The notes under the pieces are model-generated. The model saw only the letters and a list, made by a program, of their open reading frames with translations, did not search any database and had not been told where the DNA came from. The translations under genes were made by a program, and so were the position numbers. Positions 1 to 64,000 of a DNA stretch of 64,000 bases are shown here, in pieces. Position 1 is the first letter of the stretch. Every line of letters begins with the position of its first letter. Origin of the DNA: Thermomicrobiales bacterium (GTDB taxonomy: Bacteria > Chloroflexota > Chloroflexia > Thermomicrobiales > UBA6265); assembly GCA_023957015.1 (NCBI GenBank), contig JAMLHR010000002.1:1-64000 (forward strand). Direction: 5' to 3'.

Positions 1-161
1 TCAAACGCGTTGGTGGTAGCAAATACGGATCGCGTGGTGAGGGAATCACCTATCACTTCGATTCCAAGGGTAAGGTGACCAACGTCGTTGCCGGCCACAC
101 GCTGGTACCGATCGAGGAGTTCGCGTTGCCTGAGCGCGTGAAGCGACCGAAACGAAAGTAG
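1..161 (+). CDS. C-terminal fragment of an unrecognised protein
   Basis: An open frame enters from the left edge (first full codon at position 3) and ends at TAG 159-161, giving about 52 residues. The tail holds short strand-like stretches (ITYHFDSKGKVTNVV) and ends in a very basic segment (KRPKRK). The strand pattern loosely recalls the small C-terminal domains of some serine hydrolases, but that is only an impression and no function is assigned. A hairpin with a T-run follows, which fits the end of a transcription unit. Confidence 0.6.
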   Translation, partial: KRVGGSKYGSRGEGITYHFDSKGKVTNVVAGHTLVPIEEFALPERVKRPKRK

Positions 162-178
162 ATATTAAGCCTGTGAGC

Positions 179-232
179 GGGAGTCCGGAGACGTGAGCCG
201 CTGGATTCCCGCTCCTTTGCGACTCCCTTTTT
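179..232 (+). terminator. Probable intrinsic terminator after the first gene
   Basis: GGGAGTC at 179-185 pairs with GACTCCC at 221-227, and TTTTT follows directly at 228-232. An overlapping alternative stem (GAGCGGGA 175-182 with TCCCGCTC 207-214) also exists. The loop of the first stem is long but can fold internally. The site lies 18 bases after the upstream stop codon. Confidence 0.5.
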
Positions 233-299
233 ATGTCGGTAGCCGGGGAGGAGGCACAGTGATCTAGATCATGACTTCAATGCAGAACGCCATACCAGA

Positions 300-1118
300 T
301 CATGGCGATGTAGTTGGCACCCCCACCAACAGCAAATGATTGGTGGTACCCAGGAACTCCGGCTTTTCGCAGCAGTAGGTGTGAAAAGCGAACCACTGCT
401 CGTAGCTCCGCTCATCCATGTTGTTGATACGGTCTCGTACGAGTTCGCTAATCCCGTCCGAGGCGATTTTCCTGGTGACGGTGATGCCGCCGCGTTCAAT
501 TAGCTCGCAAGCATCGTCGATGTTATGGAACACCAGCGGGAATGGATCTATCCGGAACGTCTCGTGATTGTACTCGTCGCTAAGGATGAATCCTGGGTTG
601 TCGTTCAGCTCCTGAGTGAGAATCACCATATCGTTTGTAACAAACGCAAAGAACAGCGTTCCTTCCATCGTACACACTCGTTTGCTCTCTTCAACACAGC
701 GCAAACGATCGGTATCCGACTCGATGTGATAGAGCGGCCCGAGACACAGTACTGTGTCAAAGGTATTGTCAGCCGTGGTGGTCAGATAGCTGATGGCGTC
801 ATCATGGACGATGGTCAGATTTGGCATCGACGCGAGGTTCGCTCGCATCTCCTCAACGTGCTTGGTCACCGGTTCAACGGCGGTCACTCGATATCCCAGT
901 ATTGCGAGCGCTTCTGCATAGCGCCCTGTGCCTGCCCCGAGATCCAGAACTGAAGCTCCAGTTGGTACGGCTTCGGTGATGACGCGAAGCGTGGTGCGGA
1001 ACTCGATCTGTGTGGCCCTGCTGGTCAATCTATCCGACTCATTCCAGATGTCGTAGATTGCCTCGAGTCGCGAATGCTCAGTTGAGAATTCCGCGGCTTG
1101 GTTGAATGGTGACTCCAC
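300..1118 (-). CDS. Class I SAM-dependent methyltransferase
   Basis: This 272-residue protein has the SAM-binding motif I VLDLGAGTGRYAEAL around residue 60, an acidic second motif (TAVEPV) and the DTVLCLGPLYHI strand, which is the usual order of a Rossmann-fold methyltransferase (Methyltransf_11/25 type). The substrate cannot be inferred. The start is GTG at 1116-1118, chosen because GGAGG lies six bases upstream. It follows the acetyltransferase gene by 15 bases on the same strand, and that gap carries only its ribosome-binding site, so the two are probably cotranscribed. Confidence 0.85.
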   Translation of the reverse strand: MESPFNQAAEFSTEHSRLEAIYDIWNESDRLTSRATQIEFRTTLRVITEAVPTGASVLDLGAGTGRYAEALAILGYRVTAVEPVTKHVEEMRANLASMPNLTIVHDDAISYLTTTADNTFDTVLCLGPLYHIESDTDRLRCVEESKRVCTMEGTLFFAFVTNDMVILTQELNDNPGFILSDEYNHETFRIDPFPLVFHNIDDACELIERGGITVTRKIASDGISELVRDRINNMDERSYEQWFAFHTYCCEKPEFLGTTNHLLLVGVPTTSP

Positions 1119-1133
1119 GCGATGCCTCCTCTC

Positions 1134-1652
1134 TCAGAATGAGATAGTATCCGATCTCCACTCAAACACCTGCACATTGGTGCCAGGCCGCACCTCGATC
1201 TCCTGTATGGGTGTGAAGCCCTCACTCTCGTAATACGCCACGAGGCGTCTGTCTCCGCCGGACCAGCAGTCGACGCGGAGGAGACTGATGCCATCCCGAA
1301 TGGTCTGTGCACGTGCCATCTCGATCAGCTCGTGGCCGATACCTTCACCGCGATGGGTCGGCGAGGCGATCAGCAGTTTGAGATACCGTTCGGGCTCCGC
1401 GATAGCGGGGACGTAGTGCATGGGATGATCGGCGACCAGACTGGCACCCACGACCACTCCATCGATCTCGGCGATCGTGAGTACACCCGTTCCCAGCAGA
1501 TCACGCACGAACGCGACCTTGTCGGGATGGTCCGAGAACGGTTCGCTACCCCATTGCTCGGTGCGACCTCGCTCCACCAGCCAGGTGATGTTGGCATCGA
1601 AGAGTGCCACCACGGCATCGGTATCATCGGATGATCCGGCTCGGAACTGCAT
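1134..1652 (-). CDS. GNAT family N-acetyltransferase
   Basis: This 172-residue protein has the GNAT acetyl-CoA pyrophosphate-binding motif in THRGEGIGHELIEMA around residues 98-112. The preceding strand contains RYLKLLIASPTHR, and a C-terminal YYESEGFTPI segment is typical of the fold. GAGG eleven bases before the ATG supports the start. The substrate is unknown. It sits directly upstream of the methyltransferase in a likely two-gene operon. A hairpin separates it from thrS. Confidence 0.85.
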   Translation of the reverse strand: MQFRAGSSDDTDAVVALFDANITWLVERGRTEQWGSEPFSDHPDKVAFVRDLLGTGVLTIAEIDGVVVGASLVADHPMHYVPAIAEPERYLKLLIASPTHRGEGIGHELIEMARAQTIRDGISLLRVDCWSGGDRRLVAYYESEGFTPIQEIEVRPGTNVQVFEWRSDTISF

Positions 1653-1678
1653 TTGGTGATCCTCTCGCGCTAAGGTGA

Positions 1679-1705
1679 AGGCGGATGGAACCGCTCCATC
1701 CGCCT
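1679..1705 (-). terminator. Hairpin downstream of thrS
   Basis: AGGCGGATGGA (1679-1689) and TCCATCCGCCT (1695-1705) form a perfect 11-bp stem with a five-base loop, 28 bases beyond the thrS stop. The following bases in the thrS direction are only weakly T-rich, so termination may be partial. Confidence 0.5.
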
Positions 1706-1732
1706 CCTGTTCTGACTTTCTCGTTCGAGAGA

Positions 1733-3532
1733 CTATGATCTTGGCTCAACCAGATCGAGGCTCTTCGTCTCGATCACTGGTTTGATCAATGCCTCGAAGG
1801 CATCGACCGTCATTGCGCCAAGATCGTCGCCCGAGCGCAGTCGGACGGCGACGCTATCGGCCTCGGCCTCGCGTGCACCGATAACGAGCATGTACGGGAT
1901 CTTCTGCAACTGCGCCTGGCGAATCTTCGCCTGCATGCGGCCGCTTCCGCTGCTCAGTTCCGCGCGAATACCAGCATCCTTGAGTCGCTGCTCAACCTGC
2001 CTGGCGAATTCGACCTGATCGTCCGTAATCGGAATGATGCTGGCCTGAATCGGTGCCAGCCAGGCCGGAAATGCACCCGCGTAGTGCTCGATCAGACCAC
2101 CGACGAAGCGCTCCATCGAACCCAGCAGCGTGCGGTGAATCATCGCGGCTCGGTGCCTGCCACCATCTTCCGCCACGAAGTTCACATCGAAACGTTCCGG
2201 CAGGTTGAAGTCCACCTGAATCGTCGGCCCCGTCCAAGCGCGACCAAGTGCATCCAGCCACTTGATATCGATCTTGGGACCGTAGAACGCACCTTCGCCG
2301 GGATCGAGCTTGTACTTCATGCCGCGGCTCTCGAGTGCCTGACGCAGCGTTTCCGTGGCTTCGTTCCAGATATCGTCAGCGCCGATCGCCTTCTCCGGCT
2401 TCGTGCACAGATAGACTTCCAGACCGTAGCCAAAGATATCGGCCATGTGCAGCGCCAGATCGATGACGCCACCGACCTCTTCCGCCACCTGTTCGTGCGT
2501 GCAGAAGATATGGCTGTCGTCCTGCGTGAAGCCGCGAACGCGCAACATACCGTGCAGCGTGCCGGATCGCTCGAAACGATAGACCGTACCGAGCTCTGCC
2601 AGGCGAATCGGCAGTTCACGGTAGCTGTGGATGCTGTTGTTATAGATGGCAATATGACCCGGGCAGTTCATCGGCTTGAGATAGTAATCTACCTCCTCAA
2701 TGCTCATCGGGCTGTACATATTTTCGCCGTACGTTTCGAGGTGACCGCTTGTCTTATAGATCTTCTCGCTGGCGATATGCGGCGTGTAAACCAGATCGTA
2801 GCCGCGCCTGAGCTGCTCCTGCTGTTCAAACTGCTCGATCAGGTAGCGCACCATCGCACCCTTTGGATGCCAGAGGATGAGTCCAGGACCGATCTCCTCG
2901 TTCACCGAGAAGAGATCAAGCTCCTTACCCAGCTTGCGGTGATCGCGCTTGGCGGCTTCCTCCAGCTTCGTCAGATAGGCGTCCAACTCGTCCTTCGTGT
3001 TCCAGGCCGTACCGTAGATACGCTGCAGCATCGGTCGATTCTCGTCGCCGCGCCAGTAGGCGCCGGCCACCGATTGCAGTTTGAAGGCACCGACTTCCTT
3101 CGTGCTCTCCACGTGCGGACCGCGGCAGAGATCGAGGAAATCACCCTGTTGATACGTCGTGATCACTTCGCCTTCCGGGAAGTTGGCGATCAGTTCCAGC
3201 TTGTAGGGATTGTGCTTGAAGATCTCCATCGCTTCCTCGCGGGAGACTTCCTTGCGCTCAAATACCTCGGCTTTGTTCTTATGCTTGATCATCCGCTTCT
3301 CGATCTCCTTGAGATCGTCCGGTGTGAGCGGACGAGGGAGATCAAAGTCGTAATAGAACCCGTTGTCGATAGCCGGTCCGATACCGAACTTCGCCTCCGG
3401 GAAAACTTCTTGCACGGCTTCTGCCATGAGGTGTGCGGCCGAGTGGCGCATGCGCGCCAGCTCGTACGCGGCGCGATCCTCGGGATCGACCGCGATATCC
3501 ATATGTTGTACGTCTTGCTCTTGGGCAACCAT
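1733..3532 (-). CDS. thrS: Threonyl-tRNA synthetase without TGS domain
   Basis: This class II synthetase charges tRNA-Thr. At 599 residues it begins almost directly in the editing-associated N2 domain (HSAAHLMAEAV, HxxxH, about residue 30). It therefore lacks the roughly 60-residue TGS domain usual in ThrS. The catalytic core shows motif 2 (FERSGTLHGMLRVRGFTQDD), the zinc-binding Cys in KPMNCPGHI, and motif 3 around LLGSMERFVGGLIEHYAG. An anticodon-binding domain follows. The ATG at 3530-3532 is preferred over an upstream in-frame start at 3592, because AAGGAG lies just before it and the upstream stretch belongs to the T-box leader terminator. Expression is probably controlled by tRNA-Thr charging. 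Confidence 0.95.
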   Translation of the reverse strand: MVAQEQDVQHMDIAVDPEDRAAYELARMRHSAAHLMAEAVQEVFPEAKFGIGPAIDNGFYYDFDLPRPLTPDDLKEIEKRMIKHKNKAEVFERKEVSREEAMEIFKHNPYKLELIANFPEGEVITTYQQGDFLDLCRGPHVESTKEVGAFKLQSVAGAYWRGDENRPMLQRIYGTAWNTKDELDAYLTKLEEAAKRDHRKLGKELDLFSVNEEIGPGLILWHPKGAMVRYLIEQFEQQEQLRRGYDLVYTPHIASEKIYKTSGHLETYGENMYSPMSIEEVDYYLKPMNCPGHIAIYNNSIHSYRELPIRLAELGTVYRFERSGTLHGMLRVRGFTQDDSHIFCTHEQVAEEVGGVIDLALHMADIFGYGLEVYLCTKPEKAIGADDIWNEATETLRQALESRGMKYKLDPGEGAFYGPKIDIKWLDALGRAWTGPTIQVDFNLPERFDVNFVAEDGGRHRAAMIHRTLLGSMERFVGGLIEHYAGAFPAWLAPIQASIIPITDDQVEFARQVEQRLKDAGIRAELSSGSGRMQAKIRQAQLQKIPYMLVIGAREAEADSVAVRLRSGDDLGAMTVDAFEALIKPVIETKSLDLVEPRS

Positions 3533-3569
3533 GAGAGTGGCTCCTTTCGTTGAAGCACCTTTGCGAAAA

Positions 3570-3780
3570 CGAAAATGACCCGATGTCCGCAAAGGGACGC
3601 CGGGCCAGACGTGGTTCCACCCTCATTCCGATACGCTATGACGTATCGCTTGATTCAGCCCGGTATCGGGGGCGACCGGAACTGGTTAGGGCGGTTACTC
3701 GCCATTCACCGTCCTGCTCACAGGTGGTAGCTCTGAATCTGTTGACGAGCCGATTCTCACCATTCACGGCATCTCTGAAC
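3570..3780 (-). promoter_or_regulatory. T-box riboswitch leader of thrS (Thr, specifier ACC)
   Basis: On the minus strand the leader contains the near-invariant T-box sequence AGGGTGGAACCACG (complement of 3610-3623). Next comes a terminator whose stem is CCCGgcGTCC paired with GGACatCGGG (3579-3604), then a T-rich run (complement of 3566-3578). Upstream lies a stem I region with CAGAGATG and GGTGAATGG-like elements and a bulged ACCACC (complement of 3723-3728). This offers ACC, a threonine codon, as specifier. The downstream gene is thrS, in agreement. The 5' limit is approximate. Confidence 0.85.
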
Positions 3781-3857
3781 GCAACACAAAACAAGCGTTG
3801 TCCTGATCAACGCACATCTTCAATTACCGTTGAGGGTAGGCTGGTCACGGTCGAAAG

Positions 3858-5219
3858 TCAAGTCCTGTATTCGGGATCGTCTCCATCGGGGAGCAGTTCA
3901 GTGAGATAGTGGTCATCCCACGTGTCATCGTCGTCGTAGTCGTCTTCCCACGCCTCTTCGTCCTCAGTGTTCATGAGTTCATCCCCTCGCTTGAACGTGA
4001 GGATAGGGACGGCTCGGCGAACCGATGCTGATATCGCATTTAGCCCTTCGCGTGTGGATGCCGCGGAAAACTCGCCACCGAGATCTCGCCACCGCGTTGC
4101 CGCCATTGTGCCAGCCAGAGCCGTCGCGCCGATGCCTGCGATCCAACCGCTGCCCTTACGATCACCATCTGTGCGACCAGAGCCAGGCACGGTAATCGAT
4201 GGATTCTCTGACTCAACCCGATCCGGGATATTCGGAGACTCATCAACGACGGCCACGATTCTGTGATCCGTCGTTGTTTCGCCGGTGATTGAGGCGGAGG
4301 CGACGCCTGCTTGCTGGAACACGGCCGCGTCGGGATTCGTCCACGCAATCACTTCGCCGGTGAACTCATTGTTCCCCAGCGCGGTCTGTTGGTCGAATCC
4401 GTAATCGAGAAGCACGAGGTTGTCGTCGTACCAGTCATCCGGTGCAATCCCGTCCAGCGTCACCGCGATGATTCGCGTCGATTGCCGTTGCGCGATCTGC
4501 ACCAGACACCAGCCGGCGTCATCGTCGTAGCCCGTCTTGCCGCCGATGACGCTGGGCGCGGTGGCAAGCACCTTGTTGGTGTTGGTGAGTTGGTATCCGG
4601 TGGAGGTGGTGTGACTGCGCGTGCCCATCACCTTGAGGACGAACGCATTCCCGGCGGTATAGGCCATAAATGCGGCGACATCTGCTGCCGACGAATAGTG
4701 CCCGGGAACACCCCAGCCGTCTGGATTGAGGAGGTGCGTGTTGCGCAGTCCCATATCCTGGACTCGCTGATTGACCATGTCCATAAACCGATCGATGGCA
4801 GTTTCGGCGTCGTCGCCTTCCTGGTATCCCAGGGAGCGGGCGATGGCGCGAGCGGCGTCGTTGCCGCTCGGTAGCAGCATGCCGTAGACCAAATCCTCCA
4901 GGGTGAACTGCTCGCCCGGACCAAAGCCCATGATGGTTGCTTCGGAGGAGACCATATCGTCGGATGTTGTGGTGATAATCGTGTCTAGTGGTGCGATACT
5001 GACCGCTTCCATCGCGGTGAAGATCTTGGTGAGACTGGCGATAGCCACCTGATCGTGGGCGTTACGTTGAGCAAAGATAGCGCCGGTATCGGCGTTCGTG
5101 GAGATATACCGGGTTGAGTTGATCTTCAACTCAGAGGCTTCCTGTGCGACACCGCGAAACCCGGATGTGCCAAGCAGCACCCCAACTCCGGTCCCCATGA
5201 GTTGTCTGCGTGTCAGCAT
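3858..5219 (-). CDS. D-alanyl-D-alanine carboxypeptidase (PBP5/DacF-like)
   Basis: This 453-residue serine peptidase trims peptidoglycan stem peptides outside the membrane. All three penicillin-binding motifs are present: SLTK (Ser62, Lys65), SGN (118-120) and KTG (228-230). The N-terminus, TRRQLMGTGVGVLLG followed by VAQ, looks like a twin-arginine export signal. After the catalytic domain comes a linker, then a hydrophobic segment near residues 358-378, then a very acidic tail (EDEEAWEDDYDDDDTWDD) that would lie in the cytoplasm if that segment spans the membrane. The acidic tail is unusual for the family. Confidence 0.9.
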   Translation of the reverse strand: MLTRRQLMGTGVGVLLGTSGFRGVAQEASELKINSTRYISTNADTGAIFAQRNAHDQVAIASLTKIFTAMEAVSIAPLDTIITTTSDDMVSSEATIMGFGPGEQFTLEDLVYGMLLPSGNDAARAIARSLGYQEGDDAETAIDRFMDMVNQRVQDMGLRNTHLLNPDGWGVPGHYSSAADVAAFMAYTAGNAFVLKVMGTRSHTTSTGYQLTNTNKVLATAPSVIGGKTGYDDDAGWCLVQIAQRQSTRIIAVTLDGIAPDDWYDDNLVLLDYGFDQQTALGNNEFTGEVIAWTNPDAAVFQQAGVASASITGETTTDHRIVAVVDESPNIPDRVESENPSITVPGSGRTDGDRKGSGWIAGIGATALAGTMAATRWRDLGGEFSAASTREGLNAISASVRRAVPILTFKRGDELMNTEDEEAWEDDYDDDDTWDDHYLTELLPDGDDPEYRT

Positions 5220-5488
5220 CCTGGTTGCCCGGTCATAGGCGCATCGCGCCTGCAGTCAGTTCGCTCGAATGATACAGGAGTTTTCGCTTACTCGTCTGCA
5301 ATGTACGTTCATTTCTGTCATCGCTGAGGTGAGGGTTGAACCGATACGAGCGCTGCGTAGGTATTCCGCACGGTGGGATGTTTGCCAGCGTCTCGATCCG
5401 AGGTGAGTGTGGTCGTGTCAGGGGCGATGGTATGGCTTATATCCAACCACGTCGGATTCGATGTTATGACCTTAACCTTTGAGGATTA

Positions 5489-5517
5489 TTGACTTCACGT
5501 AGCTCGTTTGCTAGCCT
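5489..5517 (+). promoter_or_regulatory. Candidate sigma-A promoter for the homocysteine methyltransferase gene
   Basis: TTGACT (5489-5494) and TAGCCT (5512-5517) are separated by 17 bases and lie 47 bases before the start codon. The -35 is good and the -10 is weak. The rest of the 345-base divergent region (5220-5564) shows no gene and no riboswitch that I can recognise. Confidence 0.4.
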
Positions 5518-5564
5518 ACTGAAAAATTCCTACCAGATAGCAAACAATCGAATAGGAGAAGACC

Positions 5565-6512
5565 ATGAGTACAGTGTCCTCAGTGTTGCCTCATCTCGCC
5601 GGTTATCAAACGGTTACCGATGGAGGCCTGGAGACGGAGTTCATCTTCATCGATGGTATCGATCTGCCGGAGATGGCTGCTTTTCCGTTGCTTGAGACCG
5701 AAGCCGGTCGCGACCGGATTACACGCTACTACGATGACTATGCGGCCATCGCAGCCGCAGCAGGTGCGGCGCTATTGTTGGAAACGCCGACCTGGTGTGC
5801 GAATCCCGATCGGGCTGCTCCTCTCGGTTACGATGCCGCGGGACTTCGGCGGGCAAATCTAGACTCGGTTGCATTTATGCAGGAGTTGCGTCGTAAGTAC
5901 CTTGCCGATGTTCCGGTTATCGCCGTCTCGGGCATGGTTGGTCCCCGAGGTGATGGGTATGTCTCCGCAGGGGCGGTCGATCCCGAGGAGGCCCGAGCTT
6001 ACCATCTGCCTCAGATCACCACATTTGCCGAGGCCGGTGCTGACTGCACGAACGCGCTGACGATTCCCGAAGTAGGTGAGGCGATCGGTATCATCCTCGC
6101 GGCCCGAGAGGTAGGTCTCCCTGTGGGAGTGTCGCTGACAGTGGAAACCAATGGCGTCCTCCCCGATGGCACGCCGCTTGGTGCGGCGATGACCCGGATT
6201 CAGGAAGTTGCAGCTCCGGATTGGTTCATGGTGAATTGTGCGCACCCGAACCATGTTGAGGCGGCGTTAGGGGACGGCGGAGAGTGGGTGAACCTCCTGC
6301 GGGGACTCCGCTGCAATGCCTCCAAACTGAGCCACGCCGAGCTTGATGAGTCCGAGGTTCTGGATGCAGGGGATCCCAGGGAGTTCGGGGAAGATCATGC
6401 CAGGATGCGCACCTTGTTCCCGGAACTCACGCTGATCGGTGGCTGCTGCGGGACTGATGCCCGGCATGTTGCCGCCATCTGGGGAGTGGCGGAACAGCTC
6501 CAGATGGTGTGA
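5565..6512 (+). CDS. Homocysteine S-methyltransferase family protein
   Basis: Family members use zinc to activate homocysteine and transfer a methyl group from S-methylmethionine or SAM, making methionine. The 315-residue length fits single-domain MmuM proteins. The zinc-ligand cysteines appear in VNCAHPNH (about residue 224) and in GGCCGTDARHV (about 293-294). The N-terminal VTDGGLETEFIFIDG matches the family's TDGGLxTxL opening. The start ATG follows AGGAGAAGACC. The methyl donor cannot be told from sequence. No other methionine gene is nearby. Confidence 0.85.
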   Translation: MSTVSSVLPHLAGYQTVTDGGLETEFIFIDGIDLPEMAAFPLLETEAGRDRITRYYDDYAAIAAAAGAALLLETPTWCANPDRAAPLGYDAAGLRRANLDSVAFMQELRRKYLADVPVIAVSGMVGPRGDGYVSAGAVDPEEARAYHLPQITTFAEAGADCTNALTIPEVGEAIGIILAAREVGLPVGVSLTVETNGVLPDGTPLGAAMTRIQEVAAPDWFMVNCAHPNHVEAALGDGGEWVNLLRGLRCNASKLSHAELDESEVLDAGDPREFGEDHARMRTLFPELTLIGGCCGTDARHVAAIWGVAEQLQMV

Positions 6513-6550
6513 CGGCAAAGCGCATCGATATGCTGATATCGCGATATGGT

Positions 6551-6584
6551 GAAAAACAGATGAAGCCACCCATTGGGTGGCTTC
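6551..6584 (-). terminator. Intrinsic terminator after tRNA-Val
   Basis: GAAGCCACCC (6562-6571), loop ATT, and GGGTGGCTTC (6575-6584) form a perfect 10-bp hairpin. On the minus strand it is followed by a TTTTT run (complement of 6552-6556). It lies 8 bases past the 3' end of the tRNA and also stands between the tRNA and the convergent methyltransferase gene. Confidence 0.75.
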
Positions 6585-6592
6585 TCTGAGGG

Positions 6593-6666
6593 TGGGAGAT
6601 ACTGGACTCGAACCAGTGACCTCCACGATGTCAACGTGGCGCTCTAACCAGCTGAGCTAATCCCCC
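6593..6666 (-). tRNA. tRNA-Val (anticodon GAC)
   Basis: The 74-base minus-strand sequence folds into a standard cloverleaf. The acceptor GGGGGAT pairs with ATCTCCC with one G-U. The D-arm starts TAGCTCAGCTGG. The anticodon stem CCACG/CGTGG holds the loop TTGACAT with anticodon GAC. The T-loop is GGTTCGAGTCC. The discriminator base is A. The CCA end is not encoded. A terminator hairpin follows. Confidence 0.95.
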
Positions 6667-6714
6667 CTCAGCGCTCGCAAGTATAGGCGCTGACCTGCCG
6701 CTGTGCAAGCGCGA

Positions 6715-7191
6715 TCAGGCGATTTCCCTGGCACACGCGATCAGTTCATCGACCGTCGTCACAACCCGACCACCGCTGGCCTTGATGAAATACTCCACCT
6801 GCAGGGTCACGATTGAGCCAAGGTTATCGCCCGCCAGGCGAAAGTCGGTGCGAATGCCATAGACGCGCTTGCCGTTGGCGAAGGCATAGCCAACTTCTGC
6901 GGCGGTGCCGGAGTCGACATCGACGCCATCAAGAATTGCCATGACGGCGTCGCTTCGATCGATCATCTCGGTATTGCTGCGGCCGATCTCGAAGTTGATC
7001 GCTTGGAGTTTGGTAACGCGTTCGGCGTAAGAGTCGATCTCGCCGCAGGCGACGATCGCTTTGCTGAACTCGGTCTTGGCCCATGGGTTCTCGATCTCCA
7101 CGATCTCGGACAGGATGGTGACCAGTTCGTCCATGAAACCCATCGTCGATGCCGCGAATCCCAGGGGTGATGCCAGATAGACGCGTGTCAT
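6715..7191 (-). CDS. Nucleoside 2-deoxyribosyltransferase family protein
   Basis: Enzymes of this family exchange the base of 2'-deoxynucleosides or hydrolyse deoxynucleoside monophosphates. The 158-residue protein opens with VYLASPLGF, the family's substrate-binding strand. It contains AILDGVDVDSGTAAEVGYA, in which the Glu of AAEVG corresponds to the catalytic nucleophile. GKRVYGIRTDFR follows. GGAG five bases before ATG supports the start. It is transcribed away from a small membrane protein gene with only 27 bases between their start codons. Confidence 0.85.
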   Translation of the reverse strand: MTRVYLASPLGFAASTMGFMDELVTILSEIVEIENPWAKTEFSKAIVACGEIDSYAERVTKLQAINFEIGRSNTEMIDRSDAVMAILDGVDVDSGTAAEVGYAFANGKRVYGIRTDFRLAGDNLGSIVTLQVEYFIKASGGRVVTTVDELIACAREIA

Positions 7192-7212
7192 ATGTGCTCC
7201 GTTCGGTATACT
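7185..7212 (+). promoter_or_regulatory. Candidate promoter giving a leaderless transcript
   Basis: TATACT at 7207-7212 is a near-consensus -10 box, with GTGTCA (4 of 6 to consensus) at 7185-7190, 16 bases upstream. The ATG of the small membrane protein begins at 7219, about where transcription would start, and no Shine-Dalgarno sequence is seen. Confidence 0.4.
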
Positions 7213-7218
7213 CCGGTC

Positions 7219-7422
7219 ATGAAACGACCTCTTGCTCCATCATCGCGAACACAAGCGTACAGCGATTCCGCCAAACTGGCGCTGGCAGTGACCGCGCCAC
7301 TCTTGGTGATGATCAAACTGATCACGCCACTTCCATTTCCGGTGGCGCTGACGCTCGCGGCGTTGCTATTCATCTTCGTGTTCGGATTGCGTCTGCGAAT
7401 GACACCGTTTGGCGGATCGTAG
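7219..7422 (+). CDS. Small two-helix membrane protein, unknown function
   Basis: This 67-residue protein has a polar N-terminus followed by two hydrophobic stretches, roughly residues 18-38 (LALAVTAPLLVMIKLITPL) and 40-57 (PVALTLAALLFIFVFGLRL). ATG at 7219 is preferred to an upstream in-frame ATG at 7192, which would overlap the putative promoter. There is no ribosome-binding site, in line with a leaderless message. Its stop codon lies inside a palindromic element. I do not recognise the family. Confidence 0.55.
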   Translation: MKRPLAPSSRTQAYSDSAKLALAVTAPLLVMIKLITPLPFPVALTLAALLFIFVFGLRLRMTPFGGS

Positions 7423-7470
7423 GCTCGCACTTTATGTGCGGGCAACCCGTGCGTAAAGCACGGGCCTACG
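7418..7470. repeat. Palindromic element with three-way-junction fold
   Basis: CGTAGGC (7418-7424) pairs with GCCTACG (7464-7470). Inside are two side hairpins: CGCAC-tttat-GTGCG (7426-7440) and CCCGTGC-gtaaa-GCACGGG (7446-7464). The two loops and stems resemble each other. The layout recalls REP/MITE-type intergenic repeats or a small structured RNA. I saw no second copy in this window. Confidence 0.6.
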
Positions 7471-7480
7471 TCAGACATTC

Positions 7481-7882
7481 CTAATGCCCCAGCTTCTTCA
7501 CCGAGTTACTGCGATCGTGCCAATGCGCTTCCCACGCACCGAACTCGGTCAGTAGGCCGCCCGCTTCCGCCCACAGCGGCTGCATATTGGCATTCTTCAC
7601 TTTCCAGACACCGGTGATCTGACTGATCACCAGTTTGCTATCGCCGCGAATGATCAGTCGTGCTTTTGCGGGCTCGACCAATGGATGATCGGCGATCGCC
7701 TTGAGTGCCCGGATCAGGCTGATGTACTCGGCCTGATTGTTGGTCATGTTGTCGCCATACTGCATCTCGATCTTACGATCGAAGAGTTCCCCGTTGCGTT
7801 CGATATCGTAACTACCGTATGCCTTTCCTGGATTGCCCTTGCTACCACCATCAAATACGATCTCAAACACGTCAGTCATCAT
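7481..7882 (-). CDS. Ribonuclease H-like protein
   Basis: This 133-residue RNase HI-fold protein has the first catalytic Asp in FDGGSKGNPGKA, the Glu in NNQAEYISLIRAL and the third acid in RGDSKLVISQ. The expected C-terminal N-x-x-A-D-x-L motif reads NSVKKLGH at the very end, so the fourth acidic residue is replaced. Family members cut the RNA strand of RNA-DNA hybrids. Start is the ATG pair at 7880-7882 or 7877-7879, both close behind GGAGAC. The longer frame to 7924 would begin inside a hairpin. Confidence 0.8.
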   Translation of the reverse strand: MMTDVFEIVFDGGSKGNPGKAYGSYDIERNGELFDRKIEMQYGDNMTNNQAEYISLIRALKAIADHPLVEPAKARLIIRGDSKLVISQITGVWKVKNANMQPLWAEAGGLLTEFGAWEAHWHDRSNSVKKLGH

Positions 7883-7898
7883 GTCTCCACACAGATAC

Positions 7899-7920
7899 AG
7901 GGGAGCCAATGGGCTCCCCT
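7899..7920 (-). terminator. Strong hairpin between the EF-G-like and RNase H-like genes
   Basis: AGGGGAGCC-AAT-GGGCTCCCCT style symmetry gives a nearly perfect hairpin with a tiny loop, 29 bases after the EF-G-like stop codon and 17 bases before the RNase H-like start. No T-run follows on the minus strand, so it may limit readthrough or stabilise the upstream 3' end rather than fully terminate. Confidence 0.45.
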
Positions 7921-7948
7921 GCAATCATGCCATGAATAGAATCGGTAC

Positions 7949-10015
7949 TTACTCGTCCTTCTTGTACTCGGCTACGATCTTGTCCACCAGATGATGCGGT
8001 ACCGCCTGATAGTGGCTGAACCCGGCCTCAAAGGTGCCACGACCCTGTGTCATCGAACGGAGATCGGTGGCGTAGCGCTGAATCTCCGCACCAGGCACCT
8101 GGGCTTCGATCACGGTCGTGCCGTTCTCCAGTGTGTCCATACCGGTGACCTGGCCGCGACGAGTATTGAGATCGCTCATCACATCGCCCATGAACGTTTC
8201 GGTTACCTGCACCTTGATGTTCATCACCGGTTCAAGCATCGTTGGCTGACCCGCCATGATGCCTTTCTTGAACGCCTCCTTGGCGGCGATGCGGAACGCC
8301 ATCTCGTTGGAGTCCACATCGTGATAGCTACCGTCGTACAGCGTGGCCTTGATATTGACCACCGGGAACCCGGCGATCGGTCCTTCCGCCAATCCGTCGC
8401 GGATACCCTTTTCCACCGCCGGGAAGAAGTTCTTCGGAACTGCACCACCGACGACACGATCCGCGAACTCGAAATCCGCGTCCGGCAGTGGCTCAAGCGC
8501 GAGATGGACATGGCCATACTGACCGGCACCACCGGTTTGCTTCTTGTGCTTGTACTCCGCCTTGGTCGGTGCCGCGATTGTTTCACGATAGGGGACGCGC
8601 GGTACACCCAGCGATACATTGATATTGCTGCGTCGCTTCATGCGCTCGACCGCGATCTGGACGTGTGGTTCGCCCATACCGGAGACCAACACATCGCCAG
8701 TATCCGGATCGCGCGAGATCACGAGACTGGGATCTTCATCCTGCATGCGTTGGAGTGCCTGGCTCAGCTTATCCAGATCGCCCTGTGTCGCCGCGTGAAT
8801 GGAGGCGCTGTACACGCTGTGCGGGAAGCGAATACCATCCAGCTTCACCTTCTTGCCGCTGGTGATGGTATCACCGGTCTCGACGGACTCCAGTTTGCTG
8901 ACACCACCGATATCGCCGGCGGTCACGGTATCGGTTGGTAGATGATCCTTGCCGCGATTGAAGAAGAGCTGCCCCACACGCTCGTCCCTGCCCTTGTTGA
9001 CGTTGTAGAGCGTGCTGGATGACTTGAGTGTGCCGCTGTAAACGCGGAACCACGTCACCTTGCCCACATGTGGATCGGCCTGAGTCTTGAAGGCGAGTGC
9101 CACGAAATCGCCGCTCGGATCGGCGATGATTTCCACCGGCTCGCCATCGAGATCGGCAACCTCGGTGTGTTCGGCCGCGGAGGGGAGGATATCGATAATC
9201 GTCTGCATCAATGGCTGGATACCGAGGTTCTCACTTGCCGCACCGAGCACCATCGGTACGACCGATCCGTCCTCGAAGCATTTGTGCAACTCTGCGCTCA
9301 ACTCATCGTCACCGATCTCCTCGCCCTCAAGGTAGCGCATGGTGAGTTCTTCGTTGTGCTCAGCGATTGCTTCAACCAGTGTCTGGCGATAGAACTCAAC
9401 GTCATCCGCGAGTTCGGCAGGAATCTCGGTCTCCTCATAGGTGCCGTTGCCGTCCTTGGTGAAGACCAACGCCTTCTTACCGAGGAGATCGACAATGCCA
9501 CGGAAGTTCTCCTCCTCACCAATCGGGAATTGCAGTGGGGCAACGCGTTTACCGAACGCTTCGATCATGGCCTCAAGTGCACCACGGAAGCTGGCGTGCT
9601 CGCGATCCATCTTGTTGACGAAGAGGAGGCGTGGAAGACCGACCAGTTCGGCGTTATGCCAGACTTGCTCGGTACCGACCTCGACGCCGGAGGAAGCATC
9701 GACCAGGATGATCGCCGCATCGACTACGCGCATCGCAGAACGAACATCGCCACCGAAGTCGGCGAAGTCCGGTGTATCGATCACGTTGATCTTGCAACCG
9801 TTGTACTCAATCGGAATGACGGAATGGGTGAGGGAGATGTGACGCTTGATCTCTTCCGGATCGGTGTCAGATGCGGTCGTGCCAAGCGATACACGTCCGC
9901 GTCGAGAAGTGGCGCCGCTGTCGAAGAGCATCGCTTCGACTAACGTTGTGCGGCCGGCACCTCCGTGCGAGAAGACACCGACGTTAAAGACCTTTTCGGC
10001 AGGGTACTGGTTCAT
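7949..10015 (-). CDS. Elongation factor G-like GTPase (EF-G paralogue)
   Basis: This 688-residue protein has the full EF-G domain order: GTP-binding domain, domain II, then domains III-V (including YKHKKQTGGAGQYGHVHL and the C-terminal DLRSMTQGRGTFEAGFSHYQ). The G domain departs from true EF-G. The P-loop is SHGGAGRTTL, with Arg instead of the usual Lys. The switch I RGITI motif is absent (EEIKRHISLTHS). DTPDF replaces DTPGH. NKMD is kept. These are marks of the EF-G-like paralogue group whose role is unclear. ATG at 10013-10015 is chosen because AAGGGG lies nine bases upstream, rather than a longer frame to 10162 that runs into coaX. Confidence 0.88.
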   Translation of the reverse strand: MNQYPAEKVFNVGVFSHGGAGRTTLVEAMLFDSGATSRRGRVSLGTTASDTDPEEIKRHISLTHSVIPIEYNGCKINVIDTPDFADFGGDVRSAMRVVDAAIILVDASSGVEVGTEQVWHNAELVGLPRLLFVNKMDREHASFRGALEAMIEAFGKRVAPLQFPIGEEENFRGIVDLLGKKALVFTKDGNGTYEETEIPAELADDVEFYRQTLVEAIAEHNEELTMRYLEGEEIGDDELSAELHKCFEDGSVVPMVLGAASENLGIQPLMQTIIDILPSAAEHTEVADLDGEPVEIIADPSGDFVALAFKTQADPHVGKVTWFRVYSGTLKSSSTLYNVNKGRDERVGQLFFNRGKDHLPTDTVTAGDIGGVSKLESVETGDTITSGKKVKLDGIRFPHSVYSASIHAATQGDLDKLSQALQRMQDEDPSLVISRDPDTGDVLVSGMGEPHVQIAVERMKRRSNINVSLGVPRVPYRETIAAPTKAEYKHKKQTGGAGQYGHVHLALEPLPDADFEFADRVVGGAVPKNFFPAVEKGIRDGLAEGPIAGFPVVNIKATLYDGSYHDVDSNEMAFRIAAKEAFKKGIMAGQPTMLEPVMNIKVQVTETFMGDVMSDLNTRRGQVTGMDTLENGTTVIEAQVPGAEIQRYATDLRSMTQGRGTFEAGFSHYQAVPHHLVDKIVAEYKKDE

Positions 10016-10131
10016 GACGCACATCCCCTTGGCTTGATGTGCCCTCGGGGATCGTCGACGACACATCGCGAACGGCTGTTTTTGACTTGTGGAAAGTATA
10101 CCGAACTCTGAGAACCGTGCTGTCGGGAATC

Positions 10132-10914
10132 CTATGCTGTTATGCCATTGACACGTTCCCACACCAAACGCAAACCATTAATGGTGAGATCGGGATCGAA
10201 ATCGTCGATCATATCTGAGTTTTTGGCAAAGAGCTCCGCGTAGCCACCGGTGACGATAACCTTCGGATCGCCCTGGAGTTCCGCCGCGATGCGTACGATC
10301 ATGCCCTCAACCAGGCTGATATATCCGAGCACGAGTCCGCTTTGAATCGCATTAATGGTGTTGGTGCCGATCGCGTGCGGCGGTGGCACCAGATCGACGG
10401 AGAAGAGCTTGGCCGCGCGCGAGGTCATCGCCTCTAACGCGATCACCAGCCCTGGAGCCAGCGCACCTCCCAGATAGTGCCCACGATGATCGACGACATC
10501 GAAGTTCACGGCCGTGCCGAAATCGATGGAGATAACCGGTGCGCCGTGCTTGACCAGGGCGGCAAGCGAGTTCACGATGCGATCCGCTCCAACCTCCGCG
10601 GGATGATCCGCATCGATCGGCAATCCCAGGTCCAGCGCAGCACTGACGATGATCGGTTCGACGCCCAGTCGATGACGCGCCAGCACCGTCAGCCAACGCG
10701 TGACGGTTGGGACAACGCTACTGAGCACGAATCCGGTGACCTGGCTCAGACTGGTTCCCTGCATTTCCAACACGGGTTCCAGCATGGCGTACCATTCATC
10801 TGGCATGCGATCATGTTGCGTAGCTGTTCTGGCTGTGGCAATCGGATTCGGATCGTCGGGCCGATACATGCCAAAGGTCGAGTTCGTGTTCCCGACGTCG
10901 GCTACAAGCAGCAT
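10132..10914 (-). CDS. coaX: Type III pantothenate kinase
   Basis: CoaX phosphorylates pantothenate, the first step of coenzyme A synthesis, and belongs to the ASKHA fold. The 260-residue length is typical. The phosphate-1 motif VADVGNTNSTFGMY is at residues 4-17, the central ISIDFGTAVNFDVVD holds the second motif, and LGGALAPGL is the family's GG segment. GGAGG seven bases before ATG at 10912-10914 fixes the start. It is transcribed divergently from the ctpA-like gene, with 41 bases between start codons. Confidence 0.93.
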   Translation of the reverse strand: MLLVADVGNTNSTFGMYRPDDPNPIATARTATQHDRMPDEWYAMLEPVLEMQGTSLSQVTGFVLSSVVPTVTRWLTVLARHRLGVEPIIVSAALDLGLPIDADHPAEVGADRIVNSLAALVKHGAPVISIDFGTAVNFDVVDHRGHYLGGALAPGLVIALEAMTSRAAKLFSVDLVPPPHAIGTNTINAIQSGLVLGYISLVEGMIVRIAAELQGDPKVIVTGGYAELFAKNSDMIDDFDPDLTINGLRLVWERVNGITA

Positions 10915-10955
10915 CGCATTTCCTCCCTGTTCCGAGTTGACCATCTGGAGTCAGT

Positions 10956-12236
10956 ATGAAGCCCGCCTCTGGTGAACTCAAGCATTCCAGGCAGCGCCAA
11001 CATCAGTGGTATGTTGTCCGCTCGCTGATCCTCTGCGTAGTCCTTTTGATCGGTGGATTTGCTGCCGACATCGCCACGCAGCGATTACGGGAGCTATCCA
11101 GCAGTGACGCTGTCTTTGCTGATTTGGATGCCGTGTACGGTGTGATCGAGGACAACTACTACTATCTTCCCACCGATGAGTCCGGTCGCGCCGAGATGGA
11201 TGCCGAGATGGAGAGCGGAGCGATCAGCGGGGCGCTCTCAACGCTGGACGATGAGTACACCCGCTACCTTGATGTCGATGAATCCAAGACCGCTACGGAG
11301 GGGCTGGAAGGCAAGTACGGTGGTATCGGCGTCGATATCTTCCTGGATGGCGACGTCGCTTTCGTTAGCGCGGTTGTCCCGGAATCTCCTGCGGATCGAG
11401 CCGGTGTATTGCGTGGAGATGTGATTGAGCAGATCAACGGCGCCCGCGTGCAAACCTCCGATACCAATGATGTGGTGCGTCAACTTCGTGGCGAAGTCGG
11501 GGAGTCGGTAAGCGTCACTATTGTTCGCCCGCTTACCGGTGAAGTGGAGACGCTGGAACTGACCTTCGAGGAGATCGTTGTCCCGCCGGTGACATTGACG
11601 TTCATTGAAGGGACGTCCTACGCCTGGCTGAGGATAACCTTGTTTGGCGATGCCACGGTGCCGAATCTCGATGATGCCATCGCCGAGATTCGCGCCCAGG
11701 GTGCCACCGGTATCATCCTCGATCTGCGTGGTAACGGCGGTGGCTGGGTAGAGGCCGCCAGACAGACACTGGGGCGGTTTCTGGATCCATCACTGGGACC
11801 AGCGATGTACGAGGACACCACACCTGGTGAAGGCGGTCTGATCGATTTACCGATTCTGGGTCCAACGGACGTCGCTCCGATCGATCTGCCAATGGTTGTG
11901 CTTATCGATGGCGGCACCGCCAGTGCCGCCGAGATTGTGGCTGGTGCGTTGAAAGACTACGGTCGGGCAACGCTGATCGGCGAGAACACGTATGGCAAGG
12001 GATCCGTCCAACGCATCTTTGAATTCTCCGATGGCTCTACCATGCGGGTGACCGTGGCGGAGTGGTTTACACCCAGCCGCGCTCGCATTCAGAGCGAAGG
12101 TGTTCGCCCCGATGTCGAGGTGGCCACCGCGACCGAAGCATCGAGTTCCGATCCTGTATTGGATACTGCCATCCTTCTGCTTGATCGCATGACCGCCGAA
12201 ACTGCGACGCCCGTGGCTTCCCCGGCGTCGGCATAA
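10956..12236 (+). CDS. Carboxy-terminal processing protease, S41 family
   Basis: This 426-residue membrane-anchored serine protease has an N-terminal transmembrane helix (RSLILCVVLLIGGFAADIA, about 23-41). A PDZ domain is centred on EGKYGGIGVDIFLDGDVAF through RAGVLRGDVIEQING. A tail-specific protease domain follows, with the nucleophile Ser in IDGGTASAAEIVAGAL and the general-base Lys in YGKGSVQRIF. Such proteases degrade or process proteins outside the cytoplasm from their C-termini. The last residues are Thr/Pro/Ala-rich. The gene ends ten bases before the TTAACA repeat array. It is not obviously part of the phosphate operon. Confidence 0.92.
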   Translation: MKPASGELKHSRQRQHQWYVVRSLILCVVLLIGGFAADIATQRLRELSSSDAVFADLDAVYGVIEDNYYYLPTDESGRAEMDAEMESGAISGALSTLDDEYTRYLDVDESKTATEGLEGKYGGIGVDIFLDGDVAFVSAVVPESPADRAGVLRGDVIEQINGARVQTSDTNDVVRQLRGEVGESVSVTIVRPLTGEVETLELTFEEIVVPPVTLTFIEGTSYAWLRITLFGDATVPNLDDAIAEIRAQGATGIILDLRGNGGGWVEAARQTLGRFLDPSLGPAMYEDTTPGEGGLIDLPILGPTDVAPIDLPMVVLIDGGTASAAEIVAGALKDYGRATLIGENTYGKGSVQRIFEFSDGSTMRVTVAEWFTPSRARIQSEGVRPDVEVATATEASSSDPVLDTAILLLDRMTAETATPVASPASA

Positions 12237-12246
12237 GCGGGCTTCG

Positions 12247-12296
12247 TTAACAGAATCACCCTCCGTATTTAACACGGCCCTTACGGTCGATTAACA
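12247..12296 (+). promoter_or_regulatory. PHO-box-like operator: three TTAACA repeats at 22-bp spacing
   Basis: TTAACA occurs at 12247, 12269 and 12291, exactly 22 bp apart, with a weaker CTTACG at the intermediate 11-bp position 12280. PhoP/PhoB-family regulators bind direct repeats with an 11-bp period, and TTAACA fits the known Bacillus PhoP consensus TT(A/T/C)A(C/T)A. A -10-like TATTCT (12306-12311) lies nine bases after the last repeat, as in promoters where the box replaces the -35. The site precedes the regulator and pst genes. Confidence 0.65.
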
Positions 12297-12371
12297 CTCG
12301 CCTTCTATTCTCCGACTGTACGTGAGAGAAGCGACACGCGTCGCGATCGTCACGAAGCGGAGGACGACTCG

Positions 12372-13151
12372 TTGGTCAAGCGACAGATCTCAAGCGAACA
12401 ACCACTCATCTTGCTGGTCGAAGATGATCCGACGTTGCGAAGCACGTTGGTGTTCAACCTTACCCGCGAGGGATATCGGGTGATTGCCGCCGAGGATGGT
12501 TTGATCGGTCTTGCGGCCGCCATGGAGCATGGTCACGATCTGAGTCTGATTGTTCTGGATGTGATGTTGCCGGGAATGAATGGATTTCAGGTACTTCGTC
12601 AGGTTCGCCAATCACTCAACGTACCCGTGCTGATGCTCTCGGCTCGAGGTGAAGAGCGAGATCGAATCGATGGGTTTGAACTGGGTGCCGATGATTATGT
12701 CGTCAAGCCGTTTGCGCTGCGGGAACTTCTCGCACGTATCAGATCGCATGTACGACGCCACGTGAACCCGGCGGTGAAACCACCATCGATGCTTCAGCGA
12801 GGTCCGTTACGAGTTGAGATCGATCGCCGCTCGGTGTCCGTTGATGGCGAGGAACTGCATTTGCGACCGAAGGAGTTCGGGTTGCTGGCAACAATCGCCA
12901 TGGAACCAGGGCGCGTCTTTAGCCGAGATGAGTTGCTGGAGACCGTCTGGGGTACTGACGTGGTAGTCGATGCTCGGACGGTGGACGTCCATATCAGTTG
13001 GCTGCGAGCGAAGTTAGTGGCCGTCGGCATGTCGGCCGAGGTGATCCGAACGGTTTACGGAACCGGTTACCTATTCCATGACTTCGGTGAAACCGGATCG
13101 ATTGCCAGCCTCACAGACGCGCAGCTTTCGCGTACAGGTTACCCGGGGTGA
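12372..13151 (+). CDS. OmpR/PhoB-type response regulator of the phosphate operon
   Basis: This 259-residue two-domain regulator has a receiver domain with acidic pair VEDDPT, phospho-acceptor Asp in IVLDVMLPG, the Ser switch in LMLSARGEE and the Lys in DYVVKPF. A winged-helix DNA-binding domain follows (ELHLRPKEFGLLATIA, then YGTGYLF). TTG at 12372 is the start, supported by GGAGG eight bases upstream. Its place before pstSCAB-phoU marks it as the PhoP/PhoB/RegX3 counterpart. No PhoR-like histidine kinase is adjacent. It probably binds the TTAACA array in front of its own gene. Confidence 0.9.
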   Translation: MVKRQISSEQPLILLVEDDPTLRSTLVFNLTREGYRVIAAEDGLIGLAAAMEHGHDLSLIVLDVMLPGMNGFQVLRQVRQSLNVPVLMLSARGEERDRIDGFELGADDYVVKPFALRELLARIRSHVRRHVNPAVKPPSMLQRGPLRVEIDRRSVSVDGEELHLRPKEFGLLATIAMEPGRVFSRDELLETVWGTDVVVDARTVDVHISWLRAKLVAVGMSAEVIRTVYGTGYLFHDFGETGSIASLTDAQLSRTGYPG

Positions 13152-13154
13152 ACG

Positions 13155-13172
13155 GGCAGACGCGCGTCTGCC
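13155..13172 (+). repeat. 18-bp perfect palindrome between regulator and pstS
   Basis: GGCAGACGCGCGTCTGCC reads the same on both strands and begins four bases after the regulator's stop codon. As RNA it would form a short-looped hairpin without a following T-run. It may attenuate or process the message between the regulator and the highly expressed binding-protein gene. No PHO-box repeat is seen between it and pstS. Confidence 0.45.
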
Positions 13173-13240
13173 GATGACATCGACAGTGTAGTCGAGGGTG
13201 GGCGGATGCTCACCGGAATACGCACAAGGAGTGTTGATCA

Positions 13241-14281
13241 ATGGAGTTACTGAACATTCGCCTCAATCGCCGTTCTCTGGCCGCTATTACTGCTGGGACC
13301 ATCGCTGTTGCGCCGTTCGCGCGCGTTTTTGCTCAGGAAGAGAATGTCATCACCTATGAGCCGGGTGATGGTGTCTCCGATCTCTCGGGCGCTTTCGAAG
13401 CCGATGGTTCTTCGACGCTCGGTCCCCTGACCGAGGCAGCGATCGAGGAGTTCGCCGCCATAGCTCCGAATGTCCGCATCACCAATGGTATCTCTGGTAC
13501 CGGTGGCGGATTCGAGCGTTTCTCCAAGGGTGAGACTGCGATCTCGAATGCGTCGCGACCAATCAAGGATTCCGAAGCTGAGGCCTGTGCCGCTGCCGGT
13601 ATCTCCTGGTTCAAGTTCGATATGGCATACGACGGTATTACCGTGGTCGTTTCCTCCGAAAACGACTTTGTCAGTGATCTCACAGTAGAGGAACTCGGTA
13701 ACATCTGGGCCGCAGATGGTGGTGTCACCACCTGGGCGGATGTTCGAGCCGAGTGGCCAGCCGAGAATATCGAACTCTATGGCCCCGGCACCGCTTCCGG
13801 CACATTCGATTACTTCAACGAAGCCATTCTGGGCGAGCGAGAGGTTCGCACCGACTACACCCCAAGCGAGGATGACAACGTTCTGGTGCAGGGTGTTGCG
13901 GGCAGCAAGAATGCCCTTGGCTACTTCGGCTTCTCCTATTACGAGGAGAACCAGGACGTGCTGAAGGCTGTTGCCATCGACAATGGCGAGGGTGCCGTTG
14001 CTCCTTCCATCGAATCGATTTCCGATGGCAGCTACGCACCACTCGGTCGCACGCTGTATGTCTACGTCAATGCCGAAGAACTGCAGAGCCGCCCCGAAGT
14101 TGCGGAGTTCGTGGAGTTCTACGCCGCCACTGCTGACGAGATCGCCCCATCAGTTGGATATATCGCTCTGCACGCTGAGGCGCAGCAGGAAACCTACGAT
14201 CACGTGCTTGGTGCCATTGATGGTTCCATCGCTCCTGACTCGGATTCCTTCGGACAGGAAGACGCGACACCAGCCGCGTAG
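13241..14281 (+). CDS. pstS: Phosphate ABC transporter substrate-binding protein
   Basis: PstS captures phosphate outside the membrane for PstCAB. This 346-residue protein begins with a twin-arginine-like signal (LNRRSLAAITAGTIAVAPFA, then VFAQ) and has no lipobox. The mature part has SGAFEADGSSTLGPLTEAAI, the GISGTGGGFERF loop and YGPGTASGTFDYF, all typical phosphate-binding loops of PstS. The C-terminus is Asp/Glu/Ala-rich. AAGGAG before ATG supports the start. It is the first transport gene of the operon, 89 bases after the regulator. Confidence 0.93.
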   Translation: MELLNIRLNRRSLAAITAGTIAVAPFARVFAQEENVITYEPGDGVSDLSGAFEADGSSTLGPLTEAAIEEFAAIAPNVRITNGISGTGGGFERFSKGETAISNASRPIKDSEAEACAAAGISWFKFDMAYDGITVVVSSENDFVSDLTVEELGNIWAADGGVTTWADVRAEWPAENIELYGPGTASGTFDYFNEAILGEREVRTDYTPSEDDNVLVQGVAGSKNALGYFGFSYYEENQDVLKAVAIDNGEGAVAPSIESISDGSYAPLGRTLYVYVNAEELQSRPEVAEFVEFYAATADEIAPSVGYIALHAEAQQETYDHVLGAIDGSIAPDSDSFGQEDATPAA

Positions 14282-14348
14282 TCTTTCTGGTTCATGCGCC
14301 CGGTGATCCGGGCGCGTGAACCTATGTTAGTGCAGGGAGAGGGTATAC

Positions 14349-15323
14349 GTGTCCAGTACTGCGACACCGCTACGGCCAGATAATCGGCCGCCGCTGAACC
14401 TTATGGGCAAGCGCGGGAGACAGCGATCAGAGGAAGTGATCCGCTACGCGCTGATCGCCTGTTCCCTGGTCACGCTGCTGACCACACTGGGAATTATCGG
14501 CATTTTACTGTTTGAAGCGGCCAACTTCTTTGCTGATATACCGGTGTGGGATTTCCTGACTGGTCGTACCTGGACACCGCTTTTTGCTGGTACGCAGCAA
14601 GAGTTCGGCGTACTGCCGATCGTCGTTGGTACCCTGATGACCTCGTTGGTTGCGGCCTGTATCGCATTACCGATCGGTTTGGCAGCCGCGATTTACCTGA
14701 GCGAGTTTGCCAACGAACGCGCGCGCTCTGTCCTCAAGCCCGTGCTTGAGGTGCTCGCGGGTGTGCCGACGATTGTCTATGGCTTCTTCGCCCTCACATT
14801 TATCACTCCGGTCATTCTCAAACCGATCTTTCCTGATATTGGCACGTTCAACGGACTGAGCGCCGGTATCGCCATCGGCATTATGGCTATGCCGACCGTG
14901 GCATCGCTCTCCGAGGATGCTTTGCGTGCCGTGCCCAGGAGCCTGCGTGAGGCAGCCTACGGCTTGGGTGCCACCAAGTTCGAGACAACCGCTCGGGTGG
15001 TCGTGCCGGCCGCAGTCTCCGGTATTGTGGCGTCGTTCATTCTGGCCGTATCGCGGGCCGTCGGCGAGACGATGATCGTGGCCGTTGCTGCGGGTCAGAG
15101 TCCGGCAGGTCAATCCGGTGCCAGTGGCAGCATGTTCGATCTCATGCATAGCATGCAAACAATGACTGGCTTCATTGCCTACACCTTTAGTAGCGATGTC
15201 GCCCGCGGTACAACCGCGTTCTACTCCCTGTTTGGCGTGGCGTTGTTGCTGTTCATCATGACCTTCGCCATGAATCTGGCAAGTCAGTGGGTAACGAAGC
15301 GCTACCGAGAGGAGTACGACTAA
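14349..15323 (+). CDS. pstC: Phosphate ABC transporter permease PstC
   Basis: This 324-residue inner-membrane protein has about six hydrophobic helices. The permease EAA-type loop reads SLREAAYGLGATKFET, the contact site for PstB. The opening helix region (ALIACSLVTLLTTLGIIGILLFEA) and VLEVLAGVPTIVYGFFAL are characteristic of PstC. It starts at GTG 14349 behind GGGAGAGGG. Its stop TAA overlaps the pstA start (taATG), so translation is probably coupled. Confidence 0.93.
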   Translation: MSSTATPLRPDNRPPLNLMGKRGRQRSEEVIRYALIACSLVTLLTTLGIIGILLFEAANFFADIPVWDFLTGRTWTPLFAGTQQEFGVLPIVVGTLMTSLVAACIALPIGLAAAIYLSEFANERARSVLKPVLEVLAGVPTIVYGFFALTFITPVILKPIFPDIGTFNGLSAGIAIGIMAMPTVASLSEDALRAVPRSLREAAYGLGATKFETTARVVVPAAVSGIVASFILAVSRAVGETMIVAVAAGQSPAGQSGASGSMFDLMHSMQTMTGFIAYTFSSDVARGTTAFYSLFGVALLLFIMTFAMNLASQWVTKRYREEYD

Positions 15324-16231
15324 TGTCTTCGGAACTAATTTCGAGTGCCTCTCAGATATCGAAGGCTGAGTACCAACCGCGGGTGAGTGCTCGGCAGACC
15401 ATCGGCAGGATTTGGCGTTGGGTCTTCTTTGGCTCAACTGCATTGGCTATCGTCCTGCTGGGCATGTTGCTGTGGTCGGTTATTGGTCCCGGTTGGAACT
15501 GGTTGAGCTGGGGATTAATCACCAATCCGCCCTCGCGATTCCCCGAGAAAGCAGGTATGAATCCTGCCATCTGGGGTTCCATCTGGATCGTGCTTGGCTC
15601 CGGTGTGGCCGCGTTCATCATGGGACTCGGCACCGCTATTTACCTCGAGGAGTATGCCGAGAAGGGGCGATTCAACGACTTCATTCAGACGAACATCTCG
15701 AATCTCGCTGGTGTGCCCTCGATCGTGTATGGCCTGCTTGGGTTGGTCGTCTTCGTGGATCTTATGCATATGGGGCGCACGCTGATAGCTGGCGTCCTGA
15801 CGATGGCGCTGCTGATACTGCCGGTGGTTGTTATCTCCTCTCGCGAGGCGATTCGAGCGGTACCACCCAGCCTCCGTGAGGCCAGTTACGGTCTGGGTGC
15901 CACCAAATGGCAGACCGTTTGGAACCACGTACTCCCATCCGCGTTCCCGGGCATTCTCACCGGTATCATCCTGGCCATGAGTCGCGCCATCGGTGAAACC
16001 GCACCGCTTCTCGTTGTTGGTGGTGCCAGTCAGGTACTGTGGCGACCGGACGGTCCATTCTCCACATTCATGGTCATGCCACTTCAGATCTACAACTGGA
16101 CGGGACGCCCGCATGAAGAGTTTGAGCACCTCGCCGCGGCCGCGATCATCGTCCTTATGATCATCTTGCTCCTCATGAACTCAGTCGCAATCGGACTTCG
16201 CCAACACTTCAGCAGAAAGGCCAGATGGTAA
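15323..16231 (+). CDS. pstA: Phosphate ABC transporter permease PstA
   Basis: This 302-residue permease pairs with PstC. It carries NLAGVPSIVYGLLGLVVF, the EAA loop SLREASYGLGATKWQT, and the PstA-type SRAIGETAPLLVVGG segment. Start ATG at 15323 shares one base with the pstC stop. An in-frame start 36 bases upstream lies inside pstC and is rejected. The gene is followed after three bases by the first possible pstB start. Confidence 0.92.
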   Translation: MSSELISSASQISKAEYQPRVSARQTIGRIWRWVFFGSTALAIVLLGMLLWSVIGPGWNWLSWGLITNPPSRFPEKAGMNPAIWGSIWIVLGSGVAAFIMGLGTAIYLEEYAEKGRFNDFIQTNISNLAGVPSIVYGLLGLVVFVDLMHMGRTLIAGVLTMALLILPVVVISSREAIRAVPPSLREASYGLGATKWQTVWNHVLPSAFPGILTGIILAMSRAIGETAPLLVVGGASQVLWRPDGPFSTFMVMPLQIYNWTGRPHEEFEHLAAAAIIVLMIILLLMNSVAIGLRQHFSRKARW

Positions 16232-16234
16232 CCC

Positions 16235-17134
16235 ATGTCAGCAACACTCCCACGTTCCGACAAAAGGCAAGGTGGTTCGATGCAACTAGAGTCCAGCCAG
16301 GAAGCTGTCGCCCGGATTCCCGGAATCAGCGCCGCCGCGTTCCAGAGCGTCGAGAAGGAGCTGGATACCTCTCCTTCACTGATCGAATTGAGGAACCTGA
16401 ACATTCATTACGGTTCATTCCACGCCGTGAATGATGTCAATCTCTCGATCAAGCAGAACTCCATCACGGCCTTCATTGGTCCTTCTGGCTGCGGCAAATC
16501 CACCGTCCTGCGCTGCATCAACCGCATGAACGATCTCATTCCGTCCGCTCGGGTGGACGGTGAGATTCTCTATCATGGTCAGGATGTGAATGCGCGCAAT
16601 GTCGATCCGGTTGAGGTGCGCCGTCGTATCGGTATGGTTTTTCAGCGTCCGAATCCGTTTCCCAAGAGTATCTATGAGAATGTGGCCTGGGGAGCCCGCA
16701 TCAATGGCTACAAGGGCAATTACGATGAACTGGTGGAAGCATCGCTGGTTCGTGCCGCTCTGTGGGATGAAGTGAAGGATAAGTTGAAGGATAGCGGTCT
16801 CAGTCTCTCGGGTGGACAGCAGCAACGCCTGTGTATCGCCCGTGCTCTGGCCACCAATCCGGATGTGATTCTGCTCGACGAACCTGCCTCGGCGCTCGAC
16901 CCTATCTCCACGCTCAAGATCGAGGAGTTGCTGCGCGAGTTGGAGTCCGACTACACGATCGTGATCGTCACGCACAACATGCAGCAAGCCGCCCGCGTGA
17001 GTGATCGCACCGTCTTCTTCTCTCTCAACGAGAATCGCCAGGGCATATTGGTGGAGAGTGGGCCTACCCAGAAGATGTTCACCAATCCAGAGGATCCCCG
17101 GACAGAGGGGTACATTTCCGGCCGATTCGGATAG
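16235..17134 (+). CDS. pstB: Phosphate ABC transporter ATPase PstB
   Basis: This ATPase powers phosphate uptake. It has Walker [20 protein letters not shown], the Q-loop in [18 protein letters not shown], signature [16 protein letters not shown], Walker [14 protein letters not shown] and the H-loop VTHNMQQA. At 299 residues it is longer than the usual 250-270 because of an N-terminal extension of about 45 residues before [12 protein letters not shown]. An internal ATG at 16280 behind AAGGTGG would remove 15 of these residues and has the better ribosome-binding site, so the true start may be there. Confidence 0.93.
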
Positions 17135-17155
17135 TATCGTACGAAGGTAAATGGG

Positions 17156-17899
17156 ATGCAGCAGGATATGAGGACGGATATGTCGGCCAGAGCGGCGTTC
17201 GATCATCAGTTACAGGAACTCAATGACCAGGTCGTGACGATGGCCAGTATGGTCGACAAGGCGATTGCGCGCGCTCTTGAGTCGCTTCGATTGCAGAATG
17301 TCGCCTTGGCGGATGAGGTGCAGCGTAGCGATAACGCGATCAACCGCCTCCATCGCAATGGCGAGGAGCGCGCGATCACGATGATCGCCCTGCAAGGACC
17401 TGTGAGTTCGGATTTGCGACGTATTGCCAGCGCGATCAGCATCTTCTCCAACCTGGAGCGTATGGGCGATTACGCGGCGGGTATTGCTCGTATCGTCGTT
17501 GAAGGATCGCGAGAGTCATTGCTCAAGCCGTTGGCGGATATCCCGCAAATGGGTGTGATTGCCCGCGAAATGTTGGATGAAGCCATCCAGGCCTATGTCG
17601 ATAAAGATGTTGAGGCTGCTCGCACCGTCGCGGAACGAGACGATGAGTTGGATGTGCTCTATGACACTATCGTGACTGAGCTGATGGACTACATGGTCAA
17701 CGATCCCTCGACGATCGAGCGCGCCACCCACCTTCTCTGGATCGCCCACAATCTCGAGCGCATCGGAGATCGCGTCACCAACATCTGTGAACGTGTGGTC
17801 TATATCGTGACGGGCGAGTACGAGGAGTTGGATGGTGGACGAATCGCCCCTCAGCGATTTGGTCGCGTCGGATCGTCCGAAAGCGGCATGGTCGGATAA
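17156..17899 (+). CDS. phoU: Phosphate transport regulator PhoU
   Basis: PhoU is a cytoplasmic three-helix-repeat protein that restrains Pho signalling and Pst uptake when phosphate is plentiful. The 247-residue protein shows both PhoU repeats, with acidic metal-binding motifs such as DLRRIASAISIFSNLERMGDYA (residues roughly 80-103) and a second copy near ATHLLWIAHNLERIGDRVTN. It is last in the pst operon. Its 3' end overlaps the convergent receiver gene by 49 bases. Confidence 0.93.
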   Translation: MQQDMRTDMSARAAFDHQLQELNDQVVTMASMVDKAIARALESLRLQNVALADEVQRSDNAINRLHRNGEERAITMIALQGPVSSDLRRIASAISIFSNLERMGDYAAGIARIVVEGSRESLLKPLADIPQMGVIAREMLDEAIQAYVDKDVEAARTVAERDDELDVLYDTIVTELMDYMVNDPSTIERATHLLWIAHNLERIGDRVTNICERVVYIVTGEYEELDGGRIAPQRFGRVGSSESGMVG

Positions 17900-18336
17900 G
17901 CTTCGCGCCATTCCTCGAATACCGCATGCAACTCGGGCACGAGATCTTCGAGATCGATGGGGGCGTGAAGCATACGGCTGATGCCCATCGTTTGCATGGA
18001 CTCATCTGATAGTTCCACGGGATCAACTGAAATCACTACCACAGGCGCCGTTGTCCGCGGCGCCTGTTCGCGTATCCGGCTGGATGCTCCTCGAAGTCTC
18101 AGCATCAACTCTTCTGCGCCAAAGCTCCGGAGACCGTAATCCACGATGATCAGATCGAACTGACGTAGCCGGAACACTTCCAGCACCTGGAGTCCGCTCG
18201 AGATCACCGTTGTCCAGAATCCACCCAGCGGCAGACCCTCATTGAGGAATGTTGCGAGATCAGGATCGTCGGTAACGATGAGGACATGGGGGCGTTCGCT
18301 GTGTTTCCGGGCCTTCAGGAGGGGTCTGTCGATCAC
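17851..18336 (-). CDS. Stand-alone receiver-domain protein lacking the conserved Lys
   Basis: This 161-residue protein is a single CheY-like receiver with no output domain. It has the acidic pair (VLIVTDDPDLATF), a candidate phospho-acceptor Asp (LIIVDYGL) and a hydrophobic strand with Ser (VVVISVDPVEL). The Lys-Pro signature that should follow reads HAPIDLEDL, so the conserved Lys is His. GTG at 18334-18336 overlaps the stop of the M14 peptidase gene by four bases (GTGA), so it is translated from that message. It runs convergently into phoU for 49 bases. Confidence 0.7.
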   Translation of the reverse strand: MIDRPLLKARKHSERPHVLIVTDDPDLATFLNEGLPLGGFWTTVISSGLQVLEVFRLRQFDLIIVDYGLRSFGAEELMLRLRGASSRIREQAPRTTAPVVVISVDPVELSDESMQTMGISRMLHAPIDLEDLVPELHAVFEEWREAYPTMPLSDDPTRPNR

Positions 18337-20807
18337 GATTCTCTCCTGAAAGGGCCGAATTGCTGCATGATCACGTTCGTTAGCACGGTTTCCGATGCTA
18401 GCATCTGTGTACGAAAGTGCGGACGGAAGGCGAACGCGGTCACATGACCATGGCTCTTGGCGATTTGAACGATCGCATGGAGTCCGGCCAGACGGTCCTC
18501 ACCGTGAACGGTGCCACTGACGACCGGATTGTTCCGTCCGAACTGGGCTGCCGAGAATTGGCTGGCGGAATCGCGCAGTTCAAAACCAGCATGACCGAGG
18601 TGCATCGCGGCGAATGCATCCTCGATACCAAGGGTAATGTCGTCTCCATCTGTCGGCTCGATCCGCACCGCCGCGCCACTACTTGAGAATGTGCGTTTGT
18701 GCAGGTGGAGGAGAGGTAGGCCCAACTCGAGTTCAAGTGGCTTCATTAGCGCGTGTACCGCGCCGTCGATCGCGATGACATGACCACCACGGTGCAGCCA
18801 TGTGCGCAGCGTGGTGGTCACTCGCTCGGAGAGTCCGCGAGCATAGGGGGCAGGGTAATGAGATCGACCCTTGGCCGCATAGATATCGGGAGTGGCATGT
18901 GGAAAGATCAATGTATCGAGGCTATCAAGCGCATCGTGAACGATGTCTTCCGCGGTGATTGTCTTCGACTCGAAACCTGCTCGTTCCAACCATAAACGCA
19001 GCCAACCATAGTCAGATGCCGAAACGTTCTGGGGATCGTACACTCCGAGCTTGGGAGCGACGACCTCATAGGTTGACCGCAATGTTTGATCGATGATCCA
19101 AGTGCGGACGTGGAGTTTGGCTGCATGGGCCATCACATCCCACATCGTCCCATCGGCGATGATCCAGGCTCCGGAAGGGATGAGGCGTTGACTGGCGTAG
19201 TGCGGTTTGGTGGAGCGTAGTACACGGCTTTCCGTCTTGAGTGCGTGGTTGACGAGACGAATACATGCCGAACTTCGGGGATCGATGGCCAGCCAGGCAT
19301 TCGGTCGGATATCAACCGCCGACGCAGCCCGGAATGGTGAAAGGTCCGTCTCCTCCATTGGCCGCAATGAGTCAGCCTGATAGTGATCGACCAACTGCAC
19401 CTCTACGCCCATGTGTACCGGTAAACAATGGCTGGTGACATCGTACGCAGCGGTTCCAGCCGGATATGGTTGCAGCGATAGGAGTGCCTGCGCGTAGCTG
19501 CAAAATGGCTGTCGGAGAGGGATGACGAAGGTTCCGGCGACGAATCCACCATCGCTCTCGTCAATTACGAATATCTCCACATCTCCACGCCGGAGGACAT
19601 CGATGAGCTCGCGCGCCGCCGCTGGATCAACTTGTTGCCGGAGGGGCGGTATACCGAATGCCCCCTCGGAGGCGTGATTGACCTGATCACCAAACACCCG
19701 CCACTGGTCGGCAATCCAGCGGTCAGCGTGATCGGCAACGTGATCGAGCACCGATTCGATCGTTAGACGGTGGAGGCGAATGATGTCCTCGAGTCTCCAG
19801 CAATTGCCTGTGAATGGCAGTGGTTGGTGAACGCTGGGAGTCCTCATTCCCAGATCAGAGAATCCGTTCAGTTCATCGACCGTGATCGACACAGGACTGG
19901 CGATCCCCGCACTGGCGGCCTCGGCCAGGATACGCACCCCGCCGTGATAATGCTGATAGGCACGAGTGGGGGAGTAGCAATCGAACATCACACCGCTGCA
20001 CACGCCCTCGTTTCCGGCGCGCACGTGATCGCTCGCGATCCAGCTGCCAAGCTCGCTCGAGAGTTGGCCGAGGAGTGGATGCACGTTTGGTTCAACCGGA
20101 TCGATATACGGTGGAATCACGTAGCGGGGCGACTTCTCACTCATCTGATGCAGGTCAATCACAACGTGCGGTCGCCAAATGCGATGCACCTGGTCCACGG
20201 TGGCGCGCGTTTCCTCTAAGCGATGTTGGTACCAGTCCCGATTGTTGTCGTGACCCGCGTATTGGTGGTACAGCGCCGGAGGCATGCTCCCCTCGGCCTG
20301 GGTATCCAGCGTCTCTCGATACCAGTCGTGGATCAGCTGCATCCCGTCCGGATTGAGGGTGGGGATGATGAGGAGAACGATCTTCTCCAGGATTGCCTGA
20401 AGCTTCGCATTCCGGGCCATGTCCAAAATCAGTTGCGGCATCATCTGCACACCACCGACCTCGTCAGCGTGAATACCGGCGGTTACCAATACCACCGGTT
20501 TATCCCCTGCCAATTGACCGTGACAATTGGACACATCCCGGTACAATTCAGGTATGGTCAGGTGTGCGCGCTTCGCGGCGACCTGTTCGAGATTCCGAAT
20601 CGTATCTGGCGCACTGGCAATAACCATCAGGAGCTCGCGGCCATCTGTGCTCTGGCCGAGAGACTGAGAGGTGAGGTAGGGACTCACATCACAGATCGCC
20701 GATATCCAGGTCCGCATTGGTTCCCAGTCGATCAGTGTTCGATCTTTACCGGGTTCGTCGCCGAGACAGTGTGCGAGGTTCTCGAGTTCATTGAGCGTCG
20801 TCTGCAT
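18333..20807 (-). CDS. M14-family zinc carboxypeptidase-like protein
   Basis: This is a large (824-residue) cytoplasmic-looking protein without an evident signal peptide. The N-terminal third is an M14 domain with zinc ligands in AGIHADEVGG (His113, Glu116) and IDLHQ (His220), and the substrate-anchoring Arg in HDNNRDWYQHR (Arg190). The remaining 500 or so residues include a region resembling a glutamine-amidotransferase-like fold (LDTLIFPHATPDIYA to GGHVIAIDGAVHAL), which is not typical for M14 enzymes. ATG at 20805-20807 is chosen; a longer frame to 20918 overlaps the divergent gene. It is coupled to the downstream receiver gene. Confidence 0.8.
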   Translation of the reverse strand: MQTTLNELENLAHCLGDEPGKDRTLIDWEPMRTWISAICDVSPYLTSQSLGQSTDGRELLMVIASAPDTIRNLEQVAAKRAHLTIPELYRDVSNCHGQLAGDKPVVLVTAGIHADEVGGVQMMPQLILDMARNAKLQAILEKIVLLIIPTLNPDGMQLIHDWYRETLDTQAEGSMPPALYHQYAGHDNNRDWYQHRLEETRATVDQVHRIWRPHVVIDLHQMSEKSPRYVIPPYIDPVEPNVHPLLGQLSSELGSWIASDHVRAGNEGVCSGVMFDCYSPTRAYQHYHGGVRILAEAASAGIASPVSITVDELNGFSDLGMRTPSVHQPLPFTGNCWRLEDIIRLHRLTIESVLDHVADHADRWIADQWRVFGDQVNHASEGAFGIPPLRQQVDPAAARELIDVLRRGDVEIFVIDESDGGFVAGTFVIPLRQPFCSYAQALLSLQPYPAGTAAYDVTSHCLPVHMGVEVQLVDHYQADSLRPMEETDLSPFRAASAVDIRPNAWLAIDPRSSACIRLVNHALKTESRVLRSTKPHYASQRLIPSGAWIIADGTMWDVMAHAAKLHVRTWIIDQTLRSTYEVVAPKLGVYDPQNVSASDYGWLRLWLERAGFESKTITAEDIVHDALDSLDTLIFPHATPDIYAAKGRSHYPAPYARGLSERVTTTLRTWLHRGGHVIAIDGAVHALMKPLELELGLPLLHLHKRTFSSSGAAVRIEPTDGDDITLGIEDAFAAMHLGHAGFELRDSASQFSAAQFGRNNPVVSGTVHGEDRLAGLHAIVQIAKSHGHVTAFAFRPHFRTQMLASETVLTNVIMQQFGPFRRES

Positions 20808-20859
20808 TCGTATCCCATTCGTCGGTGTTGAGCTCCGACGATCCCACCAGAAAGCATAA

Positions 20860-21471
20860 ATGGAACAGGCAACCAGACACACCAAATGGGTGTTTGAGGA
20901 AGATAACGGCGGAGCCACACCGCAGCAGGTGGTTGATCTGATGCTGGAGTATGGTGAACGGCTACGACTCCTTGATCAGTCGCTGAGGATCACCACCTCC
21001 CGACGCGTATTCGGTCGCTGGTTGGGTAGGCGGATTCCGTCGTCTTATGGCGGTGCCTTCGTCCATCTTACCCATACAAGGACCAGCGCGATTCTGATCA
21101 ATCTGGAACGAATCGATCACAATCAACCGAAGGCACTCGAAGTCGTCGTTGCCGAGGAGCTTCTCCACATGCGTGATTGGCTGGATGGTGATCATCGCCG
21201 TCATGCCAAGCACGGTCATGATCGCATTGCCTATCGGGTGGCCGATCTGACGGGTGCTTCAATGGACCAGATCCGGTCGGCGCTGGTTCCCGTCAAGTCG
21301 CGTGAGTTCCGCTATGTGTATGTCTGTCCTAACTGCGATCGACGAGTTTATCGCAAGCGCAGCGGTCGCTGGGCGTGTCGACCGTGTTACGAACGCACCG
21401 GTCGAAGATTCGTGTTGACCGTCGATCCCACACTTGCTCCCACCCTGGCGGAGTGCGGCAACGTACAATAG
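20860..21471 (+). CDS. SprT-like protein with altered zinc motif and C-terminal zinc ribbon
   Basis: This 203-residue protein has the layout of SprT-like metallopeptidases: a helix with AEELLHMRDWL, where HExxH would be expected, then HAKHGHDRIAYRVADL supplying the distal His, then a four-Cys zinc ribbon (CPNC, 16 residues later CRPC). The first His of HExxH is Glu here, so zinc binding or catalysis may be altered. SprT/Spartan relatives act on DNA-bound proteins, but that role is not shown here. The M14 gene starts divergently 53 bases away. A membrane protein gene follows after 31 bases. Confidence 0.65.
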   Translation: MEQATRHTKWVFEEDNGGATPQQVVDLMLEYGERLRLLDQSLRITTSRRVFGRWLGRRIPSSYGGAFVHLTHTRTSAILINLERIDHNQPKALEVVVAEELLHMRDWLDGDHRRHAKHGHDRIAYRVADLTGASMDQIRSALVPVKSREFRYVYVCPNCDRRVYRKRSGRWACRPCYERTGRRFVLTVDPTLAPTLAECGNVQ

Positions 21472-21502
21472 CCAGAGTGTAGATCGGAGCGAAGGGAGTA
21501 CC

Positions 21503-22261
21503 GTGGTTTTCTTCAGGATCATGTGGCGTGGCATGAAGGATGTCTACGAGCAGTTTGCCTATTTCATCATGCTCTCCATCCTCTTTGCCTTCTGTACCCT
21601 CCCGGCCGCATTTGTGTTTCTCTATGTGCGTTTCAATCTGGTGACGTTGCCCATATTGATGGTCAGTGCCATCTTTATGCCGCCGGCCCTGGTTGTGCTG
21701 TACGCATTGGTCGATCCGCGAAAGTATCTCGATAAACCCGAGATGCGCGAGGTTGGTCAGATGTACCTCCGTGTCTTCGGTCGGGCCTGGAAACTGGCGC
21801 TCTGCACCGTTCTGCCGCTGATCATCATCGGTTGGAACATCGCTTATTTCTCCGGATCTGGACACACGCTGGAACTGCTCGTACCGCTCTGGGTGGTGAT
21901 GTGGGTCTTTATCTTCATCCTCACGCAGTACTGCTTCTGCCTGGCAGGGACGCTGGAGAGTGGGCTCCGGAACTCGTTCCGTGGCGGTATGTTCGTCATG
22001 GTGAAGTTCCCCTTCCGCACCGTCTTCCTCTCGCTGTTCGTCATCGGATTGGGTTTCGCATTCACGATCACGATGCTACCGATGATCGTCATCGGTCCGG
22101 CGTTCTTTGCCGCCATCATCACCCGATTCGTCTTCGATGCCTTCGATATCTTCGTGGTCGATCCAAACAAGCCGACCGATGAGCGCGCCTGGGAGCGCGA
22201 ACGGGGTATCAATCCGGATCGACACGTGATCGCGCGTATGTTTCGACGGGAGAAGAACTAG
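21503..22261 (+). CDS. Integral membrane protein, possibly YesL/DUF624-like
   Basis: This 252-residue hydrophobic protein has about six membrane segments, for example FIMLSILFAFCTLPAAFVFL, LVTLPILMVSAIFMPPALVV, LALCTVLPLIIIGWNIAYF and GLGFAFTITMLPMIVIGP. A basic C-terminal tail follows. GTG at 21503 is preferred because GGGAG lies seven bases upstream; the longer frame from 21434 starts inside the previous gene. The pattern of a helix after MKDVYEQFAY recalls YesL-type proteins, which is a weak match. It overlaps the convergent dtxR-type gene by four bases. Confidence 0.7.
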   Translation: MVFFRIMWRGMKDVYEQFAYFIMLSILFAFCTLPAAFVFLYVRFNLVTLPILMVSAIFMPPALVVLYALVDPRKYLDKPEMREVGQMYLRVFGRAWKLALCTVLPLIIIGWNIAYFSGSGHTLELLVPLWVVMWVFIFILTQYCFCLAGTLESGLRNSFRGGMFVMVKFPFRTVFLSLFVIGLGFAFTITMLPMIVIGPAFFAAIITRFVFDAFDIFVVDPNKPTDERAWERERGINPDRHVIARMFRREKN

Positions 22262-22956
22262 CGAGCGTCCAGTGGCTGGACACGGACCGCGCCAGCTTGC
22301 TCCAGCGTAATCGCGACCACGCGGCCATCATCGATGGAGACGATAAGCCCCTCCTGGCCGGCAGTCTCGACATTGGTCAGCACTGCTCCTGGCAGGATGC
22401 CAGTTGCCACCAGACCTCGTACCGTTTGAGGGATGCGATCACCGACACGGGTGACCACGAGCGGGATCTCATTCAGGGAATCGACCAAAGCCTGATCTTC
22501 CAGTTCCGAGATCGTCAGCTGTACTGACGGGATTGGATCTCCGTGGGGATCGAACTCCGGATACCCCAACGCCGCCGCGATCCTCGCCTCAAGTTCCTCG
22601 GAGACATGATGTTCCAGACGGTCCGCCTCCTCATGCACGGCGTCCAGATCCATCCCCAACGTCTGCGCCAGATAGAGCTCCAGCAGGCGGTGATGGCGGA
22701 TTACCTCCAACGCTACGGCGGTGCCGGTGCTGGTGAGACGAACGCCCTTATACGGTTCCAGCACGAGCAGATTTAGCTCGTGCAAGCGCTTGTGCATGTT
22801 GGTGATGCTTGCACCGGAGAATCCGAGTTCGTCGGCAAGCTGCTGATTTGTGACGGGCTCGTCGGTGGACTGAAGGCGATAGATCGCCTTCAGATAGTCC
22901 TCCATCGCTGGTGTGATCCGGGGATCACTGGTGGGGGAGGGTGCCGACGCATCCAT
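22258..22956 (-). CDS. DtxR/MntR-family metal-dependent repressor
   Basis: This 232-residue regulator has an N-terminal winged helix (TNQQLADELGFSGASITNMH, about 37-56). A dimerisation/metal-binding domain contains RHHRLLELYLAQTLGMDLD and HEEADRLEHHVSEELE, matching the DtxR metal-site pattern. A C-terminal SH3/FeoA-like part ends in VRVQPLDAR. It should repress iron or manganese uptake genes when the metal is bound; no such gene is present here. It lies three bases after ffh, so it is the third gene of the ftsY-ffh-dtxR operon. Confidence 0.9.
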   Translation of the reverse strand: MDASAPSPTSDPRITPAMEDYLKAIYRLQSTDEPVTNQQLADELGFSGASITNMHKRLHELNLLVLEPYKGVRLTSTGTAVALEVIRHHRLLELYLAQTLGMDLDAVHEEADRLEHHVSEELEARIAAALGYPEFDPHGDPIPSVQLTISELEDQALVDSLNEIPLVVTRVGDRIPQTVRGLVATGILPGAVLTNVETAGQEGLIVSIDDGRVVAITLEQAGAVRVQPLDAR

Positions 22957-22959
22957 GGC

Positions 22960-24336
22960 CTAGAAGTCGAACGGAAGATCCGGCATCTGCATCATGCCGC
23001 GTCGACCCTTCTTGCCTTTCTTCCCGCCTTTGCTACCCTTGGTCATTCCGCCAATCTGCCCCATCATCTGCTGCATCTGCTTGAATTGCTGGAGCATGCG
23101 ACCGACTTCTTGTCGATCGACACCAGCACCGGCGGCAATACGGCGTCGGCGTGAGTGGCTGATCTTCTCGGGATTGCGGCGCTCCCATGGCGTCATGCTG
23201 TAGATGATGGCCTCGATTTGTTTGTAGGCATCGTCGCTAATCTGGGCATTTGCCTGACGCATCTGCTGGCCGATACCCGGGATCATCTCGATAAGCTGGC
23301 TGAGCGGACCCATCTTCTTGATGGACTGGAGCTGATTGAGGAAGTCTTCCAGGTCAAACTGGCCCTTCATCATGCGCTCCTGCAAACGCTCGGCATCTTC
23401 CTCGCTCGTCTGCTCCTGCGCCCGCTCGATCAGACTGAGTACATCGCCCATACCGAGGATGCGACCAGCTAACCGATCGGGATAGAACGGTTCCAGCGCG
23501 TCCATCTTCTCGCCGGTACCGATGAACTTGATCGGCACACCGGTGACCGAGCGGATACTGAGCGCGGCGCCACCACGGGCATCCCCATCCATTTTGGTCA
23601 GGATCAAGCCAGTGACGCCGAGCCGTTCATGGAAGGTCTCTGCGACACCGACGGCTTCCTGACCGGTCATGGCATCCGCGACCAACAGGATCTCCGTCGG
23701 TTTGACGTTGCCCTTGATCTCGACCAGCTCTTGCATCAACGGCTCGTCGATCTGCAGGCGGCCAGCGGTGTCGATGATGATCGGATTGAGACCGCGCTGT
23801 TCAGCGAACTTGAGCGCATTCCTGGTGATGTTGATCGGTGTGTTGTCCGTACCCTCATCGTAAACAGGGATATCGACTTGCTTGCCCAGCGTCTGCAACT
23901 GCTTCACAGCGGCAGGGCGCTGCACATCGGCGGCGACAAGGAGCGGATTGCGCCCTTGCTTGCGCAGGTGCAGGGCGATCTTGCCGGAATGGGTCGTCTT
24001 ACCAGAGCCTTGCAGACCGACCATCATGATGATCTGCGGCCCCTTGTCCGGATAGTTGAGTGGTACCTGCTCCTCGCCGAGGATTCGCTGCAGCTCCTCG
24101 TTGACGATGGCGATCACGCTCTGCCCCGGGGTGAGGCTACGCATGACCTCCTCGCCCTGCGCACGCTCCTTCACCGCGGCCACGAAATCCTTGGTGACCT
24201 TGAAGTTGACGTCTGCCTCCAGCAATGCCCGGCGGACATCGCGCATAGCGTCATCGATATCCTTCTCGGTGAGCTTGGCGCTGCGACCGAGTTTCCCGAA
24301 CGTTTGATTCAGGCGATCTGAAAGTGTCTCAAACAT
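22960..24336 (-). CDS. ffh: Signal recognition particle protein Ffh
   Basis: Ffh binds SRP RNA and nascent signal sequences and delivers ribosomes to FtsY. The 458-residue protein has the N domain, G domain motifs (GLQGSGKTTHSGKIALHL, DTAGRLQIDEPLM, TKMDGDARGGAAL) and a Met-rich M domain. The M domain has the RNA-binding stretch SHSRRRRIAAGAGV and ends in a Lys/Gly/Met-rich tail. It starts three bases after the ftsY stop. Adjacent ftsY and ffh genes translated from one message should give balanced amounts of receptor and particle. Confidence 0.96.
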   Translation of the reverse strand: MFETLSDRLNQTFGKLGRSAKLTEKDIDDAMRDVRRALLEADVNFKVTKDFVAAVKERAQGEEVMRSLTPGQSVIAIVNEELQRILGEEQVPLNYPDKGPQIIMMVGLQGSGKTTHSGKIALHLRKQGRNPLLVAADVQRPAAVKQLQTLGKQVDIPVYDEGTDNTPINITRNALKFAEQRGLNPIIIDTAGRLQIDEPLMQELVEIKGNVKPTEILLVADAMTGQEAVGVAETFHERLGVTGLILTKMDGDARGGAALSIRSVTGVPIKFIGTGEKMDALEPFYPDRLAGRILGMGDVLSLIERAQEQTSEEDAERLQERMMKGQFDLEDFLNQLQSIKKMGPLSQLIEMIPGIGQQMRQANAQISDDAYKQIEAIIYSMTPWERRNPEKISHSRRRRIAAGAGVDRQEVGRMLQQFKQMQQMMGQIGGMTKGSKGGKKGKKGRRGMMQMPDLPFDF

Positions 24337-24339
24337 GGG

Positions 24340-25302
24340 CTAAAATCCTTCGCCTTCGCCAAAGAAGAGGGAGTCGACGTATGTATCTGGCCTGAACTCG
24401 GCCATATCCGCGCTCTTCTCTCCCGTGCCGATATAGGTGATGGGTGTACCGAGCTCTTTGGCGACGCTGAAGGCGATACCGCCACGAGCGGTGCCATCGA
24501 GCTTGGAGATGAAGATATCGGTCACATCGGCGCTTTTGGTGAACTCCGCTGCCTGTACCAGGCCATTCTGGCCAGTCGTGGCATCGATCACGAGTACCAC
24601 CTCCTGTGGTGCTTCCGGCACCGTTTTCTGGATGATCTTCTTGATCTTGTTCAGTTCAGCCATCAGGTTGTACTTGGTATGGAGGCGTCCAGCCGTATCG
24701 ATAATGAGCACATCCATATTGCGGTTGTGAGCCGCCTGCATCGCATCGAAGACGACCGCGCCGGGATCGGCGTTTGGCTGGTGGGCGATGACCGGCACAT
24801 CGAGGCGCTCTCCCCAGATCTTGAGCTGGTCGATCGCGGCCGCGCGGAAGGTATCACCTGCTGCCAGCATGACGCTCCGACCAAACTGCTGATGATACTG
24901 CACCAGCTTGGCGATGCCCGTTGTCTTGCCGGTGCCGTTCACACCAACCACCAGGATCACCCACGGCACACCGCGCTGCAGGATTTTGACCTTGCGATTA
25001 CGTGTCGCGAGTTCCAGAAGCTGGGTCATCTCCAGTCGTAGCACCTCGCGGGCGTCGGCGGGACTGGTGATGCGTTCGTCCTCGACCTTCTGACGCAGTT
25101 CGGCGACGAGTTGCTGGCTGACATCCCAACCCACATCGGCCTGGATGAGCAGCATCTCAAGGTCTTCGTAGAGTTCCTCGTCCATCGTCTGACGATCAAA
25201 GAGTTTGGTGATCTCACTGAATACGCCACGTCGAGTCTTCTCCAGACCTTTCTCGATCTGGATATCTGGCTCGGCATTGCGGCGGAAGAGTTTACGGAAC
25301 AA
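24340..25302 (-). CDS. ftsY: SRP receptor FtsY
   Basis: This GTPase docks SRP at the membrane. The protein is about 320 residues, the short NG-domain form without the long acidic A domain. It has P-loop [28 protein letters not shown], and [14 protein letters not shown]. The start is taken as TTG at 25300-25302 (LFRKLFRRN, an amphipathic basic N-terminus), since GGAG lies eight bases upstream. The longer frame to 25380 has an implausible leader. It is the first gene of the ftsY-ffh-dtxR operon. Confidence 0.94.
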
Positions 25303-25445
25303 GTAGGTGTCTCCTGCGATGGGATTGTGGTTGCTTGATGCGATTGGCGGATAGAACAAAACCGCCGCAAATGGCCACATCCTGCAGGCAAGTATACCTT
25401 GCAGTAATGAGCCAACTGCGGCGGATGAACTGGTCGATTCATGGA

Positions 25446-26615
25446 TCAGTCGCCGAAAAGAGCGTCAATCTCCTCAGGGGTGAACGCCAGCGGTATCGGT
25501 GTGCCGTTAACCTGAATCAGGTCTTCGTACTGCTGAACCGCATCAACTACGTGTTCGCGGGTGGACAGGATATCCACGAAGTATGCCATGCCATTGTCAT
25601 CGATATACATACTGAAAACTGCGACGAATGGTTCACCATAACTCCCCGAACCATTGAGCACGACAGTGACCGTATCTTCGGTGACGCGCGCGTCAATGGC
25701 AGTCATGTTGTATCCGCTCGCGAGACCCCACTCCTCGGATGACCACAGATCGGCCCAGTATTGAGGATCTGCGTTGTCTCCTTCGGCGGGTTCCACTCTG
25801 ATAGAAACCTGGCTTTGGTAGTCATCGGTCTTCAGTCGAATCGTGTCCGATTGGTCAGCGGTGATCTGGATACTGCTGTATCGCAGGAAGTTGAACTGCC
25901 ACGGATCAGACCAGGTCACCGAAGTGCCAAATGATGGGCTTTCCCACTGTGTTCTACTGATCAACCCGTATCGCATCCAGTCAAGCACGGTGGTCGCATG
26001 ATCGTCGTAGATCGTGGGTGTGACATCGCTGGTGCCATCAAGCAGCGACTCGAGGTGGCTATAGTCGCCCATCATCATCAGGGGCTCGCCGTCGATCGTA
26101 ACATCGGTAACGAGCCAATCGATGGTGTCCGTGATGAGGGCTGGCGATGAGTACACCGTGACGCCAACGCTGTACTGACCGAATCGGGCATCGTACGATT
26201 CCACGTATTTGATTCGGGGGAAATCGAGCAGATATCGCATGCTTACCAGGAACCAACGCGATGTCTCATCGGCGTGCTCATCCAGAATGGTGTAAGAGAT
26301 GACCGATGGTGCCTGCGCCGCGTGCGCTTCCTCGTTCCGGTCTGCCGGTGACGTTGGTGTATCCGTAATCGTGATGTAGATCAGCGATACCCCGTGATAG
26401 AGCGCGATATGCTCTTCCTGATAGCCATCTCCCTCCAGCACCTGGTTGTATTGGGGATAAAACGCAGCCTCACCGGAAGCTCCGATGTCAATCACCAATT
26501 CAGAAATGACGGAAGTGTATGTGGACTCTGAAGTCTGAGCCATCACGGCGGCTGATGAGGTTCCCAGGCTTGACAGGAAGAACGTCAACACCAGGATCAT
26601 ATGCGTGGTCTTCAT
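25446..26615 (-). CDS. Secreted protein of unknown function
   Basis: This 389-residue protein has a clear Sec signal peptide (ILVLTFFLSSLGTSSAAVMAQ, cleavage near residue 27). The mature part is acidic and rich in Tyr, Thr and Asp, with no motif I can assign. Repeated patterns such as aromatic-flanked beta strands suggest an all-beta exported protein. GGAG lies a few bases before ATG. It stands alone between ftsY and the divergent MFS gene. Function unknown. Confidence 0.75.
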   Translation of the reverse strand: MKTTHMILVLTFFLSSLGTSSAAVMAQTSESTYTSVISELVIDIGASGEAAFYPQYNQVLEGDGYQEEHIALYHGVSLIYITITDTPTSPADRNEEAHAAQAPSVISYTILDEHADETSRWFLVSMRYLLDFPRIKYVESYDARFGQYSVGVTVYSSPALITDTIDWLVTDVTIDGEPLMMMGDYSHLESLLDGTSDVTPTIYDDHATTVLDWMRYGLISRTQWESPSFGTSVTWSDPWQFNFLRYSSIQITADQSDTIRLKTDDYQSQVSIRVEPAEGDNADPQYWADLWSSEEWGLASGYNMTAIDARVTEDTVTVVLNGSGSYGEPFVAVFSMYIDDNGMAYFVDILSTREHVVDAVQQYEDLIQVNGTPIPLAFTPEEIDALFGD

Positions 26616-26807
26616 GGCACGCTCCTTATGATGTTTCGGAGTACATAGGTAGAGTATTGCAGAGACAACGCCCGCACCGTGAGTCCGGTTCCTGGAGTTC
26701 CGTGGGGGAGAACAGACGGGTGCCTGTCACGTTATGGATGATGGCATCTCCCGCAACCGGTGGTACGATCATTTCCACGCAGTTCGCGGATGGTCGGGAG
26801 CGATTTC

Positions 26808-28010
26808 ATGCAGCGAAATGACCTCTGGTTAGGGGTATATCTCCCATCAATGCTTCTCGCCCTCGGGCAGGGAGCACTATTGGCGACCCTACCGCTGTAC
26901 GCCGCCGAACTCGGATTCGGTTACACCCTCATCTCCGTCATCAGCTCGGCTGCCGCCATCGGTACGCTGCTAACCGATGTTCCCGCAGGAGCAGCAATCC
27001 ACCGCATCGGTCTGCACCGCTCGATGTATCTCGGCACCAGCCTGGTGGCGATGAGTACCTTCCCCCTGGCTCTGGACATGTCGGCTGGATGGATCGTTAT
27101 CCTCAGACTCATTGCCGGTGTCGGTACGGCGCTGTGGGGTTTGAGCAGACATTCCTACATCGCCACTGCTGTACCGGTGGCGTCCCGCGGACAGGCGATC
27201 GCCACGTTTGGTGGTGTGAACAGGATCGGTATCTTCGGCGGTCCTGCGCTTGGTGGCGCAATTGCTACCGTCTGGGGACTCCAATCGGCCTTCATCCTTA
27301 CCGGCGTGATGGCATTGTTGGCACTGGCTACGGTGGCAATCGCGTTACCGAAGTCATCTCACACTATGCCGCATCGCACCGGTGGATCGAAGGGGCGTTG
27401 GTCGCTGGTGTGGTTGACCTTGCGTGAGAACGCGAGCGATATGACAGCCGCTGGTATCGCCCAACTCCTGGCCCAGATGATTCGACAAGGGCGACAGCTG
27501 CTGATTCCGCTGATCGGTGCCAATGCACTCGGACTCTCGGCGGCTCAGGTGGGTCTGATCATGACCATCTCCGCCGTAGTGGATATGAGCATGTTCTTTC
27601 CCGCCGGATACCTGATGGACAGATTCGGTCGTAGGTTCGCGACCGTTCCTAGTTTCGCCATCATGGGTCTCGGTTTGGCGATGTTGCCCTTTGCGACCTC
27701 GTTTGCCACTATGGCCGCAATCGGCATTGTCATTGGGCTGGGAAACGGTCTGGGTTCGGGTTCGATGATGACGCTCGGTGCCGATTTGGCTCCTGAGGGT
27801 GCCACCGGTGAGTTTTTGGGTATTTGGAGACTGATCGGCGATCTCGGTGCGGTAATTGGTCCGTTGTTGGTCGGAGTTATCGCTGCCAATATGAGTCTTG
27901 ATCAATCGGCGATCATGCTTGGTGTGGCGGGATTCGCCTCCAGCCTGATGTTCTTGTTCCTGGTGAAGGAAACACGGGTCGATCCGGTGCCGATTGTCGA
28001 AGTGAAGTAA
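26808..28010 (+). CDS. Major facilitator superfamily transporter
   Basis: This 400-residue protein has about twelve hydrophobic helices. The MFS loop 2-3 signature appears in degenerate form (DVPAGAAIHRIGLHRSM), and its second-half repeat reads FFPAGYLMDRFGRRFAT. Substrate cannot be inferred; the general look is of a drug or metabolite exporter. ATG at 26808 is preferred because GGGAG lies nine bases upstream, shortening an open frame that begins at 26760. The LigB-like gene follows after 14 bases, so the two may be cotranscribed. Confidence 0.85.
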   Translation: MQRNDLWLGVYLPSMLLALGQGALLATLPLYAAELGFGYTLISVISSAAAIGTLLTDVPAGAAIHRIGLHRSMYLGTSLVAMSTFPLALDMSAGWIVILRLIAGVGTALWGLSRHSYIATAVPVASRGQAIATFGGVNRIGIFGGPALGGAIATVWGLQSAFILTGVMALLALATVAIALPKSSHTMPHRTGGSKGRWSLVWLTLRENASDMTAAGIAQLLAQMIRQGRQLLIPLIGANALGLSAAQVGLIMTISAVVDMSMFFPAGYLMDRFGRRFATVPSFAIMGLGLAMLPFATSFATMAAIGIVIGLGNGLGSGSMMTLGADLAPEGATGEFLGIWRLIGDLGAVIGPLLVGVIAANMSLDQSAIMLGVAGFASSLMFLFLVKETRVDPVPIVEVK

Positions 28011-28024
28011 GAAGGAGAGTAGAC

Positions 28025-28891
28025 ATGTCACTCGTTGCCGCGGCGATTATGCCGCACGGATTTCCACTCATTCCGGCGCTCGATAACGGACTGGAAGATA
28101 TCGCCGCATTGCGGGCAGAGATGGTACGCGTCGGCCGCCAGTTCGCTGAAGCGAATGTTGACACCATCGTGCTGGTTGGACCCCATGGAACCCGCGTTGA
28201 TGGTGCCATGGCGATTGTTCGTACCGGGCGTGCGGCGGGTGCGCTCCGTTATCGTGATGCGATGGTCGAGATGAACGTGCCGATTGATCACGAGTTCGTC
28301 GATGAGATCGCGACCGCATGTGAGGCGGCGGACGTTCCGGTGGCGCTGGTGGGCTTTGGTGGTAACCGTATGGATCAGGCCACCATGCCCATGGATTGGG
28401 GCGCGATGGGCCCGTTGTGGTTCCTGGGCCACGATCAGGATCGTGCTGGCTACGGCGATGTCCTGGCCGGACATCCCGAGGGGCCGGAAGGTCCGCCGGT
28501 CGTGTTGATTACACCCAGCCGCAAGCTTGATCGGTCCATGCAGATCGCATTTGGTCGCACGCTTGGCAAGTTATTTGCGGAGTCGGGGCGTAGGATCGGT
28601 TTCGTCGCATCCTGCGACTGGGCCCACGTGCATCGCGCGGATGGACCCTACGGTGCACATCCGATCGCCCGCCAGATGGACGACACTATCCTGGCCGCGA
28701 TTCGATCGAACGATCTCAGGAGCTTGCAATACCTGCCGCAACCCGATGTCGAAGCGGCAGCCATCGATGGCATGTGGCAATGTCTGATTCTGGCAGGAAT
28801 TCAGGAGATCATTCCCATGCGACCCGAAGCACCTGTCTATGGAATCGATGGATACTACAGCATGATCGTCTCCCGATTCCTGCCGGAGTAA
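28025..28891 (+). CDS. LigB-family (class III extradiol dioxygenase-like) protein
   Basis: This 288-residue protein has the class III extradiol dioxygenase subunit B layout. An N-terminal His sits in IMPHGFPLIPAL, then VLVGPHGTRVDG, then a central FVASCDWAHVHR with candidate metal-binding His, and a C-terminal YGIDGYYSMIV. The fold includes true ring-cleaving enzymes and the uncharacterised MEMO-like proteins, so the substrate is uncertain. AAGGAGAG before the ATG marks the start. It is second in a run MFS - LigB-like - radC - luciferase-like whose genes nearly touch. Confidence 0.75.
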   Translation: MSLVAAAIMPHGFPLIPALDNGLEDIAALRAEMVRVGRQFAEANVDTIVLVGPHGTRVDGAMAIVRTGRAAGALRYRDAMVEMNVPIDHEFVDEIATACEAADVPVALVGFGGNRMDQATMPMDWGAMGPLWFLGHDQDRAGYGDVLAGHPEGPEGPPVVLITPSRKLDRSMQIAFGRTLGKLFAESGRRIGFVASCDWAHVHRADGPYGAHPIARQMDDTILAAIRSNDLRSLQYLPQPDVEAAAIDGMWQCLILAGIQEIIPMRPEAPVYGIDGYYSMIVSRFLPE

Positions 28892-28894
28892 TCA

Positions 28895-29605
28895 ATGGCC
28901 ACGCCTTACAATCACCGTATCAGCGAGATGGAGGTATCAGAGAGACCTCGAGAGCGATTGGAGCGATACGGTGCGGGTGTGCTTTCCTCGGCCGAGTTGG
29001 TAGCGCTCATCCTCAACACCGGCACACGAGGTGAATCCGTGTTGCCGATGAGCCAGCGAATCCTCAACGAGAACGGCGGACTTACAGGCTTGATGCGGAT
29101 GGAACACGTCGAACTTGCCCAGATCAAGGGTATCGGTAAGGCGAAGGCCGCCAAGTTGATGGCAGCGCTGGAAATGGGACGCCGACTCACGACGATGCTC
29201 GATGAGGATCGGCCCCGAGCCGCCAGTCCGGAGGATGTCGTGCGGTTACTGGGTGTCGAGATGGCTTCACTACCGCGTGAGGAGATGCGCGTGGTGCTGC
29301 TCAACAGCAAGCACTACATCGTCGGTGTCAGTACGGTGGGGCAGGGGACGGTGAGTTCCGCCAATATGCGTATGGCCGAGGTTTTTGCCCCCGCCGTGAA
29401 ACGGATTGCGCCCTATATACTGCTTGTCCATAACCATCCCACCGGTGATCCGACGCCCTCCACGGCGGACGTTCTCTTTACGAAGGAAGCCGTGGCCGCT
29501 GGAAAACTGCTGGATATCGGTGTGATAGATCACATCATCATCGGACAGGGGCGGCACACATCGCTGAAGCGACTCGGTCTCGGCTTCGAGGAAAGGAACT
29601 CGTGA
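28895..29605 (+). CDS. radC: RadC family JAB-domain protein
   Basis: This 236-residue protein has an N-terminal helix-hairpin-helix-like part (LAQIKGIGKAKAAKLMAAL, about residues 69-87). A JAB/MPN metalloprotease-like domain follows, with the HNHPTGDPTPSTAD motif (HxH...D zinc site) near residues 177-190. GGAG overlapping the previous stop codon precedes the ATG, suggesting coupled translation. The name comes from an old repair phenotype; the biochemical role of RadC remains unclear. Confidence 0.93.
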   Translation: MATPYNHRISEMEVSERPRERLERYGAGVLSSAELVALILNTGTRGESVLPMSQRILNENGGLTGLMRMEHVELAQIKGIGKAKAAKLMAALEMGRRLTTMLDEDRPRAASPEDVVRLLGVEMASLPREEMRVVLLNSKHYIVGVSTVGQGTVSSANMRMAEVFAPAVKRIAPYILLVHNHPTGDPTPSTADVLFTKEAVAAGKLLDIGVIDHIIIGQGRHTSLKRLGLGFEERNS

Positions 29606-30390
29606 TGACACTTGATTTGCCTTGCTGGGGATTCGGTATCACCAGCACCGTACCCGTGGAGATCGTGCGCGAACTGGCCCCGATCGTGGAGCAAGCCGGT
29701 TTTGGCACGCTCTGGATCAACCACATTCCTGGCGGCAACTGCTACGCCTCTATGGAAGTCGCCGCCAGCGTAACCTCGAAGCTAAAGCTTGGATCTGGTG
29801 TGACATCATTGGATGCCATGGATGCATCCACAATCGTCCAGGAGGTGCGGAATCGCGATCTGCCAGATGATCGCCTCACGATCGGTATCGGAGCCAGCAA
29901 GCCGCCGAGTCCACTCGAAACGGTTGCTCGTGGTCTTGACCTGCTTCACGAGGAGTTATCTGGCGTGCCGATCGTTGTCGGTGCACTGGGACCGAAGATG
30001 CGAGATCTTGGTGTGGCCCACGGCGATGGTGTGCTGCTCAACTGGCTGACGCCGGATGCTGCCCGTGGAGCGATGGAGGACCGCAGGCGCGATGCACCGG
30101 AGTCGGATGCGACTGTAGCGCTCTATACTCGTTGTTCGCTTGGCGCGATTGGTGCCGGAGCTATGGCAATCGAGGCGGCCAGGTACGCTTCCTTTCCTGG
30201 CTATGCTGCGAACTTCGCGAGGTTGGGATTCTCGGCAATGGATGCTGCTGTCTGCGTCGATGAGCCAATGGCGCTGGTGGAGCGGCTCTCAGCCTATCAG
30301 GGTGTGGTGGACCAACCTGTGCTGCGCGCGATTACCGGAGCAGAATCGCTGAAGGCCTATGCCTCGCTGGTAGAAGGCGCCAGAAACTGA
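29605..30390 (+). CDS. Luciferase-like (LLM class) oxidoreductase-related protein
   Basis: This 261-residue protein resembles flavin-dependent LLM oxidoreductases: an opening strand LDLPCWGFGITS, TLWINHIPGG, LGSGVTSLDAMD, RLTIGIGASKPP and VLLNWLTPDAARG follow the barrel pattern of F420/FMN-binding members. It is shorter than most members (about 300-340). The cofactor is not evident. ATG overlaps the radC stop (gtgATGa), and an upstream GTG in frame is also possible. Its 3' end overlaps the opposite-strand hypothetical gene by 34 bases. Confidence 0.72.
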   Translation: MTLDLPCWGFGITSTVPVEIVRELAPIVEQAGFGTLWINHIPGGNCYASMEVAASVTSKLKLGSGVTSLDAMDASTIVQEVRNRDLPDDRLTIGIGASKPPSPLETVARGLDLLHEELSGVPIVVGALGPKMRDLGVAHGDGVLLNWLTPDAARGAMEDRRRDAPESDATVALYTRCSLGAIGAGAMAIEAARYASFPGYAANFARLGFSAMDAAVCVDEPMALVERLSAYQGVVDQPVLRAITGAESLKAYASLVEGARN

Positions 30391-30788
30391 TCCAGCTCGA
30401 TTGCGGTTTCCAGTTTCTGCATGCTTGGTGGCCACTGATGCGGTCCGTTGTGCATACAGTCGCAATAGAGTGTTGCACCGCCGAAACGATCAACCGCGAG
30501 GTGGCGTAACGTTGTCATGCCGGTTCGCGTCTGGACGGGTTCTTCCTCGATTTCGCTGGCGGCATGGAACACGCAGTAAACATCGAATCGTTCTGTCGGT
30601 GGCTCCAGTTCGGGCGGACGTACTTCCTGAGGAGGATCGACGACGGCGGTGACCGGTGCGACAGGTGAAACCGTCTCTACTGTCTCTGACGTTGTTTGCT
30701 GCTCAGGTCTCGAACCACATTCACCGCGAGGTCGTCGGTGTCGACGGCGATTTCGGGATTCGGTACGTTCATTCTGTACATCTGCCAT
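30357..30788 (-). CDS. Hypothetical protein with basic N-terminus and Cys/His C-terminal domain
   Basis: This 143-residue protein has an Arg-rich start (ESRNRRRHRRPRGE) and a Pro/Glu/Val linker. A compact end region contains FDVYCVFHAASE and LYCDCMHNGPHQWP, whose Cys and His residues could bind a metal. I do not recognise a family. The ribosome-binding site is weak. It is convergent with, and overlaps by 34 bases, the luciferase-like gene, and is divergent from mreB. Confidence 0.5.
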   Translation of the reverse strand: MADVQNERTESRNRRRHRRPRGECGSRPEQQTTSETVETVSPVAPVTAVVDPPQEVRPPELEPPTERFDVYCVFHAASEIEEEPVQTRTGMTTLRHLAVDRFGGATLYCDCMHNGPHQWPPSMQKLETAIELDQFLAPSTSEA

Positions 30789-30828
30789 GGTCACAGTTTA
30801 CTCTTGACGCAAGACTGCACGGTGGCCG

Positions 30829-30844
30829 GGCACGATATCGTGCC
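30829..30844. promoter_or_regulatory. 16-bp perfect palindrome upstream of mreB
   Basis: GGCACGATATCGTGCC is fully self-complementary and ends 32 bases before the mreB ATG. It could be an operator for a dimeric regulator or a hairpin in the leader. A TTGACG (30804-30809) lies upstream, but a matching -10 is not convincing. Confidence 0.4.
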
Positions 30845-30876
30845 TCCACCTGTAACTCCACTATGAGGAAGCATAC

Positions 30877-31881
30877 ATGCCCAAGCAAGTAGGTATTGAT
30901 CTCGGAACAGCGAACGTGCTCGTGTTTGTGCGCGGTCGCGGTGTCGTGATCAATGAACCGTCTGTCGTGGCGATCTCTGCCAAAGATGGCAAGGTCAAGG
31001 CGGTCGGACTGGAAGCCCGCGATATGTTGGGCCGTGAGCCGCGTGAGACGATTGAGGTCGTGCGTCCAATGCGCGATGGTGTGATCGCTGATTACGTGGT
31101 TACACAGAAGATGCTCGAGTATTTCATCAATAAGGCCGTGGGGCGGTTCTCGCTAATCCGACCGGATGTGATGATTTGCGTCCCGGCTGGCGTGACTGGT
31201 GTGGAGCGCCGTGCCGTGCGCGAGAGTGCTCTCAATGCCGGTGCTCGACGTGCCTACCTGATCTCCGAACCGCTTGCTGCGGCCATTGGTGCACGCGTGC
31301 CGGTGGCTGACCCCAGCGGCAACATGATCATCGATATCGGTGGCGGTACTACCGAGGTTGCCGTGATCTCGCTCAACGGTATCGTCGTGGCGAGATCATT
31401 GCGTGTTGGCGGTAGCAAGTTCGATGACGCGATCAGCAACTACATCAAGCGCAAGTACAACCTTCGTGTCGGTGAGCGTACCGCCGAGGAAGTTAAGATC
31501 GCCATCGGTTCCGCCATGCCTCTGGAAGAGGATCAGGTGATGGAGGTGCGTGGTCGCGATGAGGTTGCGGGTCTGCCGCGAACCATCCAGATTCGGGCCA
31601 GCGAGATTACGGATGCAATCACTGAACCGCTTGAGGCCATCATTGGTGCCGTCCGGGCCGTGTTGGAGGAAACACCACCGGAGCTTTCATCCGATATCAT
31701 CGACAAAGGTATGATCCTCACCGGCGGTGGTGCGATGTTGCGCCAGCTACCGGATCTCTTGACGGAAGTAACCGGCGTACCGTGTTACGTGGCTGATGAT
31801 CCGCTCTCGGCGGTTGCTATCGGCACAGGACTCGCGTTGGAACATATGGATATCTTAAGGGATAGCCTCGAAGATCGATAA
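30877..31881 (+). CDS. mreB: Rod shape-determining protein MreB
   Basis: This bacterial actin polymerises under the membrane and guides side-wall peptidoglycan synthesis. At 334 residues it is of family length. ATPase motifs are GIDLGTANV (phosphate 1), [14 protein letters not shown] (phosphate 2) and ILTGGGAML (adenosine). [14 protein letters not shown] matches the family's connecting segment. GAGGAA before ATG fixes the start. The usual mreC and mreD partners do not follow; a lipoprotein gene does. Confidence 0.95.
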
Positions 31882-31928
31882 GAAAGCGTAGAATAAGCGC
31901 AGATGAGCTGGGGAGGGAAGGAGAGTCA

Positions 31929-32621
31929 ATGAAAACACCATTGCGTTCACACATCCTCGGCGGAACTGTGCTCGGTCTCGCGATGATTTTGTCTGCCTGC
32001 GGCGGTGGAAGTGGCGATGATCCCACACCGACGCCACCTCCGACCACAACCACTGCCAAACCAACGCAACCACCAGTCGTCATTCCTTCTACACCTGTAA
32101 CCATCGTTGTCGAAACTCCCACAGCCGTGATCGCCACACCAACGGTCACCGTTCCAGTGATGATGGGGACCCCGACCGTAGGCCCGGTTGACTTGACTGG
32201 GGATGACGCGACACCAGTCGCTGAGGTACCAGCGGTACCTACTGTTGTTTGGGTTGTGTCTGACACGCCCGGTGACGGAACCGGCGGCTCCGGTGCGCCC
32301 GGTGAACGTGAGAATACGGAACCGGAGGTTGCCACGGGTACACCTGTCGCTCAGCTAACCATTGAGGGATGCGAACTGCCGCATGTGCCGACCTATATCG
32401 GCGACTCCCACCAAGGCCAGTTGATCGATGATGTGAACTTCCGCTCAGGTCCGGGTGTGGACTGCGAGCCGCTGCTGGATGAGCCTCTGGGAGGTGGCCA
32501 GACAGTGACCGTCACCGGTGGTCCGGTAACGCAGGCTACCGATGGTAGCGAGTGGGTGGAAATCGAATTCAACGGTATCCGTGGCTGGATCCGATCCGAT
32601 TTCATTGATCTCAATCCCTAA
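31929..32621 (+). CDS. Lipoprotein with Pro/Thr linker and SH3-like domain
   Basis: This 230-residue protein has a lipoprotein signal (LGLAMILSAC, lipid on Cys after LSA). A long Thr/Pro/Val-rich linker of about 110 residues follows. The C-terminal domain (about 155-228), with VNFRSGPGVDCEPLLDE and RGWIRSDFIDL, matches bacterial SH3 (SH3b) domains that often bind cell-wall peptides. The two Cys residues in the last part (GCELPH and VDCEPL) could form a disulfide. GGAAGGAGAG precedes ATG. Confidence 0.8.
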   Translation: MKTPLRSHILGGTVLGLAMILSACGGGSGDDPTPTPPPTTTTAKPTQPPVVIPSTPVTIVVETPTAVIATPTVTVPVMMGTPTVGPVDLTGDDATPVAEVPAVPTVVWVVSDTPGDGTGGSGAPGERENTEPEVATGTPVAQLTIEGCELPHVPTYIGDSHQGQLIDDVNFRSGPGVDCEPLLDEPLGGGQTVTVTGGPVTQATDGSEWVEIEFNGIRGWIRSDFIDLNP

Positions 32622-32654
32622 TAGAGAAATCACAGTGTTCTGAAAGGTACTCCC

Positions 32655-34223
32655 ATGAAGTTTCCGCGAGAGTCCGGCATTCTGTTGCATCCAACATCAT
32701 TGCCAGGAGAGTTTGGATTGGGCGATTTCGGTGGCAGTGCCTACCGTTTCGTGGATTGGCTGGAAGCCGCCGGTCAACGGCTTTGGCAGGTGATGCCATT
32801 GGGACCGGTCGGATACGGTGACTCGCCTTATTCGGCGCTCAGTGCATTTGCCGGGAATCCACTGCTGGTCTCACCCTCCGTCCTTATTGGTGATGGACTT
32901 CTGACGGATGACGATCTCGCCGACGCTCCGAACTTCCCTGATGGTCGTGTCGATTGGAATCTGATTCGCCCCTGGCGCTGGAGCAAGCTCCGCCTCGCCT
33001 ATAGCCGGCTGGGTGATTCCCCCATGTTGCTGGCGGAGTTCACGCGCTTCATCGATATCGCACCGCAGTGGTTGCGAGACTATGCGCTGTTCGTGAGTTT
33101 GAAGGAGCATTTTGGCGGTGGCTGGTGGCTGGATTGGCCCGCCGATATCCGCGCCCATGAGGGTGCGGCGATCGAGCATTGGACGGTTGAGCTGGCTGCC
33201 GAGATCCGATTCCAGAGCTTTGTTCAATTCCTGTTTCAGCGGCAATGGCACACGTTGCGTACTTATGCCAATGGCAAGGGTATCCGCGTCATCGGTGATA
33301 TCCCGATCTTCGTCGCGCTCGATAGCGCCGATGTCTGGGCCAATCAGAGTCAATTCAGCATCAATCCCATCACCAGCCATCCGGATTGGGTGGCCGGTGT
33401 CCCTCCGGATTACTTTTCCCCAACCGGTCAACGCTGGGGCAACCCCACCTTCAACTGGCGGGCGATGATCGACGACGGCTTCGCCTGGTGGGTGGAGCGT
33501 TTCCGGGCGGTACGGGATCTGGTGGATATCGTCCGTATCGATCATTTCCGTGGCTTTGCGGCCGCCTGGCATGTGCCGGGCGAAAGCGATATCGCGTCCA
33601 CCGGACATTGGGAGGAAGCACCGGGTGCGGAGGTGTTTTCGGCAGCGCGACGCGCTCTGGGAGACTTCCCCGTTATCGTTGAGGATCTGGGTCTGATTAC
33701 CGCAGATGTCGTGAGTTTGCGTGAGATCCTCGGCTTCCCTGGTATGAATGTGCTCCATTTCGCCTTCGACGGTGATCCGACCAACAATTACTTGCCCCAC
33801 AATCACAAGCGCAATGCGGTCACCTACACGGCCACCCACGACAATCAGACAAGCGTCGGTTGGTGGACTTCCATCTCCGAGGAGGAACGTGATCGCGTGC
33901 GCCACTATCTCGGTCATGCAGTGGCCGATCCCGCCTGGGATATGCTCCGCACTGCACTGAGTAGTGCGGCGAATACCAGCATCGTTCCCATGCAGGATGT
34001 GCTGCGTCTCGGCGATGAAGCGCGGATGAACACGCCCGCCACCACCTGGGGCAACTGGAGCTGGATGATGACGCCGGATCAACTGGACTCTGGACTGGCT
34101 CAGGGACTGCGCGATCTCACCAGCACCTACGGTCGTATCGCGGACGACTATCCTGACAAATCCACAAATGAGTTCGATTACGCCTCACCGTTTAGCGGGA
34201 TTGAAGCAACGCGTTCGTGGTAA
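32655..34223 (+). CDS. malQ: 4-alpha-glucanotransferase (amylomaltase)
   Basis: MalQ moves maltodextrin segments between alpha-1,4-glucan chains. This 522-residue GH77 protein opens with ESGILLHPTSLPGEFGLGDF, the family's donor-site N-terminus. Catalytic residues lie in VDIVRIDHFRGF (nucleophile Asp), VIVEDLGLITADV (acid/base Glu) and YTATHDNQTSVGWW (third Asp). AAAGG precedes ATG. The branching enzyme follows after about 108 bases, so both may act on glycogen-like polymer made by the GlgE pathway encoded about 20 kb away. Confidence 0.95.
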   Translation: MKFPRESGILLHPTSLPGEFGLGDFGGSAYRFVDWLEAAGQRLWQVMPLGPVGYGDSPYSALSAFAGNPLLVSPSVLIGDGLLTDDDLADAPNFPDGRVDWNLIRPWRWSKLRLAYSRLGDSPMLLAEFTRFIDIAPQWLRDYALFVSLKEHFGGGWWLDWPADIRAHEGAAIEHWTVELAAEIRFQSFVQFLFQRQWHTLRTYANGKGIRVIGDIPIFVALDSADVWANQSQFSINPITSHPDWVAGVPPDYFSPTGQRWGNPTFNWRAMIDDGFAWWVERFRAVRDLVDIVRIDHFRGFAAAWHVPGESDIASTGHWEEAPGAEVFSAARRALGDFPVIVEDLGLITADVVSLREILGFPGMNVLHFAFDGDPTNNYLPHNHKRNAVTYTATHDNQTSVGWWTSISEEERDRVRHYLGHAVADPAWDMLRTALSSAANTSIVPMQDVLRLGDEARMNTPATTWGNWSWMMTPDQLDSGLAQGLRDLTSTYGRIADDYPDKSTNEFDYASPFSGIEATRSW

Positions 34224-34331
34224 GTCAACCGATGTTCGGAATCTGTGGCCCAGGCCTGTAAACTAGGGCTGGATGGGGCGTGCGTTCCCCGCGTTCAGGA
34301 GATACCGCCAACGAGCGGAATGGAGCTAACA

Positions 34332-36041
34332 ATGCCACAGACCAATGGTGCTTTCACCTTCGTGCTACATAGCCATCTTCCCTATGCCCGTCAGGCCGGG
34401 ATGTGGCCGCACGGTGAAGAGTGGGTGCATGAGGCGATCGCCGAGACCTATGTTCCCCTCTGGAACGCGCTCTATGATCTCGCCGAGCAAGGTGTTGACT
34501 ATCGCATCACTGTCAGCATCACTCCGATTCTCGGCGAGCAATTGGCCGATCCATTGATCGTCGAGCATTTCCTGACCTATGCCGAGGAGCGCTCTGCGTG
34601 GGCCGCCGCCGATATCGAGCGGTTCGCCCAGGATGGCGATGCCGAGATGGAAGCGCTCGCTCGTCACTTCCATCACTGGTACTCTCGCATTCTCACCAGC
34701 TTCCGTGATCGCTTCAACTGTGATCTCCTCGGTTCGCTCAAGCGATTACAGGATGCAGGACTCGTCGAGATCTCCACATCCGCTGCCACTCACGGCTATC
34801 TGCCGTTGCTGCAGCGTGATTCGTCCATCTACGGTCAGATTCAGACCGGCGTCAGCGCCTACGAGCGTCATTTCGGTCGCCGACCAAAGGCGATCTGGTT
34901 GCCGGAATGTGCCTATCGCCCGGCCTATATCGAGGAGTCCGGCATCACCCGACCAGGTATCGAGTCCTATCTGGGTGAGCAGGGGATCCGTGTCTTCTTC
35001 TCCGAAACCCACACCGTCGAGGGTGGCCGTCCGGTCGGTAAAGCTGCAGGCGATTCGATTGGCATCTATGGATCTGTACCGAAGAGGCAGCTGGTCTCCA
35101 CACCTGCTGGCGAGCAGACCGATCCCGGAACAACCTTCAAGAGCTATTGGGTTGGTGATGAGCCAGGCCGGGTTGCTGTCCTTGGTCGCAACAATCGCAC
35201 AGGTCAGCAGGTCTGGTCCGGACAGTTCGGGTATCCGGGAGACGAGTGGTATCGCGAATTCCACCGCAAGGATGGTGTTTCCGGTATGCAATACTGGCGC
35301 ATCGGACTACCGGGAACCGATCTCGGCGCCAAGCCGGCGTACGATCCCGAGAAGGCCGCCGAGCGGGTGAAGTCACACGCGCAACACTTCGTTGGTCTGG
35401 TCGCGGATCTGCTTCGCGAGCATAAGGAAGAGACCGGCGAGTACGGCATTATCGCCAGCAACTATGATACCGAACTCTTTGGCCACTGGTGGTTCGAAGG
35501 GGTGGATTGGCTGAAAGAAGTGCTGATCGGTCTCGCCAGTGATGACAGCGTTGATCTCACCACCGCCTCGACCTGGGTTGAGGATCATGGTGGCGATGCC
35601 GTGATGGTGCTGCCGGAATCGAGCTGGGGTATGGGTGGTAACCACTACACCTGGATGAACGATCAGACCAGTTGGATGTGGCCGATTATCCACGACGCCG
35701 AGAATCGTATGGAGCGGCTAATCGCGGATTATCCCGACGCGGATGGTGACCTTGAGCGCGTGCTGGCGCAGGCAGCCCGGGAGTTGCTCCTCCTCCAGAG
35801 TTCCGACTGGCCGTTCCTGGTAACAACCGGCCAGGCTAACGAGTACGCGATTCAGCGATTCAACGAACACGTGGAACGCTTCAACCAGATGGCTGATCTC
35901 GCCGATGACGGTGCAGTGTTGGACGACGATTCCGCCAAGGCGCTGGATGCGCTTGAGGATCTGGACAATCCGTTCCCGGCGATCGATTATCGTGTCTTCG
36001 CTGCCCGTCAGGGGAGCGCTGCACTGGTCGGGGCGGAGTAG
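34332..36041 (+). CDS. GH57 1,4-alpha-glucan branching enzyme
   Basis: This 569-residue GH57 protein has the family's conserved regions in order: FVLHSHLPYAR (region 1, HxHxP), ATHGYLPLL (region 2), IWLPECAYRP (region 3, nucleophile Glu) and ASNYDTELFGHWWFEG (region 4, catalytic Asp). The FGHWW form is typical of GH57 branching enzymes as opposed to amylopullulanases. Region 5 and a C-terminal helical domain with LLLQSSDWPFL follow, also typical. ATG at 34332 follows GGAG; the longer frame from 34245 has no such site. It ends at a bidirectional terminator. Confidence 0.9.
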   Translation: MPQTNGAFTFVLHSHLPYARQAGMWPHGEEWVHEAIAETYVPLWNALYDLAEQGVDYRITVSITPILGEQLADPLIVEHFLTYAEERSAWAAADIERFAQDGDAEMEALARHFHHWYSRILTSFRDRFNCDLLGSLKRLQDAGLVEISTSAATHGYLPLLQRDSSIYGQIQTGVSAYERHFGRRPKAIWLPECAYRPAYIEESGITRPGIESYLGEQGIRVFFSETHTVEGGRPVGKAAGDSIGIYGSVPKRQLVSTPAGEQTDPGTTFKSYWVGDEPGRVAVLGRNNRTGQQVWSGQFGYPGDEWYREFHRKDGVSGMQYWRIGLPGTDLGAKPAYDPEKAAERVKSHAQHFVGLVADLLREHKEETGEYGIIASNYDTELFGHWWFEGVDWLKEVLIGLASDDSVDLTTASTWVEDHGGDAVMVLPESSWGMGGNHYTWMNDQTSWMWPIIHDAENRMERLIADYPDADGDLERVLAQAARELLLLQSSDWPFLVTTGQANEYAIQRFNEHVERFNQMADLADDGAVLDDDSAKALDALEDLDNPFPAIDYRVFAARQGSAALVGAE

Positions 36042-36077
36042 CACAATATCGTATTCGCGGAGTGTTCACGCATAACA

Positions 36078-36110
36078 AAAGAGGTGAGGGCCAGTGGCCT
36101 TCACCTCTTT
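36078..36110. terminator. Bidirectional terminator
   Basis: AAAGAGGTGA (36078-36087) and TCACCTCTTT (36101-36110) continue inward as GGCC/GGCC, giving about 15 paired bases around an AGT loop. T-rich bases follow on both strands (CGTTTCT on plus, TTTTGTT on minus). It sits between the convergent branching-enzyme and binding-protein genes. Confidence 0.8.
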
Positions 36111-36121
36111 CGTTTCTATGG

Positions 36122-37864
36122 CTACTCAACCGGTGGCAACAGATCTCGATTTACCGCGACCTCGGCGTCGATGCGAACCGGTGTGGAGCCACTCCACGGA
36201 CCCTGCCGCGTTCCCACCAACCACTCCTTGCGCGCATAGGCCGGGTTCCAGAACCCTATTGGGATGATGACGGCGTTCCTAAGCATCAGGGCTTCAGCTT
36301 CGGCATAGGCGGCATTGCGTTCACCCTCATCCAGAGCGACGCGGGCCACCGCAACCCTCTCATCGAACGTGGTTGCGTCGGCACCCGGAGTGTAGTCGCC
36401 GCTGTCCTCGAGACCAGGCGTCCAGTTGAACCAGCCTGCATTGAAGGCGCTGTCCTGGGCGGCGATCTCCAGCAGCGACGGTACGTTCGTGTCGATCTGC
36501 CATTGCACCAGCTGCATTTGCAGACCGCCAGCATCCTGACGAGCAGCAGTGATCTGCTCGGCCGTGAGTGCAGTATCGTGCGTGATGATCAATCCGGTGG
36601 CATCGGTAATCATCGTTACCAACTGTGCGACTCGCTCCATCTCTTCTGATGTCGCGGTCGCAGGCTGATAGAGGATGATCTCGCTCTCATTGGCGGCGGC
36701 ATCGAATCCCGCCTCGCTGAGGAGTCCGGCGACATCGTCATCGTAGGCGTCAGTAAGTGCCTCGTAGTTCGCAATCTTCGCGAGTACCGGCGGTGTGAAG
36801 CTTTGCGCGGGTACGTAGGTGTCCTGTTGGATATCGTTTGCCCATGTCTCGCGATTGATGGCGGCAGCAACGGCGCGACGAACGCGGACATCGTTGAATG
36901 GTGGCTGGTTGAAATCCAACGCCAACGCATAAACAGAGTTTTGCGTCTCAAACCGCAACAGCGAGGATCGTAGCGGATCGTCCTCCGCCAGTCCGGCGAT
37001 GGCACTGGGTGGCATATCCGCCACCGCGATCTCATCGTTTTGGAACCACTCCAATATCTGCTGGTCTGTGTTGCCGGAGGGAGCGATGCGCCACAGTATC
37101 TCACCGATATCCGCGGACTTCTCGCTCCAGTGGTACGGATTCGGTGTCATCCGAATCTCTGCATCCGTGACTTCCGCGATGATCCACGGGCCGGAGCACG
37201 CTTGCGCCAATTCTACCGGGTTCTCCGCGGCACCGAACTGGGGGTGGACGACTGCAAATCCGAACGTCGCCAGATAGCTCGGAAAATAGGCGAGCGGTGA
37301 GGTAAGTGTGATCTGGAGTGTGCGCTCGTCGATTGCTTCCACGGCCAGCGAAACGTTCTCGCCCTGTATCCGCTCGGTGGCACCGACGATCTGTTCGAAA
37401 TAGGTGTACATCGGGGTAAGTTCAGCGGCGTTCAATGCCCGATGCCAGCTATCGATGACATGTTGGCTGGTGATTGGTGTGCCATCGGCGAAGGCAATCC
37501 CCTCGCGTAGGGTTGCTGTCCACACCGAGCCTTCCTCGTTCGGTTCAACGCTTTCGGCCAGATCGGCTTGCACGGCACCGTTTTCATCGAAACGCAGCAA
37601 GCCACTCCAGGCATAGGGCAACATCACCCAGAACGGACCCCAGTTAACGCTGCGATGGGGATCGACAGTTACCGGCTGACCGAAGGCATTGAAGGGCAGC
37701 GTCAAGGTTAGGTCGGCGGTCTCGGGGATTCCTGGTGCGGTTGATTGTGCGGTGGCCCGAACAGCACCGGCACTCACGGCAGCTGCTGCCGTGAGTGCTG
37801 AGAGACGAACGAAGTCACGTCGACTATGGGCGAAGTGAATCAGGTCAGAGGCGGAAGAAGTCAC
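36122..37864 (-). CDS. Family 5 (peptide-type) ABC transporter substrate-binding protein
   Basis: This 580-residue exported protein has a twin-arginine signal (HSRRDFVRLSALTAAAAVSA, then RATAQ). The SBP_bac_5 body includes PYAWSGLLRFDENGAV, DGTPITSQHVIDSWHRAL and FNDVRVRRAVAAAINRE. These are the usual landmarks of oligopeptide- and nickel-binding proteins. GTG at 37862-37864 is the start, with GAGGAG seven bases upstream. No permease or ATPase gene is adjacent, so it is an orphan component here. An aminopeptidase gene lies directly upstream on the same strand, which hints at peptide use. Confidence 0.9.
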   Translation of the reverse strand: MTSSASDLIHFAHSRRDFVRLSALTAAAAVSAGAVRATAQSTAPGIPETADLTLTLPFNAFGQPVTVDPHRSVNWGPFWVMLPYAWSGLLRFDENGAVQADLAESVEPNEEGSVWTATLREGIAFADGTPITSQHVIDSWHRALNAAELTPMYTYFEQIVGATERIQGENVSLAVEAIDERTLQITLTSPLAYFPSYLATFGFAVVHPQFGAAENPVELAQACSGPWIIAEVTDAEIRMTPNPYHWSEKSADIGEILWRIAPSGNTDQQILEWFQNDEIAVADMPPSAIAGLAEDDPLRSSLLRFETQNSVYALALDFNQPPFNDVRVRRAVAAAINRETWANDIQQDTYVPAQSFTPPVLAKIANYEALTDAYDDDVAGLLSEAGFDAAANESEIILYQPATATSEEMERVAQLVTMITDATGLIITHDTALTAEQITAARQDAGGLQMQLVQWQIDTNVPSLLEIAAQDSAFNAGWFNWTPGLEDSGDYTPGADATTFDERVAVARVALDEGERNAAYAEAEALMLRNAVIIPIGFWNPAYARKEWLVGTRQGPWSGSTPVRIDAEVAVNRDLLPPVE

Positions 37865-37942
37865 GGTCGGTCTCCTCGCAGCGTTGCTGGTGGCGATTCT
37901 GTCTACGAATAGAAACGCCGCATGTCGCTGATTGGTTACACC

Positions 37943-38995
37943 TTACCCGATTCCGTACCCATAGTCTCTCGTTCCGGCCTCGCGCAGGAATTGTGCGACG
38001 AGATCGACGCAGGCCTGAATATCTGATTTCGCGCACATCTCATTCACGCTGTGCACATAGCGGGAGGGGATGGAGACGGTGCAGGTGAAGGACCCCGCTG
38101 CGGCTCGCTGGAAGGCACCGGCATCGGTGCCACCTCGCGGGAGTACCTCAAGCTGGAACGGGATGTCGTTTTGCTCTGCGATCTCCTGCAGGTGAGCGAT
38201 CAGCTTGCGATTCGGGAGTTGGGAGCTATCGAATACCTTGATAGCTGCACCGTTGCCCAGTTTAGTCACGGCCGCATCCGTCGGCATTCCGGGAATGTCA
38301 CCGGCGATGGTCGTATCCAGCGCGATCGTGATGTCTGGCTGCACGCCGTAACCCGCAGTTGTGGCTCCGCGAAGTCCCACTTCTTCCTGCACCGCCGCGA
38401 CCGGGATAACCGTTGCATTCACCTTCCCGACCGCCTTGATCGCTTCGATCATGACGTAGCAACCGATGCGGTCATCGAGGCACTTGCTGACGACCATATC
38501 GCCCATCTCCTCGAACTCGCGTCGCATCGTCACCATATCGCCGATCTGTACCTGATCCTTGACATCGTCTGCCTTTATACCGAGATCGACGAAGAAATCC
38601 TGCAGATCAAGCTCCTTCTTGTCGTTCGGCCCCAGGAGGTGGATCGGCTTTACACCTGGCATAAGGGTGCCATTGAGCACGCCATGCTTGCGTGTGTGAA
38701 CAGCCACGCGTTGTGCCACCAGTGTGCGCGGATCGAATCCTCCCACCGGTTGGAGGCGAACATATCCACTCTCTTCAATGAATCGGACGATGAAACCGAT
38801 CTCATCCATATGGGCGGTGACGACGACGGTTGGTCCGCCAGTGCCCTCAATCGTGCCGATGAGATTCCCCATCGCATCGGTGCGGAGCCCGGAGGTGAGG
38901 GGCTTGAGCTCCTCGGCGATGATGTCTCGCACTTCGTCCTCGCAGCCGCCGATGCCATTTGCCTGAGTTAGCTTTCGCATGAGTTCGATGTTCAC
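37943..38995 (-). CDS. M42-family aminopeptidase (glutamyl aminopeptidase/endoglucanase-like)
   Basis: This 350-residue metallo-aminopeptidase has VVVTAHMDEIGFIVR (first metal His/Asp), LDDRIGCYVMIEAI (bridging Asp), VAAVQEEVGLRGA (catalytic and metal Glu pair) and IALDTTIAGDIPG (third metal Asp). The order and length match M42 enzymes, which form large tetrahedral assemblies and trim peptides. GTG at 38993-38995 is chosen because AAAGGAG lies nine bases before it. Longer in-frame starts run into the terminator of the upstream gene. Confidence 0.92.
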   Translation of the reverse strand: MNIELMRKLTQANGIGGCEDEVRDIIAEELKPLTSGLRTDAMGNLIGTIEGTGGPTVVVTAHMDEIGFIVRFIEESGYVRLQPVGGFDPRTLVAQRVAVHTRKHGVLNGTLMPGVKPIHLLGPNDKKELDLQDFFVDLGIKADDVKDQVQIGDMVTMRREFEEMGDMVVSKCLDDRIGCYVMIEAIKAVGKVNATVIPVAAVQEEVGLRGATTAGYGVQPDITIALDTTIAGDIPGMPTDAAVTKLGNGAAIKVFDSSQLPNRKLIAHLQEIAEQNDIPFQLEVLPRGGTDAGAFQRAAAGSFTCTVSIPSRYVHSVNEMCAKSDIQACVDLVAQFLREAGTRDYGYGIG

Positions 38996-39026
38996 TGCCT
39001 GATGCTCCTTTGTTGGTGAAAACGCC

Positions 39027-39058
39027 ACAGGCATGGTAACAAACGTCACCATGCCTGT
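39027..39058 (-). terminator. Terminator of the DUF3352/excalibur gene
   Basis: ACAGGCATGGT (39027-39037) and ACCATGCCTGT (39048-39058) form a perfect 11-bp stem. A short T-run (complement of 39019-39022) follows a few bases later on the minus strand. It lies 28 bases after the stop codon at 39087. Confidence 0.65.
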
Positions 39059-39086
39059 CGCCCATATTAGGGATGAAGTCTGCGAG

Positions 39087-41027
39087 CTATTCTCCGATCA
39101 GGAGAATACCGCTGACCCACATCGCGTCGCTGTCAACCCATGTGACCGTACCGGCCGCAGGAATGTGCACCATATCACCGACGCTCTCAGGCGTCGATTC
39201 CGGTGCCATGGACTCCGCGAAGTAGTCCTCACATGCCATGCCGTCGTAGTCGAGATCGAGCAACCAGTTGGTGAACGGATCCTCGTCGTAGAAGACCTGA
39301 GCCTCTTCCTGAGTGGCGAACTCGCCACAGGAGGCGTCGTTATCCAACGTGCTGAACGAGGAGTTCAACTGCATCACCATCACGTCCAGCAGCGGCATCA
39401 CCTGACCCTCGATATTGAGGTAGCTTACCGAGACCACATTGTCAGATGGAAGAGCGTCAAGCACCGCGTTGAAGTTCGCATCGTCGGCCAGCTTCGGCTC
39501 ATCGGCGGAGAGATATCGATCAACAGCGCCATTGACGCTAATAATGAGTTCGCCATCAATCACACCGTATTCGATGACCACAGGTGCTGCGGGATTCTCA
39601 TCGATGGTGAGGACCTGCAGTGTACCGCCCTCAACTGCTCGCTCGCTCTGGGTGTAGCTACCCTCGGCGCCCATCTGGGTCAGCAGATCGGTGACGGTGG
39701 CTACGGTCTGCTCAAGCGTGGCCGGATCGGACGTCCCGGAAACGAACAGGACTTCTGGACTGACCTCGAATGTCTCAGGATCCAGACCCGGAATCGAGAC
39801 CGAGACTGCCCACTCACCATCAAGCTTCTGCAGCAGATCGGTGTCAGGATTGAAACCGAGCATGGGCTCCATGCTGGCCCAGATTTCCTCTGTTGTCGGC
39901 ATCGCTACCGGTGTGGACTCGTCGTAGGTGGTCATACCCATAACGATGCCACCCAGGAAGCCTGCCAGCATATCGCTGATACCTGTGCTGTAGAGATCGT
40001 TCGCGTTGGCGAATGTCATCACATCGGCTGGGAACGCGTTCGCCATCGAAGGCGTGAAGCCTTCGGAAGCGCTCAACAGGGAAGGATCGTTCGGTACGAA
40101 GACACTATCGAAGTGGAAACCCGCATCCGAGGCGTAGATCGCATAGCCGAGGTGACCCGTCATGGAGTCGATATCGGCCATATCCACCAGATCTGCGAAG
40201 GAAGGATCGGCCATTGCTGCCGCAACCATCGCATCGAGATTCATGTAACCGAAGATCAGATTGTCCGTGCCGAGCTTGTCGGCGACGGCGCTGAATCCGT
40301 CCTCAGATGCGAGGCTGGGGGTTGTGCCCTGAATGGTATCGATGATCGGCTCGATATCGCTCATGCGAGGCGCGATGATCACAATGCCGTCAACAGCGGC
40401 TGTGGCGGTGCCAGCTCCGGAGCCGTCGGCATATTCCATGTACGTAATGGTGACGCCGTTGTACTCAGCAGTCTGCACCTCAACGCCACCGTTTTGAGCG
40501 TCATTGGTGGTGATGTCGACGAACTGCTGGGCGATCGCATCCGGATCATCAGGAGCGATCAGGATTGCCAGACCCTCGGGGACATCCGGCAGTTGCGCGG
40601 TCTCCAGGTCACTGGCCATGTCCATTGTGGATGCGGTGATATCGGTGGAGGAGTAGGAGACCAGCGCTTCGGCATCGGTAAACACCATCGCGGCGGTGCC
40701 GGTGATGCTCAGCTGCTCGGCGCTCTCACCGAGTTCGTCAACTGTGGATCCGGTTTCCTGCTCCGCGATCTGATTCAGGCCAGCGCGGTCGATAAGCTCG
40801 TAGGTCTTGGCCCACTGATCTGAATCCTGATTCAGATCAATCTCGTTGTACATCACCGTGCCCGCAGGTACGGCATCCGCCAGCGAATGGTTAGTCCCCT
40901 GCGCGGAAACGCGATTCAGATTGGCGATCGAAGCGAATCCGCTCGCCAGAATCAATGCGACCACAGCGAGGGTCATCAGCAAACGGAAACGTGTGGGTAA
41001 TGGATATACCCGCGATGACGCTGTCAT
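39087..41027 (-). CDS. Exported DUF3352-like protein with C-terminal excalibur domain
   Basis: This 646-residue protein has an N-terminal membrane segment or uncleaved signal (FRLLMTLAVVALILASGFA), then a long acidic ectodomain resembling DUF3352 proteins (ADAVPAGTVMYNEIDLNQD opening, repeated LPDVPEGLAILIAP and PSDNVVSVSYLN-like segments). Near residues 555-595 is an excalibur calcium-binding motif (SCGEFATQEEAQVFYDED, then LDYDGMACEDYF). The composition is low in basic residues. GGAG five bases before ATG at 41025-41027 fixes the start. Function is unknown; excalibur domains are usually extracellular. Confidence 0.8.
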   Translation of the reverse strand: MTASSRVYPLPTRFRLLMTLAVVALILASGFASIANLNRVSAQGTNHSLADAVPAGTVMYNEIDLNQDSDQWAKTYELIDRAGLNQIAEQETGSTVDELGESAEQLSITGTAAMVFTDAEALVSYSSTDITASTMDMASDLETAQLPDVPEGLAILIAPDDPDAIAQQFVDITTNDAQNGGVEVQTAEYNGVTITYMEYADGSGAGTATAAVDGIVIIAPRMSDIEPIIDTIQGTTPSLASEDGFSAVADKLGTDNLIFGYMNLDAMVAAAMADPSFADLVDMADIDSMTGHLGYAIYASDAGFHFDSVFVPNDPSLLSASEGFTPSMANAFPADVMTFANANDLYSTGISDMLAGFLGGIVMGMTTYDESTPVAMPTTEEIWASMEPMLGFNPDTDLLQKLDGEWAVSVSIPGLDPETFEVSPEVLFVSGTSDPATLEQTVATVTDLLTQMGAEGSYTQSERAVEGGTLQVLTIDENPAAPVVIEYGVIDGELIISVNGAVDRYLSADEPKLADDANFNAVLDALPSDNVVSVSYLNIEGQVMPLLDVMVMQLNSSFSTLDNDASCGEFATQEEAQVFYDEDPFTNWLLDLDYDGMACEDYFAESMAPESTPESVGDMVHIPAAGTVTWVDSDAMWVSGILLIGE

Positions 41028-41131
41028 TTCGACTCCTTGTCCGTAGATACCGCTTCCCCTCAATTACGGAGACGAGGCGGTGTCAGGCTCAACAACTGAT
41101 GAACTCAATGCGGAATACGCACGAGAACCGG

Positions 41132-41269
41132 TTATTCGTTGGACGTATGTTTGTCGAACATGGTTCCGAGCGAGAACACAATTGGGAATAGCGCAGCCAC
41201 CAACACGATGACGATTGCGATAGCACCAAATGTAATTGCCGCCTGAATCAATCCAATCAGGAAGTCCAT
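41132..41269 (-). CDS. 45-residue single-pass membrane protein
   Basis: An ATG at 41267-41269 opens a 45-codon frame ending at TAA 41132-41134. The product starts MDFLIGLIQAAITFG, continues with a strongly hydrophobic helix (AIAIVIVLVAALFPIVFS) and ends in a polar tail DKHTSNE. GGTGA lies before the start. It sits between the clpB terminator and the DUF3352-type gene, on the same strand. I do not recognise a family; the composition is that of a genuine small membrane protein rather than chance reading frame. Confidence 0.6.
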   Translation of the reverse strand: MDFLIGLIQAAITFGAIAIVIVLVAALFPIVFSLGTMFDKHTSNE

Positions 41270-41370
41270 ACCAGTTCACCCAGTCCTTGAGCCACCTGAC
41301 CCGAATCTGAATCGGGTATGCCCCGATTGTAGAGTTCACCATCAGCGTGGTTGTCACAAATCAACGTCAA

Positions 41371-41401
41371 AGGTGCGGCGGGTGTGTAACCCACCGCACC
41401 T
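41371..41401 (-). terminator. Terminator after clpB
   Basis: AGGTGCGG (41371-41378) pairs with CCGCACCT (41394-41401), and the stem continues through GGGT/ACCC around a short loop with one mismatch. Modestly T-rich sequence follows on the minus strand. It begins 13 bases after the clpB stop. Confidence 0.6.
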
Positions 41402-41413
41402 CTATTATGCCGC

Positions 41414-44023
<2,610 letters not shown>

Positions 44024-44076
44024 TTCGTCTCCTGGTGTGTGTTTCAATGGAGTAAGGTGAACACCACGACAACGGA

Positions 44077-44448
44077 TTACGTGCTCTGCTTGCGGATCTC
44101 TTCTTGATCGATATGACCTAGCATGGCAAGCATGGAGCTGAGTTCGTCGTGAATCTTCTTGGTGGTTTTGTCATTGGTATCCAGTTTGTCTCGCAGCTTC
44201 AGCAGTTCACGTGTGAGTTCCAAAGCCATCTGGACACCAGCCAGATTCATGCTGCGTTCCTCCACCAGGTATTTCACCTGCCGGAGTCGTTCGATATCCT
44301 GATCGGAATAAAGTCGCAAATTGCCTGAGGTTCGGGATGGGGCGATCAACCCTTCTCGTTCATACTTACGGAGTGTTTGCGGATGCATCTCGACAAGGCG
44401 CGCCGCCACGCTGATAACAAAAAGCGGTTCGGAAAATCGTTGGGGCAC
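44077..44448 (-). CDS. hspR: HspR-like MerR-family heat-shock repressor
   Basis: This 123-residue MerR-type regulator has a winged-helix motif ([20 protein letters not shown], then [20 protein letters not shown]) matching HspR, including the HPQTLRxYExxGL segment. A short helical C-terminus follows ([19 protein letters not shown]). GTG at 44446-44448 is the start, since GGAGGTG lies five bases upstream; the longer frame to 44544 would cross the promoter. HspR represses clpB or dnaK operons with help from DnaK. Here it directly precedes clpB and lies downstream of a HAIR-like operator, so it should regulate itself. Confidence 0.88.
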
Positions 44449-44479
44449 GGGTTCACCTCCAATATCTGTGCTTACTGGA

Positions 44480-44508
44480 ATCATACACATTGATACGGTT
44501 CGTGTCAA
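44480..44508 (-). promoter_or_regulatory. Sigma-A promoter with HAIR-like operator for hspR-clpB
   Basis: On the minus strand TTGACA (complement of 44503-44508) and TATGAT (complement of 44480-44485) are separated by exactly 17 bases, close to consensus. The -35 lies inside an inverted repeat, TTGACAC-N5-GTATCAA (complement of 44490-44508). Its TTGA-N11-TCAA geometry equals that of the HspR-associated inverted repeat. HspR bound there would block RNA polymerase. Confidence 0.75.
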
Positions 44509-44530
44509 CAATACGGAGAAGGAGACGTCA

Positions 44531-45205
44531 ATGACTGATCGCATATACGGCCATCGCGGTGCACCGGCCGAGCTTCCGGAAAATACGTTGGCTGGATTCG
44601 CCCGCGCGAAGGAACTCGGCGTCTATGGCATCGAGTTGGACGTGCATTTGAGTAAGGACGGTGTCTGTGTGGTTTGTCACGATGAGACACTTGATCGCAC
44701 CACCAACGCGACTGGCGCTATCAGTGACTACACCGTTGCGGAACTCCGCCAGGTAGATGCAGGCCATGGCGAGTATGTACCGACGCTGGCCGAGGTGCTG
44801 TCGCTGGTGGGCGATTCAATGCATGTCGATATCGAAGTGAAGGCGAATGCGGCCGGTGCGGCAGTGCTGGAGGAAGTGAAGAAGGTGGATGGACTCCGCT
44901 GGCTGGTGAGTTCGTTCGACTGGGATGTTCTGCGTTACGTGCGTAGCCAGGATGCCAGTGCCGACCTCTGGGTATTGACACCGGGAGCCTCTGAAGACGC
45001 AATACAGGTTTTCCGTGATCTGGATGCCAAAGCGCTCGCCATCTGGGAGAAGGGGATGGATGCCGATATCGCCGCGTTCCTGGCCGAGCAGGGCATACCG
45101 TGGTGGCCATGGACGGTCAATGATCCCGCGCAGGCTCGGCAGTTTCTGAGCTGGGGCGCTATCGGTATTTGCACGGATAATCCAGCCATGATTCTGCCCG
45201 AGTAA
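44531..45205 (+). CDS. Glycerophosphodiester phosphodiesterase
   Basis: This 224-residue GDPD-family protein hydrolyses glycerophosphodiesters to glycerol-3-phosphate and alcohols. It shows IYGHRGAPAELPENTLAGF (catalytic His and Arg-Gly, with the metal-site Glu in PENT), IELDVHLSKDG (metal Glu and Asp), VVCHDETLDRTTN (second catalytic His) and DIEVK. The C-terminal WTVND segment is typical. No signal peptide, so it is cytoplasmic. ATG at 44531 follows AAGGAG. It is divergent from hspR with the operator between them. Confidence 0.92.
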   Translation: MTDRIYGHRGAPAELPENTLAGFARAKELGVYGIELDVHLSKDGVCVVCHDETLDRTTNATGAISDYTVAELRQVDAGHGEYVPTLAEVLSLVGDSMHVDIEVKANAAGAAVLEEVKKVDGLRWLVSSFDWDVLRYVRSQDASADLWVLTPGASEDAIQVFRDLDAKALAIWEKGMDADIAAFLAEQGIPWWPWTVNDPAQARQFLSWGAIGICTDNPAMILPE

Positions 45206-45297
45206 CGGGGAGCACGCGTGCTACACTGCCCATTGAGATTGATTGGAACTGACGGCCACATATGGGCGGCGGAAAGGGTATGACCAGGTGAATCTCC

Positions 45298-45948
45298 GTG
45301 GCTAACGCGATCACCATTGGTCGGCTCGTGCTGCTGTTCGTGGTGGTGTATCTGATCTACCACGGCAGCGTGCAGGTGATCACGCTGTGCATGCTGCTCC
45401 TGCTGCTTGTCATCGCCGCCGATGGTATCGATGGCTGGGTGGCGCGCAAGCGAAACGAGACCAGCACCTTCGGCGCCGTTTTTGATATCGCTGGCGACCG
45501 CATCGTGGAAAACACCCTCTGGATCGTGTTCTCTGATCTGAGTCTGATTCCGGTATGGGTTCCGATCCTGGTGATCAGCCGCGGGTTTATCGTTGATGGT
45601 CTAAGAGCGCTGTCCATGCAGGAAGGTATGACCGCGTTCGGCGAGAAGAACATGATGCGGTCCCCACTGACAACGTGGCTGACGGCTGGACGATTCATGC
45701 GTGGGTTCTTTGGGTATGCCAAGGCGCTGGCATTTGTCTTCCTGTGCGGATTGCAAGCGTGGGAGCATCACGATACTACCGATACATTCCTGGGTAGTCT
45801 TTACAGTATGGACTGGTATCGTTATCTCGGTTGGACGCTGGTGTGGCTGGCAGTGGCCCTAACCGTGATTCGAGGTATTCCCGTTATTGTCGATGGTTTG
45901 GTGTATGTTCGCGAACTGGATAGTCGCAAGAAGAACGGCGTCGCCTAA
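45298..45948 (+). CDS. CDP-alcohol phosphatidyltransferase (PgsA-like)
   Basis: This 216-residue membrane enzyme has the CDP-alcohol phosphotransferase signature in DGIDGWVARKRNETSTFGAV followed by FDIAGDR, which gives the four metal-binding Asp residues (D-G-x-x-A-R-x8-G-x3-D-x3-D). Several hydrophobic helices surround it. The acceptor could be glycerol-3-phosphate or inositol phosphate; the sequence does not decide. GTG at 45298 is the start. An acyltransferase gene follows after 68 bases, as in phospholipid or phosphatidylinositol-mannoside gene pairs. Confidence 0.88.
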   Translation: MANAITIGRLVLLFVVVYLIYHGSVQVITLCMLLLLLVIAADGIDGWVARKRNETSTFGAVFDIAGDRIVENTLWIVFSDLSLIPVWVPILVISRGFIVDGLRALSMQEGMTAFGEKNMMRSPLTTWLTAGRFMRGFFGYAKALAFVFLCGLQAWEHHDTTDTFLGSLYSMDWYRYLGWTLVWLAVALTVIRGIPVIVDGLVYVRELDSRKKNGVA

Positions 45949-46016
45949 ACACCTGTGTATCTGAAGTCATCCTGCTCGAGTTTGAGTTGTGGGTGTCTGG
46001 CCATTGGGGGACCTGC

Positions 46017-47105
46017 GTGAGCACCACAGTGACCAAAAAGCCAACATTCCGTCGCGAGGAGCGCAGCGAGTTTCGCACCTGGCTGGCACATAGCGTTGCC
46101 CGGATTCTCTCCTGGATCGTTTTACTGACGCCATGGCCGGTCCGTGATGCCGTCGCGAATCTGGTCGGAGCGTTCTCTTACCGAACCTCAAAAGGGTATC
46201 GGCGTAACGTTGAGTCAAATGTCAGCACGGTGCTCAACACGACACCTGACGATGTCGAGGTCGCGAGAATTACCCGCTTGATCTTCCGCACCAACGCCCG
46301 GAATTTCTCCGATCTCATGACCCTGGCCTGGAGATCACCCAATTGGCTTCGCAAGAAGTGTCAGGTTACGGTCGGGGGTTGGGAGGTCGTTGATGCAGAA
46401 CTGACCAAGGGGAAGGGCGTGATCTTCGTCTCCGCTCATGTCGGTTGCTTCGATTTCATCGGCCAGACAGTTCAGGCATTTGGATATCCCTTGACGGTTG
46501 TCACGGGTCGCACCACATCACGCTTTGTGTTTGATGGGGTTACCTGGTTACGAGGGCGTCGCGGTGCTCGGATGGTCGAGCCGACTCCTTCAGGTATTCG
46601 CCACGTTATCCGTGCGTTGCGTAATAACGAATGCGCGGTGATCGTTGGTGATCGTGATTTCTTCGAGAACGGTCATGAGGTCGAGTACTTCGGCCACAAG
46701 GCCACGTTGCCTCCTGGAGCAGTCCGTATCGCCCGTGACACCGGCGCAACGATCGTGCCGATATTCACCCGCCGAAACCGAGACAATACGCATCAGATTC
46801 ACATACATCCTGCGATTCAGATCGAGAAGACCAGTGATGTGAATGCTGACGTCGATCGCGGAATGCAGCAGTTGGTGCCGGTGTTGGAGGCGGGTATCCT
46901 GGGTTGTTTGGAGCAATGGGTGATGTTCCAGCGGGTCTGGCCAGAGCTACCTCCAGAATCGATTCGCATCTTCCCCACGGGTTCGCCGCTCGAGAGTCCT
47001 TTGCTGGAGAAGGTCGCCCAGGCGCTACGAGCTCCGCACCCCCAACGGAAAGTGCCCCGCCGAGACAGCGAGGCACCGTATCTTCAGGTCCGAATCAGTC
47101 GATAG
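46017..47105 (+). CDS. LpxL/HtrB-type lipid acyltransferase
   Basis: This 362-residue membrane-associated acyltransferase has the catalytic HxxxxD in [12 protein letters not shown] and the second family block in [19 protein letters not shown], followed by [18 protein letters not shown]. This arrangement is shared by LpxL and by the acyltransferase that acts on phosphatidylinositol mannosides. With a CDP-alcohol phosphatidyltransferase just upstream, a phospholipid or glycolipid acceptor seems more likely than lipid A. GTG at 46017 follows GGGGG. Its 3' end overlaps the tail of the convergent yajQ by 22 bases. Confidence 0.82.
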
Positions 47106-47591
47106 CGGTAGTTGGTGAACTGCAGCGCGACCGGATAATCCTGTGACTTCAGGTGGGTAATCACGGCCTGGAGATCATCTCGGCTCTTCGCTTGCACACG
47201 GATCGCGTCGCCCTGAATCTGGGCATTAACCTTCTTGAAGTTGTCGCGGATTTCCTTGCTGATCTTCTTGGCGATCTCGTCGAATGCCTTCGCGCAGTTT
47301 CACTACCTGGCGTTTGCGGGCACCGGAGGCATCCTCCTCGGTCTGGTAGTCCAGTATCTTCAGGCTGAGCTTGCGACTGATCATCTTGGACTCCATCACG
47401 TCACGCACGGCGCCAAGCGAGTATTCGCTCTCGGTGTTGATGGTGATGGTGTTCTCCTCCAGGGTGATCTCGGTCTTGGTGTCTTTGAGATCATAACGCT
47501 GCCGAACTTCGCGCTCGGTCTGATCGACCGCGTTCTTGAGTTCCTGGCGGTCAAACTTGGATACCACATCAAATGAACTGTTGGCTGCCAT
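47084..47591 (-). pseudogene. YajQ-family nucleotide-binding protein, frameshifted
   Basis: The frame from ATG 47589-47591 (behind GGGAGGGAG) encodes [18 protein letters not shown] through [10 protein letters not shown], matching the first two thirds of YajQ. From about 47285 the family sequence continues in another frame ([20 protein letters not shown], then [18 protein letters not shown] and QFTNYRY) to TGA at 47084-47086. One extra base near 47280-47286 explains the break. Joined, the protein would be about 168 residues, the normal length. YajQ proteins bind nucleotides or RNA, and some bind cyclic di-GMP. Whether the break is real or a sequencing error cannot be told here. Confidence 0.8.
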
Positions 47592-47686
47592 AGGCTCCCT
47601 CCCTGGGTAGCACGGATGCAAACACCACCAGAGTGTACCAAAATGAACGTTGTGCACTGTGTTGGCGGTGCTGAGGAGTAGAGCCC

Positions 47687-48715
47687 ATGTTCGAGCGGAT
47701 CAAACGATATCCCCTGCAATACAAACTGATCTGCGCGAATGTGCTGATCGTGGTCATTGGCGCCGCCTTTGGTACCTGGATCGTGGCCAGTGTGGCATCC
47801 GGCAACGACGGTCTGCGCATGGTGGTGCTTGCTTTCGCCTTCGCGCTGGTCGGCGGCTGGCTGAGCGTGCTGGTTAACATCCTGGTTGTGAGAGCTGCGT
47901 TACGGCCACTGGACGACATTACTGAGACGGTCGACCGTGTGCGCGAGGGTGACTACTCCGCCCGGACGGGACCGGATCCGATGCGGGACCCGCAGTTAGA
48001 TCAGATCGTTATCTCATTCAATAGTGCGCTCGATCAGATCGAAGCTGATCGCGATCGTATCAAGGATCTCGTCAACCGCGTCATCGCGGCGCAGGAGGAT
48101 GAGCGCAAGCGCATTGCTCGAGAGTTGCATGATGACACCAGCCAGGTGCTTTTCGCCCAGCTGTTGCGCGTGAGTGCGATGAAGAACTCTGACAACGAGG
48201 ATATCCGCGAGGTTGCCTCCTCGCTGGAGGATATGTTCGCGGAGTCGATGGAAGCCGTGCGACGGCTTGGCCATGAGCTGCGTCCGCCCAGCCTGGACGA
48301 TCTCGGTCTGCATGAGGCCACTGGCGCGCTGGTACAGCGCATGTCTGACCGTAGCGGCATCAAGATCAGGTACAAGACTGCTGGCTCACCGCGGCGGATT
48401 GAGCCGGCGGTAGAACTGGTTCTTTACCGGGTGGCGCAGGAAGCGCTCACCAATATGTGGAAGCACGCCCACGCCACCAAGGCATGGGTGAGCCTGAGTC
48501 GCAACAGTGATGGCATCGAGTTGGTGGTCGAAGATAACGGCCCTTGGTTGATGCTATGAGACAATCCCAGCGACGGCAAAGGCTTGGGACTCGGTGTTTT
48601 TGGTATGCAAGAACGAGTTGACCTTGTGGGTGGTACTCTAGATGTACAGGGTGATCGCAACCCCGGCACGCGAGTTCGCGCGTGGATACCAATCGACAAT
48701 GACGACGAAGCCTAA
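47687..48715 (+). pseudogene. NarL-type sensor histidine kinase, interrupted by in-frame TGA
   Basis: From ATG 47687 (behind GAGGAG) the protein has two N-terminal membrane helices, a HAMP-like linker (RPLDDITETVDRVREGDYSA), a HisKA_3 dimerisation domain with the phospho-accepting His in RIARELHDDTSQVL, and the start of an ATPase domain (WKHAHATKAWVSLS, VVEDNG). It then reads PWLML and TGA at 48557-48559. Downstream in the same frame the ATPase domain resumes (DGKGLGLGVFGMQERVDL) to TAA at 48713-48715. The residues around the stop do not fit the family, which suggests two nearby compensating indels. A full kinase would be about 343 residues. Confidence 0.8.
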
Positions 48716-48735
48716 TTCGCATGCGTGGAGGAACT

Positions 48736-49402
48736 ATGGAACAAGGTCCTATTCGGGTTGTGCTTGCCGATGATCACGGTGTTGTTCGAGCCGGTCTGCG
48801 GGCGCTCCTGGAGAGCCAGCCAGATATCTCCGTTGTCGGCGAAGCCGAGGATGGACCCGGCGCCGTCCGCGCGGTAAGCGAGTTACACCCGCATGTTGTG
48901 GTCACCGACCTCTCGATGCCCGGTGGCGGTATGGAAGTCGTGCGTGAACTGACGGCCCTTGGTGATTCCACCAAGGTGCTGGTGTTGACGGTCCACGCCG
49001 AGGAACGCTACCTTCTGCCGGTGCTGCAAGCCGGTGGACTTGGTTACGTCCGCAAGTCCAGCGCTCCACACCGATCTGCTCAATGCTATTCGCACCGTTG
49101 CCAAGGGCGAGGTCTTCCTCGATCCTGCGGCGACAAAGACGTTGCTGCGTGGCTATCTGGGTCGGAGTACCGATGGTGATGAGCTGGACATCGTCGAGGT
49201 TCTCTCGGAGCGCGAGCGCGAAGTAGTGAAACTGACCGCCGAGGGCTACACGGCTCAGCAGAGCGCGGAGTTCCTCTCGTTGTCACCGAAGACGGTCGAG
49301 ACATACCGCCATCGGGCCATGCAGAAGCTTGGCCTCACGAATCGCGCCGAACTGGTGCGCTACGCGCTACGCGCCGGACTCCTCACCGACGAGGTCGTCT
49401 AG
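48736..49402 (+). pseudogene. NarL/FixJ-type response regulator, frameshifted
   Basis: ATG 48736 (behind GGAGG) opens a receiver domain: LADDHGVVRAGLRALLE, VVVTDLSMPGGGMEVV with the phospho-acceptor Asp, and YVRKSSA with the conserved Lys. Near 49061-49068 the frame breaks. The next frame carries HTDLLNAIRTVAKGEVFLDP and a LuxR helix-turn-helix (LSEREREVVKLTAEGYTAQQ, then SPKTVETYRHRAMQKL) to TAG at 49402. One extra base explains it. It is the obvious partner of the upstream kinase. Confidence 0.85.
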
Positions 49403-49524
49403 TTCACAGTATTCAATGCACAAAGTGTCAAACATATCCTGACACGCTGTGACCCTGACGCGTTGTACCCTGTCTTCCTTCCGAGGTGGTGGGCTCTAGA
49501 CTGGTGATAGCAACAAATGATCTA

Positions 49525-49545
49525 GTGCACCATGATTGGATGCAC
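49525..49545 (+). promoter_or_regulatory. Inverted repeat in front of the MarR-type gene
   Basis: GTGCA (49525-49529) and TGCAC (49541-49545) form a short inverted repeat 20 bases before the regulator's start codon, a usual place for a MarR autoregulatory operator. The rest of the region 49403-49524 holds no gene that I can see. Confidence 0.3.
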
Positions 49546-49565
49546 CACACGTCAGGATAGAGATC

Positions 49566-50100
49566 ATGGCTACAACTATGTCACGCGCTTCAGTACATCC
49601 CAAATGGTTGGTGTTTGACGATTCCTGGCAGGCACCGCATGAGGCATTGGCGAACGCTGATTCCTTGCGCTACCACGCCTTTATGCAGCTGATTCGTACC
49701 GCTGGTGCGCTTGATCGTGCTGCGACCGATGCCCTGGTTGATCTCGAGCTCACTGCTGGCGCGTACGGCGCTTTGGTGGAGCTTGCGGAAGTCGGCGAGA
49801 CAGGTATTGCCCCGTCTGAGTTGGCTCGTCGGCTGGCAGTGGCTCGCCGTACTGCAACCCTCTACGTCGATATCCTGGCCAAGCATGGATGGGCGACACG
49901 GGAGGCGCATCCAGAGGATCGCCGCATGGTTCTGGCCAGACTAACGCCAGCCGGTGCGGAGCTTCTTGAAGCGCGTTGGTCACGCCTATCAGCATCGGCT
50001 CTCGCTGTTGCTGGGTGATATGAGTTCCTATCAGGCCGAGATGCTGCAGGAGTTGCTCGCCATCATCCCCACGGATCGTGATCCGGTCAGCGAACATTGA
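49566..50100 (+). pseudogene. MarR-family transcriptional regulator, frameshifted near its C-terminus
   Basis: ATG 49566 opens a winged-helix protein with AFMQLIRTAGALDRAATDAL, the recognition region GIAPSELARRLAVARRTATLY and the wing THREAHPEDRRMVLARLTPAG-like sequence. After LLEAR (near 49977) the annotated frame runs to an early stop at 50016-50018. The next frame gives the expected C-terminal dimerisation helix (GHAYQHRLSLLLGDMSSYQA) to TGA at 50100. One extra T near 49977-49980 would account for this. The DNA-binding part is intact. A strong terminator follows. Confidence 0.75.
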
Positions 50101-50110
50101 TCATATGCAT

Positions 50111-50149
50111 CAACGCCGGGGTACACCCCCGGCGTTGGCAGGATTTTTT
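50111..50149 (+). terminator. Intrinsic terminator after the MarR-type gene
   Basis: CAACGCCGGGG (50111-50121) pairs with CCCCGGCGTTG (50127-50137), and TTTTTT follows at 50144-50149. This is the clearest rho-independent terminator on the plus strand of the window. It also separates the unit from the convergent glgX. Confidence 0.88.
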
Positions 50150-50219
50150 CAGAGATAGTCCGCGCCATCTAGCTCGGTGCTTGGCAAGAACAGCATCACC
50201 GTTCGCGCCGGCACCGGTA

Positions 50220-52313
50220 TCATTGTCTCCAGCCTTTGCCTTTAGCCTGGTCGGCCATCGGAGAATCTGTGCTCAGTAATGCCACCCAGTGGCTGAGTTC
50301 CTCACCTCGTTCCACCAACGGCAAGGTGAAGGTGGTTGGCTCCTCACCGGCATGGAAGATCAGCAGGATGGAGGCGGGTTCGATCGGATCGCCGTACTCA
50401 TCGATTTCGTGGATCGCGCTGCCATCTAGCCGCATACCCAACGTTCGCAGATCTGGGTTCGACCAGTCATTGACGCTGAACTCGGTCCCTTCCGGATTCA
50501 ACCAGGTGACATCCTTCATCCCATCTCGCGCCTCCGGCATACCCTGGAAGAAGTAGCGCCGGTGTAAGGCTGGATTGTCGCGACGAATCTGAATCGCACG
50601 CGAGGTGAACTCAATCAGGGCCTCGTCTGCCTCGCTGAGATCCCAGTCGAACCAACTCATTTGGTTATCCTGAGCGTAGGCGTTGTTATTGCCGCTTTGG
50701 GTGCGTCCGAGCTCATCGCCACCGCAGATCATTGGCGTTCCCTGAGAGAACAGCAGTGTGGCGAGGAGATTGCGGCGCTGGCGTTGCCGCAGCGCCAGTA
50801 TCTTCTCGTCATCGGTTGGCCCTTCCACACCGTAGTTGGCACCGATATTGTGATTATGGCCGTCTCGGTTCCCTTCACCATTGGCGTCGTTGTGCTTCTG
50901 CGTGTAGGAGACGAGGTCATTCAGGCTGAAACCGTCATGCGCCGCGATGAAGTTAAGGCTCGCCATTGGTTTCCGGCCACTGATCTCGAAGATGTCCGAG
51001 GAACCGGTCAGGCGATAGCCCATCGCTGGAAGAATCGGACGCGTGGTCTGCCAGAACGTGCGGACATCATCCCGGAACTTGTCGTTCCATTCCGCCCAGA
51101 TCTGGGGGAAGTTGCCGAGTTGATAGCCGTTCGGACCGGTGTCCCATGGTTCCGCGATCAACTTCACTGCTGAGAGAACCGGATCGCAGTAGATCGCATC
51201 AAAGAAGCCGCCGTGCTTGTCGAAGTCCGGGTACTCGCGACCGAGCGTCACCGCTAGATCGAAACGGAAGCCATCGACATGCATTTCCTCCACCCAGTAG
51301 CGAAGGGAATCGAGCACCAATCGCATCACCTGCGGATGCCCGACATTGAGCGTATTGCCGGTACCGGTGAAGTTCTCGTTCACGCGGAGGTTGTTGGGAT
51401 CGAGCTTGTAGTAAGTGCGATTGTCGAGTCCCCGGAAGGAAAGCACTGGTCCGTTTTCACTGCCCTCACAGGTGTGGTTAAACACCACATCCAGAATCAC
51501 CTCGATTCCGGATGCATGCAGAGCCTTGACCATGTCTCGGAACTCGTTGATCTCCGCTCCAGGTGTTTTGCTGGCGGCATAACGGGCAGCGGGAGCGAAG
51601 TACGCGAGCGTGTTGTAGCCCCAGTAGTTCACTCTCTTCTGATCGGTCAGGAACTCATCATCGACAAAGGCGTGAACCGGCAGGAGTTCGACTGCGGTGA
51701 TACCGAGCCGTTGGAGATGGGCGATAGCCGCAGGATGCGCCAATCCTGCGTATGTTCCGCGGAGTTCGGTAGGGATATCGGGATGCTGATGAGTAAATCC
51801 CTTGACATGCACCTCGTAGATGACCGTGTCATCCCAGGGTATGTTCAATCGCTGATCGTCTGACCAGTCATACAGCTCGTCAACGATCATGCCCTTGGGC
51901 ACGTGCGCATCGTTGCGGAGATCGCTCATCTCCAGATCGTTACCCGGTACATGAGCGAAACTGTCTGGACCCCAAACCGGATCTCCGACAATCGCCTTGG
52001 CATACGGATCGACCAGGAGTTTGTTCGCGTTGTAGCGATGACCACTCGATGGTTCCCATTGACCATGAACCCTCAGACCGTACCGAGCACCCACCCCAAC
52101 ACCGGGGATGAACCCGTGCCAGACACGCTCGGTGCGCTCTGGCAGGGTATAGACCTGCACCGGTTCTTCCGAATCATCATCGAAGAGACAGACATCTATC
52201 GCGGTCGCGGAGGCCGAGAAGACGGCGAAGTTAGCTCCGTCGTCAACGATGGTGGTGCCGAGTGGGCGTGAACTGCCTGGCCGAATCTTTTGCATCTCGG
52301 CGGGGATGGTCAT
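50220..52313 (-). CDS. glgX: Glycogen debranching enzyme GlgX (isoamylase type)
   Basis: GlgX removes alpha-1,6 branches from glycogen-type limit dextrins. This 697-residue GH13_11 protein has an N-terminal CBM48 domain (SRPLGTTIVDDGANFAVFSA). Barrel motifs follow: ILDVVFNHTCEGSE, VDGFRFDLAVTLGRE (nucleophile Asp), KLIAEPWDTGPNGYQ (acid/base Glu) and NFIAAHDGFSLNDLVSY (third Asp). GGAG lies nine bases before ATG. It is on the opposite strand from the GlgE-TreS-maltokinase genes, with two small genes between. Confidence 0.95.
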   Translation of the reverse strand: MTIPAEMQKIRPGSSRPLGTTIVDDGANFAVFSASATAIDVCLFDDDSEEPVQVYTLPERTERVWHGFIPGVGVGARYGLRVHGQWEPSSGHRYNANKLLVDPYAKAIVGDPVWGPDSFAHVPGNDLEMSDLRNDAHVPKGMIVDELYDWSDDQRLNIPWDDTVIYEVHVKGFTHQHPDIPTELRGTYAGLAHPAAIAHLQRLGITAVELLPVHAFVDDEFLTDQKRVNYWGYNTLAYFAPAARYAASKTPGAEINEFRDMVKALHASGIEVILDVVFNHTCEGSENGPVLSFRGLDNRTYYKLDPNNLRVNENFTGTGNTLNVGHPQVMRLVLDSLRYWVEEMHVDGFRFDLAVTLGREYPDFDKHGGFFDAIYCDPVLSAVKLIAEPWDTGPNGYQLGNFPQIWAEWNDKFRDDVRTFWQTTRPILPAMGYRLTGSSDIFEISGRKPMASLNFIAAHDGFSLNDLVSYTQKHNDANGEGNRDGHNHNIGANYGVEGPTDDEKILALRQRQRRNLLATLLFSQGTPMICGGDELGRTQSGNNNAYAQDNQMSWFDWDLSEADEALIEFTSRAIQIRRDNPALHRRYFFQGMPEARDGMKDVTWLNPEGTEFSVNDWSNPDLRTLGMRLDGSAIHEIDEYGDPIEPASILLIFHAGEEPTTFTLPLVERGEELSHWVALLSTDSPMADQAKGKGWRQ

Positions 52314-52345
52314 GTGCAGGGACTCCGTTTTGTGTAGGCTGAGAG

Positions 52346-52537
52346 CTAACTGAGATCGAGAGCCGAATCGTCGTCCGCCAATTGAACCTGAATCAGTTCA
52401 AAGTCGTCGCCCTCACCAGCTGCCTGATGTTTTGCCAGCTCGGCGGCCGCCGCTGCGGACTGGGCGTCGATAACCAGCTTGCCTTCTTCGCCATTGAGAA
52501 GGAATCGGATTTCGTAGCTCGATGTTGTTGTTTCCAT
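52346..52537 (-). CDS. Small acidic protein, unknown
   Basis: This 63-residue protein has a YEIRFLLNGEEGKLVIDAQS beta-like half, an Ala-rich helix (AAAAAELAKHQAAG), then DDFELIQVQLADDD. It looks like a compact alpha/beta fold with an acidic end. A GGATGGTGA stretch precedes the start at a long distance. It lies 32 bases before glgX and 20 bases after the next gene on the same strand, so it may be cotranscribed with glgX. I do not recognise it. Confidence 0.5.
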   Translation of the reverse strand: METTTSSYEIRFLLNGEEGKLVIDAQSAAAAAELAKHQAAGEGDDFELIQVQLADDDSALDLS

Positions 52538-52557
52538 GTTGGTTTTTCACCATCCTG

Positions 52558-53073
52558 TTACTCGTTATTCAGAAGAGCGTGGAGATCGTTCTGCGCCGCG
52601 ACGAAATCGTCCGCCGCCTGCCCGAATCCGACAACCAGATCGCTCATTCCTGAGAAGTTGAATGTCCGTAATGCGGTTCGCGCTTCATCGAAGGTCGCAG
52701 TTACCGTATCCGAAGCAATAAGTATTCGTGCATGGACGTCCGCGAATCGATCGGGAACACCGTGTTCCTCGCCATAGGCACGAATCTCGCTGGTTAACGT
52801 GTCAATAACCGTGCCAGCGCGTGTGAGCGCGAGAATGTCTCGACTCTTCGATTCGACCATGTCGCGCGTGGCTCCAACTTCTTCGACCAATGCATCCAAT
52901 CGTGGCGCGACGTACTCATAGTACGACTGCTCGTCAAGGCTGAGTCCCGAATCGTCGACAACGACGGTGCCGATATCCACTGACTGATAGGCGTTGTTGG
53001 TGGTTATCAACCCTCCCACCACGACCATAGCGAGTAGTGTGGCGAAGATAGGCAGCCGGCTTGATCGACTCAT
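52558..53073 (-). CDS. Membrane-anchored or secreted helical protein, unknown
   Basis: This 171-residue protein has an N-terminal hydrophobic segment (LPIFATLLAMVVVGGLITTN) that acts as signal or anchor. A mostly helical extracytoplasmic part follows, with heptad-like spacing (DALVEEVGATRDMVESKSRD). No known domain is apparent. GGAG precedes the ATG by about nine bases. It is the first gene of a possible unit running through the 63-residue protein into glgX, and is divergent from the GlgE gene. Confidence 0.6.
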   Translation of the reverse strand: MSRSSRLPIFATLLAMVVVGGLITTNNAYQSVDIGTVVVDDSGLSLDEQSYYEYVAPRLDALVEEVGATRDMVESKSRDILALTRAGTVIDTLTSEIRAYGEEHGVPDRFADVHARILIASDTVTATFDEARTALRTFNFSGMSDLVVGFGQAADDFVAAQNDLHALLNNE

Positions 53074-53227
53074 GAGACCTGTACTCCAATGGGTTGGGAA
53101 CGGACTTGTTCCAGGGACACGCTAATGTTCCGATTGTACTCGTAGGAGTAGGGTCATTCCTGAGATACTCTGATGAAATAGCGTGATAGCCGCCGGTTTC
53201 TGGCGGGTCGTGATGAGCGAGGCAAGC

Positions 53228-55225
53228 ATGAATCTCGATCTTCAGTCCTATACCGAAGCACCGAGCGGTGTGCAGATTGAAAATGTGCAGCCAACGGTTG
53301 ACTGTGGTCGCTACGCGGTCAAACGCGAAGTCGGCGATAGCGTAGAGGTGACCGCGGATATCTTCCGCGAGGGCCATGATCTGATCACGGCAGTGATCCA
53401 GTACCGTCAGCGTGGGGATGAGCGTTGGTCGGAAGTACCCATGCAGTTGGTCGATAACGATCTCTGGTCAGGTACCTTCACGGTTGACGTGGTCGGGCCA
53501 GCTGAGTACCGGGTGATGGCCTGGCCGGACCACTTTGAGAGCTGGCGTCACGAGCTCGAGAAGAAAGTAGCCGCCGAACTGGATGTCTCCAGCGAGTTGC
53601 TGGAAGGCCGCAACCTGGTGGAGGAAGCGATCTCACGCGCTGACGACGAGGACACCGAGTGGATGCAGAGCCTCATCAATGCCGCCGACACCGCTGGTGA
53701 GCAGTCCGCTGCCGTCGCGATAATGCTGCAACCTGATCTCGCCACATTGATGTATCGCAACGCCGCCCGCGACCATCATGCCGTGGCTGGACCATACCCT
53801 GTCTATGTTGATCGGATTCGCGCGAGGTTCGCCGCCTGGTACAGTATGTTTCCGCGTAGTGCCGGTACGATCGAGGGGCAGAGCGCCACCTTCAAGAATG
53901 TGGAAGCACAACTTCCGCGTATCCAGGCGATGGGCTTCAATGTGCTCTATTTCACGCCGATTCATCCCATCAGCGAGACCAAGCGCAAGGGGCGCAACAA
54001 TAGCCTGGTCAGTGAACCCGGCGATCCCGGTGTTCCCTACGCCATCGGGAGCAAGCATGGTGGTCACGATGCGATCCACCCTGATCTTGGCACCTGGGAC
54101 GATTTCGACGAGTTGGTAGCGAGGGCGGCAGAACACGGTATGGAGATCGCCCTTGATCTTGCCGTTCAGGGCTCGCCCGAACACCCATGGTTGACCGAGC
54201 ATCCGGAGTGGTTCTATATCCGTCCGGATGGCACGATCAAGTACGGCGAGAATCCGCCCAAAAAGTACGAGGATATGTATCCCGTCAACTTCAATCAGAG
54301 TCACTGGCGTGAACTCTATGAGGAGATCTATCGCATCGTCATGGTTTGGGTTGAACACGGTGTGAAGAGCATCCGTGTGGATAACCCTCACACGAAGCCA
54401 ACCGCGTTCTGGGAATGGCTGATCGCCAAAGTCCACGAGACGAATCCGGAGGTGATCTTCCTCTCGGAGGCATTTACCAAACCGAAAGTGATGAAGGCAC
54501 TGGCCAAGGCTGGTTTCACCCAGAGTTACACCTACTTCACCTGGCGCAATTACAAGCAGGAGTTGGTGGAATACGCCTCGGAGTTGACGCAGACGGATAT
54601 GAAGGACTTCTTCCGCGGCAACTTCTTCACCAACACCCACGATATCAATCCGACGATTCTCCAGATTGGTGGCACGCCATCGTTCAAATATCGGGTGGTA
54701 CTCGCCTCCACGCTCTCCAGCGTCTATGGCATCTATAGCGGTTTCGAGCTGTGCGAGGGCACACCGGTGCCAGGCAAGGAGGAGTACCTCAACTCGGAGA
54801 AGTACGAGTACAAGGTGTGGGACTGGGACCGCGAGGGCAATATCTCGCCCTATATCGGTCGTCTCAATGCCATTCGGGAAGCGCATCCTGCGCTACAGGA
54901 ATACGACAATCTCACCTTCTTCGAGGTTCAGAACGAGAACATCATCGGCTATGCCAAGCGCACACCGGATAGCAGCGATATCGTGGTGGTGTTTTGCAAT
55001 CTGAATCCATTTGAGACGCAGGATGCCTGGTTCAACTTGCCAATTGGGGAGTGGGGGATCGCCGACGATCACCAGTATCTGGCGGTCGACGAGCTTAACG
55101 GCGATATCGTTCACAGCTGGACCGGATCGTGGCAGCATTTGACGCTCGATCCCCAGATAAATCCAGCCATGATCTTGCACATCCGCCCCTGGCAGCATGT
55201 GGAGTATGTGGACATGGTGCTCTAG
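53228..55225 (+). CDS. glgE: Maltosyltransferase GlgE (maltose-1-phosphate:alpha-glucan)
   Basis: GlgE extends alpha-1,4-glucans with maltose from maltose-1-phosphate. The 665-residue GH13_3 protein has the N-terminal domains (IENVQPTVDCGRYAVKREVG), FTPIHPISETKRKGRNN, and the nucleophile Asp in SIRVDNPHTKPTAFWEW. The acid/base Glu is in VIFLSEAFTKP. YTYFTWRNYKQE and NTHDINPTIL follow. These motifs distinguish GlgE from ordinary amylases. ATG at 53228 is preferred (GAGG five bases upstream) over ATG 53213. TreS and maltokinase follow on the same strand, supplying the substrate. Confidence 0.95.
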   Translation: MNLDLQSYTEAPSGVQIENVQPTVDCGRYAVKREVGDSVEVTADIFREGHDLITAVIQYRQRGDERWSEVPMQLVDNDLWSGTFTVDVVGPAEYRVMAWPDHFESWRHELEKKVAAELDVSSELLEGRNLVEEAISRADDEDTEWMQSLINAADTAGEQSAAVAIMLQPDLATLMYRNAARDHHAVAGPYPVYVDRIRARFAAWYSMFPRSAGTIEGQSATFKNVEAQLPRIQAMGFNVLYFTPIHPISETKRKGRNNSLVSEPGDPGVPYAIGSKHGGHDAIHPDLGTWDDFDELVARAAEHGMEIALDLAVQGSPEHPWLTEHPEWFYIRPDGTIKYGENPPKKYEDMYPVNFNQSHWRELYEEIYRIVMVWVEHGVKSIRVDNPHTKPTAFWEWLIAKVHETNPEVIFLSEAFTKPKVMKALAKAGFTQSYTYFTWRNYKQELVEYASELTQTDMKDFFRGNFFTNTHDINPTILQIGGTPSFKYRVVLASTLSSVYGIYSGFELCEGTPVPGKEEYLNSEKYEYKVWDWDREGNISPYIGRLNAIREAHPALQEYDNLTFFEVQNENIIGYAKRTPDSSDIVVVFCNLNPFETQDAWFNLPIGEWGIADDHQYLAVDELNGDIVHSWTGSWQHLTLDPQINPAMILHIRPWQHVEYVDMVL

Positions 55226-55348
55226 CGAGTATGTCGTGCGAACTCGCATTCGTACGGGTATGCTGAACACAGAATATGGTCACCTGCGGTGCGCAGGTGT
55301 GGGGTGCCGTGCTCCGGCGATTGTACGGAGCGATAGAGGAGACGCCAG

Positions 55349-56998
55349 ATGCTGAGCCGCGACGATATGTGGTTCAAGGATGCCGTGATCTACCAGGTCA
55401 TGGTCAAGAGTTTTTTTGACTCCAGCAACGATGGATTTGGCGACTTCGTGGGTCTCACGGAAAAGCTGGATTATATCCGTGATCTCGGCATCGACTGCAT
55501 CTGGTTGACGCCGATCTACCCAAGTCCACTCCGCGATGACGGCTACGATATCTCCGATTTCACCAGCATCTTCCCCGATTACGGCACGGTCAACGACTTT
55601 CAGGCGTTTACCGATGCGGCTCACGAGCGCGGTATCCGCGTGATCGCTGACCTGGTGATGAACCACACCAGCGATCAGCATGCCTGGTTCCAGGAGGCCC
55701 GCTCCGATCCGAACTCCCCCAAGCGCGACTACTATGTATGGACCGACAATCCGGAACAGTACGATGGCGTCCGCATCATCTTCACGGATACCGAAACGAG
55801 CAACTGGACCTACGATCCCGTTGCTGGCCAGCACTTCTGGCACCGCTTCTTCGGCCATCAGCCCGATCTGAACTACGACAATCCTGCCGTCCATGAGGAG
55901 ATGTTCAACGTTACCCGGTTCTGGATGAATCTGGGTCTGGATGGTTTCCGCTGTGACGCCGTGCCATATCTCTATGAGCGCGAGGGTACGATCTGTGAAA
56001 ACCTGCCGGAAACTCACCAATTTCTGCGTGACCTGCGCAAGATGGTTGATACCGAGTATCCCGGCGCGATCCTGTTGGCCGAGGCTAATCAATGGCCGGC
56101 CGATGTGGTGGAGTACTTCGGTACCGATGAGGAACCGGAGTTCCAGATGGCGTTCCACTTCCCGCTGATGCCGCGCATGTATATGGCGGTCCGGCAGGAG
56201 ACCCGCACGCCCATCGTTGAGATCATGGCCAACACACCGGATATCTCGGACAAGAACCAGTGGGCGATCTTCCTCCGCAATCACGATGAGCTCACACTTG
56301 AGATGGTCACGGACGAAGAGCGCGACTACATGTACTCGGAATACGCCAAGGATCCGCGTATGCGGATCAATGTCGGTATCCGTCGTCGCCTCGCGCCACT
56401 GCTGGACAAGGGACGCCGCCAAACCGAGTTGCTGAACTCGTTGCTGCTGAGCATGCCGGGATCGCCGGTGATCTACTACGGTGATGAGATCGGCATGGGG
56501 GATAACATCTACCTCGGCGATCGCAATGGCGTGCGCACACCAATGCAGTGGAATAGCGATCGTAACGCCGGCTTCAGTAAGGCCGATCCCGCCAAGCTGG
56601 TCTTTCCGGTGATCTCCGATCCCGTCTACGGCTATGAGGCCGTGAATGTTGAAGCCCAGGAGCGTGTGCCAACCAGCCTGCTGAACTGGATGAAGCGCAT
56701 GATCGCAGTGCGCCGCCGTCATAAGGCCTTTGGCCGCGGTACATTGCGATTCCTGCATCCGGAGAACCAGAAGGTGCTGGTGTATCTGCGCGAATGGGAG
56801 AACGAGATCATTTTCTGCGCGGTTAACCTGAGCCGGTTCGTCCAGGCTGCGGAGATCAATCTCTCCGAGTTCGACGGCTATCAGCCGATCGAGTTGATTG
56901 GTGAGGGGCGATTCCCGCTGATTGGCCAACTGCCGTACTTCCTGACATTTGGTCCGCATTCATTCTATTGGTTCCGGCTCGAGAAGCCGACCGAGTAG
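55349..56998 (+). CDS. treS: Trehalose synthase TreS (maltose alpha-D-glucosyltransferase)
   Basis: TreS interconverts trehalose and maltose. This 549-residue GH13_16 protein starts [19 protein letters not shown] and contains the family's [19 protein letters not shown]. It has [20 protein letters not shown], the nucleophile Asp in [16 protein letters not shown], Glu in [10 protein letters not shown] and Asp in [12 protein letters not shown]. The length matches stand-alone TreS, not the TreS-maltokinase fusion. AGGAGACGCC precedes ATG. The maltokinase gene starts 8 bases after its stop. Confidence 0.95.
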
Positions 56999-57006
56999 GG
57001 AGACGC

Positions 57007-58377
57007 ATGGAGCCGCTCGCTCAACTCTTTACCGATAACATCGATTGGCTGGTGTCTCGTCGCTGGTTTGGCGATAAGGCGAGGTCGATCGTTGCTATCG
57101 ATGTCGAAACCGCCGATCTCGTCCGATGCGGCGATACCGCGGTCATCCTGGTGGTGATTCGATGCGAGTTCGAGTGGGGTCGACCCAGCCGGTACTTCGT
57201 GCCGCTGTTGGCGGGCGACAATCCTTTGCCGGAACGAGATGCCACGACGAACGCTGACTTCCTGGAATGGCTGGTCACGGGGTTCGAGCATGAGCGAGAA
57301 GTAAGTGATCGTTGGCGTTGGCGCGTGATTGGTGATGCGTTTCCTGCGACCGAAGGCGTTGACTACACCCGTGCCAAGGCGATTTCCGGCGAGCAGAGCA
57401 ACACCACCGTTGTCTATGACAACGCCTTCATTGGCAAGATCTTTCGCAAGATCTCAGCTGGCGCGAATCCCGATCTCGAGATCGGTGAGCACTTCATGCA
57501 TGTGCGAGCCTTCGAACATGTACCGGCACTGTATGGTGTGATCGAGTTGACTCAGGGCGACGACCGCATCGATGTTCTTGCAGTGCAGGAGTACGTGCCG
57601 AATGTCGGCGATGGCTGGAGCTGGTTGCTGCGAATGCTCGCCGATGCCGAGCATCGTGACCACCTGATCTCTGATATCGCTCTGCTCGGAACGCGCACAG
57701 CGGAGATGCATCTGGCGCTGGCCGACGATCTCGGCAATCCTGACTTCACTCCGATCGAGATCGATGAGGCTCAGGCTCAGGCCATTATCCAGCGCGTCAT
57801 TGCGGAGATAGAGGGATCGGTTGAAGGACTGACTCACGTCCTTGATCCCTCTCAGGTCGAACGACTGCACAAGGGGCTTGGACTGATGATGGGCGATGCC
57901 TGGAGCATGGTCGGTACCCAGCTGATCCGGGTTCACGGTGATTACCATCTCGGGCAGACGTTGCGTACCGATCGCGACGATTTCGCGATCATTGATTTCG
58001 AGGGAGAGCCGAGCCGCACAATGGATGAGCGTCGACTTAAGCTCCCGGCGCTCAAAGATGTGGCTGGCATGGTGCGATCACTGGATTATGCCGGTGCTAC
58101 GCTTGCCCAGCAGACCGACGATGCGGACGAGAAGAAGGCGTTCGCTGACTGGGTTGCCCGCGCCAGTGACGCGTTTGTGAACTCGTACAAGACCGCGATC
58201 GCGTCGGCAACGATCCCTCTGGTTCCGGCCGATGACGCCGCATTCACAAGTGTGCTCAACCTCATGATCGCGGAGAAGGCGCTCTACGAGACGCGTTACG
58301 AGCTGAATAACAGACCGGACTGGCTCTGGATTCCGCTGGGAGCACTCCTGCGACTGGTGAGGATGGAGGAGGACTGA
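57007..58377 (+). CDS. Maltokinase
   Basis: Maltokinase makes maltose-1-phosphate for GlgE from maltose and ATP. This 456-residue protein has the opening SRRWFGDKARSI of the family's cap domain. The kinase catalytic loop is RVHGDYHLGQTL and the metal-binding block is IIDFEGEPSRTMDERRL, followed by KDVAGMVRSLDYA. These match the aminoglycoside-kinase-like Mak/Pep2 proteins. ATG at 57007 follows GGGAG; an in-frame start at 56968 would lie inside treS. Its stop overlaps the next start (tgATG). Confidence 0.93.
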   Translation: MEPLAQLFTDNIDWLVSRRWFGDKARSIVAIDVETADLVRCGDTAVILVVIRCEFEWGRPSRYFVPLLAGDNPLPERDATTNADFLEWLVTGFEHEREVSDRWRWRVIGDAFPATEGVDYTRAKAISGEQSNTTVVYDNAFIGKIFRKISAGANPDLEIGEHFMHVRAFEHVPALYGVIELTQGDDRIDVLAVQEYVPNVGDGWSWLLRMLADAEHRDHLISDIALLGTRTAEMHLALADDLGNPDFTPIEIDEAQAQAIIQRVIAEIEGSVEGLTHVLDPSQVERLHKGLGLMMGDAWSMVGTQLIRVHGDYHLGQTLRTDRDDFAIIDFEGEPSRTMDERRLKLPALKDVAGMVRSLDYAGATLAQQTDDADEKKAFADWVARASDAFVNSYKTAIASATIPLVPADDAAFTSVLNLMIAEKALYETRYELNNRPDWLWIPLGALLRLVRMEED

Positions 58378-59225
58378 TGGGTGCGCTCGTCCTCGATTTC
58401 CTGTTGGTCATTATCTTCCTGATGATGATTCCCATTGGATTCTATCGAGGTGGATTGCGCGAACTTTGCACCGCTGCCGGACTGATGCTCGGTATCCTCA
58501 TGACACAGTCCTGGGCTGCGGATTGGGCCAGGTTTTACGAACGCGTCTTTGGGTTGGGTGCCGATCCCGCCCACTTCCTGATGGGCATCACGATTGTGGT
58601 CGTGATCACTGGCTTCGTTGGCTACGGTGGCAGCGCCGCCTTTGCCTATCGCCCTGGACCGGGAGGTCGACTCTACGGAGCCTTCCTGGCGCTATTCAGT
58701 GCGATGGTGCTGGCTGGTTTCATGATCAACCTCTATGGAGAAACGATCGTCCCAACGGGTCGGGTTGAGCCCGTGACTTCCGGCATTATCGCGCGAACGT
58801 TGAGCGAGGATTTCGGCGTGATCTTGCTGATCGCTACAATTGGCGTTGCTTTTTCAACCATCTTCGGGATGTTCGTGCGCGAGCGTTCCGATGAGATGCC
58901 GGCCTTTACGGCACCAAGTCCGAATCTCTATCAACCTGTCGATACCAGACCGTATCAGACCCACGAGGTAGCCGCACCGAAGGAGCCGGTGGTGATTCGC
59001 GAGGTGCAGGAGTGGAAGAGCGAAGCCGAACCGCCGAAGGTCAATCCGGGAACCTACGGCTCCGGTTGGCGGCAAACCTGGCCGGAAGCGACGCCCTCCC
59101 AGACCCGGAACACACGATCAACCAGTCGCAGTACCCCGCAGGTACCTGAGGAGCCGGACTCGCCACCGCCATCTGGTGCTCGCGATATCCTGGCCGACTG
59201 GATGAAGGATCAGGGTAACAGCTGA
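58377..59225 (+). CDS. CvpA-like membrane protein with long hydrophilic tail
   Basis: This 282-residue protein has four hydrophobic helices in its first 165 residues (LDFLLVIIFLMMIPIGFYRG, HFLMGITIVVVITGFVGYG, YGAFLALFSAMVLAGFMI and DFGVILLIATIGVAFSTIFG) in the CvpA arrangement, with IGFYRGGLRELC matching the family start. A 110-residue Pro/Ser/Glu-rich tail follows. Start ATG overlaps the maltokinase stop by one base, so it belongs to the same message. The end overlaps the convergent hypothetical gene by 16 bases. Confidence 0.7.
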   Translation: MGALVLDFLLVIIFLMMIPIGFYRGGLRELCTAAGLMLGILMTQSWAADWARFYERVFGLGADPAHFLMGITIVVVITGFVGYGGSAAFAYRPGPGGRLYGAFLALFSAMVLAGFMINLYGETIVPTGRVEPVTSGIIARTLSEDFGVILLIATIGVAFSTIFGMFVRERSDEMPAFTAPSPNLYQPVDTRPYQTHEVAAPKEPVVIREVQEWKSEAEPPKVNPGTYGSGWRQTWPEATPSQTRNTRSTSRSTPQVPEEPDSPPPSGARDILADWMKDQGNS

Positions 59226-59950
59226 TTCGCATCGACGTGGATGGCACCATTCTTCAGCACGATTTCTGCCGTGCTGTCCGTGAACACAAGTATCTGTTCC
59301 TGTGATCCAGCAATACCTTCGATTGAGCTCGAGAGCAGCAACGATGGACGGAGCCCTGCGATGTCCTCCGGTGTAACCTCCCCAGGCACAACCAGCGCAT
59401 CCACGCCTGACAACGGGGCGTGATGTATTGCCGATGCGCTGCTGGCGATGACGGATATAGTGCCCTCGGATGCAAAGGTGATCAGGAAGTCTGGCGCTTC
59501 ATCGCCTGCGATAGAGGCGATGACCTCGATCGTAAGTCGAGCAGCCTCACCGACCTGTATCTCCATCAGATCCGCAACAGGGATGACCGCACCACGTAGT
59601 GGTGGCAGCGACAGGTTGCGTTGCAGACTGAGAATCGTGGTGGAGTCATTGACAGTCTGGCCGTTAATACCCAACGCCAAGAGATTGGCGTAGGTCGCGA
59701 TGATCACGTCCAGACGTTCCCTGCCGACAGTGATCAGATTTGATCGCTTCGACCAGAGGTTCTTATCCACCTCACCGGCCAGAAGCAGGAGGCGCTCGGT
59801 ATCTGTCTCGAGCATGATCAGCATTCCGTCACGATCGCCGATAACGCGGATCGAAGGAACGGAGCGATTCGTGATGTAGGCACCCGCACCGATTGCCGCA
59901 CCTACTGGCAGGCCTGCGACTGCCACCAGAAGCGAGCGTCGCGATATCAC
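59210..59950 (-). CDS. Exported protein of unknown function, last gene of the ispE operon
   Basis: About 246 residues with a twin-arginine-like signal (ISRRSLLVAVAGLPVGAAIG). The mature part (VIGDRDGMLIMLETDTERLL to LVVPGEVTPEDIAGL) has the strand pattern of a beta-lactamase-fold protein such as the ComEC C-terminal domain, but without a metal-binding HxHxDH, so the match is weak. GTG at 59948-59950 overlaps the ispE stop (GTGA). A longer frame from ATG 59998 lacks a ribosome-binding site. Confidence 0.55.
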   Translation of the reverse strand: MISRRSLLVAVAGLPVGAAIGAGAYITNRSVPSIRVIGDRDGMLIMLETDTERLLLLAGEVDKNLWSKRSNLITVGRERLDVIIATYANLLALGINGQTVNDSTTILSLQRNLSLPPLRGAVIPVADLMEIQVGEAARLTIEVIASIAGDEAPDFLITFASEGTISVIASSASAIHHAPLSGVDALVVPGEVTPEDIAGLRPSLLLSSSIEGIAGSQEQILVFTDSTAEIVLKNGAIHVDANQLLP

Positions 59951-60831
59951 GGTAGGAACTCTGGTTGAGGCGTTGATTGGAGGAAGGACGCCACGCATGT
60001 GAAAGTGTTCGCGCCGACCACATCCCGGATGATCTTGTGAACTCGCAAGGCCTCATCAAGGGAAAGCGCGAGGGCGTATTGTCCCGGACCGGCGCCAGTC
60101 AAGCTCGCCTCGATCCCATGTTCCAGCATTGAATCTTGCAGGATTTTTACCTCAGGCATGAGGTTACCAACCGGTCGGTCGAAGCTATTCGGCAGCGCCG
60201 ACTCCGCCAGCCATTGATCGTCCTGTAACGAGAGCTCAACGATATCGATCTCCGCCGTGGAACCGTAATCGGTGGCCTGGAGTGATCCATATAGCTTTGC
60301 GGTCTTTGCCTCGATACCCACCGTTGGAACGATGACCGCCACCGCATTGTGAGGTGAGCTGATGGGGGTCAGTTCTGTGCCGATACCGGTGGCGCGAGCG
60401 GTAGGACTCCCAAGGAAGAACGGACAATCGGCACCGAGTTGGGCGGCCAGGCTTTGCAGCTCTTCGCTGGTTAGCGGATGTCCATGGAGTGCGTTGAGCG
60501 CACGGAACGTTGCTGCGGCATCGCTGCTGCCACCACCGAGACCACCCGGCGAGGGAATGCGCTTCCGCACCTGGAATGTGTGAGCAAGTGGAACTTCTGT
60601 CCTCGTGCACCAGCTCTCTGCGGCGCGGTAGATGAGGTTATGTTCCGGCGGGACATCATCCATGCCGGTAATCTCGATCCCCGGTTCCGGTCGCTGCGTG
60701 ACGATAATCTCATCGCAGAGATCGATCATTGCCATGATCGTATCGATCTCGTGGTAGCCATCTCCACGCCTGGCCAGCACCGCCAGGCCAAGGTTCAGCT
60801 TCGCCGGTGCGAGTATGCGCACACCACTCAC
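59947..60831 (-). CDS. ispE: 4-(cytidine 5'-diphospho)-2-C-methyl-D-erythritol kinase
   Basis: IspE phosphorylates CDP-methylerythritol in the non-mevalonate isoprenoid pathway. This 294-residue GHMP kinase has RILAPAKLNLGLAVLARRGD (substrate-binding start), the ATP loop in IPSPGGLGGGSSDAAATF (the usual PxxAGLGGGSSD with Ala replaced by Gly), and ASLTGAGPGQYAL near the C-terminus. GTG at 60829-60831 overlaps the rsmA stop by three bases (GTGA). The rsmA-ispE order is common in Gram-positive-type genomes. Confidence 0.94.
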   Translation of the reverse strand: MSGVRILAPAKLNLGLAVLARRGDGYHEIDTIMAMIDLCDEIIVTQRPEPGIEITGMDDVPPEHNLIYRAAESWCTRTEVPLAHTFQVRKRIPSPGGLGGGSSDAAATFRALNALHGHPLTSEELQSLAAQLGADCPFFLGSPTARATGIGTELTPISSPHNAVAVIVPTVGIEAKTAKLYGSLQATDYGSTAEIDIVELSLQDDQWLAESALPNSFDRPVGNLMPEVKILQDSMLEHGIEASLTGAGPGQYALALSLDEALRVHKIIRDVVGANTFTCVASFLQSTPQPEFLP

Positions 60832-61664
60832 GGCAAGGCCTCGGCAATGGCGAGCCAATCGTCTACACCTAAGGTCTGTGGGCGTCGCATCGGATCGATG
60901 CCGATGGCGGTGAGCGTCGCATCGATATCCACCTTTGCCACTCCCAGCCCCATCGAGAGACCGTTGCCAAGCGTCTTTCGCTTGCGCTGAAATGCCATCG
61001 TTGCCAACTCGAACATGCGATCGCGCGTCTCCTGCGTTCCCCGCAGAGGGTGGCGCAGTTCCAGATGGACAACCGCCGATTCGATCTTCGGCGGTGGCAG
61101 GAACACCTCCTTCGGCACGATGAACGCGATCTCGGCAGCCGCATACAGATCGGTGGCCAAACCGAGCAGACTCATGTCGCCGGGTTCCGCCGCCATCCGT
61201 TCGGCCACCTCGCGTTGCACCATCACGGTCATAGAAACCGGCGGTTGCGCGCATTCCATCAGATTGCGCAGGATCACGGAGGCGACGGAATAGGGGAGAT
61301 TTGCCACAACTTGATACGGCCTTCCTCCTGTGATCTCCGGTGGATTCAGATAGCGCGCGTCCTGCTCGACCAGGGAGAACTGAGCGATATCGGCCAGATC
61401 TTTACGCAGTAGTGTTGCGAGCTCTCGATCCAGTTCTACACCGATCACCTCGGCCCCTGTCATCAGAAGCTGGCGCGTGAGAATACCCATACCGGGTCCG
61501 ACTTCGATGACCAGGCTGCCATCGTGAACACCCGCGACCTCGACGATGCGTTCGACGATGCTTGTCTCGGTGAGGAAGTTCTGCCCCATCGCCTTGCTCG
61601 GTCGCACACCGCTCTTCGTCAGGAGCCGGCGCCATTCTTCCGGCGTTCGTTGCAGGTTTCTCAT
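60828..61664 (-). CDS. rsmA: 16S rRNA dimethyladenosine transferase
   Basis: RsmA (KsgA) dimethylates two adjacent adenines near the 3' end of 16S rRNA during small-subunit maturation. This 278-residue protein has the family opening SKAMGQNFLTE, the SAM motif VIEVGPGMGILTRQLL and the catalytic NLPYSVASVIL (N-L-P-Y). ATG at 61662-61664 overlaps the preceding gene's stop (ATGA); the longer frame to 61784 is inside that gene. It is coupled to ispE downstream. Confidence 0.95.
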   Translation of the reverse strand: MRNLQRTPEEWRRLLTKSGVRPSKAMGQNFLTETSIVERIVEVAGVHDGSLVIEVGPGMGILTRQLLMTGAEVIGVELDRELATLLRKDLADIAQFSLVEQDARYLNPPEITGGRPYQVVANLPYSVASVILRNLMECAQPPVSMTVMVQREVAERMAAEPGDMSLLGLATDLYAAAEIAFIVPKEVFLPPPKIESAVVHLELRHPLRGTQETRDRMFELATMAFQRKRKTLGNGLSMGLGVAKVDIDATLTAIGIDPMRRPQTLGVDDWLAIAEALP

Positions 61665-62557
61665 GCGGGTCCGATCCAGTTGAGTGCGCCCGGCATAACA
61701 GTGAAGCGCACTGGTTGTGAGGCAAGTTGCTCGCCGTCGATGTCGTACCAGGGGGATGCAACGGCGCGAACGATGATATCGCATCCTCGCAGGCGTTTGA
61801 GAGCGTCGTGTTCGAATGGCGTGCCGGACTTCAGTTTCGGTAGTTGCAGCGCCAGATCACCGAGATTTGCGTTGTGCGCGATGACGATATCGAATAGTCC
61901 GTCGCGGGTATCCGCTTCCGGTGCGATATAGACGCCACCGCCAAAGGAGCGACCATTGCAGACCGAGAGGAGAAGCGCGTTGTCAACCGAGATATCCTCA
62001 CCATCGATTGCGACTTCAAGCGTGAATGCTCGTGGTGGCACAATTGCCCGCACCGCACCGCCGATGTAGGAACCCGTTCCCAACCATCTCGGCAAGCCAT
62101 TCGCCAGCACGGCGGCGTGAGCCGCTAATCCGATATTCGCGACGTTCATGCAGTAGCGACGTTTGGCGGAAGCGAGTTCCACCCGAATCAGATCGGTGGC
62201 GATTGGTGCTGCCGCCTCGAACGCGCCTCCGGTTAACTGTTGCGGTTTCCACGAACGCAGTGATCTGGCCGTGTCTTTCCCGCGTCCTGTTGGCACGAAT
62301 GCGACCGGGATCTCGGGATGCTCGCTGGCCATGACGCCGTTAACGACACCGTTCAGTGTGCCATCACCGCCGATAACAACGACGCGATCGAACTCATGCG
62401 CGTGTGCTGAGATCACACGCTCGAAGTCAGGTTGAACCGCGCGATCAAACACCTCCAGGGTGTGATTATGGGAGGCGATAGCGGAGGTGACCTCGCCCAA
62501 CGCTCCACGCGCAGCTCGCACCCCCGATCCTGGATTGAACACGATACCGATGTGCAT
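61661..62557 (-). CDS. Diacylglycerol kinase-like lipid kinase (YegS/DagK family)
   Basis: This 298-residue protein has the DAGK catalytic signature VVIGGDGTLNGVVNGVM near residues 57-73. The N-terminal NPGSGVRAARGAL matches the family's NPxSG motif, and the C-terminal half contains GGVYIAPEADTRDGLFDIVI, the second-lobe motif. It probably phosphorylates a membrane lipid such as diacylglycerol. ATG at 62555-62557 follows AGGAG. It is the first gene of the operon continuing with rsmA, ispE and an exported protein, all linked by four-base overlaps. Confidence 0.9.
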   Translation of the reverse strand: MHIGIVFNPGSGVRAARGALGEVTSAIASHNHTLEVFDRAVQPDFERVISAHAHEFDRVVVIGGDGTLNGVVNGVMASEHPEIPVAFVPTGRGKDTARSLRSWKPQQLTGGAFEAAAPIATDLIRVELASAKRRYCMNVANIGLAAHAAVLANGLPRWLGTGSYIGGAVRAIVPPRAFTLEVAIDGEDISVDNALLLSVCNGRSFGGGVYIAPEADTRDGLFDIVIAHNANLGDLALQLPKLKSGTPFEHDALKRLRGCDIIVRAVASPWYDIDGEQLASQPVRFTVMPGALNWIGPA

Positions 62558-62631
62558 GGGACTCCTGCCTGCTATAGCTTCAGGTATTCTACCTGTGCGC
62601 GGTATGCTGCCGAAAGGAACAAGGAGAACCA

Positions 62632-63008
62632 ATGAGTTACGAGTACCTGGATGCCCAGTCCTGCAAGGAAGCGGGTATCACCTACCATATGGCAATTGCT
62701 GAGGAATGGGAGCAGCAGAAGGCGACGGACTCCTATGTTCCCTCAGCATTCGCGGCCGACGGATTCATTCATTGCACCAATGGCTTGGAGTTGTTGCGCT
62801 GGGTTGGCAACAGTTTCTATGTCGAATCCAGTGAATCACGGGTGTTCTGGTGCTGAATCTCAGCGAGATCACATCCGATCTCCGCTATGATGATCCTGAC
62901 GAGAACTTCCCTCACATTTATGGTCCGTTGAACCCCTCCGCTGTTATCGGCGAGTTGCCTGTGCATCGAGGTACCGACGGCACGTTCACTGGTTTTGGAA
63001 CAAAATGA
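62632..63008 (+). pseudogene. DUF952 family protein, frameshifted
   Basis: ATG 62632 behind AAGGAGAACC opens TYHMAIAEEWEQQKATDSYV and AADGFIHCTNGLELL, typical of DUF952 proteins. The annotated frame stops at 62854-62856 after ESRVFWC. The rest of the family sequence (VLVLNLSEITSDLRYDDPDE, then FPHIYGPLNPSAV) lies in another frame to TGA 63006-63008. Loss of one base near 62843-62850 explains it. Joined length would be about 125 residues, normal for the family. Function of DUF952 is unknown. Confidence 0.8.
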
Positions 63009-63396
63009 GAGTTGATTTTTGATGGTTTATCGTCGGCGTTGACTTCGAGTCACCGACATTGTTTTGGAAATTCATGGATATGAGCCTGGATTTCTTCGGT
63101 ATCAAGCATCCTAACTGACACAGATGCGGTGATTTGTGAACTGCCGTGAATCGATGAATGATGTACCATTGCCGGGTGGTGGCCGTGGCTGGAGTATCCA
63201 CCATATTGACTGCAGTGACGCAGCTCAATAGATCGGTATGTACCGCTTTCGCTCGCACTCCCTGGCTAGACCAGGTTGTAGTGCCATCTCGCACGGTGCA
63301 CGTCGGTGGTAAAGGCGTTGATTCGTGGCTCTTGTGTTTGCGTCGGATGGTGGACGTGCTTCGTACTTGTGGAGCCGACTGCCGAGGTTTGTTCGG
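63009..63396 (+). other. Gene-poor stretch of about 390 bases
   Basis: No gene with family resemblance, coding-like composition or a ribosome-binding site is visible here on either strand. A TTGACT (63208-63213) with TAGATC 17 bases later could be a weak promoter for the downstream unit. I see no terminator, tRNA or riboswitch motif. Open frames crossing it look like chance. Confidence 0.4.
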
Positions 63397-63678
63397 ATGA
63401 TGGTGGATCATATCGACGAGGCTGCCAATGAGTTCGTCTGGAAGAAGGGTAGTGCGCTGATTAGCGTTTGCCGTTCCGGCGAATCGTGGACCGTGGAATA
63501 CGTGACCACCAGCAGACTGCTTGGCCCACGCCAGAGCCAGTACGTCGCCACCCATAGGCAGGCGAAGTTCGCCGCCTGGGATGTGATGGCTCGCGTTATC
63601 AATGCCTGTCACGATGAAGAAGAGGGCATGGAGGTCGCGATGCGAGCCGCACAGTGGATGCGTCGCGCCGGTGCCTGA
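63397..63678 (+). CDS. Hypothetical protein upstream of fpg
   Basis: This 93-residue protein contains ANEFVWKKGSALISVCRSGE, SWTVEYVTTSRLLGPRQSQY and a helical C-terminus (AKFAAWDVMARVINACHDEE). The look is of a small alpha/beta protein. No family is recognised. Two tandem ATGs (63397 and 63400) are possible starts. Its end overlaps the glycosylase start by 8 bases, so the two are probably translated from one message. Confidence 0.55.
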   Translation: MMVDHIDEAANEFVWKKGSALISVCRSGESWTVEYVTTSRLLGPRQSQYVATHRQAKFAAWDVMARVINACHDEEEGMEVAMRAAQWMRRAGA

Positions 63679-64000
63679 GCTCCCCGAGGTCGAAACAGCC
63701 CGCAGAATCACTGAATCGACGCTCGTCGGCCACGCGCTGATGCGCGTCGATCTGCGTTTGCCCAAGGTGCTGCGCGATTCACCGATCGAGTCGACGGAAC
63801 CGTTGCTTGGTGCGACCGTGATTGGGGCCAGACGTCGGGCCAAGGTATTGATGGTCGACTTCAGCAACGATCTGACCTGGATGATTCACCTGAAATTGGC
63901 GGGGCAGTGGGCGGTGTTCACGCCAGATGGTCAACGCTATGTTGCTGGTCATCCGGTGCCATCGCCAACCGGCGATTATCCGCATAAATCCACGCACGCT
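63671..64000 (+). CDS. mutM: Formamidopyrimidine-DNA glycosylase (MutM), N-terminal part
   Basis: The gene starts at GTG 63671 and runs off the right edge after 110 codons. After removal of the initiator, the protein would begin PELPEVETARRI, in which the N-terminal Pro is the catalytic nucleophile and the following Glu is essential. GARRRAKVLMVDF carries the conserved Lys, and WMIHLKLAGQW matches the family's HLxMxG block. The enzyme excises 8-oxoguanine and ring-opened purines. The helix-two-turn-helix and zinc finger would lie outside the window. Confidence 0.93.
   Translation, partial: MPELPEVETARRITESTLVGHALMRVDLRLPKVLRDSPIESTEPLLGATVIGARRRAKVLMVDFSNDLTWMIHLKLAGQWAVFTPDGQRYVAGHPVPSPTGDYPHKSTHA

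Follow-up and report, generated by a model that had tools for sequence, protein, structure and literature searches.

Positions 12247-12311 of the window (the whole 64-kb stretch of DNA that was analysed) very probably constitute a PHO-type operator and promoter, most likely bound by the regulator encoded immediately downstream and serving as the phosphate-starvation switch of a regulator-pstSCAB-phoU operon. The mechanism that we propose is drawn by analogy with Escherichia coli PhoB and cyanobacterial SphR (PMC4415409, PMC1906773, PMC11126600). Phosphorylated dimers of a PhoB/PhoP-type regulator would bind the 11-bp direct repeats head to tail, occupying the core at 12269-12296 and the outer copy at 12247, and the bound dimers would recruit RNA polymerase to the TATTCT -10 element, which has no -35 of its own. 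Phosphate scarcity would switch on the regulator gene together with pstSCAB-phoU, and with the adjacent regulator as the most likely binder the switch would be autoregulatory.

The repeats and the -10 element

The hexamer TTAACA has just four occurrences in the 64-kb window; read on the plus strand, the window holds no copy of its reverse complement. Three plus-strand copies start at 12247, 12269 and 12291, exactly where a preliminary description of this DNA had placed them. The 22-bp distances that it gave between these copies are right, but the true period is 11 bp. The core triple consists of TTAACA (12269-12274; family consensus ATTTAACA), CTTACG at the half step (12280-12285; consensus GCTTAC) and TTAACA (12291-12296; consensus GTTAAC). 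Upstream, the same 11-bp register passes through a degenerate copy, ACCCTC (12258-12263), to the outer TTAACA (12247-12252), 22 bp ahead of the core. A basic unit of 22 bp was ruled out because the middle CTTAC copy is conserved as well as its neighbours; CTTACG is indeed present at 12280, but what had been described as a weaker copy is a strongly conserved middle member of the triple. The unit itself also had to be redefined: TTAACA is present in the window, but the family consensus is YTWAC[A/C], not strictly TTAACA.

The pattern TTAACA-N16-TTAACA gave two overlapping matches in the window against 0.00 expected (100 shuffles), and a genome search found no second site anywhere in the 2.84-Mb genome. 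The -10 element TATTCT (12306-12311, plus strand) follows the third core copy after nine nucleotides, precisely as described earlier. No sigma-70 promoter or -35 match was detected on the plus strand of the region, which fits an activator-dependent promoter. PHO boxes have at least two direct repeats at 11-bp spacing, here those at 12269, 12280 and 12291 plus the copy at 12247; they stand roughly 10 bp ahead of a sigma-70 -10 element, where they replace the -35. This arrangement is present at the window site.

The rest of the genome was searched for further boxes. A search allowing two mismatches returned two other matches, fewer than the reversed control, and a 50-position profile found no site besides the window box. 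A wider regulon in this genome was rejected on these grounds. A second candidate box before pstS (12.5 bits, 13125-13154 in the window) has no counterpart in 17 relatives and was treated as a chance match.

Conservation in the family and the order

Orthologs of the regulator were found in 22 of the 32 sampled genomes of the family (E<=1e-70), in the conserved gene order ctp, regulator, pstS, pstC, pstA, pstB, phoU. An ungapped motif search seeded with the window's box and applied to 20 orthologous upstream regions recovered a 50-bp module before the regulator in every one of them. The core triple reads YTWAC-N6-CTTAC-N6-TTAAC, with a TANNNT -10 box 9 nt beyond its end; the module consensus is ATTTAACA, N5, CTTAC, N6, TTAAC, then the TANNNT -10. 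The distance from the last hexamer to TANNNT is 9 nt at 16 of the 20 loci and 10 nt at three, and in one genome (G022) TANNNT is absent. Every left-one-out score, between 12.3 and 47.5 bits, was higher than that of any of 60 dinucleotide-shuffled versions of its own region. Three held-out loci, fetched after the model had been built and not part of it, all carried the box at the expected distance from the regulator, with scores of 42.1, 23.8 and 10.1 bits, the last of them weak. The comparison of related upstream regions by motif search, which the preliminary description had suggested as a check, was thereby passed at 20 of 20 loci and at the three held-out ones. The pattern is also specific for this promoter: with one mismatch allowed, box-N10-TANNNT matched 14 times across 61 genomes of the order, each time at this promoter, and its reversed control had no match in the same 61 genomes. 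Taken as an explanation of the site, a chance or non-regulatory repeat retains practically no probability; nothing was found in its support, the shuffles gave 0.00, the held-out and genome-wide tests speak against it, and the conservation data refute it.

The register of the outer copy holds TTAACA, TTTAACA, TTTACA or TTTACC in six genomes (G002, G001, G003, G009, G004, G023). The degenerate register at 12258 is not conserved in the window's genus and is occupied by a good copy in other genera. In one genus, g13 (L262, about 1386-1435), a decayed middle copy is flanked by outer copies that are arranged as an inverted repeat, TTAACAAT...ATTGTTAA.

Related arrays were found in other families of the order. 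In family f4 four to six consecutive TTAAC-type copies at 11-bp steps precede pst genes (L219, 5237-5300, plus strand; L220, about 7030-7090, minus strand), more than in the window's family. The array of genome G031 reads CTAACC, CTTCAC, GTTAAC, ATTAAC, ATTAAA, ATTTAC in 11-bp steps, followed by TACTCT, and that of G027 resembles it. Two f2 genomes have similar arrays ahead of their pst-linked regulator; in f3 such arrays are less distinct. Family f4 also has single boxes near a gene that begins with FKGNLHTHSTRSDGG (judged by eye to be PHP-type, with no Pfam match), near a phnM locus and near Ugp-like permeases. The gene content beside these boxes, which played no part in defining the motif, ties it to phosphorus. 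Phosphate-acquisition genes lie downstream of the box across relatives, as regulator-pstSCAB-phoU in the family and, in f4, as loci of the pst, phn and ugp types.

Read on the minus strand, the window site is TGTTAA-N5-CGTAAG-N5-TGTTAA. WalR boxes are likewise 11-bp direct repeats, TGTWAH-N5-TGTWAH, found at cell-wall genes, and TGTTAA fits TGTWAH. The genome moreover encodes, on contig C23 and away from the pst operon, a kinase-paired response regulator (the C23 regulator), whose best-scoring model is YycF. A WalR/YycF-type box on the opposite strand is nevertheless highly improbable, because in every case the box stands ahead of the regulator-pst operon, on its strand and with 9-10 nt between box and -10 element, and the f4 boxes precede pst and phosphonate- or glycerol-phosphate-type loci, not cell-wall genes.

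The operon and the predicted binder

The first gene of the operon encodes a PhoB/OmpR-type response regulator (12372-13151, with a TTG start after GGAGGA). It is followed on the same (plus) strand by genes for a pstS-family phosphate-binding protein (13241-14281; TIGR02136), pstC (14349-15323; TIGR02138), pstA (15287-16231; TIGR00974), pstB (16235-17134; TIGR00972) and phoU (17156-17899; TIGR02135), each above the cut-off of its model; the six genes would be co-transcribed. Upstream of the window site lies the gene of an S41 C-terminal processing protease (ctp) with PDZ and peptidase domains (10956-12236, plus strand). In nearly all family loci this gene immediately precedes the regulator-pst operon, and it is kept in genome G007 too, though the regulator gene is absent from that locus. 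At the other end, convergent with phoU, a minus-strand gene (17851-18336) encodes a weak receiver-like protein (28.5 bits, short of the Pfam cut-off) that has no DNA-binding domain and in which the conserved lysine after the acceptor aspartate seems, by eye, to be lost; this synteny is kept in much of the family.

The window regulator joins a phosphorylatable receiver (Response_reg) to a winged-helix domain (Trans_reg_C), as do the regulators of PhoBR/PhoPR pairs. Residues D18, D19, D63, S90 and K112 of the receiver are invariant in ten orthologs. The best NCBIfam regulator model is the PhoB equivalog TIGR02154, but the score of 216.4 bits falls short of the curated cut-off of 296.2, so the protein does not qualify as a PhoB equivalog, and it passes the cut-off of none of the NCBIfam regulator models listed. 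By sequence its closest relative of solved structure is RegX3. The protein had been called a PhoP-type regulator; PhoB/OmpR-type is the more exact designation. Within the family, the regulators linked to pst group into a single clade (100/99), with the pst-linked ones of f2 and f3 as its neighbours (93/90).

That the receiver keeps all the residues needed for phosphorylation makes the adjacent regulator the most likely binder of the box, and if it is the binder, autoregulation follows. The autoregulated PHO promoter proposed earlier is supported: the PHO-type box is present before the same operon at 20 of 20 loci, and the adjacent binder and the control by phosphate are what we infer in addition. 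A PhoR-type kinase gene beside the regulator, as in PhoBR/PhoPR systems, is absent, and the contig that carries the pst operon (C17) has no HisKA kinase. By analogy with the known systems, the regulator would be phosphorylated by an unlinked kinase, and the operon induced under phosphate limitation.

One genome of the family departs from this picture. In G007, which is 96% complete, the box (ATAACA, TTTACC, ATTACC, CTTACC in 11-bp steps, then TAGATT; L226, about 3090-3140, minus strand) stands directly before pstS, without a pst-linked regulator gene. If the box works there, another regulator must serve it. The PHO box might then be bound mainly by a response regulator encoded elsewhere, for example the C23 one, with the pst-linked regulator as a target or modulator. 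G007 has retained a protein related to the C23 regulator (100/98 support). The kinase of the C23 pair carries HAMP, PAS, HisKA and HATPase domains, scoring near PnpS, WalK and PhoR, and no kinase gene lies near the pst operon. We nevertheless regard this arrangement as improbable: box and regulator gene occur together in all other complete family loci examined, the C23 regulator/kinase pair is located behind heme genes, no box turned up ahead of that pair, and G000 and G007 have different recognition helices in their C23 relatives.

The phosphate response of the family might have been reduced to a single hard-wired switch. A kinase-less, pst-linked PhoB-type regulator would control essentially its own promoter only, with an unlinked kinase as its phosphoryl donor; in one relative the regulator gene would have been lost and another response regulator would have taken over the box. 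We offer this scheme tentatively, as a doubtful though conceivable one.

Comparison with known PHO systems

The Bacillus subtilis PhoP box is built of TT(A/T/C)A(C/T)A repeats, in four evenly spaced copies. The window site resembles it in the TTAACA unit and the 11-bp spacing, and differs in having three core copies plus one outer copy and no phoR next to the regulator. The recognition helix of the window regulator, VDVHISWLR, shares VDVHIS-LR with the VDVHISHLR of Salinicoccus and Exiguobacterium regulators, which we take to be PhoP.

The 11-bp architecture of PHO boxes has been reviewed (PMC4415409). The PHO box unit of E. coli PhoB is CTGTCAT (PMC4415409), and the box stands 10 bp before a TAN3T/A -10 element (PMC1906773). 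The window site shares the 11-bp direct repeats located about 10 bp before the -10 and in place of the -35, whereas the sequence of the repeat unit is different. In the recognition helix R-T-V-D-V-H-I is identical in the two regulators, but the R-R that follows VDVHI in PhoB is S-W in the window regulator, a replacement that may explain why the unit differs from the E. coli PHO box.

The box of cyanobacterial SphR (PhoB) is CTTAACCT-N3 repeated three times with an 11-bp period (PMC1906773, PMC11126600); the sphX box of PCC 6803 is TTTAACCAaacCTTTACTAgggCTTAACCT (PMC1906773), and mutation of any TTAA core of the cyanobacterial PHO box lowers binding (PMC11126600). Like it, the window site lies upstream of pst genes and has three tandem 11-bp repeats built on a TTAA/TTTAC core. 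It departs from the cyanobacterial arrangement in its middle copy (CTTAC in place of CTTAA), in having the regulator gene at the head of the pst operon, and in belonging to Chloroflexota. Mycobacterium RegX3 and Streptomyces PhoP recognize GTTCACC boxes (PMC4415409). They too are phosphate regulators acting on 11-bp repeats, and RegX3 is the closest solved relative; the box sequence differs, and no kinase gene lies beside the window regulator.

The box is of the textbook PHO switch type, in a little-studied branch of Chloroflexota for which a search of the open-access literature, which was not exhaustive, found no PHO box description. The 11-bp layout with a TTAAC core is common to this branch, cyanobacteria and Bacillus. 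The analysis provides a PHO-box consensus and promoter layout, tested across genomes, for a branch of Chloroflexota, and the consensus can serve to map phosphate regulons among its members, most of them uncultured.
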